A stretch of DNA of 29,257 nucleotides from a virus. This document shows, one piece after another, positions 1 through 29,257 of this stretch. The position numbers were made by a program, and so were the translations under genes. The stretch spans positions 1 to 29,257 of IMG/VR virus record IMGVR_UViG_3300046009_003418. One strand, written 5' to 3'. A model generated the notes under the pieces. It saw only the letters and a program-made list of their open reading frames with translations. It made no database searches and was not told the origin of the DNA. Every line of letters begins with the position of its first letter. Position 1 is the first letter of the stretch.

Positions 1-45
1 AGTGATGATTCTATTAGGGCTTTCTTGTTTGTCGGTCAGCCTTGA
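1..45 (+). CDS. possible 3' end of an upstream gene (partial)
   Basis: Frame 1 is open from the window edge to a TGA at 43-45, giving 14 codons (SDDSIRAFLFVGQP). The stop lies 8 bases before the tRNA-Leu gene. The same tight stop-then-tRNA arrangement occurs at 10249-10251, which is the only support for this being the tail of a real gene. The stretch is too short to identify and could be untranslated leader. Confidence 0.25.
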   Translation, partial: SDDSIRAFLFVGQP

Positions 46-53
46 TTCGTTTT

Positions 54-140
54 GCGGGTGTGGTGGAATTGGTAGACACAGCAGACTCAAAATCTGCCGC
101 CGCATGGGTCGGCATGGGGGTTCGACTCCCTCCACCCGCA
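54..140 (+). tRNA. tRNA-Leu (anticodon CAA)
   Basis: This is a class II tRNA with a long variable arm. The acceptor stem GCGGGTG (54-60) pairs with CACCCGC (133-139), followed by discriminator A at 140. The D-arm has the leucine-type GTGGAATTGGTAGACAC. The anticodon loop CTCAAAA gives anticodon CAA, reading UUG, and the T loop is TTCGACT. No CCA is encoded. UUG is common in the surrounding phage genes, so the tRNA probably supplements translation of the phage's own messages. Confidence 0.95.
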
Positions 141-141
141 T

Positions 142-212
142 TGGGGGATCGTCTAACGGCAGGACACGGGGTTTTGGTCCCCGGTATCTAGGTTCAAATC
201 CTAGTCCCCCAG
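142..212 (+). tRNA. tRNA-Gln (anticodon UUG)
   Basis: The acceptor TGGGGGA (142-148) pairs with TCCCCCA (205-211), with discriminator G at 212. The anticodon loop TTTTGGT gives anticodon UUG, reading CAA (and CAG by wobble). The T arm is CTAGG-TTCAAAT-CCTAG. The gene begins one base after the preceding tRNA-Leu, so the two are probably processed from one transcript. Confidence 0.95.
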
Positions 213-301
213 TTAACATTCTGTAAAGAGTTTGTTAACACCGTAAGAATCAGCCTGTTTTCTACGACTATAAGAACATAAAGTCTTACAAAGGATAAGT
301 C
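213..301 (+). promoter_or_regulatory. leader between the tRNAs and the first + strand gene
   Basis: This is the longest non-coding gap before the early operon. Two copies of the palindromic hexamer GTTAAC lie at 212-217 and 234-239, the first overlapping the end of the tRNA. A TATAAG hexamer at 269-274 could be a -10 element, but no good -35 lies at a normal distance. The purine-rich AAAGGA at 290-295 is the ribosome-binding site for the gene starting at 302. A promoter here is only a possibility. Confidence 0.25.
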
Positions 302-481
302 ATGTATACTACTGCTTATGAGAATATCTATCAGCATATCTATATGAATCATTATATTCATAATGATTCTCTAGAAGAGAGGGCGTGTATTAAGATTATT
401 CTTAATGATATTCAACGTATGATTGATGAGGAGTACGAGTTGCATAACGAGTTTTTTGAGAAGGTTGGTCTTGATGACTAG
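302..481 (+). CDS. hypothetical protein, 59 aa
   Basis: A 59-residue acidic protein starts at ATG 302, 6 bases after an AAAGGA ribosome-binding site. It begins MYTTAYENIYQHIYMNHYIH and ends FFEKVGLDD. It is rich in Tyr, His and Ile, with a helical, charged second half. I recognise no family. It is the first gene of the coupled early series, and its stop overlaps the next start by 8 bases (ATGACTAG). Function unknown; small early phage proteins of this kind are often host-takeover factors, but nothing here demonstrates that. Confidence 0.6.
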   Translation: MYTTAYENIYQHIYMNHYIHNDSLEERACIKIILNDIQRMIDEEYELHNEFFEKVGLDD

Positions 482-641
482 TGATGATTATCCTTATTGG
501 AGTGAGGACGAATGGTATTCTAGCGAGTATGCTGATAGTATGAGCGAGTTGCTTGAGGCTTTGCGTAGAGAGTACGAGGCTAATTTGTATAAGGATGATG
601 ATGATTACCCTTTTGAGGTAAGGTGGGATCCTAATGTCTAA
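474..641 (+). CDS. hypothetical acidic protein, 55 aa
   Basis: The start is placed at ATG 474, which overlaps the upstream stop by 8 bases and follows a GAGAAGG purine tract. An earlier in-frame ATG at 423 would lie deep inside the upstream gene. The protein is extremely acidic and aromatic (MTSDDYPYWSEDEWYSSEYA at the N-terminus, KDDDDYPFEVRWDP near the end). No family is recognised. Its charge would suit a DNA-mimic or a protein-binding inhibitor, but that is speculation. Confidence 0.6.
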   Translation: MTSDDYPYWSEDEWYSSEYADSMSELLEALRREYEANLYKDDDDYPFEVRWDPNV

Positions 642-891
642 GAAGAAGCGTACTGAGCATGAGGCTACGATTGTGTATAAGCATAAGCCGGGTCGTCCGT
701 CTGGTATGACTCCTCAGATGTACTGGTATTTGAAGGTTGATGGGGATAAGATCGGTAAGACTACTACGCTTAATGCTGCTGCTGATTTGTTGTTGGAGCA
801 TGGGTATAAGGTGTGGGCTTGGCGTAGGGATTTTAAGAAGAGTGGTGCTCCTGCGTGGAGGGCTACTGTGATTAAGGAGCATAATGTTTAA
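634..891 (+). CDS. hypothetical basic protein, 85 aa
   Basis: This gene overlaps the previous one by 8 bases (ATGTCTAA). The N-terminus is lysine-rich (MSKKKRTEHEATIVYKHKPG), followed by a possible beta hairpin (YWYLKVDGDKIGKTTT) and a helix (LNAAADLLLEHGYKVWAW). The segment GDKIGKTTT superficially resembles a P-loop, but the spacing and surrounding fold do not fit a real NTPase of this length. The protein is basic overall, so nucleic-acid binding is possible. No family is recognised. Confidence 0.6.
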   Translation: MSKKKRTEHEATIVYKHKPGRPSGMTPQMYWYLKVDGDKIGKTTTLNAAADLLLEHGYKVWAWRRDFKKSGAPAWRATVIKEHNV

Positions 892-1072
892 GTTTGCTAG
901 CAAGGGCGATAATCATAATAATGAGTCCGCGCTTTTCTATAATGGTCAGCGCCTCTTGACTGTGTATGCTGCTGTTGTGAATGATGAGGTCAGTATTATT
1001 GTGGATGATGGTACTGATGTGACTAAGGTTATGTGGGAGGATTATCTAGAGGATCATGAGCATGCTGATTGA
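884..1072 (+). CDS. hypothetical protein, 62 aa
   Basis: This gene again overlaps its upstream neighbour by 8 bases (ATGTTTAA). The sequence looks like a small beta-rich fold (ALFYNGQRLLTVYAAVV, then VSIIVDDGTDV) with an acidic C-terminus (EDYLEDHEHAD). No family is recognised. It directly precedes, and is translationally coupled to, the predicted exonuclease gene. Confidence 0.6.
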   Translation: MFKFASKGDNHNNESALFYNGQRLLTVYAAVVNDEVSIIVDDGTDVTKVMWEDYLEDHEHAD

Positions 1073-1889
1073 GGCTCTTAAAGCGTCGCTAAGCGCGCCT
1101 CGTAATGATGGTATGCTGCATTTCTCTCAGCACCTACAGCACGATAGGCACGCCGTATTGTATATGACGCATGGGTATCCTAGTGTTGTGCCTTCGTGGG
1201 GTAGACTATTTCCTCTGGTTCAGGGCACTGGTGTGCATGAGACTGTGCATGCGCATATGCCTAGCATTGTGGATAGTTATACTGCTGAGTATCCGCTTAA
1301 TGTGACTGATGGGTTTAAGTATCCTTGGACTGGTACGGTGGATGCGTTTGCCAGATACGATAATGCTAATTGGATCCTTGATTATAAAACTATCAGTGGT
1401 GCTGGCATGTTCTTTCTTGGCGAGGAGCCTAAGGAGGATCATGTGTGGCAAGTGTCGGCGTATGCTGCGTTTGCTCCGAAGACTCGTAATTGGCGCACAG
1501 CGATTATCTACTTGCCGTCTAGTCCTGATTATAAGCGTAATTGGGAAGAGCCCGTGATGCTAGAGTTTGATCCTCTACCTGAGCATATTATTAGGGGTAG
1601 GATGCTTGAGGTCGAAGAGGCTATTGATGAGTATATGGTTAGTGGTGTGCTGCCTGATTGGCCTGAGCCGTCGTATGTTTGGAAGAAGCGTGGTCAGACG
1701 TGGCATTTGGAGGAACGACCACACTATACTAGTATGTTTTGTCCTTGGAATAGTCTTCATGATGATCCGTGTAAGTGTGGGGATCAAACACTACTTGTCA
1801 TTGCGAAGTATAAGAATGGTACATTGAAGGTTGAAGACGGGTATGATATAATTGTGGAGAAGATTGGAGAGCCTGATGAGGATCAGTAA
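1062..1889 (+). CDS. PD-(D/E)XK superfamily nuclease (RecB/Cas4-like exonuclease)
   Basis: This 275-aa protein carries the ordered motifs of RecB/Cas4-type nucleases: GTGVHE (residues 55-60, metal-binding His), GTVDAF (91-96, Asp94), ILDYKT (105-110, the D-x-K catalytic pair) and HVWQVSAYA (127-135, the conserved Gln and Tyr of motif QhxxY). Three cysteines near residues 227-239 (CPW...CKCG) recall the C-terminal Cys cluster of Cas4/AddB, but a fourth N-terminal Cys is missing, so an Fe-S cluster is doubtful. ATG 1062 was chosen because it lies 9 bases after GAGG; ATG 1056 is only 3 bases away. The Rad52-like gene just downstream suggests an exonuclease-annealase recombination pair working on replicating phage DNA ends. 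Confidence 0.8.
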   Translation: MLIEALKASLSAPRNDGMLHFSQHLQHDRHAVLYMTHGYPSVVPSWGRLFPLVQGTGVHETVHAHMPSIVDSYTAEYPLNVTDGFKYPWTGTVDAFARYDNANWILDYKTISGAGMFFLGEEPKEDHVWQVSAYAAFAPKTRNWRTAIIYLPSSPDYKRNWEEPVMLEFDPLPEHIIRGRMLEVEEAIDEYMVSGVLPDWPEPSYVWKKRGQTWHLEERPHYTSMFCPWNSLHDDPCKCGDQTLLVIAKYKNGTLKVEDGYDIIVEKIGEPDEDQ

Positions 1890-2070
1890 ATTCTATCATC
1901 GTTATAAGCCTTGGCGTAAGCGAGTGGAGATTGATGATGCTACGCTTGCTCTTGCGGCTAGTATGGGTTGGGTAGAGTTGTATCGTGGAGAGTGGTTCTT
2001 CACGGAGAAGGGTAATGCTGGTTTGCAGATCGCTATTGATACATTTAAGAAGGAGCGTCATGATTCCTGA
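1876..2070 (+). CDS. hypothetical protein, 64 aa
   Basis: The start is set at ATG 1876, which follows GGAGAGCCTG and overlaps the nuclease stop by 14 bases; an in-frame ATG at 1852 lies further inside the nuclease gene. The protein has a basic N-terminus (MRISKFYHRYKPWRKRVEID) and then a region resembling a small winged-helix or phage DUF fold (ATLALAASMGWVELYRGEWFFTEKG). A DNA-binding role is plausible from the charge and from its position between a nuclease and an annealing protein, but no family is recognised. Confidence 0.55.
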   Translation: MRISKFYHRYKPWRKRVEIDDATLALAASMGWVELYRGEWFFTEKGNAGLQIAIDTFKKERHDS

Positions 2071-2686
2071 CGAACTTACTCGTCGCTTTCATCATTCGCA
2101 GGTTCGTAAGAACCAGTCGAATCAGGATTACGTTAGCATCGATGGTTACATTAATCGTCTTAACGAGGTGCTTGGGCATAAGTGGGCGTGGAGTGTTAAT
2201 CATTGGGAGTTTCGTGATGGGCCTCCTACGGCTAAGGGTAAGCCGCAGTATATTGCTGTGGTCAGTGGTACGCTGATGGTTATGCTTGATGATATTGGTG
2301 TGGTCAGTGTTGATGGTGATGGTGGTGGGTATCTCACATCGCAGCGTGGCCTTATCAGCCGTGATGGTATTGGTGCTGGGTTTAATTTTGATCCTGATAC
2401 TTCTGTGAAAACTGCGCAGGCTGAGGCCTTGAAGAAGGCTTGCCACCAGTTTGGTATTGCATTGTACTTGTGGAGTGAGGACGAGCGTGGTTATGTGGAG
2501 TTGCAGCGCAAGGCTATGACTGATGATCTTTCTCTTAAGCGTCTTGTCATGGAGTACGTGAATGATAATATGGGGCTTGATCCTGATGAGCAGCCGCAGC
2601 GCGAGGATATTGTGAAGTGTCTTGGCATTGAGGATCTTAGTGTTGAGAACATGCGGGCTGTACTTATTGATCGGGGTGTGCTATAA
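2060..2686 (+). CDS. Rad52/Rad22-like single-strand annealing protein
   Basis: A 208-aa protein. It begins with the element DGYINRLNEVLGHKWAWSVN (residues 28-47), typical of the Rad52/Rad22 family, then a beta-rich core (QYIAVVSGTLMVML) with a glycine-rich turn (DGDGGG), and KTAQAEALKKACHQFGIALY (117-136), matching the family's conserved helix (a K/D-ALKRAxxxFG pattern). Such proteins form rings that anneal complementary single strands during recombination-dependent replication or repair. The start at 2060 follows AGGAG; upstream in-frame codons would extend into the preceding gene. The C-terminal ~60 residues are acidic and may contact SSB or the nuclease. Upstream, the RecB-like nuclease supplies the likely partner. 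Confidence 0.75.
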   Translation: MIPDELTRRFHHSQVRKNQSNQDYVSIDGYINRLNEVLGHKWAWSVNHWEFRDGPPTAKGKPQYIAVVSGTLMVMLDDIGVVSVDGDGGGYLTSQRGLISRDGIGAGFNFDPDTSVKTAQAEALKKACHQFGIALYLWSEDERGYVELQRKAMTDDLSLKRLVMEYVNDNMGLDPDEQPQREDIVKCLGIEDLSVENMRAVLIDRGVL

Positions 2687-2787
2687 TGCGTAGCGTTGTC
2701 GGGTGGGTATTTATCGTGCTGATGATCATGTGGATGCTGCTTATGCTTATGAGCGAGCCGATGTTTAATGGGGTCTGGTTTCTTTGA
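2686..2787 (+). CDS. tiny single-pass membrane protein, 33 aa
   Basis: ATG 2686 overlaps the annealase stop (TAATG) and the TGA at 2785-2787 overlaps the TTG start of the polymerase, so the frame is tightly nested in the operon. The product is almost all hydrophobic: VVGWVFIVLMIMWMLLMLM spans residues 4-22, preceded by Arg and followed by the short tail SEPMFNGVWFL. This is a single transmembrane helix with a likely cytoplasmic N-terminus. The role is unknown; it could be a small membrane anchor or a lysis/superinfection factor. The exact stop/start overlaps at both ends are the main reason to believe it is real. Confidence 0.5.
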   Translation: MRSVVGWVFIVLMIMWMLLMLMSEPMFNGVWFL

Positions 2788-3722
2788 TTCTTGCTATTGA
2801 CACTGAGACAACTGGTGTTGGCTGGTACGATCAAGCCTTCATGATCAGTGCTGCGACTGGGGATTTCACTCGCGTGTATGATCAACGCTCAGTGTCTAGT
2901 GCTGCGTGGGAAGATGTAATTGAGGAGACGGTTATCAGCCTGTGCGAGGCTAAGAGTATCATTATGCATAACGCGAAGTTTGATATTCAAAAGTTGTGCA
3001 GACTAGGCGTCCCGCTCAGTATCTTCATGGATACTTCGCGTTGGGAGGACACGCAAGCGATTGCGCATCTCATTGATGAGCAACAGTCTACTGGGCTGAA
3101 GTATCTTGCGCGTACTGTGCTTGGCGAGGAGACTGACGAGGACGAGGTACTTAAAGTGTGGCGGCGTAAGAATAAGATTAAGAAGGATGAGGGGTATTAT
3201 CCTATTCCCTATGATATTCTCGCGCCGTACGCTGCTAAGGATGCGGAGTTTACGCTGCGACTCTACCAAGAATTGTGGCCGCGTTTCCCAGAGAGCCTCT
3301 ACGAGTTGTATAATACTGAGAAGAAACTGACACTCGCATTGCTCAGCATTGAAACGTGTGGTTTTAAGATTGATAATGAGTATGTTAGTGCTAAGCGTAA
3401 GGAGTATGGTGATCGGATTTACAAACTTAAGTCTAGTATTGGGAAGATTGCTGGAAAAGACTTCAACCCCCAGTCCCACCAGCAGGTCCTTGCCGCCCTC
3501 AAACAGCGAGGAATCAGAGTTGATTCGACTTCAAAGGAGACTCTTGCGGGGCTGGATGATGAACTAGCCCAACTGATTCTAGAGTTGCGTGAGGCTAATA
3601 AAATCAAAGCAACGTACTTTGATGCTCTTGCTGAGGAGGCTAAGCAGGGCTTGTTGCATCCCAACTTTCGTCAGCACGGCACGAGGACTGGTCGTATGAG
3701 TAGTGGGAGCGCAGAAGCATGA
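2784..3722 (+). CDS. DNA polymerase A, N-terminal half (3'-5' exonuclease and thumb)
   Basis: A 312-aa protein starting at TTG 2784. It has the proofreading exonuclease of family-A polymerases: ExoI AIDTETT (residues 4-10), ExoII HNAKFD (62-67) and ExoIII YAAKDA (149-154). The start of the polymerase domain follows (EKKLTLALLSIETCGFKID, then DFNPQSHQQVL). It ends with the conserved GTRTGRMSSG (299-308), then SAEA and a TGA whose bases overlap the next ATG. The family sequence should continue through NxQNIP into the palm and fingers; that remainder is encoded separately at 4829-5569. No 5'-3' exonuclease domain is present, as is usual in phage enzymes. It presumably associates with the C-terminal half to form the replicative polymerase. 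Confidence 0.85.
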   Translation: MILAIDTETTGVGWYDQAFMISAATGDFTRVYDQRSVSSAAWEDVIEETVISLCEAKSIIMHNAKFDIQKLCRLGVPLSIFMDTSRWEDTQAIAHLIDEQQSTGLKYLARTVLGEETDEDEVLKVWRRKNKIKKDEGYYPIPYDILAPYAAKDAEFTLRLYQELWPRFPESLYELYNTEKKLTLALLSIETCGFKIDNEYVSAKRKEYGDRIYKLKSSIGKIAGKDFNPQSHQQVLAALKQRGIRVDSTSKETLAGLDDELAQLILELREANKIKATYFDALAEEAKQGLLHPNFRQHGTRTGRMSSGSAEA

Positions 3723-3919
3723 GCGACAAAACTCAACACCAAGAAGCGCAAGAACTGATTGATTGGACGAGAACCAATGGTGATCCCGGATGGGTAACCA
3801 ACAGATCGGTTATCGGACTGTTCAGTGTGATTTGTGAACTACAAGATCGTCTTGATGCTATTGAAAGACGCTTTTCCGCAGCGACTAATGCACTAGAAGA
3901 AGGACAAACAAATGATTAG
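3719..3919 (+). CDS. hypothetical protein in the polymerase cassette, 66 aa
   Basis: It begins at ATG 3719, overlapping the polymerase stop by 4 bases (ATGA), and ends 8 bases inside the glycosyltransferase gene. The sequence is polar and helical, with a heptad-like segment (VICELQDRLDAIERRFSAAT) suggesting a short coiled coil. No family is recognised. Codon use is richer in A and C than the T-ending codons of the surrounding early genes. Confidence 0.55.
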   Translation: MSDKTQHQEAQELIDWTRTNGDPGWVTNRSVIGLFSVICELQDRLDAIERRFSAATNALEEGQTND

Positions 3920-4682
3920 TATTATCACACCTACCTACGAAACTAGTCCTGATACTCTTGCGCGAACATGGAATAGTCTAAAGAATCAGACGTACTGGCC
4001 GTGGGAATGGATCGTCTGGGATGACTCGTATACCACAAGTACGTGGTCACAAGTCTACGGTTTCTGCTCTGATGAGCGATACAATATCAGTCTGTTTCGT
4101 AGTCACGTACATTCTGGTATCATCGGACAGATCAAGCGTTGGGGTTTCATGGTAGCCAGTGGCGACATTCTCGTGGAGTTGGATCATGATGACGAGTTGA
4201 CTCCAAACGCACTAGAAGAGATTAACAAGGCGTTTAAGGATGCTGAGGTTGGTTTTGTTTATTCTGATTGTAGTGAGATTCATCCTAACGGAGAGTCGCA
4301 TCGTTACCCTGAGGGCTGGGCGTTTGGTTATGGCAAAGAGTATTATGATGAGGAGCATGGCTTGTGGGTCATGCAAGCACCAGAGATTAATGCTACGACT
4401 CTAAGTCATATCGTTAGCGTACCCAATCATGTACGCTCGTGGCGCGCTAGCGTGTATCACGAACTCGACGGCCATAATCCCACGCTGCGAGTTGCTGATG
4501 ATTACGAGTTGATCGTACGTACCGCTCTGCATACCAAGACAAAGCATATCAACAAGTTGTTGTATAAGCAGTATATTAATCCTAATTCTGCGCAGCGCGT
4601 ACATAATGCTGAGATTCAAACACAAGTTAAGCGTATTAGCGAGCAGTATCATGATAAGATCAGAGCCGTGTTTGATGTTTGA
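3912..4682 (+). CDS. GT2-family (GT-A fold) glycosyltransferase
   Basis: A 256-aa protein opening with the family-2 nucleotide-sugar binding signature ISIITPTYETSPDTLARTW (residues 2-20) and LKNQTYWPWEWIVWDDS (23-39). The metal-binding acidic motif follows in GDILVELDHDDELTPNAL (84-101), and a probable acceptor/catalytic acidic segment (VADDYELIVRTA) lies near residue 200. No transmembrane helix or signal peptide is seen, so it should act in the cytoplasm, transferring a sugar from a nucleotide donor. The acceptor is unknown: modified DNA bases, a virion protein or host glycan precursors are all possible. It starts after AAGGACAAACA and overlaps both cassette neighbours by 8 bases. Its position inside a polymerase gene is highly unusual. 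Confidence 0.85.
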   Translation: MISIITPTYETSPDTLARTWNSLKNQTYWPWEWIVWDDSYTTSTWSQVYGFCSDERYNISLFRSHVHSGIIGQIKRWGFMVASGDILVELDHDDELTPNALEEINKAFKDAEVGFVYSDCSEIHPNGESHRYPEGWAFGYGKEYYDEEHGLWVMQAPEINATTLSHIVSVPNHVRSWRASVYHELDGHNPTLRVADDYELIVRTALHTKTKHINKLLYKQYINPNSAQRVHNAEIQTQVKRISEQYHDKIRAVFDV

Positions 4683-4851
4683 TGAGGACGAGTGGGACTT
4701 GTACCTAGTTAACATGCAGGATTTGACAACTGGCGAAGAAGTTGGTAAAATGTGGCCCGTATACGCAACCAACTATGATCATGCTATTAGTATTTACCAA
4801 CTGATGCTGATGATTTGCGAGGATAATAGTGAACGTTCAGAATATTCCTAG
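4675..4851 (+). CDS. hypothetical protein in the polymerase cassette, 58 aa
   Basis: ATG 4675 overlaps the glycosyltransferase stop by 8 bases (ATGTTTGA). The sequence MFDEDEWDLYLVNMQDLTTG followed by KMWPVYATNYDHAISIYQLM looks like a small alpha/beta fold; no family is recognised. Its final residues (about SERSEYS) are read from the beginning of the polymerase C-terminal gene in another frame, giving a 23-base overlap. This suggests the original end of the gene was lost when the cassette joined the polymerase sequence, or that the overlap is used for translational coupling. Confidence 0.5.
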   Translation: MFDEDEWDLYLVNMQDLTTGEEVGKMWPVYATNYDHAISIYQLMLMICEDNSERSEYS

Positions 4852-5569
4852 AACACAAAAGGATGTAAAGCGTGCCTTCGTACCGAAACTTGACGCATTC
4901 TTATTCTTCGACTACAAAGCGATTGAGGTCCGTCTCCTCGCATACTACCTTGCGGCAGCAATTGGTGATGATTCGCTGGCTACCGAAATTAATAATGGTG
5001 CGGATCCCCATGCTAATACCGCGCGGGGACTCTACAACACTAACGAGGTATCAGACGAGCAGAGGCAAGTTGGAAAGACCCTAAACTTTTCTATCATTTA
5101 TGGTGGTGGTACTCCCACTATCATGCGACAATTGGGCGTGTCATTCACTGAGGCTCGACGCTTGTTGAAGGCTTATCATGATACTCGTCCCGGCATTAAG
5201 CGACTCAACCAGAACATTGGCGAGACACTACTAGCAAGGGGTTATATTCAAAGTCTCTATGGTCGGCACCTGCACGTTCAAGAAGAGCACAAGGCACTGA
5301 ACGCTCTTATTCAAGGCTCTGCCGCAGACCTCATGCGGGATAGTGTAGTGCGCGTATGGGAACGCCTCCTTAACGGAGACTTCATGTCGCACATGGTGAA
5401 CATTGTACACGACGAGATTATCATTGATGCGGATAAGGAGGAGATAAACACTCTAGTTACTCTCATTCCATCGCTAATGGGGAATAAAACCGTAGAGAAA
5501 TTCGTTAATATAGATACTGATTGTGAAATTTCCTACACGAATTGGGCGGAGAAAAGTACGTATGAGTGA
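4829..5569 (+). CDS. DNA polymerase A, C-terminal half (palm and fingers)
   Basis: A 246-aa protein that begins in the middle of a conserved polymerase segment (NVQNIPR at residues 2-8). It has motif A DYKAIEVR (28-35, catalytic Asp28), motif B RQVGKTLNFSIIYGGG (79-94, the O-helix Arg, Lys, Phe and Tyr-Gly) and motif C VHDE (193-196, catalytic Asp195), plus NALIQGSAADLMR. All polymerase catalytic residues are therefore present. It is read from GTG 4829 with GAGG 6 bases upstream; an in-frame TGA at 4811-4813 blocks any extension into the cassette. Phe81-type dNTP selection cannot be judged by eye. It should pair with the product of 2784-3722. Codons end in C more often than in the flanking genes. 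Confidence 0.88.
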   Translation: MNVQNIPRTQKDVKRAFVPKLDAFLFFDYKAIEVRLLAYYLAAAIGDDSLATEINNGADPHANTARGLYNTNEVSDEQRQVGKTLNFSIIYGGGTPTIMRQLGVSFTEARRLLKAYHDTRPGIKRLNQNIGETLLARGYIQSLYGRHLHVQEEHKALNALIQGSAADLMRDSVVRVWERLLNGDFMSHMVNIVHDEIIIDADKEEINTLVTLIPSLMGNKTVEKFVNIDTDCEISYTNWAEKSTYE

Positions 5570-5801
5570 TGATGTGAATAGTCCCGCGCATTACACGCAG
5601 GGCAGCATGGAAACTATCGAGGCTATCGAAGGTCTTAACCTTAATTATCATCAGGGTAACATCATTAAGTATGTTAGTCGGTATAATATGAAGGGCGGTA
5701 TTCAGGATTTGCAGAAGGCTCGCTGGTATCTTGATAGGCTGATTCTATTGGAAGAGCGTAAGATTTGGAAGGAGAAGGATGCTGATGGCAGTCGCCGGTA
5801 G
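5562..5801 (+). CDS. DUF3310 family protein (T7 gp1.7-like)
   Basis: 79 aa, starting at ATG 5562, 8 bases inside the end of the polymerase gene. The core VNSPAHYTQGSMETIEAIEG then YHQGNIIKYVSRY and GGIQDLQKARWYLDRLI is the characteristic DUF3310 pattern, with the conserved HY, KY.R and KA.WYL residues. This domain occurs in T7 gp1.7, a nucleotide kinase, and in many phages, usually near replication genes. The full T7 protein is longer, so kinase activity here is not assured. A role in nucleotide metabolism is consistent with the neighbouring polymerase and the ribonucleotide reductase. Confidence 0.8.
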   Translation: MSDDVNSPAHYTQGSMETIEAIEGLNLNYHQGNIIKYVSRYNMKGGIQDLQKARWYLDRLILLEERKIWKEKDADGSRR

Positions 5802-5925
5802 CATTAAGAAGAACAAGTTGGAGCGCAACAAGGAGAAGATCCTTGAGCGTGGTAAGAAGAAGATGGAAGCAAAGCAGCGCCGTCAGGAGCGCAAGTTGAA
5901 AGAGAAGAATAATGCGGGTACTTAA
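5785..5925 (+). CDS. small lysine/arginine-rich protein, 46 aa
   Basis: Starting at ATG 5785 after a GGAGAAGG ribosome-binding site, this frame overlaps the DUF3310 gene by 17 bases and the endolysin gene by 14. The product is one long, extremely basic helix (KKNKLERNKEKILERGKKKM, then QRRQERKLKEKN). The family is unknown; nucleic-acid or ribosome binding is a reasonable guess from the charge. The coupled position and good ribosome-binding site support it being expressed. Confidence 0.5.
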   Translation: MAVAGSIKKNKLERNKEKILERGKKKMEAKQRRQERKLKEKNNAGT

Positions 5926-6658
5926 GTTGACTAGTCCCTATACTAAGGGCAAGGATGTGAAGACTGCTCAGCGCGCGCTGGCTAGTGTTGGTGCGTGGGT
6001 TGGTAAGATTGATGGTGTGTTCGGCCCTACCACTGCTGCTGCTGCAAAGCAGGCTAAGTGGATGATTGGGTATCGCCAGCAGAATTGTACGCAGACGTAC
6101 GAGCCTCTGCTGCATTCGTTCCTTACGGGTAAGAAGAAGCCTAGCGCGTTGATGCGGCGGCGTGCTGAGCGGCGTAAGAAGTCGTTTGGGCCTATGCGCG
6201 AGCGCGCTCTGGCTGAGAGTGTCAAGTGGATTGGCACGAAGGAGAATCCCCCTAATTCTAATAAGGTGATGTTCTCTGATTGGTATGGTCTTCGCGGGCC
6301 TTGGTGCGCTATGTTTGTGACGTGGTGTTATACGAAGGCTGGTAGTAAGGCGTTTGACCCTAAGAAGTCTAGGTGGGCGTATTGTCCTTTTATGGTGAAT
6401 GATGCTCGCGCTCAGCGCAACGGGCTTATCGTTGTTCCCGCTGATCGTGTCCAGCCGGGAGACATTGCCATGTTTGATTGGCAGGGCGATGGCACTAGTG
6501 ATCATGTTGGTATTGTAGAGACTAAGCCTAATAGTAAGGGCGCGTTCAAGTGTATTGAGGGGAATACCTCTACGTCCAGTGATAGTGACGGCGGGCAGGT
6601 AATGCGCCGTGATCGTAATAAGAATCAGGTTCAGGTTTTCATCCGCGTCGTGGAGTAG
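5912..6658 (+). CDS. endolysin: peptidoglycan-binding domain plus CHAP domain
   Basis: 248 aa, two-domain. Residues 10-54 match a PG_binding_1 repeat (GKDVKTAQRALASVG, GKIDGVFGPTTAAAAK). After a basic linker, residues about 95-248 form a CHAP cysteine amidase/peptidase: GPWCAMFVTWCY places the nucleophile at Cys132, DHVGIVE gives the catalytic His198, and IEGNT around 216-219 supplies the polar partner. Related enzymes cleave peptidoglycan amide or peptide bonds. No signal peptide or SAR helix is seen, so it should need a holin to reach the wall. Unusually, it lies among + strand replication genes, whereas the holin candidates are in the opposite late unit. A Gram-positive host is suggested. 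Confidence 0.87.
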   Translation: MRVLKLTSPYTKGKDVKTAQRALASVGAWVGKIDGVFGPTTAAAAKQAKWMIGYRQQNCTQTYEPLLHSFLTGKKKPSALMRRRAERRKKSFGPMRERALAESVKWIGTKENPPNSNKVMFSDWYGLRGPWCAMFVTWCYTKAGSKAFDPKKSRWAYCPFMVNDARAQRNGLIVVPADRVQPGDIAMFDWQGDGTSDHVGIVETKPNSKGAFKCIEGNTSTSSDSDGGQVMRRDRNKNQVQVFIRVVE

Positions 6659-6661
6659 ACA

Positions 6662-7942
6662 TTGCTTACAGAAGCACAGCAGAATTGGTTTAAGTATAAC
6701 AAGGGGATTAGTGCTGAGACGCTTGAAGCGTTCGGCGTCCACTCTGATAATGATTACGAGTGGGTTGTGTTCCCGTATCCTAATGGTGATAAGAAGCGGT
6801 ATATTGGGCCGGGTAAGCGCCAGTTTGCCAGCGAGAAGGGCCTGCATCTGGGCTTGTATCATGGTCCTATGGAGGCTACGTCGTATTGTTTTCTTGTCGA
6901 GGGTGAGACGGATACGATGCGCTTGTGGCAAGAAGGCATTACCTCTGTGTATGGTATCCCCGGAGCATACGGACTTAATGATGCTGACGTGGATGCTCTG
7001 AAGGATTATGACACGATCTATGTTGTGTTAGATAATGATGCTGATTATAATACTGAGGCTAAGATTGAGCGTGCTTGGGCTAGTATTCGCAGCAAGTTGG
7101 GAAGCGAGGCTAAGCGACTGATGCTACCCGAAGACGTAAAAGATATCGTAGAATTCTTTGAGTCGTACACGCTCGACACATTCAAGGATATCGTGAAGAA
7201 TTGCAAGGATGGGCGGTTTCATTATGAGGCCCTTGACCTTGCTGCTCATCCCCCAGAGTATCGTTGGCTTGTCGATGGTGTAATCGCTCAGGGAGACACC
7301 ACGCTTCTCGTGGGCGAGCCTAACGTTGGCAAGTCTTGGATCAGCCTTAGCCTCGCCGTTGCTATGGCTAATGGGGATAATGAGTGGATTAAGTGGCCAC
7401 TCAATCATCACGGGCGCGTGTTGTACGTTGACGAAGAGAATCCGCACGACGTAGTGTATCATCGTCTACGACAACTAGGCTTGAAGAATCAGGATAATCT
7501 ACGCTACCTGCATCGTCAAGGCGTACGATTGGATCGCAGGTTCGACAAGTTTCTTGACGAGGCCGTGTCCTACCAGCCTAGTCTCATTGTGCTAGACAGT
7601 CTTACACGCTTGCATACGCAGGATGAGAATAATGCTGGGGCTATGGCAGCGTTGTTTAACGATTCGATTAATGTCTTGACAAAAGAGACAAATGCTGCTA
7701 TAATTGTCCTACACCATACAAATAAGGGTGACTCGTCGTCTAGTTATGTGCGGACGCGAGGATCCTCTGACATTGGCGCTGCTGTTGATTGCGGGCTTGA
7801 GGCTCGCGCAGAAGCGCCGGGAAGGTTCCGATTGATTCATTTCAAGTCTCGTCGTAAGCAGGCTGGTAATGTCACGCAAGTGGAGATTCGTGACACGCCT
7901 GATGGTAATGTTGTCCTAGAGCCTGTAAAGGTTACATTCTGA
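6662..7942 (+). CDS. TOPRIM primase with RepA/AAA_25-type helicase domain
   Basis: 426 aa from TTG 6662, 6 bases after GGAG. The N-terminal part resembles DnaG/T7 gp4 primase: QNWFKYNKGISAETLEAFGV, then the TOPRIM motifs LVEGETD (78-84, catalytic Glu80) and VVLDNDADYN (121-130). The C-terminal half is a RecA-fold ATPase: Walker A GEPNVGKS (218-225), Walker B LIVLDS (307-312) and a VLHHTNKG sensor segment. It should unwind DNA and make primers at the fork. No N-terminal zinc-binding module is present, unlike full T7 gp4, so template recognition may differ or the priming domain may be vestigial. It is separated from the polymerase halves only by the DUF3310, basic-protein and endolysin genes. 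Confidence 0.85.
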   Translation: MLTEAQQNWFKYNKGISAETLEAFGVHSDNDYEWVVFPYPNGDKKRYIGPGKRQFASEKGLHLGLYHGPMEATSYCFLVEGETDTMRLWQEGITSVYGIPGAYGLNDADVDALKDYDTIYVVLDNDADYNTEAKIERAWASIRSKLGSEAKRLMLPEDVKDIVEFFESYTLDTFKDIVKNCKDGRFHYEALDLAAHPPEYRWLVDGVIAQGDTTLLVGEPNVGKSWISLSLAVAMANGDNEWIKWPLNHHGRVLYVDEENPHDVVYHRLRQLGLKNQDNLRYLHRQGVRLDRRFDKFLDEAVSYQPSLIVLDSLTRLHTQDENNAGAMAALFNDSINVLTKETNAAIIVLHHTNKGDSSSSYVRTRGSSDIGAAVDCGLEARAEAPGRFRLIHFKSRRKQAGNVTQVEIRDTPDGNVVLEPVKVTF

Positions 7943-7950
7943 AAGGAGGT
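7942..7950 (+). promoter_or_regulatory. near-perfect Shine-Dalgarno site
   Basis: AAAGGAGGT begins on the last base of the primase-helicase stop codon and lies 5 bases before ATG 7956. It is one of the closest matches to the anti-Shine-Dalgarno in the early unit, implying strong independent initiation of the small gene that follows. Confidence 0.7.
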
Positions 7951-7955
7951 GTAGT

Positions 7956-8270
7956 ATGGAGAGTGCTGTAGAGAAGATGCTGGTAGAGTGTGATAATGAT
8001 CAGGAGGCGCTTGGTTGGCGCATCGCTGGTGTGCTGGAGTTCCTGACGCTTCGCGCTGTCGCTGATAAGCCGTTTTTTATCTTCACGGATAATGAGGATG
8101 CTGTGACTATTGTCGCGGCTGGTGATGCTGTCGCTGAGATTCGCGAGCGACTCGACGGTATGGATATTAAGCGTTGGGAGGATCCGCTGGAGATTGACGA
8201 TGAGGTTGATTTTGTCGCTAATACGGATTCGGGGGATGAGCAGGATGAGCCTGCCACCGAACAGGAGTAA
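7956..8270 (+). CDS. hypothetical acidic protein, 104 aa
   Basis: It is preceded by a very strong ribosome-binding site. The sequence begins MESAVEKMLVECDNDQEALG, has an alpha/beta middle (KPFFIFTDNEDAVTIVAAG) and ends in a strongly acidic tail (IDDEVDFVANTDSGDEQDEP). No family is recognised. The acidic tail could bind a DNA-processing enzyme or mimic DNA; neither is shown. It overlaps the next gene by 26 to 35 bases. Confidence 0.6.
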   Translation: MESAVEKMLVECDNDQEALGWRIAGVLEFLTLRAVADKPFFIFTDNEDAVTIVAAGDAVAEIRERLDGMDIKRWEDPLEIDDEVDFVANTDSGDEQDEPATEQE

Positions 8271-8565
8271 GCAGTGGAAGGATTGGGAGCGAGAGGTCGC
8301 TCGTGATCTTGGTGGGACTCGCACAGGACCAAGAGGGTTTGATGTTCCTGATGTGATTGATCTTCCCGGTGGATTCGCGCCGGAATGCAAGTACCAGAAG
8401 CGCCTAGCACTACGAGACGCAGACCTCAAACAAGCCGCACACAATGCGCGCGGCAATGAATGGTCCTTGTTTCTCCGCGAAGCAAAAACTGGTAGACGAT
8501 TCGTAGTAGTACCATACAAGTTGTTCCTAAAAATGTGGGACGAGTATACAGGAGAAGATAGATGA
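8245..8565 (+). CDS. PD-(D/E)XK endonuclease, Holliday-junction-resolvase-like
   Basis: About 106 aa. It shows the compact phage resolvase-like nuclease pattern: WKDWEREVARDLGG (residues 11-24, N-terminal acidic residue), DVPDV (33-37, metal-binding Asp36), FAPECKYQKRL (44-54, the E-x-K catalytic pair Glu47/Lys49), then LKQAAHNARGNEW and a final strand FVVVPYKLFLKM. Such enzymes cut branched or flap DNA. The start is ambiguous between ATG 8245, 9 bases after GGGGG, and ATG 8236, 3 codons longer. Its position between primase-helicase and SSB fits processing of recombination intermediates made by the Rad52-like system. Codons end in C more than in its neighbours. Confidence 0.7.
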   Translation: MSLPPNRSKQWKDWEREVARDLGGTRTGPRGFDVPDVIDLPGGFAPECKYQKRLALRDADLKQAAHNARGNEWSLFLREAKTGRRFVVVPYKLFLKMWDEYTGEDR

Positions 8566-8912
8566 GCGAGTATATTACGGTTGCTGGTATTGTACAGTTT
8601 GATCCTCGCACGCGGCAGGCCGCTGGCAAGGAGGTGCGTGATGTTGCTGTTCGCAGCATCGCGAATCATAAGATGATTAACATTACCGTGTGGCCTGAGA
8701 TGGATAGCGTCCAGATCAGCAAGGGCGATTTTGTTGTGGCTGATGGCAAGTACACTCAGTCCACCGGGCAGAATAAGGCTGGAGAGCAGCAGACGTATCA
8801 TAATCTGTCCGCGTCAACGTTCCATAATATCACGGGTAATTCTAATGGTGTTATGGCTGGTGCCGCAGCGGGAGCGGCGTCGTCGGACTCTACCGACGAT
8901 TTTCCTTTCTAA
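8562..8912 (+). CDS. single-stranded DNA-binding protein
   Basis: 116 aa, overlapping the nuclease stop by 4 bases (ATGA). The N-terminal ~90 residues read as an OB-fold (EYITVAGIVQFDPRTR, INITVWPEMDSVQISKGDFV, VADGKYTQ, TYHNLSASTF). A Gly/Ala-rich linker leads to the acidic tip SDSTDDFPF, which matches the D-D-x-P-F C-terminal tip that cellular SSBs use to recruit polymerase, primase and recombination proteins. It probably coats lagging-strand DNA at the phage fork. Sequence identity to bacterial SSB is weak in the OB part, so the tail and gene context carry much of the call. Confidence 0.7.
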   Translation: MSEYITVAGIVQFDPRTRQAAGKEVRDVAVRSIANHKMINITVWPEMDSVQISKGDFVVADGKYTQSTGQNKAGEQQTYHNLSASTFHNITGNSNGVMAGAAAGAASSDSTDDFPF

Positions 8913-9175
8913 TGATTAGCCCTGACGAGTCCCGCGTCAGGGAATACGAGCGTGTCGTTGCTTCGGCAGCGTGGAGGTTTAGGAACGCGGCAGAGTATGA
9001 TGATCTTTATCAGGAGGGCATGATCGCAGTATGGTCTTGTCCTCCTGATTCTGATCACCAGTTCGTTAGTAAGGCCGTGTATAATCGGATGAAGGATTGG
9101 GTGCGTTTCGTCAAGCGACTAAGGCACCACCAAAGCGTATCCTACGAGGATATCGTAGAGCATAGTATACAATAA
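8912..9175 (+). CDS. sigma-70 region 2-like protein, 87 aa
   Basis: The segment YDDLYQEGMIAVWSCP (residues 28-43) followed by FVSKAVYNRMKDWVRFVKRL (51-70) matches the helices of sigma region 2 (the E-DDLxQEGxIAxW pattern, then the -10-binding helix ending near D-x-hR). The protein stops soon after (SVSYEDIVEH), so regions 3 and 4 are absent. ATG 8912 overlaps the SSB stop (TAATG). The next gene carries a region 4-like helix-turn-helix, so the two may together act as a two-part sigma redirecting host RNA polymerase to phage promoters. Without a fold comparison this remains provisional. Confidence 0.55.
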   Translation: MISPDESRVREYERVVASAAWRFRNAAEYDDLYQEGMIAVWSCPPDSDHQFVSKAVYNRMKDWVRFVKRLRHHQSVSYEDIVEHSIQ

Positions 9176-9187
9176 TCAGGAAGCCTA

Positions 9188-9484
9188 ATGTACAATAAGC
9201 AGGAAGTAGAAAGTTATCTTAGGAATTACACCACGCTTTGCATGAGCATTGTGATTGGTGGTAATGATGAGTTTCACCTTGCTAAGATGGATCTTGATAA
9301 TGCTATGCGTAAACTACAATCCACTAGTGATAACTTGTATAACACTGTCCTTGGGGTATTTGTGTACGGTAACCCTATTCAAGAACAAGCAAAGCAAATG
9401 AATGTAAGTAAGCGTCAGATTATGCGTCGTATGGATGATGGGTTGCATATGCTGACCATGATTATGAATGGTGAGGTTCTATGA
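9188..9484 (+). CDS. helix-turn-helix protein resembling sigma region 4, 98 aa
   Basis: The C-terminal segment NPIQEQAKQMNVSKRQIMRR followed by MDDGLHMLTMIM looks like a sigma region 4 helix-turn-helix: an E-x-A-xx-h-x-VSxRxIxRRhxxhLxxL pattern at about residues 62-95. The N-terminal part (EVESYLRNYTTLCMSIVIGG) is helical. It follows the region 2-like gene by 12 bases with its own AGGA ribosome-binding site, so a split sigma factor is a plausible reading. Alternatively it is a stand-alone HTH transcription regulator of the ArpU or terminase-small-subunit kind. Confidence 0.5.
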   Translation: MYNKQEVESYLRNYTTLCMSIVIGGNDEFHLAKMDLDNAMRKLQSTSDNLYNTVLGVFVYGNPIQEQAKQMNVSKRQIMRRMDDGLHMLTMIMNGEVL

Positions 9485-10251
9485 TGAGGGTTGACACTAC
9501 TGATAAGACTCGTTTTGAGTTTGGGCTGGAGAAGCCTCTGATTCTTCGTGGTGATTGGGCTGTGACTGCTGACTGGCACGTCCCACTGTACGACGCTAAA
9601 CTTGTTAACGAGTTTCTTGACGAGGCAGCCGATTATAATAATCTTCTCATTGCTGGTGATTATCTGAATGGTGATAGTCTTTCCCAGTATTATCCTAAGC
9701 AGAAGAGCGCTGGTATTGAGAAGGAAATCTCTGAGGCTAGGAATCTTATGGAGATTCTTGCCGCTAATTTCAAGCAGATCGTATTCCTAAAAGGAAACCA
9801 TGATTATAGGTACGTGAAGAGTGCGGAGTATCGGCAGGATTTTGTTAGCGCAATGCAAGAAGTATTCGCTGGCATTGACCTTAATGGCTCTCGCCTTAAG
9901 TTTACTAACCTTGATCATGTGTATATTAATAGTAATGGTGAGAAGTATTTTGTAGCACACCCGACTTCTTACTCTAAGAATCCGCTAGTTAATCCTAACA
10001 ATATTGCTACTGTGCAGAAGTGTCACGTGCTTACTGCGCATACGCATCATTGTGCTATGGGGTGGGATACTAGTGGCGAGTATATTATTGGAGAATTGGG
10101 TGGCTTCTTTAATATTTCTCAGACGGAGTATTTGCAAGACACGACAACGTATCCTAACTGGTGCAATGGTTACTGGTTTATTACGCGGGGTAAGGCGGAT
10201 ATGGTGTCGTATGGTGCGCGTAGTAAGCGCATGATTGGTCGTACTCGCTAG
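9481..10251 (+). CDS. calcineurin-like metallophosphoesterase
   Basis: 256 aa with the ordered metallophosphoesterase motifs: DWH (residues 31-33), AGDYLNGD (58-65), KGNHDYR (104-110), VAHP (158-161) and TAHTHH (185-190), which together bind two metal ions. Known phage members act on phosphodiesters or nucleic-acid ends; the substrate here is unknown. The start may be ATG 9481 or 9484 (tandem ATGs), overlapping the upstream stop by 4 or 1 bases. The TAG stop at 10249-10251 shares its last base with the first base of the tRNA-Leu gene, so tRNA processing must cut exactly after the coding sequence. Confidence 0.85.
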   Translation: MMRVDTTDKTRFEFGLEKPLILRGDWAVTADWHVPLYDAKLVNEFLDEAADYNNLLIAGDYLNGDSLSQYYPKQKSAGIEKEISEARNLMEILAANFKQIVFLKGNHDYRYVKSAEYRQDFVSAMQEVFAGIDLNGSRLKFTNLDHVYINSNGEKYFVAHPTSYSKNPLVNPNNIATVQKCHVLTAHTHHCAMGWDTSGEYIIGELGGFFNISQTEYLQDTTTYPNWCNGYWFITRGKADMVSYGARSKRMIGRTR

Positions 10252-10332
10252 GGGCCGTGGTGGAATAGGCAGACACGACGGACTTAAAATTCGTTGCCTT
10301 CGGGCGTGAGGGTTCGATTCCCTCCGGCCCTA
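10251..10332 (+). tRNA. tRNA-Leu (anticodon UAA)
   Basis: A class II tRNA. The acceptor GGGGCCG (10251-10257) pairs with CGGCCCT (10325-10331) with one G-U pair, and discriminator A is at 10332. The D-arm is GTGGAATAGGCAGACAC, the anticodon loop CTTAAAA gives UAA (reads UUA, and UUG by wobble), the variable arm is GCCTTCGGGC and the T arm is GAGGG-TTCGATT-CCCTC. It is wedged between the metallophosphoesterase stop and the ribosome-binding site of the reductase, and could mark or create an mRNA processing point. Confidence 0.94.
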
Positions 10333-10348
10333 TTATGAAAGGAGAAGT

Positions 10349-12265
10349 ATGAATCTACCAAGTGATTATCAGACGTTCATCGCAACGTCACGGTATGCTC
10401 GCTGGCTAGACGATGAGAACAGGCGAGAGTATTGGCCTGAGACTGTCTCGCGTTACATCGAGTTTATGGATAAGAATCTTCGCGAGAAGAATAATTATAA
10501 GATGCCAGTAGAGTTGAAGGCAGAGTTGCTTGACGCTATTATCAATCTAGAGGTCATGCCTAGTATGCGTGCCCTTATGACTGCTGGTCCCGCACTGGAT
10601 AGGGAGAATGTTGCTGGTTATAACTGCTCGTACACTCCAGTGAATCATCCTCGCTGCTTTGATGAGATCCTCTACATCCTTATGAATGGGGTTGGTGTGG
10701 GCTTCTCTGTGGAGCGCGATGAGATTAACCAGTTGCCTATCGTTAACGAGCATTTTGAGGATTCTACTACGGTAATTACTGTGGCTGATTCTAAGGCTGG
10801 TTGGGCTAGGGCACTGCGAGAGTTGATCGCTATGCTGTATGCTGGTCAGATTCCGAAGTGGGATACTAGTCTTGTGCGTCCCGCAGGAAGCCGCCTGAAG
10901 ACGTTTGGTGGGCGCGCTAGTGGTCCCGCTCCACTGGAGGACTTGTTTAAGTTTACTGTCAACTTGTTTGCAAATGCGGCTGGGCGTAGGCTTAACGCAT
11001 TGGAGTGTCATGATTTGGTATGTAAAATCGCGGAAGTGGTCGTTGTTGGTGGGGTTCGGCGTTCCGCGCTTATCAGCCTCAGTAATCTTAGCGATGGGCG
11101 AATGCGGAATGCTAAGAGTGGCGAATGGTGGACAGATAATCCGCAAAGAGCACTTGCGAACAATAGTGTCGCGTACACCGAAACGCCCGGTATGGATGCG
11201 TTTATGGAAGAGTGGGTAGCGCTCTACCAGTCCAAGAGTGGAGAGCGTGGTATCTTCAATAGGCAAGCCGCTAAGGCTCAGGCTGCTAAGAACGGAAGGA
11301 GGGAGTATGAGCATCAGTTTGGTACAAACCCGTGCAGTGAGATTATTCTACGGCCGCATCAGTTTTGCAATCTCACTGAAGTCGTTGTTAGAGCCGGGGA
11401 TGGGCCTGACGATCTTAAGAGAAAGATCAGGCTCGCTACGATTCTTGGGACGTTCCAAGCCACGCTTACAGAGTTTAAGTATCTCCGTAAGATTTGGAAG
11501 CAGAACACTGAGGAAGAGCGTCTCCTTGGTGTTTCTCTCACGGGGATCTTCGACAACAAGATGATGATTAATAAGGGAACGTATAATCTCCCGTCTAATC
11601 TTAGGGAGTTTCGTCAGGAGGCGGTGCTGACTAATGCGAAGTATGCTAAGCAGATTGGTATTCCTGTGTCTACTGCCATTACTTGTGTTAAGCCTAGTGG
11701 TACTGTCTCACAGTTGGTGGATTCCGCTTCCGGCATTCATCCTCGTCACTCTGAGTATTATATTAGGCGTGTACGTGGTGACGTCAAGGATCCTTTGACG
11801 CAGTTTCTTATTGATGCTGGTGTGCCTGCTGAGCCTGACGTGATGAAGCCAGAGACTACTATGGTATTCTCGTTCCCACAGAAGGCTCCTACAATTACAA
11901 AGGGCACTCTTACGGCTATTGATCACTTGGAGTTGTGGCTTGCGTATCAGGAGAACTGGTGCGAGCACAAGCCTAGTATTACTGTGAGTGTTGCTGAGGA
12001 TGAGTGGATGCGTGTGGGAGCGTGGGTGTATGATCATTTTGATGATGTGAGTGGTATCTCATTTTTGCCTAAGAGTGATCATACGTATCGTCAAGCGCCG
12101 TACGAGGCTATTACTAAGGAGGAGTATGACGAGTTGGTTAAGCAAAGCCCGAAGAGTATTGATTGGGCTGCTTTGGCAGAGTATGAACTAGAAGATAATA
12201 CTGATTCTAGTCAGACTCTTGCTTGTAGTGCTGATGGATGTGAGGTTGTAGATATTAAAGCCTAA
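10349..12265 (+). CDS. nrdJ: class II (B12-dependent) ribonucleotide reductase
   Basis: 638 aa, starting after AAAGGAG. It resembles the monomeric adenosylcobalamin-dependent ribonucleoside-triphosphate reductases. AGYNCSY gives Cys93, the first reducing Cys. GTNPCSEI gives Cys329, the thiyl-radical Cys, and HQFCNL gives Cys340, the second reducing Cys. KPSGTVSQLVDSASGIHPRH is the phosphate-binding segment. The C-terminal CSADGC (626-631) is the swinging Cys pair re-reduced by thioredoxin-type donors. No radical-generating small subunit is needed or seen. It makes deoxynucleotides for phage replication without oxygen dependence, using host cobalamin. It is shorter than the ~739-residue Lactobacillus enzyme. 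Last gene of the + strand unit, 26 bases before the terminator stem. Confidence 0.93.
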   Translation: MNLPSDYQTFIATSRYARWLDDENRREYWPETVSRYIEFMDKNLREKNNYKMPVELKAELLDAIINLEVMPSMRALMTAGPALDRENVAGYNCSYTPVNHPRCFDEILYILMNGVGVGFSVERDEINQLPIVNEHFEDSTTVITVADSKAGWARALRELIAMLYAGQIPKWDTSLVRPAGSRLKTFGGRASGPAPLEDLFKFTVNLFANAAGRRLNALECHDLVCKIAEVVVVGGVRRSALISLSNLSDGRMRNAKSGEWWTDNPQRALANNSVAYTETPGMDAFMEEWVALYQSKSGERGIFNRQAAKAQAAKNGRREYEHQFGTNPCSEIILRPHQFCNLTEVVVRAGDGPDDLKRKIRLATILGTFQATLTEFKYLRKIWKQNTEEERLLGVSLTGIFDNKMMINKGTYNLPSNLREFRQEAVLTNAKYAKQIGIPVSTAITCVKPSGTVSQLVDSASGIHPRHSEYYIRRVRGDVKDPLTQFLIDAGVPAEPDVMKPETTMVFSFPQKAPTITKGTLTAIDHLELWLAYQENWCEHKPSITVSVAEDEWMRVGAWVYDHFDDVSGISFLPKSDHTYRQAPYEAITKEEYDELVKQSPKSIDWAALAEYELEDNTDSSQTLACSADGCEVVDIKA

Positions 12266-12291
12266 TTTTACTAGTTAATTTAGGCAACAAA

Positions 12292-12332
12292 AAAGGGGAC
12301 TATCCGAGTATAATGCCCGGATAGTCCCCTTT
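12292..12332. terminator. bidirectional intrinsic terminator
   Basis: A perfect 15-bp stem, AAAGGGGACTATCCG (12292-12306) with CGGATAGTCCCCTTT (12318-12332), closes an 11-base loop. On the + strand it is followed by TTTAGTTTTTT; on the - strand the complement of AACAAAAAA gives a U-tract as well. It sits in the 80-base gap between the convergent reductase (+) and holin (-) genes and should end both transcription units. Confidence 0.92.
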
Positions 12333-12345
12333 AGTTTTTTGTATT

Positions 12346-12546
12346 CTACTCTTCCCAACCACGCTGCGCCTGATACTGGCGCACAACATTATACACTAGC
12401 GACAACACAGCAGCAATACCAGCCACAACCGGAGCCATCAAATCACCCGGCTCATCAACACCAGTAACACCATCAACAAGAAACACAGCAAGAAACGCTT
12501 GCACAAACGTCAACGCAGCACGAGTACCAATCTCACGCCAATTCAT
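12346..12546 (-). CDS. holin, r1t-like
   Basis: 66 aa with a basic-aromatic N-terminus (MNWREIGTRA) and two hydrophobic segments: ALTFVQAFLAVFLVDGV (about 10-26) and LMAPVVAGIAAVLSLVYNVV (about 35-54), then a charged tail RQYQAQRGWEE. The layout and the motif R-A-x-x-TFVQAFLA match small r1t-family holins of Gram-positive phages, which permeabilise the membrane to release the endolysin. The start at 12546 was chosen because GGTGGGG lies 7 bases upstream and it does not overlap the preceding gene; a longer frame begins at 12570. It is the last gene of the late unit, just before the terminator. Confidence 0.75.
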   Translation of the reverse strand: MNWREIGTRAALTFVQAFLAVFLVDGVTGVDEPGDLMAPVVAGIAAVLSLVYNVVRQYQAQRGWEE

Positions 12547-12550
12547 ACAA

Positions 12551-12736
12551 TCACCCCACCATATCATCATAATTAGCGGGCTTATACATAGGAGGAATCT
12601 TCTTCTTACCCTTTTGCTTTTCCCGCTTCATACGAGCAAGACGATCCTTATTATTCTCATTACGAGCCGTGCCCATAGCCTGAGAACCAACACTCGTGTA
12701 CACCGACACACCACCAACACCACTAGAAGCCTTCAT
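12551..12736 (-). CDS. hypothetical basic protein, 61 aa
   Basis: ATG 12736 follows AAAGGAGGGG. The N-terminal 20 residues are Gly/Ser/Val-rich (KASSGVGGVSVYTSVGSQAM). The middle is a basic helix (NNKDRLARMKREKQKGKKKI) and the end is PPMYKPANYDDMVG. No family is recognised. Small proteins with this composition are frequent near the lysis end of late operons, but a function cannot be assigned. Confidence 0.5.
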   Translation of the reverse strand: MKASSGVGGVSVYTSVGSQAMGTARNENNKDRLARMKREKQKGKKKIPPMYKPANYDDMVG

Positions 12737-12746
12737 AACCCCTCCT

Positions 12747-13193
12747 TTAACCCATTTCTCTAATATGTTTTGCTAACCTAACAATAGGATCTTCTGAAAA
12801 AAGACCGCTTGTATCTCTTTCTGCAAGAGCATTAAGTAAAGGCGCAACCTTTACCAACGCTTTAGGATCTGATAAATAAGGCTCAAATTCAGTATAGGCT
12901 TTTCTAACCGTAGGATTACTCATAGCCCTCCAAAAAGGCTTAGCAATAAAACTAGGCATAGGCATTGACACTGGAAAACCATCTGGACCAGTAACCTGAA
13001 TAAAATCCTTTTCAAGCCCTCGTCTAATTTTAACGCCAATATTAGACGCCGCAAAAGACCTGCCAACACTACTAGCAACGTTTCTACTAGCCCCGCCAAC
13101 TAAACTATCAACAAGAGGTTGTGGCTCGCCCATCATCTTACTAACAAGGGCGTCCTTACGACGCGCCTTATAATCATCATCAGCAACTGGCAC
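12747..13193 (-). CDS. hypothetical protein, 148 aa, possibly virion-associated
   Basis: The start is GTG 13193, 7 bases after AAGGGGG; the upstream in-frame GTG at 13199 has only one base of spacing. The protein is soluble-looking: basic N-terminus (DDDYKARRKDALVSKMMG), a Gly/Ser/Ala stretch (SLVGGASRNVASSVGRSFAA), then helical segments ending LFSEDPIVRLAKHIREMG. No family is recognised. Base composition is more A+T-rich, with fewer T-ending codons than in the adjoining genes, hinting at separate origin. It lies between the XhlA-like gene and a small basic gene. Confidence 0.6.
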   Translation of the reverse strand: MPVADDDYKARRKDALVSKMMGEPQPLVDSLVGGASRNVASSVGRSFAASNIGVKIRRGLEKDFIQVTGPDGFPVSMPMPSFIAKPFWRAMSNPTVRKAYTEFEPYLSDPKALVKVAPLLNALAERDTSGLFSEDPIVRLAKHIREMG

Positions 13194-13205
13194 AATCACA
13201 CCCCC

Positions 13206-13445
13206 TTAAATAGCCTGAGTAACAAACCAAACAATACCAGCAAGAATACCACCACTAAGAACACTCGTAGCAATCATAGTCTGCATACGCTTACCCTCGC
13301 GCTCGCCCTCCCACTTAGCCTCACTCATCTCCAACTCGGTCACACGCCCATTAGTACGCTTAACCTCATCGTGAATCTGACACAACCTAGCATCCAACTC
13401 GTCAAGACGATGAAGGATGACTTGAATATCACCATCACTCATCAC
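13206..13445 (-). CDS. XhlA-like coiled-coil membrane protein (putative lysis accessory)
   Basis: 79 aa. An N-terminal coiled coil (ILHRLDELDARLCQIHDEVK, then NGRVTELEMSEAKWEGE) is followed by a basic junction and a single C-terminal transmembrane helix (MIATSVLSGGILAGIVWFV, about residues 57-75). This architecture matches XhlA/hemolysin-type proteins that cooperate with a holin in Bacillus PBSX and other Gram-positive phages. It may be read from GTG 13445 (7 bases after GGAGG) or ATG 13442. Proximity to the r1t-like holin supports a lysis role, although coiled-coil plus transmembrane proteins have other uses. Confidence 0.6.
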   Translation of the reverse strand: MMSDGDIQVILHRLDELDARLCQIHDEVKRTNGRVTELEMSEAKWEGEREGKRMQTMIATSVLSGGILAGIVWFVTQAI

Positions 13446-13460
13446 ATATCATCCTCCAAT

Positions 13461-16400
13461 CTAATCAAGCCTACCAGAAAGAATAGCCTCAACACTAGCA
13501 GGATTAAAACCCTTAGGAATCCTAGGCTTCTCATTCTCCAACTGTTGAAGCACACGAGCAACCAACGCAGGATCAGCATCCTGAAACGCAGGCAACCAAA
13601 CATTAAACACATAATCACGCTTATACTGCCAATTACGAAGAGCATTCGCAGTCTTTAACTGACTACGACGATCATTCAACTTAAATTCCTCATACAACAC
13701 GCCACGCCTATCATACTCCCTAGAAATAGCATCCCCCAACTGCTCCTTATCAAGACTATACACAGGAACAAGCGTCGAATTTACAAACCCCGCCATAGAA
13801 CGAGTAGGAAACTTCGTAGAAAACTTAGGCTTAGGAACACGCAACTTAGAATTAGGATCAAACGGATCCCTAAGAATATCCTCAGGATTACTCACACCAC
13901 GCAACTCATTCAACCCAACACTCGTCTTAAACAAACCAAGACCAATACGAAGCGGAGGAAGCGTCTCAAAAGAATCAAACGCCGCACTCAACAAACCCTG
14001 CTCAGGATCAACAGGCGCACCCGTCAACAAACTACGCCCAAGAGACTGTTGAATAGCCAACTCAATAAACGGATTCGTAATCTCAAACACACCCGAATCA
14101 GTACGGAAATTACCGCCACGAGTCAAACCAGCCACCATCTCAATAATATTACCAGTCGTACCAAACGGATTAATCAGCCCGAATCCCAAACGATTATCCT
14201 TCTCAGGATCCAACCCAAGAACCTCAGCAACAACCTCCGGCATAGGGATAGACTCCAACAACCAATCAGGCAAACCGCCCTGCTCAGCAATAGTCTCATA
14301 CCCATAATTACCAATATTATACAACGTATTAGCAGTAAGCGGACGCTCCTGCACCATACGCTTAGTAAACAAAGCCGAATGCCTAGTCCAAGCATAAAAC
14401 GGCACAGCATAATCACGAATAAGCCGCTCAGTATAAGAAAAATCACGATAATTACCACTAACCATATCAGCCGTATGACGCAACTCGCGCAAAAACAACG
14501 GATCAAAATCAAGACTACGAGGATCACTCAACAAATCCATAGCAGCATGAAACTTCGTAACCGTAGTATAACCCATCTCAGGAATACCCTCCATAGCCCG
14601 CTTAGCAACCTCAGGAGAATTCATAAAATCCTTAAACCCCGGATAATTCATAGCCGCCTCGCGAATAATAGCCACCCGGAAATTCTTCTCAATAGCCATA
14701 CCCACCGTATAACCAAACGTAGCCACCTTACGAGCCTTACTATCCATCTTACCCAGCGTTTTAGCAGCATCCTCACCATAAATCTGATCCTCAAACTCGC
14801 GAATAAAACGATTAAGAATAATATCATAATCCATACCATGATTCTCATAAGGATTAACCTCAATACCCTTACGCCAACTACTACTAATCGTAGCACGCGC
14901 ACGCTTATTCAACGAATACTGCAAGAACCTAGCCATAATATGACCAGCCTGCATAGGATTCATAATCATCATCATAACCATCGTACCAAAAAACTGTTGC
15001 GTAACAAACCGAGGATTCAACGACAACGCAAACAACTTAAACGTGCTCGTAGCACCTCGCATAACCTTCGTAGCAAAAATATTAGAACGATTATACGAAT
15101 CCCGCAAATTATCAGCCAAACCACGAGGAATAACCATAATCAGATTATCAGCATTATTATAATTAAGATCAGCCAAATCAGCAAACATAGCCTTCTGCCA
15201 CTCACTAGCATCCACAAGACGCTGCTCACGAGCCTCCTTTAACGCATACGACGTAGAATCAAGGAAACTCATACGAGTAACATACTTCGTCTGACCATTA
15301 ACAACATACTCGATAATAGCCTCATCACCCTCAAGAGGAGCACGCACACGTTCACGATCAATATACCTCTGCGCAGCCTCACGAGTATCATGCACAGCCA
15401 TAGTCCTAAGCGCCTCATAGCCACCCTTAAAACGCTCAGCCTGCTCACGAGTAATAAGAATAGCATTCTCATGAATCGTATCCTCAATATCACTCTTAAA
15501 CCTACGATACGCAGCATTACGCAAAGCAGCATAATGAATATCCAAATTAAAAGACATTAAACCACTAGACGCAATAACATTACGATTGATAGCCTGAGCA
15601 AACGATTCGCGACTACCCATCATATTCTTAATATGCACCTTATCCGTAAAATCACGCGCATTAGGGAACAACTTCATAGCAAAATTAAGCGAAGCCCTAT
15701 TTAACTGCTCACTCAACTCGGACATATCCGAATCAATACCACGCTTACCAGCACTCTTAGGCGAAGTAGCATACGTATCAATAAACTCGCCATCACCAGT
15801 ACGCAAATCATCCGTACCACGCTTACTCTTAACAAAAGCCTCAGCAGGAAGCGTCAACGGCCTATCATCAATAAGACTACCATCACGGTACGTCCGCTCA
15901 GTATCCTTCTCAAACTGGCCCCTAACACGCAACCGCCGACCACGAACAAACTTACGACCAGCAACATCAAAGACACTATCCACCACAAACAATGGCGTAT
16001 TATCAACCGTCCTAAAACTCGTATCAGTACCCAGATAAGCAACACTCTCACGAACCTCATCAATAACACTCTTATACAAAGCATCATCAGCGCCCTCAAT
16101 ATCCTGCATAACAGAACGCAAATTACGCCCCTCACCATCAGGAAGATCCGAAACCTTACCAGTCTCAAGAAAATGATAACCACCATTCAACACGCCAATA
16201 CGATCCGTAACCTCAGCCGTTTCAAGTTCCTCAAGCATATCCTCATCCAAAAGACGAGCAGCATTCAAAAACAATTGGTTCCTAAGCGTCAACTCGCGAG
16301 CACTAAGCGCATCCATTTCAACACCAGCACGATGCCGCATAGCCTCATTCTTAGCGCGAATACGCTCAGCAGTAGTACGCATATTCTTACCACGCGCATC

Positions 16401-19400
16401 AACAGGCGCACCCTCATCGCCAAGCGTATGAATCTTAGCATAAGCAGCCTCATACTCCCTAAGAAACTCTGGATCTTGATAAAGATCAGCCTCTTTCTGC
16501 GTTAACACAAGAACATCATCCGTCTCGTCAACACCATCCTTACGCATCCGCTCCAACTTACCCAACGAAATAGCAAGAAGATTACCCGGAGAAAACATAC
16601 GACCACTAGCATAATTCATAATAGCCAACTGCTCAGCATCCGTAAACTCTTGCGCATTAGCAAGAGCCTGATGAGCCGCCTGCTCACGCAACTCGCGCAA
16701 CAACATATCCGCATCACCAAAAGGATTACTCTTCAAAGCATTAGCATACCGCAAATTAAAACCAATAAGAGGCATATTAACCAGCACACTATCCGGCTTA
16801 CGACGAGCAACGCCCTTCTGAATAGTAAACATAAGATCCTGCATACCACGCGCAATAGGACTACCCGCCCTACGACGAAGAGGCCCACCACTAGTTTCAA
16901 TAGCCTCAATCTCCTCCATGCTAATACCACGCCGACCAGCCTCGCGCGCAATAACCTCATTAAGCGCCTTCGCATCCTCAGGCGTACCATCAGGATACAC
17001 ATCACGATAACTAAACGCCGTATAACGAGGACTAAACCACGCAGCAACACGATCCATACGACCCGGAGTATACGAACTATTAAGCCCACCATAACCCTTA
17101 GGCGTCAATTGCACAAGACGATTATACGCGCCCTGATCACCCGTTAACGCGGCACGCTGAGCAGCAGCAAACTTTCTAGCGCTAACAAATCGCACAGGCT
17201 TACCACTATTCAACTCTTCCAACAAGCGCACAGCCTCAGCGCCACGAGCAGTAGGATCAAACTTTTCAGGCTCCCAAAAAACACCACGCTCAGTAGAAGG
17301 AATAGAAAACTCTGGCTCCGTCTTTTTAAGCGCCGCCTGCCAATCAGTCTTATTAATCTTACTCGTAACAGCCGCAATACGCGCAATCTGCGCGCCACGC
17401 GCACCAGCACCAATAACAGGAACCAACCCAAGAATATCCATAGCAGGCGCCCAAGGATCCATCAACGCAGACTCAACAAAATTAGCATCCGGGTCGCCCC
17501 AAATCTGCCCATAACGCTGAGCATAATCCTCAAGAATAGCCCGACCAGTACCCTTAGGATCAGTCACCGCCATATACATACCCATAGGCATACCAAGCGC
17601 AGCCCTAATAGGCGACTTAATCAAATTATCCCTAAACGCAGCACTAAATACCGTATCAGTCTTAGTAGCCGACAAAGGCCCCTGAGCATCAGACAACATC
17701 GTAGCAACACTACCAACCGTAAACTCTCGACCCAACTCTTCAGGCGTCATCTTAAACGCCTTAGCAAGCCCCTCACTAAACGTCACATCATCAGCATTAG
17801 CGAAAACACCAGCAGCAGCAAGACGATTAATATACCCGCCCGGACCAATCCCCGGCCCAAACGTAGTCTGCCCAATTACATTAGAAACAGTACGACCAAA
17901 CCACGAACGCTGATCGCCCTCACGCTCAAACATCTCCTGCGCAACCTCGCCCGGAGTAATCTCCTTCTGCCAATCCTCAACCATACTAAGAATAAACGGA
18001 TCAACAGGAGCACCAGCATTATAAGCCTCCAAAGCAGAAACATACAACACGCGCTTATCCTCAGCAGACAACTCGCGCCGCTTACCCGTAGCAACATCCT
18101 CATAAAAAATCTGATTCAACACATCACGAGGAACAACACCACCAACACCAGAATCAAGCACAGCAGCCAAACGACGCGGCCACTCCTCAACAGGAAACAC
18201 ATTAACATACTGCCCCGTAGCCTCATCAAGACGACGGAAATTAGCCTCAGCCGTACCCTGAGCCTGCTTTAACTCTGCTTCGCGAGCCTCCTCGCGCTCC
18301 TTTTGATTCTGCTCAACAAGCGCAGCAATATTAGCCTCGTCGCGCCGAGCAACAGCCAAATCAGCAAACTCGCCATTCTTAATACCAAGAATACGCTCAG
18401 ACAACCAACGATTTTGAGCCTGCACATACGTACCCCCATCAAAAGAATACATATACTTCTTAAGATTATTAACATCTTTCTGATCAAAATTACCAGAATA
18501 AATACGATCAAGAAGAGCGCCACCACCAGACTCGCGAATCTTAGTCTCAATCTTACTAGTAAGAGTCTCATACGTATTTTGATCCTGTAAATAATCAGCC
18601 GCCATAGCACTATAATCGGGCGTTTCATCATCATCGCGACGAGGAATATCAACCATATCAAACGCAGCAGAACTAGGATCACGATTAACACTAACCGCGC
18701 CCGTACTACTACTAACCTTAAAACCAGCCGATTGAAGGAAAAAATCACTTAGAACAAGACGGCCTTGACTCTTACGCTCAACACGACCATCAGAATTAAT
18801 ACTAAAGTTATCAGAAAGAAACGTTTCCAAAGCAAGTCTATTAACCGTAGCAATAGGAATTTTATGCTGAGAATCCTTAGTTTTGCCATACGTAATAATA
18901 CCAGAAGCAATCATATCAGCAATATCTTGCTGAGACAAACCAAACTTCTTAGAATTATCAATAAACATAGCCGACATATTAAAACGATTATCATCAGCAT
19001 ACTTATCAATAGTACCAAGACGCTCTTCGCTACGACTCCAACTACCATTACTCAAATAATTACGCCACTGGGCGATTTCACCACGAGCATTAATTTCAGC
19101 AAAAGCAGACTTCTTAGCCTCGCGCTGTTGCTCAGTCCCTTCAGGCATCTGCTCAATAGCAATAATCGCATCAATAGCCGCAGACTGAGCAGGAAAACGC
19201 TCCTTATACGACGCGCCAACACCCTTCCAATACTCCATTTGATTACGCTGTTTATCGCGCCGTCTTTGACTAGACGCCTGAGCGGCATCAGCAGGATTAC
19301 GAGTATTAAGCCCCATAACATTACTGCCATACAACCCGCTTCCAGCAAAATCTGGCGCAGGCAAAATACCAGTCGCTTCAGTTCCAACAGCACCCAAATT

Positions 19401-19934
19401 ACCACTAGGATTAAGGCCCTTTTGGCCTCGTATATTAGCCATACGAGCCATACTATTTAAAGCCTTAATCCTATCAATAGGCGCCATCAGCGACGGATCA
19501 CCAGCAGCATTAGCAGCATTAATAGCATCCTGACGCTTCTTAGCATCCTCACTAAACGCCCTACTAATAGCAGGAACGGGCGATACGGTGCCCGGAGGCG
19601 GTGTACCCAAGGGATTAGCGTAATACTCCCTTAATTCGCGCTGACGACGAAACTCTTCTTGGCGTTGCAAATACGTAGCATACGCTGCGCGACGCGCTGG
19701 TTCTCCAAACTGCGCACGCCTACCAAGATCCGACATAGTGCTCGTATACGCTGGTCGCGTACCACGAATACCACTCGTAAGAGGCCCAGCAGGATTAGAA
19801 ACAAGCGCACCACTAGGGAGAACACTAGGCATCCTAAACCCGCCAACCTGTTGCTGAGGAACAGTCCCCGGCTTCTTAGGCGGCTTAGCCCCAGACGAGC
19901 CACCCGGCCCCAAATAAGGATTAGAAACAGCCAA
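13461..19934 (-). CDS. giant internal virion / DNA-ejection protein candidate, 2157 aa
   Basis: The largest gene here, from TTG 19934 with AAAGGAG 6 bases upstream. The N-terminal ~130 residues are Gly/Pro/Ser-rich and disordered-looking. The middle is mostly helical, with charged coiled-coil stretches (QNQKEREEAREAELKQAQG). Near residues 1634-1661 lies a hydrophobic segment (QQFFGTMVMMMIMNPM). Around residue 1840, RDYAVPFYAWTRHSALFTKR resembles a large-polyvalent-protein domain (LPD38-like) found in phage structural and ejected proteins. Size, position after the nozzle and fibres, and the membrane-active-looking segment suggest a T7 gp16-like ejectosome component, though much larger than gp16 (1318 aa). 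No lytic transglycosylase motif was found by eye. Confidence 0.65.
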   Translation of the reverse strand: MAVSNPYLGPGGSSGAKPPKKPGTVPQQQVGGFRMPSVLPSGALVSNPAGPLTSGIRGTRPAYTSTMSDLGRRAQFGEPARRAAYATYLQRQEEFRRQRELREYYANPLGTPPPGTVSPVPAISRAFSEDAKKRQDAINAANAAGDPSLMAPIDRIKALNSMARMANIRGQKGLNPSGNLGAVGTEATGILPAPDFAGSGLYGSNVMGLNTRNPADAAQASSQRRRDKQRNQMEYWKGVGASYKERFPAQSAAIDAIIAIEQMPEGTEQQREAKKSAFAEINARGEIAQWRNYLSNGSWSRSEERLGTIDKYADDNRFNMSAMFIDNSKKFGLSQQDIADMIASGIITYGKTKDSQHKIPIATVNRLALETFLSDNFSINSDGRVERKSQGRLVLSDFFLQSAGFKVSSSTGAVSVNRDPSSAAFDMVDIPRRDDDETPDYSAMAADYLQDQNTYETLTSKIETKIRESGGGALLDRIYSGNFDQKDVNNLKKYMYSFDGGTYVQAQNRWLSERILGIKNGEFADLAVARRDEANIAALVEQNQKEREEAREAELKQAQGTAEANFRRLDEATGQYVNVFPVEEWPRRLAAVLDSGVGGVVPRDVLNQIFYEDVATGKRRELSAEDKRVLYVSALEAYNAGAPVDPFILSMVEDWQKEITPGEVAQEMFEREGDQRSWFGRTVSNVIGQTTFGPGIGPGGYINRLAAAGVFANADDVTFSEGLAKAFKMTPEELGREFTVGSVATMLSDAQGPLSATKTDTVFSAAFRDNLIKSPIRAALGMPMGMYMAVTDPKGTGRAILEDYAQRYGQIWGDPDANFVESALMDPWAPAMDILGLVPVIGAGARGAQIARIAAVTSKINKTDWQAALKKTEPEFSIPSTERGVFWEPEKFDPTARGAEAVRLLEELNSGKPVRFVSARKFAAAQRAALTGDQGAYNRLVQLTPKGYGGLNSSYTPGRMDRVAAWFSPRYTAFSYRDVYPDGTPEDAKALNEVIAREAGRRGISMEEIEAIETSGGPLRRRAGSPIARGMQDLMFTIQKGVARRKPDSVLVNMPLIGFNLRYANALKSNPFGDADMLLRELREQAAHQALANAQEFTDAEQLAIMNYASGRMFSPGNLLAISLGKLERMRKDGVDETDDVLVLTQKEADLYQDPEFLREYEAAYAKIHTLGDEGAPVDARGKNMRTTAERIRAKNEAMRHRAGVEMDALSARELTLRNQLFLNAARLLDEDMLEELETAEVTDRIGVLNGGYHFLETGKVSDLPDGEGRNLRSVMQDIEGADDALYKSVIDEVRESVAYLGTDTSFRTVDNTPLFVVDSVFDVAGRKFVRGRRLRVRGQFEKDTERTYRDGSLIDDRPLTLPAEAFVKSKRGTDDLRTGDGEFIDTYATSPKSAGKRGIDSDMSELSEQLNRASLNFAMKLFPNARDFTDKVHIKNMMGSRESFAQAINRNVIASSGLMSFNLDIHYAALRNAAYRRFKSDIEDTIHENAILITREQAERFKGGYEALRTMAVHDTREAAQRYIDRERVRAPLEGDEAIIEYVVNGQTKYVTRMSFLDSTSYALKEAREQRLVDASEWQKAMFADLADLNYNNADNLIMVIPRGLADNLRDSYNRSNIFATKVMRGATSTFKLFALSLNPRFVTQQFFGTMVMMMIMNPMQAGHIMARFLQYSLNKRARATISSSWRKGIEVNPYENHGMDYDIILNRFIREFEDQIYGEDAAKTLGKMDSKARKVATFGYTVGMAIEKNFRVAIIREAAMNYPGFKDFMNSPEVAKRAMEGIPEMGYTTVTKFHAAMDLLSDPRSLDFDPLFLRELRHTADMVSGNYRDFSYTERLIRDYAVPFYAWTRHSALFTKRMVQERPLTANTLYNIGNYGYETIAEQGGLPDWLLESIPMPEVVAEVLGLDPEKDNRLGFGLINPFGTTGNIIEMVAGLTRGGNFRTDSGVFEITNPFIELAIQQSLGRSLLTGAPVDPEQGLLSAAFDSFETLPPLRIGLGLFKTSVGLNELRGVSNPEDILRDPFDPNSKLRVPKPKFSTKFPTRSMAGFVNSTLVPVYSLDKEQLGDAISREYDRRGVLYEEFKLNDRRSQLKTANALRNWQYKRDYVFNVWLPAFQDADPALVARVLQQLENEKPRIPKGFNPASVEAILSGRLD

Positions 19935-19945
19935 TTATAACTCCT

Positions 19946-20689
19946 TTACCCAACTTCCTCGCCATCATCATTATTAGTATTATCGTTATTAGCAATATTA
20001 TCAATCTGCCTATCAGTAAACCCAAGCCGCTTCAACTCCTTACGAACCTGAGCATTCTGAAGATCCTGCGCAGTAATCTGACCACGAAGCATACGATTCT
20101 CAAGAATAGCACGACGACGAGCAACAGGCGCATTCTTAAGATCCTCCATAAGCGTCTTATTCTGCAACGCTTGAGTCTCCATCTGCTGCCTCTGAGAAGC
20201 ATACTGCAACCAATCAGCACCAGCACGCGCCTGCTCCTCCTCAGCACCCATACGACCCTCACCCAAACGACGACGCTCCTCCTCAACATTACGACGCCCA
20301 GCCAACACACTAGAAGCCAACGCACCACGAGCACTAGAACCAAGCATAGCACCAGTAAGCGCCGCACTACCACCAGCACGACCAGTCGCGCGAGCAGCAT
20401 CAGCAAGCATACCCATATCAACATTCGGCAAAGACCCCATAAGACCACTCAAAGCAGTCAAACCAGCCTGCCCAACACGACTAACATCCTCACCAACACG
20501 CCCAGTAGCACCAATAATAGGCTCATACAACCTAGTAATATCCGCCTCAACAGCCTCAGGCGTACGCATACCAGCCTCCTGCTGAGCATAATAATTAATA
20601 CGCGGATTAAACGTAGCAGCAATACCCGCCGCGTAATCCCTAGCAAACCTCTCTCGCGGCGCTGGCCGCGAACCACTACCAGTAGCCAT
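19946..20689 (-). CDS. Ala/Gly-rich helical protein, putative internal virion protein
   Basis: 247 aa if read from ATG 20689, 5 bases after GGGGG; a start at 20701 adds four residues. The central region is Ala/Gly-rich (ADAARATGRAGGSAALTGAM, LGSSARGALASSVLAGRR), followed by a strongly charged helix (NVEEERRRLGEGRMGAEEEQ) and an acidic Asn/Asp-rich tail. Small Ala-rich and coiled-coil proteins just upstream of the giant protein match the layout of T7 gp14/gp15-type internal virion proteins. No sequence family is recognised, so this is mainly a context call. Confidence 0.5.
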   Translation of the reverse strand: MATGSGSRPAPRERFARDYAAGIAATFNPRINYYAQQEAGMRTPEAVEADITRLYEPIIGATGRVGEDVSRVGQAGLTALSGLMGSLPNVDMGMLADAARATGRAGGSAALTGAMLGSSARGALASSVLAGRRNVEEERRRLGEGRMGAEEEQARAGADWLQYASQRQQMETQALQNKTLMEDLKNAPVARRRAILENRMLRGQITAQDLQNAQVRKELKRLGFTDRQIDNIANNDNTNNDDGEEVG

Positions 20690-20700
20690 ACTCACCCCCA

Positions 20701-21519
20701 TTATCTAATAACATACCAACCATCTTGGCGACGCACATACCGCATACCGCCCTTACCAGTAAACACCTGACCCGGCTTACCACCATCAACAGGCACCCCA
20801 GCAGCACGCAACTGCTGATTAGTCGCTCGCGTAGTATACTGCTTACGCTCATCAATAGGCATAACATAACGCCCACCCTCAGAACCCTGAGCAAACTTAC
20901 CACGATCACCAGTATACGCAGGACCACCAGACTCAACAGGCGCAGCAGGCTCCTCAGGCATAGGCGCAGTAGCCTCACTCAAAGGCATATTCGCAACATC
21001 ACCCTCAGCCCGAATAAGCGCATCCGTAACCTCACCAGTCGCAACATCACCATACAACCTGCCAAGATTACCATACCTAGAGAAAATATCCGAAAACAAT
21101 CCAGCACTAACCTGACCCATAGCCCGCCCAGCCTGCGTCTCGGCAGCCAACTCTGCCTGCCTAGACAAACCACTACCAGCCCCAAAACCGCGACCACGAG
21201 CAGCCATACGAACATCCGCCTCCTGAGCGGCGCTCTCCTGCGCAGTCTCAGCAAACAAACCAGTCGTACCATACTGACCACCACTAGTCTGCGCAGCAAC
21301 ACGCTCAAGATCAAACGTAGGCTTACCCATAGAATCATACTGAATCACACGATCAGGATCAAACGCATCCTGCGCACCCTGAACACTATACTGCCCAGAA
21401 GCATCCGGCATATTCCAACCATACTGACGCATAGTAGTATCAATAAAATTACCATAATCTTCGACAGCGCCACGATAAGCCATAGACGCGCGAATCGCAT
21501 TATCCGCTACAGCACTCAT
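20701..21519 (-). CDS. putative internal virion / structural protein, 272 aa
   Basis: It begins at ATG 21519, overlapping the upstream stop by one base (TAATG), and its TAA ends just above the next start. The sequence has a helical N-terminus (NAIRASMAYRGAVEDYGNFI), an Ala/Gln-rich helix (AETAQESAAQEADVRMAARG), a Gly-rich turn (GRGFGAGSGLSRQAELAAET) and a C-terminal Pro/Gly-rich region ending in GMRYVRRQDGWYVIR. No family is recognised. Position between fibre genes and the ejection-protein candidates suggests a virion role. Confidence 0.5.
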   Translation of the reverse strand: MSAVADNAIRASMAYRGAVEDYGNFIDTTMRQYGWNMPDASGQYSVQGAQDAFDPDRVIQYDSMGKPTFDLERVAAQTSGGQYGTTGLFAETAQESAAQEADVRMAARGRGFGAGSGLSRQAELAAETQAGRAMGQVSAGLFSDIFSRYGNLGRLYGDVATGEVTDALIRAEGDVANMPLSEATAPMPEEPAAPVESGGPAYTGDRGKFAQGSEGGRYVMPIDERKQYTTRATNQQLRAAGVPVDGGKPGQVFTGKGGMRYVRRQDGWYVIR

Positions 21520-21779
21520 TACGTAGTCGCCTTCTGAATATACGTATACGAACCAGTAAGCGCAGGTAAGCCAGCAGGAGATTGTCCAAGATCAGTCCAA
21601 CCATTAGTAGCCATCGTAGCAGCCGAAGTGATACTAGTATTGAGAATACTAATCATTCCGGGCGCTGCGACTTTAGCGTACAACTTGTTATCAATGTCTG
21701 TGATTACAGCGTTGATGCTGTTGTAGCCTGCTTTGTCTGAGCCGGATAATTCTAGGAAACTAAAGTTGTTTGTTGCCAT
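21519..21779 (-). CDS. small tail/virion-associated protein, 86 aa
   Basis: ATG 21779 follows an excellent AAAGGAGGTGAGTC ribosome-binding site. The segment LSGSDKAGYNSINAVITDID then LYAKVAAPGMISILNTS resembles short conserved stretches in minor tail proteins of actinobacterial phages (SGSD-AGY-SIN), but I cannot name a family. It lies between the receptor-binding fibre and the internal virion genes, and may be a tail fibre accessory or decoration protein. Confidence 0.55.
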   Translation of the reverse strand: MATNNFSFLELSGSDKAGYNSINAVITDIDNKLYAKVAAPGMISILNTSITSAATMATNGWTDLGQSPAGLPALTGSYTYIQKATT

Positions 21780-21791
21780 GACTCACCTCCT

Positions 21792-23009
21792 TTATAATTC
21801 GGCGCTTGCAGACCAAGCACCGTTTGTAACAGTCGCTGCCGTTAACGACGCTCTATATGGCGAAAAACCACGTTCCGTTATAGGCGACGCGGTTGGCGCA
21901 TAATCTGCAATTTTAGTAGTTGAATTATAATACTCCCAAGTACCAGCATTAGCAGTAATAGGATTATAAAAGGTTACAGTATGCGGAGCGCTAAGCATCA
22001 TAACCGGAAAACTTCTAAATTCACTATACGAATTTCCAACCGTTTGACCAACAATCCCTAACTCATTGCCAATTGCTGACGTATTATTTCTAGGAGGCTC
22101 ATTTAAAGGAAAACTACTACAAAAATATCGTTGACACTTAGCCAAGGTTATATTAAATGGCTCAAATTCATAATTAGTAGCAGCACTATTTTTCTCTAAT
22201 TGAACTCCAGTAACATACAAAAAATCGCCGACAGTTGTAGTAGTATCATCATTCCAAATAAACACAGCAACATTATTTGTGCTAGCCGTATCAAGCGAAG
22301 CACTTAAAGAATACCTGTCCCATGTACTAGTAACATTAAGATTACTAGGCGTATTTTCAGCAGTCCAACTACTAGCCCAAGTAGGGGTAGTGCCACTAGA
22401 ATTCCATGTACTAACAACATCACTAGTAAGACTATTAGCAGTACCAGTCCAAGCAAGAATAACAGCCTTAACATTACTAATACTAGATCCCGTTGTCTTA
22501 GCCCAAAAAGATAAAACAACAGTATTATTCTTTAAATGTTGTATATTTTCATTTTCAATAAATTGAATAATTCCAAACTTTTTGTTTGCGGTTTCAACAT
22601 CTAATCCACAAGAATACTTAAAATTAGCAGGCGCATCAGTGGCTTGTGTAACATCAACAGCATCATTACCATCACTAAGAAGCGTCCAACGGTCTAATAC
22701 ATATACGTCATCATTATTAATAAAAGTAGTTGTTGACGTAAAAGAAGAGCCTCTTTGTGAAATTACCATATTACCATTAATTATGGCGTTTCTATTAATT
22801 TCTGGTCCAATATCACCTTGAGGCCCTTGTGCCCCTTGCGGTCCTTGTGCGCCTTGAGGTCCCTGAGCGCCTTGAGGTCCCTGAGCGCCTTGAGGTCCGG
22901 TTCCCGGAATATTCTCCCAAACATTAGAAGTAGAATTCCACTTCCAACTAATAGAACCCACCGTAAACACCTGACCATTAGTAGGAGCATTAGGAAAATC
23001 AATAGCCAT
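21792..23009 (-). CDS. tail fibre / receptor-binding protein with short collagen-like stalk
   Basis: 405 aa. Residues 1-36 are a small N-terminal module common in phage fibres (FPNAPTNGQVFTVGSISWKW). Residues 38-69 are about ten Gly-X-Y triplets, mostly GPQ/GAQ. From residue 71 the sequence NRNAIINGNMVISQRGSSF introduces a beta-rich C-terminal domain of the kind (N-x-x-I-I-N-G-N-M-x-x-x-Q-R-G) found at the tips of many fibres, with carbohydrate-binding-like strands (VVLSFWAKTTGSS, TWDRYSLSASLD). It probably trimerises and contacts the host surface. The C-terminal part is more A+T-rich than the surrounding genes, consistent with exchange. Confidence 0.75.
   Translation of the reverse strand: MAIDFPNAPTNGQVFTVGSISWKWNSTSNVWENIPGTGPQGAQGPQGAQGPQGAQGPQGAQGPQGDIGPEINRNAIINGNMVISQRGSSFTSTTTFINNDDVYVLDRWTLLSDGNDAVDVTQATDAPANFKYSCGLDVETANKKFGIIQFIENENIQHLKNNTVVLSFWAKTTGSSISNVKAVILAWTGTANSLTSDVVSTWNSSGTTPTWASSWTAENTPSNLNVTSTWDRYSLSASLDTASTNNVAVFIWNDDTTTTVGDFLYVTGVQLEKNSAATNYEFEPFNITLAKCQRYFCSSFPLNEPPRNNTSAIGNELGIVGQTVGNSYSEFRSFPVMMLSAPHTVTFYNPITANAGTWEYYNSTTKIADYAPTASPITERGFSPYRASLTAATVTNGAWSASAEL
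22849..22900 (-). repeat. 18-bp tandem repeat encoding collagen-like GPQGAQ units
   Basis: On the + strand the unit GCGCCTTGAGGTCCCTGA occurs at 22849-22866 and identically at 22867-22884, with a third copy running from 22885 until it diverges near 22900. Each 18-base unit encodes two Gly-X-Y triplets. Flanking triplets are the same at protein level but diverged in DNA, so the perfect copies look like a recent duplication. Confidence 0.85.
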
Positions 23010-23015
23010 AAAACA

Positions 23016-23873
23016 TCACCCCCATACCGGCGTAGACTGAAAAGGATTACCAAACTGAATCCACTGCGAACTATTAGCATCAGTATAATACAAATACAAA
23101 CTACCATCAGTAGAATTAAACCAAGCATCACCATTATTAGGAGTTGAAGGCTTAGTATCGCTTACAATAAAACGTCCTTCTATTCCTTGTGGTCCTTGAG
23201 TGCCTTGCGTTCCTTGAGCGCCTTGTGCCCCCTGAGGTCCCGTTAACCCTTGTGGCCCGGTAGCGCCTTGAAAACCTTGAGGTCCTTGTGCTCCTTGAGC
23301 GCCCGTATCGCCTTGAGGACCCTGCGTTCCTTGTGGGCCAGTATCCCCCTGTGGGCCTTGCGAACCAGTATCGCCCTGCGGCCCCTGCGCTCCCGTGCTC
23401 CCCTGTGGTCCCTGAGGGCCCTGCGGACCCGTGTCTCCCTGTGGGCCTTGACTACCCGTAACGCCCTGCGCGCCCTGAGGGCCTTGAGGACCAGTATTGC
23501 CTTGAAAACCTTGGGGACCTTGCGGGCCTTGAGAACCAGTAGGCCCTTGAGCGCCCTGAGCGCCTTGCGCACCAGTAGCCCCCTGTGATCCCTGCGCACC
23601 AGTATTGCCCTGAAAACCCTGAGGTCCTTGCGAACCCTGCGCTCCCTGAGAACCAACCGCGCCCTGCGCGCCTTGAAAACCCTGAGCACCCTGAAAACCC
23701 TGCGGACCCTGAGGACCCTCAGGCAAACTAAAATCAAGCAGATCAACGCCCATTAACGAGTACGTACCATCAATATACTCAGCCAACTGCTGCACCCGCG
23801 ACGCAAGAAGAGACAGACTATCACTCCCAAGAGGATAAGGAAAACCATAATTACTAGTATAATCAACCGACAT
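23016..23873 (-). CDS. collagen-like tail fibre protein, 285 aa
   Basis: The start ATG 23873 follows AGGAGGTGATTT. Residues 1-52 form a tail-attachment-type module ([20 protein letters not shown], then helical [15 protein letters not shown]). Residues 53-233 are about 60 uninterrupted Gly-X-Y triplets, dominated by [15 protein letters not shown] and GSQ. Residues 234-285 form a C-terminal beta module ([20 protein letters not shown]). Gly-X-Y arrays form trimeric collagen-like rods without hydroxyproline in phage fibres. The final module somewhat resembles the N-terminal module of the next fibre protein. Together they probably form the host-recognition fibres on the short tail. Confidence 0.8.
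23175..23717 (-). repeat. collagen-like Gly-X-Y repeat region
   Basis: About 60 consecutive Gly-X-Y codon triplets (9-base periodicity) without an interruption. Many copies share the + strand cores CCTTG, CCCTG and GGNCCNTG but differ in synonymous bases, so the array is old or under selection against perfect DNA repeats. The near-repeats make this a likely site for slippage and length variation. Confidence 0.85.
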
Positions 23874-23876
23874 AAA

Positions 23877-24116
23877 TCACCTCCTAAAAGTAGCCTGCTC
23901 TAAACGATCCAAACGAAAATCCTGAATCTCAGCCGCAGTATACGCAGCATTAGTAATAGGATTAGTATCATTCGTCGTAGGAACAGTAATATTCGTAGCA
24001 TTACGTTGAAACAACACCTGCTCCACATACGAATTAATCTCATTACGAATAAGTTCTGTAACCCAACGCTGAAACGCCTGCTTACCAGCAGGAGTAGTAA
24101 GATCATAATCTTGCAT
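23877..24116 (-). CDS. small tail-associated hypothetical protein, 79 aa
   Basis: ATG 24116 lies two bases after the nozzle stop codon; the ribosome-binding site is weak (AGTAGGG further upstream), so it may depend on coupling. The N-terminal half is helical (TPAGKQAFQRWVTELIRNEI, NSYVEQVLF), the middle polar with Asn/Thr (NATNITVPTTNDTNPITNAA), and it ends in a short helix (AEIQDFRLDRLEQATF). No family is recognised; position suggests a linker between nozzle and fibre. Confidence 0.6.
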   Translation of the reverse strand: MQDYDLTTPAGKQAFQRWVTELIRNEINSYVEQVLFQRNATNITVPTTNDTNPITNAAYTAAEIQDFRLDRLEQATFRR

Positions 24117-24118
24117 AA

Positions 24119-27100
24119 TCAGACCCTACTCGCACGCATCGGCTTAAACCCAATATTCCAAGCATCCACAATCACAGTATGAGGACGCTTAGAAGACTGA
24201 TAATTACTAGGCCGATAATCATTCATCTGATACAAGCGAAAACCCGCCGACGGGTAACGCCAACTAATCTTCTTCTTACGACGAGTAAACTCGGAATCAG
24301 TAATATCATACCACGTCTGATTAAGATCCTCAACATTCTGCCAAGTAGAACGATTAGGAGACAAGAGTTTAGGAAGATTAATATCCTCAAACTCGTTCCA
24401 CGAGAACGTTTCCTCCTCAAACAACTCCCAATTTACATGACGCTTCTTTTCAACATCAATACGATCATTGTCCTCCATATCAACAACATCCATACGAATG
24501 CCGCCATCAAGGAGATACAAGTTCAGCATAATCTGTCGGAACCACTTTCTAAGGACAGGATCACCCACAGTAAAGTGCTTCGTCTGCAAATAAAAGTCTG
24601 GTCCCTTATTATACGTTACAAGTTGCTTGCCAAGATTCTCGCTCAACTCTGAATCAAGCGTAGTCGTATGATTATTAATCGGATTGAGCATACTATCAAC
24701 GTCAATCAGACGAGCATACGTGCCAGTAAGATTATCAGGATTAACAGCGTTAATACCCGCATAACCCTTTGTACCACCAGCACTATCCAACTTGATAAAC
24801 CCGCGAAAATCAAAATTACTAATAGCAGTAATAGCATTCGTAGGCAAGTAAATAGCGAACGTCATTCCTTCGATAAAGTTTACTGGTCCCCACACAAACT
24901 GGAGACTCTTGCTCCAAGTATTAGTAGGAACGTTAGGAATAAGTTGTGCGGTAATAGTAGCCGTTGCAGTAGCATTAGCGCTCATCGTAAGACTCGTACC
25001 ACCACTCACACTACTCACAGTAGTGCCCGCTGGGATACCCGGACCAAGCACATAAATACCCGGAAGAACATACCCAGACACAGTATCATTAGTACCAGTC
25101 AAATCAATAGCAGCACCAGCCAACGAAGTAGCAACCTGAAAATCATTCGTAGTAGCATTAACCACATAATAATTAACAGTATTAGCAGTTAAACCCGTCA
25201 CAGTACCAAGGCTCGTAAAACGAAGAATAGTACCATTTACAAGACCATGCGCATTAGACGTAATCTTATCGGTACTCACATCAACCGTTCCGCTAAACGA
25301 GGCAAGCGATAAGCCACCAAGAGTAGCACTACCACTCGTTGTAGTAGCCCCAACAAACGACTTACCCGCAGACCACAAACCATTAGTGTTTTGCTGCGAA
25401 GCGCCCGCACTAGTATACATACGATACGAATCCCAATATACAGGAACATTATTCTCTACAAGAAAATCCTCTGGAGCAAAATCAGGATCCCAATTATCCG
25501 CCTGAAAATCACTAATAGCAGGCGTCGTCGTAATACCATCAGCATAAATAGGCTCATAACGAAGAGGAGTATAATTCGACGCAAAACCACTAAACGTCAT
25601 AAACAAATAATCCTTATAAAAGAACCCGTAAATACGCCGCTCATTAGCATCAAACGTCTTAATACTATCAGTATAATACGAACCAAGATTAGCCTCAGTA
25701 AGATTCCTCACCGTAGCCCCATCATAAAACAAAATACCATTCTTCGACGCCCAGAACACGCCACCACCATACTCAACAATACTCTGAGCGGACAAGCACC
25801 CCTCAGGATACAACTCTTCAAGCGAGAAATTAGCCCGATAATTACCACGAAGAAGATACGTCTTATCCTCAAGAAACACAAGCAGGCCCGACGAGGACGT
25901 AGCAATACCACGCATCTGCTGCGTACCCGGAATAATAATCGAGTCAGCCGCATCCCGAGACAAATCCACACTCTCAGGATCATGATACGCGCTAAACACA
26001 ATACGATTCTCCGTACCCTGCGCACCACCATTACCATACCACTGGTAACCAGCATACGTCGTATTGAAAATACCAGTATACGAAGTAGCATCATTCGACT
26101 GAGTAATGGCCGTGTAAGGACGTGCAACATACTCGTCAGCATTCATAGCCGTATCAAGCGTATGATAAATACTATCAAGAGTAAGAGCCGCATTATTCGT
26201 AATACTCTGAACATCACCAAGCCACTCGCCATCACTAGCACGATACAATGCCCAGCCCGGCGACGCGGCCAACTCGGCAGAAGCAAAATGCCCCTCACCC
26301 TCACTGCCAATAGTACCACTCGTCACCGTAAAACCATGCGCAGTCTTCGTAATAAGACCACGACCATGATTATGAATATACGGGCGAATATTAACAAACC
26401 GAACCTGTTGACTAGTATTCCTACCATACGGACTAGTATCCAAACCAAACGTACGAATAAGATCCTTCTCAAGCGTAACCGTACCAGCAGTTTGCTGCTT
26501 AACAATACCAAGATAATAATCCGTACCACCAGTAATAGTATTCGTATTACTATCATACGTACCACCAACAACACGATACGCAAACATACCCGGAGTAATC
26601 TTCGTAGCATCAAACGTACCACTAATAGTGTTTGTATGCGTCACATGCCCTTCAACAACAAACTTCATACCAACACGATTAGTATTATGCGCTTCCGTTT
26701 CCTCAACCTCAAACTGCGTAGCGGTAAGCCCCGACGCTTTAACAGTTAAAACCTGTCCCAGCGTCCAAGGATTAGAACCAGAACCCGTACCAACATTTAT
26801 AACAGTAATCTTATAACCAGCAGCAAAACCATGCGCACTAGCAGTATAAAACGTATTATTAGAACCCGAACCCCCACCAATAAGTTCCTGATAATTAGCC
26901 GTAACCTCAGTATCAAGCCTCACATTAAGCGTAGCAGCATTAACCGCATACCCACCAGTACCAGTACCACCACGCCAATAATACAACAAATTCTTATTAG
27001 AAGAAGACGCAACACCATAATTCTCAAGCAAACCAATAAACACGCCACCATTAAGCGCAGGCCGCGAAAACACAACAGTATCCTGACGAACACTAGCAAT

Positions 27101-27445
27101 CTCACAAAAACACGTCTTACGATAATTCTTATCATAAAACAGTACGCGCGTTGTAGTACCATCAGTAACAACAATACCAAGCACATTCTCATTATCAGGA
27201 TTACGAGTATTCACAACACCAATAACCCGCTCCTCATCAGCATTAGGCTGAGAAAACGCAGTGCCAGTCTCATTAAACAACGGAAGCGTCGTATAAGGCG
27301 CACGCCGACGAATATAACCAACACGATCAAACAACACATCCTGCGACCAACGAACAAACGTCTCAGGAATAAACGAGCCGGGAGCAGCCTGATTCATACC
27401 ATTAACCGCACCAACCTGATTAACAAACGATAACGACAAGGCCAC
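24119..27445 (-). CDS. tail nozzle protein (T7 gp12-like tail tubular protein B)
   Basis: 1108 aa from GTG 27445, just after AAGGGGG. The N-terminal part begins in the style of podovirus nozzle proteins (LSFVNQVGAVNGMNQAAPGS, then a region with DRVGYIRRRAPY). The central block (SSSGLLVFLEDKTYLLRGNY near 517-536, VEYGGGVFWASKNGILFYDG near 557-576) is the beta-propeller-like signature of gp12 homologues. Three inserted beta modules carry an AHGF/AHGL hairpin (about residues 204, 369 and 732). T7 gp12 is about 794 aa, so these insertions account for part of the extra length. It forms the end of the tail tube through which DNA is ejected. Confidence 0.8.
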   Translation of the reverse strand: MALSLSFVNQVGAVNGMNQAAPGSFIPETFVRWSQDVLFDRVGYIRRRAPYTTLPLFNETGTAFSQPNADEERVIGVVNTRNPDNENVLGIVVTDGTTTRVLFYDKNYRKTCFCEIASVRQDTVVFSRPALNGGVFIGLLENYGVASSSNKNLLYYWRGGTGTGGYAVNAATLNVRLDTEVTANYQELIGGGSGSNNTFYTASAHGFAAGYKITVINVGTGSGSNPWTLGQVLTVKASGLTATQFEVEETEAHNTNRVGMKFVVEGHVTHTNTISGTFDATKITPGMFAYRVVGGTYDSNTNTITGGTDYYLGIVKQQTAGTVTLEKDLIRTFGLDTSPYGRNTSQQVRFVNIRPYIHNHGRGLITKTAHGFTVTSGTIGSEGEGHFASAELAASPGWALYRASDGEWLGDVQSITNNAALTLDSIYHTLDTAMNADEYVARPYTAITQSNDATSYTGIFNTTYAGYQWYGNGGAQGTENRIVFSAYHDPESVDLSRDAADSIIIPGTQQMRGIATSSSGLLVFLEDKTYLLRGNYRANFSLEELYPEGCLSAQSIVEYGGGVFWASKNGILFYDGATVRNLTEANLGSYYTDSIKTFDANERRIYGFFYKDYLFMTFSGFASNYTPLRYEPIYADGITTTPAISDFQADNWDPDFAPEDFLVENNVPVYWDSYRMYTSAGASQQNTNGLWSAGKSFVGATTTSGSATLGGLSLASFSGTVDVSTDKITSNAHGLVNGTILRFTSLGTVTGLTANTVNYYVVNATTNDFQVATSLAGAAIDLTGTNDTVSGYVLPGIYVLGPGIPAGTTVSSVSGGTSLTMSANATATATITAQLIPNVPTNTWSKSLQFVWGPVNFIEGMTFAIYLPTNAITAISNFDFRGFIKLDSAGGTKGYAGINAVNPDNLTGTYARLIDVDSMLNPINNHTTTLDSELSENLGKQLVTYNKGPDFYLQTKHFTVGDPVLRKWFRQIMLNLYLLDGGIRMDVVDMEDNDRIDVEKKRHVNWELFEEETFSWNEFEDINLPKLLSPNRSTWQNVEDLNQTWYDITDSEFTRRKKKISWRYPSAGFRLYQMNDYRPSNYQSSKRPHTVIVDAWNIGFKPMRASRV

Positions 27446-27455
27446 TCACCCCCTT

Positions 27456-28163
27456 CTAATAAGACCAATCATACGAATCCGACAATACATGCACACGATC
27501 CGTACGATCATACTGATTCATCCAAACATCCGCCCGCATCTGCTGATACCGCTGCTCAAACATATTCTGAAACAACGAAGCCTGCGGATCATCATTTACA
27601 AGAAACGCCTTCACAAGAGCACCATACACAATAATACTATGATGCCTACTAGGCAACAAAAACCCGCTAGTATCAAGCGCGTCAGTAGTAGCACGCGGCG
27701 TCTGAAGAAAATACAAACGATACGTCGTATCACCACTCACAGCAGGATACACAAACAAATCTTCACCAACAAAATAATACCGATCAGGAGTACCAGTAGG
27801 ATCAAGAACACGATAATTCTTCTCAATCGTATCATTTCGCTCAGGCGTCATAATAATATCATTACTCTTATCCACAAACGACAACGCACTACTAACAAAA
27901 TATTCAGTAAACGGAATAAGCACCGGATTCGACAACGAATTATCCAACCGATTATTATCATTCCGAACCTTCAAAGAACCATTACTTGTCATCTGCGTCG
28001 CACCACTAGGCGCCACAAACTCAATAGTCTTCTCCAAAAAAGGCCAAGGCTCACGAGTAACAATATCCAAATACGCCTCATTAAGAAGCAACAACTTCTG
28101 CGATTCCTCAAAATCCTCAAAACCATACAAATCCATCTGATCATACATCTCATCAAGCGTCAC
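27456..28163 (-). CDS. tail adaptor protein (T7 gp11-like tail tubular protein A)
   Basis: About 235 aa. GTG 28163 was chosen because AAGGGGGG lies 8 bases upstream and the reading then starts MTLDEMYDQMDLYGFEDFEE; a longer frame from 28190 would sit inside the upstream gene. The helical N-terminus, then LLLLNEAYLDIVTREPWPFL, a beta domain (YRVLDPTGTPDRYYFVGEDL) and helical C-terminus with PSRHHSIIVYGALVKAFLVN and FEQRYQQMRADVWMNQ are typical of podovirus gp11/gp4-like adaptors. It would form a ring joining the portal to the nozzle, consistent with the nozzle gene next in order. Confidence 0.75.
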   Translation of the reverse strand: MTLDEMYDQMDLYGFEDFEESQKLLLLNEAYLDIVTREPWPFLEKTIEFVAPSGATQMTSNGSLKVRNDNNRLDNSLSNPVLIPFTEYFVSSALSFVDKSNDIIMTPERNDTIEKNYRVLDPTGTPDRYYFVGEDLFVYPAVSGDTTYRLYFLQTPRATTDALDTSGFLLPSRHHSIIVYGALVKAFLVNDDPQASLFQNMFEQRYQQMRADVWMNQYDRTDRVHVLSDSYDWSY

Positions 28164-28590
28164 TCGCAACACCCCCCTTCGGAATATCATGCTTAATAAA
28201 TTCTTTCACAACAGGACTCTTATCATGCTGCCGAAGAAAATGCTCAATAACTTCCGCCGACTCGTCCCTAGCCTCATCTGCAACACTAGAAAACCGCTTA
28301 CGATAATCCATTTGAGACTTTAAAATGCTATTATAAATTTTATCGCCATTTCTAAGAGTATCGCCTTTTCGCAGTCTTTCAAGAACATTATCTACACTTG
28401 GAATAGTATCTCCAAAACCCATAATCGGAAACGCTGGCTCTCCATGCGGCATTTTAATATACACACACCAATCCCACGTATCAGCATTCCTCGCAAAAAA
28501 CAAACGCTCATCATACTCGCGCACCATACGATCAATACGAGCCTCATCAAAACTCATCTCACCACGACCCGGAATATAAATACTACTCAT
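28153..28590 (-). CDS. conserved-looking hypothetical late protein, 145 aa
   Basis: It starts at ATG 28590, overlapping the upstream stop by one base (TGATG), and ends inside the adaptor gene start by 11 bases. The N-terminal part (IPGRGEMSFDEARIDRMVRE) is followed by a WCVYIKMPHGEPAFPIMGFG segment and a helical, charged C-terminus (EARDESAEVIEHFLRQHDKS). The middle section (about 28310-28450) has more A/T and a different base skew. No family is recognised. Lying just upstream of the tail adaptor, it is presumably structural or an assembly factor. Confidence 0.6.
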   Translation of the reverse strand: MSSIYIPGRGEMSFDEARIDRMVREYDERLFFARNADTWDWCVYIKMPHGEPAFPIMGFGDTIPSVDNVLERLRKGDTLRNGDKIYNSILKSQMDYRKRFSSVADEARDESAEVIEHFLRQHDKSPVVKEFIKHDIPKGGVASDA

Positions 28591-28868
28591 CAACAATCCC
28601 ACGCTCTTAAACTCTTATTAATACGACTATTTGGATCATTAGCAGTCTTAGCGCTAGTTAACTTACGCTTCATACCCAGCATACGAGAACAAAACGACTT
28701 ACGCCGCGCCGCCGCCCGGGGCGACTTCTTAGCCTGAGCCATCTTCACAGGAGGCTTCAAACCCGGCTTGCCCGGATTAGCGCGATTATACGAAGCCCGA
28801 CCAGCAGCATTTAAACCGCCTTTAGGATTCTTACCAGCCTTACGCTGCCAAGCAGGAGACTTAGCCAC
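28590..28868 (-). CDS. small basic protein with AWxRKAGKNPKGGLNxxGR motif (DUF6321-like)
   Basis: 92 aa from GTG 28868, 7 bases after GGAGG. The sequence contains SPAWQRKAGKNPKGGLNAAG (residues 4-23), then KPGLKPPV, SFCSRMLGMKRKLT and NDPNSRINKSLRAWDC at the end. This ordered pattern is widespread in phages of diverse hosts and corresponds, to my recollection, to DUF6321. Conserved Cys, Arg and Lys residues suggest nucleic-acid binding; the role is not known. It is one of a run of short basic proteins near the head-tail genes. Confidence 0.65.
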   Translation of the reverse strand: MAKSPAWQRKAGKNPKGGLNAAGRASYNRANPGKPGLKPPVKMAQAKKSPRAAARRKSFCSRMLGMKRKLTSAKTANDPNSRINKSLRAWDC

Positions 28869-28926
28869 GACCACGCCTCCGATCAAAATAACGAAGACGA
28901 TACTTCAAATGCGCAAACATACTCAC
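28861..28926 (-). CDS. possible tiny basic protein, 21 aa
   Basis: GTG 28926 is preceded by AAGGGG and the frame reads MSMFAHLKYRLRYFDRRRGR plus Gly before TAA at 28861-28863. It overlaps the next gene by exactly 8 bases (GTGGCTAA), the overlap form seen repeatedly in this genome, and fills what would otherwise be a 60-base gap. The frame is very short, so it could be a leader for translational coupling rather than a functional protein. Confidence 0.3.
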   Translation of the reverse strand: MSMFAHLKYRLRYFDRRRGRG

Positions 28927-28930
28927 AGTA

Positions 28931-29059
28931 TCACCCCTTCTTCTTTAACTTGCCTTCACGCTGCAACTGCTTCGTAGCAATAGCATACGCCAACTCTTTC
29001 CTCATCTTAGGATTACCCCGCATAATACTCTTACGGCGCTCCTCTAAATTCTTAGACAT
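28931..29059 (-). CDS. small basic protein, 42 aa
   Basis: ATG 29059 has AAGGAGG 7 bases upstream, a strong ribosome-binding site. The product, MSKNLEERRKSIMRGNPKMR and onward to QLQREGKLKKKG, is highly basic and helical. No family is recognised. A long in-frame extension upstream exists but overlaps the better-supported frame of the preceding gene and lacks a comparable start site. Confidence 0.6.
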   Translation of the reverse strand: MSKNLEERRKSIMRGNPKMRKELAYAIATKQLQREGKLKKKG

Positions 29060-29060
29060 A

Positions 29061-29257
29061 TCACGGCCTCCTTGCAGCGCGACCAGCAGACTTAGCAGCC
29101 TTAGTATTAGCCACAAACTGCTTACCCGCCCGATCACCCGCACGCTTCTTACGATTCGTAGCAGCCTTCTCAGCAGGCGACAAACGCTTCCAAGCAGCAT
29201 CAGGCAAATACCTCGTAGTACCACCCTTACGCTTAGCAGGCTTACCATCACTAGTAC
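29061..29257 (-). CDS. small basic conserved phage protein (5' end outside window)
   Basis: The frame is open from the right edge to TGA at 29061-29063. The visible 64 residues include TTRYLPDAAWKRLSPAEKAA and then KRAGDRAGKQFVANTKAAKS, an R/K-rich pattern (YxPxxxWxxLSPxEKxATxxKKRxGxRxGKQFVxNT) that recurs in short phage proteins. It is partial because the start is not in the window. Unknown role; positive charge suggests interaction with packaged DNA or RNA. Confidence 0.6.
   Translation of the reverse strand, partial: TSDGKPAKRKGGTTRYLPDAAWKRLSPAEKAATNRKKRAGDRAGKQFVANTKAAKSAGRAARRP

Follow-up and report, generated by a model that had tools for sequence, protein, structure and literature searches.

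The question raised by this locus is whether a family-A DNA polymerase encoded as two separate genes, with other open reading frames (ORFs) lying between them, is a working two-chain enzyme, a decayed gene, or a single gene interrupted by a sequence that is removed from its message. The window analysed is the whole 29,257-nt stretch of an uncultured virus (IMG/VR record IMGVR_UViG_3300046009_003418), and coordinates refer to it unless another contig is named. The gene for the N-terminal chain, polN (2784–3722, plus strand), has a TTG start and a TGA stop; its product contains the 3′-5′ exonuclease, the thumb, the motif TGRMSSG and the tail SAEA, and ends in ...HGTRTGRMSSGSAEA (more fully, ...HPNFRQHGTRTGRMSSGSAEA) immediately before the stop. 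The gene for the C-terminal chain, polC (4829–5569, plus strand), starts at a GTG and specifies the palm, the fingers and motifs A, B and C, its product beginning MNVQNIPR (longer start sequence, MNVQNIPRTQKDVKRAF). In Pfam, polN matched PF01612 (3.6e-18) and positions 2–123 of PF00476 (4.2e-16), while polC matched positions 127–381 of the latter (1.1e-48), such that only ∼3 columns of the DNA_pol_A profile are missing between them. Judged by homology and motifs, the window enzyme is a family-A polymerase, though in two chains.

The insert between the two halves is not a single gene. It is made up of three overlapping ORFs on the plus strand: cargo ORF 1 (3719–3919), which specifies 66 amino acids of unknown function with no match in Pfam or PHROG; cargo ORF 2 (3912–4682), which encodes a GT2 glycosyltransferase of 256 amino acids (PF00535, 4.1e-19); and cargo ORF 3 (4675–4851), whose acidic 58-residue product, also of unknown function, has relatives of 31–41% identity in the same slot. 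Each ORF from polN to polC overlaps its neighbours. The polN stop and the cargo ORF 1 start share the sequence ATGA (3719–3722, plus strand), which is the cargo insertion point; in cargo-free relatives the same ATGA provides the polC start directly. At the other end, cargo ORF 3 and polC overlap by 23 nt, the GTG of polC lying inside cargo ORF 3. The proposals that polC has a start of its own and that an in-frame stop bars read-through both held: a Shine-Dalgarno-like GAGG (4819–4822, plus strand) lies upstream of the GTG at 4829, a TGA occurs in the polC frame at 4811–4813 (six codons 5′ of the GTG), and the polN and polC reading frames differ.

The claim that the exonuclease and polymerase motifs are intact was borne out by alignments comprising 16–17 divergent split relatives. 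The exonuclease signatures DxE, HNxxFD and YAxxD (the DEDDy set) were invariant in 17 divergent split polN products, and motifs A (DYxxIExR), B (RxxxKxxxxxxxYG) and C (HDE) of polC formed invariant columns across the divergent split relatives (alignment A5). One deep relative, L144, shows a one-base frameshift in polC at motif A (5975–6075 of its contig; GACTATTGACGAT), which is either a sequencing error or decay.

A scan of IMG/VR with polC rendered 33 loci, of which L001 is 100% and the other 32 are 62–80% identical to the window; wherever the upstream half was present, the polN end and the first residue of polC fell at identical points. A scan with a polN alignment returned relatives at 36–44% identity, split at the same point and carrying different cargo, and with further scans the set grew to 56 contigs in addition to the window. 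The split proposed at TGRxSS / NxQNIP holds in its coordinates and recurs at the same point in all 56 of these viral contigs, the most distant of them about 37% identical. Two frames with stops between them were found in 57 of 57 cases (the 56 contigs and the window, with both halves seen). The 84 contiguous polymerases returned by the same scans were more distant and unbroken (e.g. TGRLSSSNP-NAQNVP). In a 60-row tree, the split enzymes formed one clade (SH-aLRT 100) requiring a single state change, with the contiguous relatives all outside it, a topology that points to a single origin of the break at the base of this deep phage clade. An unrelated contiguous PolA, at ∼4001 of L104, has what resembles the end of an intein (GVYTHN|SQIEMR) at motif A itself.

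All 28 records tested (of up to 51 kb) contained a single N-type and a single C-type PF00476 piece and no others; the second intact polymerase considered by the sequence-only reading, which would make polC a pseudogene, was not among them. Neither DnaE-type (PF07733) nor family-B (PF00136) domains turned up in the 13 crown-group records in which they were sought, the 15 deep-branching records having been searched for PF00476 only. The split enzyme is the only polymerase detected among the families tested, in contigs that are uncultured and may be incomplete. Median dN/dS values were about 0.17 for polN and 0.13 for polC, and replacement change was low right up to the ends of both. Purifying selection, a deeply conserved break and the lack of any other detected polymerase support the view that this is a working two-chain polymerase and not a gene in decay.

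When each chain was modelled alone with AF2, pLDDT values of 86 (polN) and 84 (polC) were obtained. The polN model aligned with residues 350–686 of Klenow (1kfs; VIA-align Z 17.6) and the polC model with residues 577–876 of Bst polymerase (1lv5; Z 24.0); on E. coli Pol I (8oo6) they mapped to residues 350–688 and 629–928, respectively. As modelled, polN and polC correspond to successive stretches of one polymerase structure. The invariant ends were the parts with pLDDT below 50 in these solo models (polN residues 298–301 and 306–312, polC residues 1–8), a pattern that would follow if neither end took up its fold without the partner chain; such mutual dependence is probable. In Klenow, the primer-template is contacted near the active site by the motif-1 arginine as well as by the NxQN residues; the active site would therefore comprise both chains, being formed by the conserved ends of polN and polC. 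A structural hit to DpoZ raised a possible link with Z genomes, which was dropped when no PurZ-like adenylosuccinate synthetase was found in 13 records.

The search for relatives with and without the cassette, suggested by the sequence-only reading, found both kinds, and all are split. In five cargo-free lineages, polN and polC are separated only by a stop/start overlap of 4 nt (ATGA in L013, L023 and L025; GTGA in L026) or, in the distant branch L269, of 1 nt (TGATG); the other split members carry 164–2198 nt of exchangeable genes in the gap. The cassette thus does lie between the halves as had been described, but it did not cause the interruption: since cargo-free relatives are split too, the cargo is secondary and not the source of the split in the window phage.

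Several comparisons indicate that the cargo has been exchanged. Relative to the cargo-free L025, L014 has a glycosyltransferase gene inserted exactly at the ATGA, with GCATGA flanking it on both sides. The contigs L002 and L004 are 94.65% identical over both flanks (3.4 and 5.7 kb), yet L002 has an additional ORF and glycosyltransferase gene, plus an HNH endonuclease gene directly before polC, all exactly at the junction, which shows that the L002 insertions are recent. In L072/L073, cargo ORF 1 is 98% and the glycosyltransferase 90% identical to that of the window, while polC is merely 63% identical. The glycosyltransferase label required at least six changes on both polymerase trees, and the gene was missing from all eight records with little or no cargo that were searched. 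The glycosyltransferase trees conflicted with those of the polymerase, although AU tests of single glycosyltransferase sister pairs on the polymerase trees were indecisive (P = 0.05–0.38); the case for cargo transfer therefore rests on L002/L004, on L014/L025, and on the 98% and 90% versus 63% identities of L072. The polymerase halves have themselves been reassorted between phages, with conflicting polN and polC trees for L031, L046 and L072: L031 and L046 were sisters in polN (support 97), a grouping rejected by polC (AU P = 1.6 × 10–5).

Deep relatives carry other genes in the gap, including those for an aspartate/ornithine carbamoyltransferase-like protein (L149), SLOG-type proteins (L145, L146 and L148) and a calcineurin-like phosphoesterase (L150). 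The sequence-only reading had described the cargo as non-endonuclease. This stands for the window, which has no homing endonuclease at the break, but not for the site as a whole; besides the HNH gene of L002, endonuclease-like ORFs adjoin polC in L144, L150 and L163. Those of L144 and L150 are classed by PHROG as 'HNH endonuclease' and, on inspection by eye, show a LAGLIDADG-like AWAAGFFDGEGS motif; that of L163 was judged by eye only.

With respect to expression, 55 polC starts were examined: 53 are overlapped by the stop of an upstream ORF, the overlap being exactly 4 nt in 40 of them, and 48 of the 55 follow a Shine-Dalgarno-like sequence. Coupled termination and re-initiation would be an economical reading of these overlaps, and would explain the tolerance of new ORFs that keep the overlap. 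In six records, polC appears to start at the conserved NxQNIPR with a rare codon (ATT, ATC, ATA or CTG; L149 at 5403, L150 at 5693, L270 and L279 at 3501, L162 at 1615 and L147 at 6713). This start comes immediately after a stop codon in L149 and L150, leaving no ordinary start there. Such codons might be a means of translational control.

Taken together, the only detected polymerase of these phages is very probably an obligate two-chain family-A enzyme made by coupled re-initiation, with the junction of its genes serving as a gene-insertion site. A single polycistronic message would carry both chains: polN, with the exonuclease, the thumb and the motif-1 arginine, and polC, with the palm, the fingers and motifs A, B and C. 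Ribosomes terminating on one ORF would re-initiate at the overlapping start of the next, and the two chains would associate non-covalently into an active enzyme with a canonical Pol I-like fold. The founding break would have been one event in the variable loop that joins TGRxSS to NxQNIP, probably the insertion of a homing endonuclease or a one-base frameshift that created the stop/start overlap. The endonuclease genes found at the site in several lineages fit an origin from a homing element; alternatively, an endonuclease may have invaded a gene that was already split, as noted for phage 25 (PMC2988022). With a stop/start overlap already in place at the junction, further ORFs can enter without harm to either chain, and glycosyltransferase, SLOG, ATCase-like and homing-type endonuclease genes and small ORFs are repeatedly gained, lost and swapped. 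A bolder and rather doubtful extension is that the split has been retained as a useful trait, a permanent cargo port in the replication operon through which a whole phage lineage would acquire and trade genes (glycosyltransferase, carbamoyltransferase-like, SLOG, phosphoesterase and homing-type nuclease genes), with chains reassorted and translation kept coupled.

Other explanations would restore a single polymerase, or deny that there is one. Self-splicing of a group I or group II intron could restore a single polymerase mRNA; introns are known in the family-A polymerase genes of phages SPO1 and Bastille (cited in PMC10580990), and homing-type endonucleases are present at this site in relatives. 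However, no Rfam match was found between positions 3400 and 5200 of the window, even at E ≤ 5, nor at the gathering threshold in seven related loci, and the window insert is covered by ORFs from end to end. Moreover, exact removal of the cargo yields the natural cargo-free allele, and since this still consists of two overlapping frames, splicing cannot produce one chain; the intron reading is highly improbable. Recoding, via a ribosomal frameshift or hop that would join the halves into one polypeptide at least in part of the clade, is suggested by the 4-nt frame overlap of the cargo-free members, in which one frameshift would fuse the frames. It too is very unlikely: a slippery heptamer is not evident, and in most members 164–2198 nt of complete other ORFs separate the halves, far beyond known hops, such as that of T4 gene 60, which skips 50 nt. 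A split intein was also considered and discarded, as polN extends only ∼4 residues past TGRMSSG, polC starts at NVQ, and no intein halves occur at the chain ends.

The chains might instead act separately, polN as a stand-alone proofreading exonuclease and polC as a minimal, thumb-less polymerase. The existence of two genes, and the good folding of the exonuclease domain alone in the AF2 model, would agree with this, but polN retains the thumb and the invariant HPxFRQHGTxTGRMSSG end, a polymerase-domain part useless to a lone exonuclease, and both invariant ends appear unfolded in the solo models; separate roles are very unlikely. Split polymerase annotations in isolates may also be errors, and that of Salmonella phage INF11, in which several genes including the primase are broken, was set aside as a likely sequencing artefact. 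For the present locus, the chance of a pseudogene or of a sequencing or assembly artefact is vanishingly small; selection is strong and purifying, no second polymerase was found among the families tested, and the recurrence of the break in 56 independent contigs rules out chance or assembly error.

In GTDB genomes, polC had no match and polN one weak, partial match (32% identity) in a metagenome-assembled genome, and the nearest isolate polymerases are about 31% identical. The ribonucleotide reductase of the window (10349–12265; PHROG 367) is far closer to isolates than the polymerase is, being 66% identical to those of Roseobacter phage CRP-403 and Streptomyces phages. Elsewhere in the window, an ORF of 2157 amino acids (13461–19934, minus strand) had no PHROG match. 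The related contig L021 contains an Rfam tmRNA match of just 83 nt (1150–1232) that covers the model in full; it may be a minimal or tRNA-like element. A broad lineage of uncultured viruses appears to have long relied on a non-covalent two-chain family-A polymerase. Its naturally evolved split point could be useful for split or controllable Pol I enzymes, with natural chain-swap experiments at hand; it offers a clear test of how an essential gene is broken up by homing elements and then becomes a stable site of insertion, and it puts right the intron interpretation that loci of this kind readily suggest.

The domains and motifs of the window enzyme are those of its nearest structural hits, DpoZ (7pbk), the phage G20c polymerase (7r0k) and the Fromanvirus Pol I; these share 25–32% identity with it and, in contrast, are single chains. 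The sequence-only reading had considered a family-A counterpart of the split T4-type polymerases, with non-endonuclease cargo, unusual. The split is real but has a precedent, since the OM43 phages MEP401 and MEP402 (Zobellviridae) have a split family-A polymerase (gp13, gp14 and gp15; PMC10580990, OP830906). In MEP401, a gene for the exonuclease and N-terminal DNA_pol_A part is followed by a small unknown ORF and a C-terminal DNA_pol_A gene; most genomes of the group have the split, for which the authors considered an intron (PMC10580990). As in the window, coding sequence separates the two genes, but the MEP401 break lies ∼20 residues further downstream, where TGRLSSSSPNLQNFDGEIKTLFLSRYGE ends and motif A is about to begin (between TGRLSSSSPNLQNF...RYGE and motif A), rather than at TGRMSSG / NxQNIP, and there is no glycosyltransferase or other large cargo. 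MEP401 fell outside the split clade (SH-aLRT 100), a separate-origin result weakened by its long branch. In Aeromonas phages 25 and 44RR, the replicative polymerase is also encoded in two genes, 43A and 43B, the gap holding an endonuclease gene in phage 25 and an untranslated spacer in 44RR; the phage 25 proteins co-purify and are active, and its seg endonuclease may have entered a gene that had been split beforehand (reviewed in PMC2988022). Gene 43, however, belongs to family B, with another fold and another break, and lacks the stop/start overlaps to varied cargo across a deep clade. The Aeh1 ribonucleotide reductase (nrdA-a/nrdA-b, with mobE) is, like the window polymerase, an essential phage enzyme split near its active site, with full activity kept (PMC2988022), but it is a different enzyme and the splitting endonuclease is still present. 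As in these genes in pieces, two adjacent genes of the window together cover the whole enzyme. A break beside motif 1 was not described in the open-access PMC literature searched, and earlier reports elsewhere are possible; compared with the known splits, the present one differs in its new break point, its separate origin, the depth of its clade, the independence of the split from its cargo, and the richness of that exchangeable cargo.

Follow-up and report, generated by a model that had tools for sequence, protein, structure and literature searches.

The family A DNA polymerase of this virus is encoded by two separate genes, the split is permanent in the clade to which the virus belongs, and the junction of the two halves gains and loses genes, among which a GT2 glycosyltransferase is the commonest guest. 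The locus, analysed here in a window of 29,257 nucleotides (the whole stretch of viral DNA under study), is a variant of the split, cargo-bearing polymerase genes of phages. Split replication genes of phages tend to be interpreted as scars left by homing endonucleases; in the present case an entire clade keeps the split, and a gap that serves as a docking site for non-replication genes would show how an essential phage operon can take up accessory cargo. Our best reading, to which we assign a probability of roughly 60%, is that the junction of the split polymerase is a docking site for recombination or homing, and that its GT2 glycosylates collagen-like tail fibres built of G-X-Q repeats. If this is true, the structures by which phages recognise their hosts would gain a further example of post-translational modification. 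Split polymerases are already known (gp43A/B of T4-like phages and MEP401); a GT2 as cargo, and its link to collagen, appear to be new, as the open-access papers found mention neither a glycosyltransferase between polymerase halves nor its link to collagen-like fibres.

Layout and conservation of the split polymerase

The N-terminal half, PolN (2784–3722, plus strand; also assigned to phrog_17), combines a 3'-5' exonuclease (PF01612, 4e-18) with the first third of the polymerase domain (PF00476 positions 2–123), and its translation ends in TGRMSSGSAEA followed by a stop. The C-terminal half, PolC (4829–5569, plus strand), holds the fingers and palm (PF00476 positions 127–381, 1e-48), begins with VNVQNIPR and can be aligned to the Bst and Klenow polymerase I structures. 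Almost the whole polymerase domain is therefore retained, and the pair has the features of a split phage DNA polymerase of the gp43A/43B kind, with two adjacent genes and every motif present. Between the halves, on the same strand, lie ORF1 (s1; 3719–3919, 66 aa), the GT2 gene (3912–4682, 256 aa; PF00535, 4e-19) and ORF3 (s3; 4675–4851, 58 aa, acidic); ORF1 and ORF3 had no family match in profile searches. Successive genes overlap by 4 nt (PolN/ORF1, as ATGA), 8 nt (ORF1/GT2), 8 nt (GT2/ORF3) and 23 nt (ORF3/PolC). The first-pass annotation, which had described an intact GT2 flanked by two small orphan genes between the polymerase halves at 3719–4828, all joined by stop/start overlaps, is thus borne out by the reading frames and the profile match. 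A CHAP endolysin gene (5912–6658) and a DUF3310 gene (5523–5801) also lie within the replication operon, directly 3' of PolC.

Close relatives of PolN, PolC or both (about 61–80% identity) turned up on nearly 40 IMG/VR contigs, all of them metagenomic, and 30 contigs were examined including the window, with near-duplicates among them. The split point was identical in all 30, where TGRMSSG(A/S)AEA or a close variant precedes the junction and (M/V/I)NVQNIPR follows it. Because many independent assemblies show this arrangement, chance and assembly artefacts can both be dismissed. In four contigs (L019, L028, L030 and L032) the junction is empty and the halves overlap directly by ATGA or GTGA; as these are still split, the present-day split is independent of GT2. 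No unsplit close relative was present among the 30 contigs, and the nearest single-ORF homologue is 38% identical. Nearly all distant polymerases (about 21–38% identity, with a few partial or truncated matches set aside) run as one ORF across the split point. The polymerase trees, whose outgroups are too distant to fix the root, fit either an empty or an occupied junction as the first state. Profile matches to the aminoadenine polymerase DpoZ were under the cut-off and about equal to the PolA matches. Fusion of PolN and PolC by a -1 frameshift was considered for the empty alleles, where the reading frames permit it; a classical slippery heptamer was not seen, and the idea is inapplicable to occupied alleles.

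The retention of both halves and the conservation of their motifs suggest that PolN and PolC reassemble into an active enzyme. Translation at the junction is probably coupled, given the overlaps and Shine-Dalgarno-like motifs such as GGAG in the 3' end of PolN (3706–3709, 9 nt upstream of the ATG of ORF1) and GAGG upstream of the GTG start of PolC (4819–4822, from a motif scan). Similar motifs lie upstream of the gene immediately after PolN in 23 of 26 contigs and upstream of PolC in 19 of 26, compared with 12.5% of random positions.

Movement of cargo through the junction

Depending on the phage, the junction is empty or contains a single small gene, GT2 by itself, GT2 with small genes, or these together with an HNH gene (one relative), and gap lengths across the 30 contigs were -1, 169–187, 350, 763–766, 944–956, 1109, 1504 or 1942 nt. 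GT2 occupies the junction in 22 of the 30, and an ORF3-like small gene lies upstream of PolC in 11, the two varying independently of each other; an s3-like gene is the sole cargo, GT2-free, in L013, L027 and L036, and other small genes fill the junctions of L037 and L039. Homologues of ORF1 were confined to the window and a near-identical pair of contigs (L003/L004), at 98% identity. The three-gene unit supposed by the first-pass annotation therefore dissolves when sought in relatives.

The mobility that had been suspected of the cassette is supported by two lines of evidence. Between the window and L003, positions 3726–4085 (ORF1 and the start of GT2) are 99–100% identical in DNA, with zero synonymous differences in ORF1, whereas PolN is 61–84% and PolC mostly 61–67% identical outside this patch; a patch of this kind amid diverged polymerase genes indicates a recent cassette transfer between diverged phages. 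Across the PolN and PolC trees, the GT2 state changed at least 6–7 times (gains or losses). The PolN, PolC and GT2 trees are also mutually discordant, the expected outcome if recombination breaks at the junction.

One relative (L009) carries a 92-aa HNH endonuclease gene directly 5' of PolC (phrog_2255, 1e-21; only marginal in Pfam), and no close copies of it were found in the other loci compared. This gene (4601–4879 of that contig) sits exactly at the PolC start, and PolC there has ATT instead of ATG or GTG at the usual position, or else starts upstream inside the HNH gene. The earlier statement that a glycosyltransferase and not a homing endonuclease occupies the site accordingly holds for the window insert and not for the site as such, which can carry an endonuclease (1 of 30 contigs).

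From these patterns we propose that in the clade ancestor a cut separating the TGRxSS motif from NVQNIP would have turned one polymerase gene into two overlapping ones, whose products must come together again as a single enzyme. The junction would afterwards have become a docking site. A gene inserted here could be translated by coupling, because a ribosome-binding motif and an ATGA are both present in the 3' end of PolN, and the 3' end of the guest would usually provide the corresponding motif for PolC. Recombination between related phages would bring cargo in and take it out, at times with the assistance of a resident HNH endonuclease of the homing type.

The GT2 enzyme and collagen-like tail fibres

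With 69.6 bits against PF00535 (cut-off 23.3), the cargo protein of the window belongs to the GT2 family and is an intact putative enzyme. Its AlphaFold2 model (pLDDT 89) is one GT-A domain in which a membrane part is not evident. The best Foldseek match was the chondroitin polymerase K4CP (2z86; E 2e-15), followed by RmlT, TarS/TarP and SpsA, and a sequence-profile search agreed. These proteins share the GT2-type GT-A fold at about 15–21% identity and act on polysaccharides or teichoic acids; unlike them, the window GT2 is a single short domain. Residues D37, D38, D91, H92, D93, D94, D196 and D197 were invariant in 41 homologues, and by the general pattern of the family D91-H92-D93-D94 and D196-D197 presumably supply the DXD-type metal motif and acidic catalytic residues. 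The gene is under strong purifying selection (dN/dS 0.06–0.12 in five of six comparisons; the sixth, a near-identical pair with few changes, gave 0.35). Outside the clade, relatives at 60–68% identity are common in virus contigs, at other genomic places; one scan of cellular genome contigs yielded no relatives, and GT2 was found nowhere else in clade genomes whose junction lacks it.

The window encodes a collagen-like tail fibre of about 61 G-X-Y triplets, mostly G-X-Q (23016–23873, minus strand; PF01391 3e-31 and phrog tail fibre families), about 18 kb from GT2 and on the opposite strand, and beside it a further tail fibre whose collagen-like stretch is short, at 11 triplets (21792–23009, minus strand; PF01391 3e-4, under the cut-off; phrog_4492 tail fibre, 4e-40). 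Long Gln-rich G-X-Q collagen was present in 7/7 clade genomes with GT2 and in 0/5 without it (Fisher p 0.0013), absences being counted only in genomes that cover the fibre locus, since the records are partly fragments. The clade holds three phylogenetically independent GT2 contrasts, which are all concordant and too few for significance alone. Of the five genomes without GT2, four are devoid of collagen repeats, and the fifth (G012/L032) encodes a different, Thr-rich type of collagen. Two sister phages, L009 and L013 (records G002 and G004), are mostly 90–97% identical over about 24 kb and differ, besides a few other segments, jointly at the fibre locus and the polymerase junction, where L013 lacks three genes of L009: the GT2, the small gene upstream of it and the HNH gene.

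Outside the clade, PF01391 exceeded its cut-off in 26 of 33 records with GT2 and in 4 of 50 controls chosen by their polymerase (p 3e-11), one of the 50 having a partial GT2 match. Collagen-like fibres lay beside GT2 in 29/59 loci versus 0/82 control loci, the latter taken from the replication module and not position-matched; the GT2 homologue of S-CRM01 has no annotated fibre genes beside it. Selecting by collagen type, full-length GT2 was found in 6/47 GXQ-selected and 0/40 GXT-selected records (p 0.03). GXQ fibres thus do not need GT2, as 41 of the 47 do without a full-length copy, and conversely GT2 comes nearly always with G-X-Q collagen. Gln is the commonest Y residue (45–92%) in 27 of the 28 GT2-bearing records or loci tallied (the exception, L213, has 52% Thr and 24% Gln at this position), and the collagens of GT2-free phages have a Y position led by Thr or Asn.

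The window carries genes for tRNA-Leu(CAA), tRNA-Gln(TTG) and tRNA-Leu(TAA) (53–213 and 10251–10332), of which the Leu tRNAs are kept in relatives and the Gln tRNA is variable. A tie between the Gln tRNA and Gln-rich collagen was considered and no clear link emerged, with this tRNA in some genomes of either GT2 state. Where a large internal virion protein would be expected, the window encodes a protein of 2157 aa (13461–19934, minus strand) that had no Pfam or PHROGs match and whose relatives are only 25–46% identical.

Among the roles that the first-pass annotation had listed for the GT2, modification of virion proteins fits best because the gene tracks collagen-like tail fibres, and modification of DNA bases gained no positive support. 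On this genomic co-occurrence, which is an association and not an activity, collagen-like fibres are the most likely substrate. The soluble enzyme of the window would then most likely glycosylate the phage's own Gln-rich fibres in the cytoplasm, before assembly. Animal collagen carries sugars linked via hydroxylysine; the fibre repeats of the window contain zero lysine, which makes such a linkage unlikely here, and Thr, Ser, Asn, Asp or Gln are candidate acceptors. A 2OG-Fe(II) oxygenase homologue occurs near GT2 in 20 of the 59 outside loci (L173:5356–6000 and 19 others, in phages with collagen-like fibres) and was not found in the other loci of the comparison, and the two genes could possibly form a module for hydroxylation plus glycosylation. 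We hold more tentatively, at slightly under even odds, the fuller proposal of a fibre-glycosylation system in which a GT2, with or without this oxygenase, is specific for G-X-Q collagen, is encoded at the split-polymerase junction and is spread between phages by homing-type recombination. The co-occurrence provides a testable substrate for a common GT2 family, of which a pattern scan of the virus collection returned at least 599 matches.

Alternative explanations and known split polymerases

The GT2 might instead alter host surface glycans against superinfection, the collagen link arising only because both genes track receptor type. Its structural relatives RmlT, TarS and TarP glycosylate cell-wall teichoic acids, and receptor swaps could go along with fibre swaps; however, the association is specific to one collagen composition, the oxygenase found at roughly one in three of the outside loci points to protein modification, and the small one-domain model has no evident membrane part, which leads us to consider this explanation unlikely. 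Modification of phage DNA bases against restriction is improbable. It is a known role of some phage glycosyltransferases and would suit a gene within the replication operon, and DNA protection is among the roles suggested for a Planktophila phage glycosyltransferase (PMC10202952). Yet a scan of window proteins, from an incomplete genome, recognised no hydroxymethyl-pyrimidine pathway genes, outside the clade the homologues lie in tail-fibre modules, and when the GT2 was compared with other transferases, as the first-pass annotation had proposed, the best fold matches were the polysaccharide and teichoic-acid enzymes.

Regarding the split itself, the GT2 could be a mobile element, or part of one, that interrupted an intact polymerase, with the empty alleles as secondary losses that kept the split. 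This is rather unlikely, although the least so of the alternatives: the most divergent PolC relatives (L039, L037, L036 and L003) all carry some insert, under a root branching order that is not settled, and GCATGA repeats on either side of GT2 in several relatives would allow precise deletion. Against it, several alleles are GT2-free, some with the s3-like gene only, no unsplit close relative was found, and the trees do not fix the root state. The insertion event assumed by the first-pass annotation stands in part: mobility of the cargo is supported, but the annotation's own refuting observation, two polymerase genes that are always separate, is half borne out by the split in 30/30 contigs, four of them empty, irrespective of GT2. 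A self-splicing intron or intein carrying GT2, with the polymerase spliced to full length, is highly improbable. Such elements favour conserved polymerase sites, and an intron was raised by the authors of MEP401 for their split polymerase (PMC10580990); however, the insert is almost all coding with little space for a ribozyme, positions 3300–5300 gave no Rfam match at E<=5 and no ribozyme core was recognised. Protein-splicing domains were likewise not seen, PolN having too few residues beyond TGRMSSG for an intein domain, and the four empty alleles remain split.

Our preferred reading, a docking site in a permanently split polymerase, has parallels in known systems. The T4-like Aeromonas phages 25 and 44RR encode their PolB as two proteins, gp43A and gp43B; phage 25 has the seg43 endonuclease gene at the junction, another relative has a non-coding spacer, and the phage 25 halves co-purify and are active (PMC2988022). 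The present locus likewise encodes a replicative polymerase as two genes and has an endonuclease at the junction in one relative; unlike it, the T4-like enzyme is an unrelated family B polymerase with endonuclease or spacer as cargo, where mainly GT2 and small orphans are found here. The freshwater actinophages E7 and F5 of Planktophila also encode a glycosyltransferase, whose role was guessed to be DNA protection or superinfection exclusion, and their hypervariable fibre island codes for collagen-like proteins; the accessible part of that report proposes no link between the two and does not mention a polymerase insertion (PMC10202952). The Methylophilales phages MEP401 and MEP402 (Zobellviridae) have a family A polymerase that is split, with PF01612 and the N-terminal part of PF00476 in one ORF, the C-terminal part in another and a small orphan ORF between (PMC10580990). 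Unlike the present junction, that of MEP401 holds no GT2, and its PolC is only 24% identical. The MEP401 split is independent, because its cut lies further downstream, after SSSSPNLQNFDGEIKTLFLSRYGE, and this suggests that the part of PolA around both cuts is a repeated splitting site. In MEP401 (L525:6111–8221), the cut is about 20–25 residues downstream of that in the window clade, with the small orphan at the junction.
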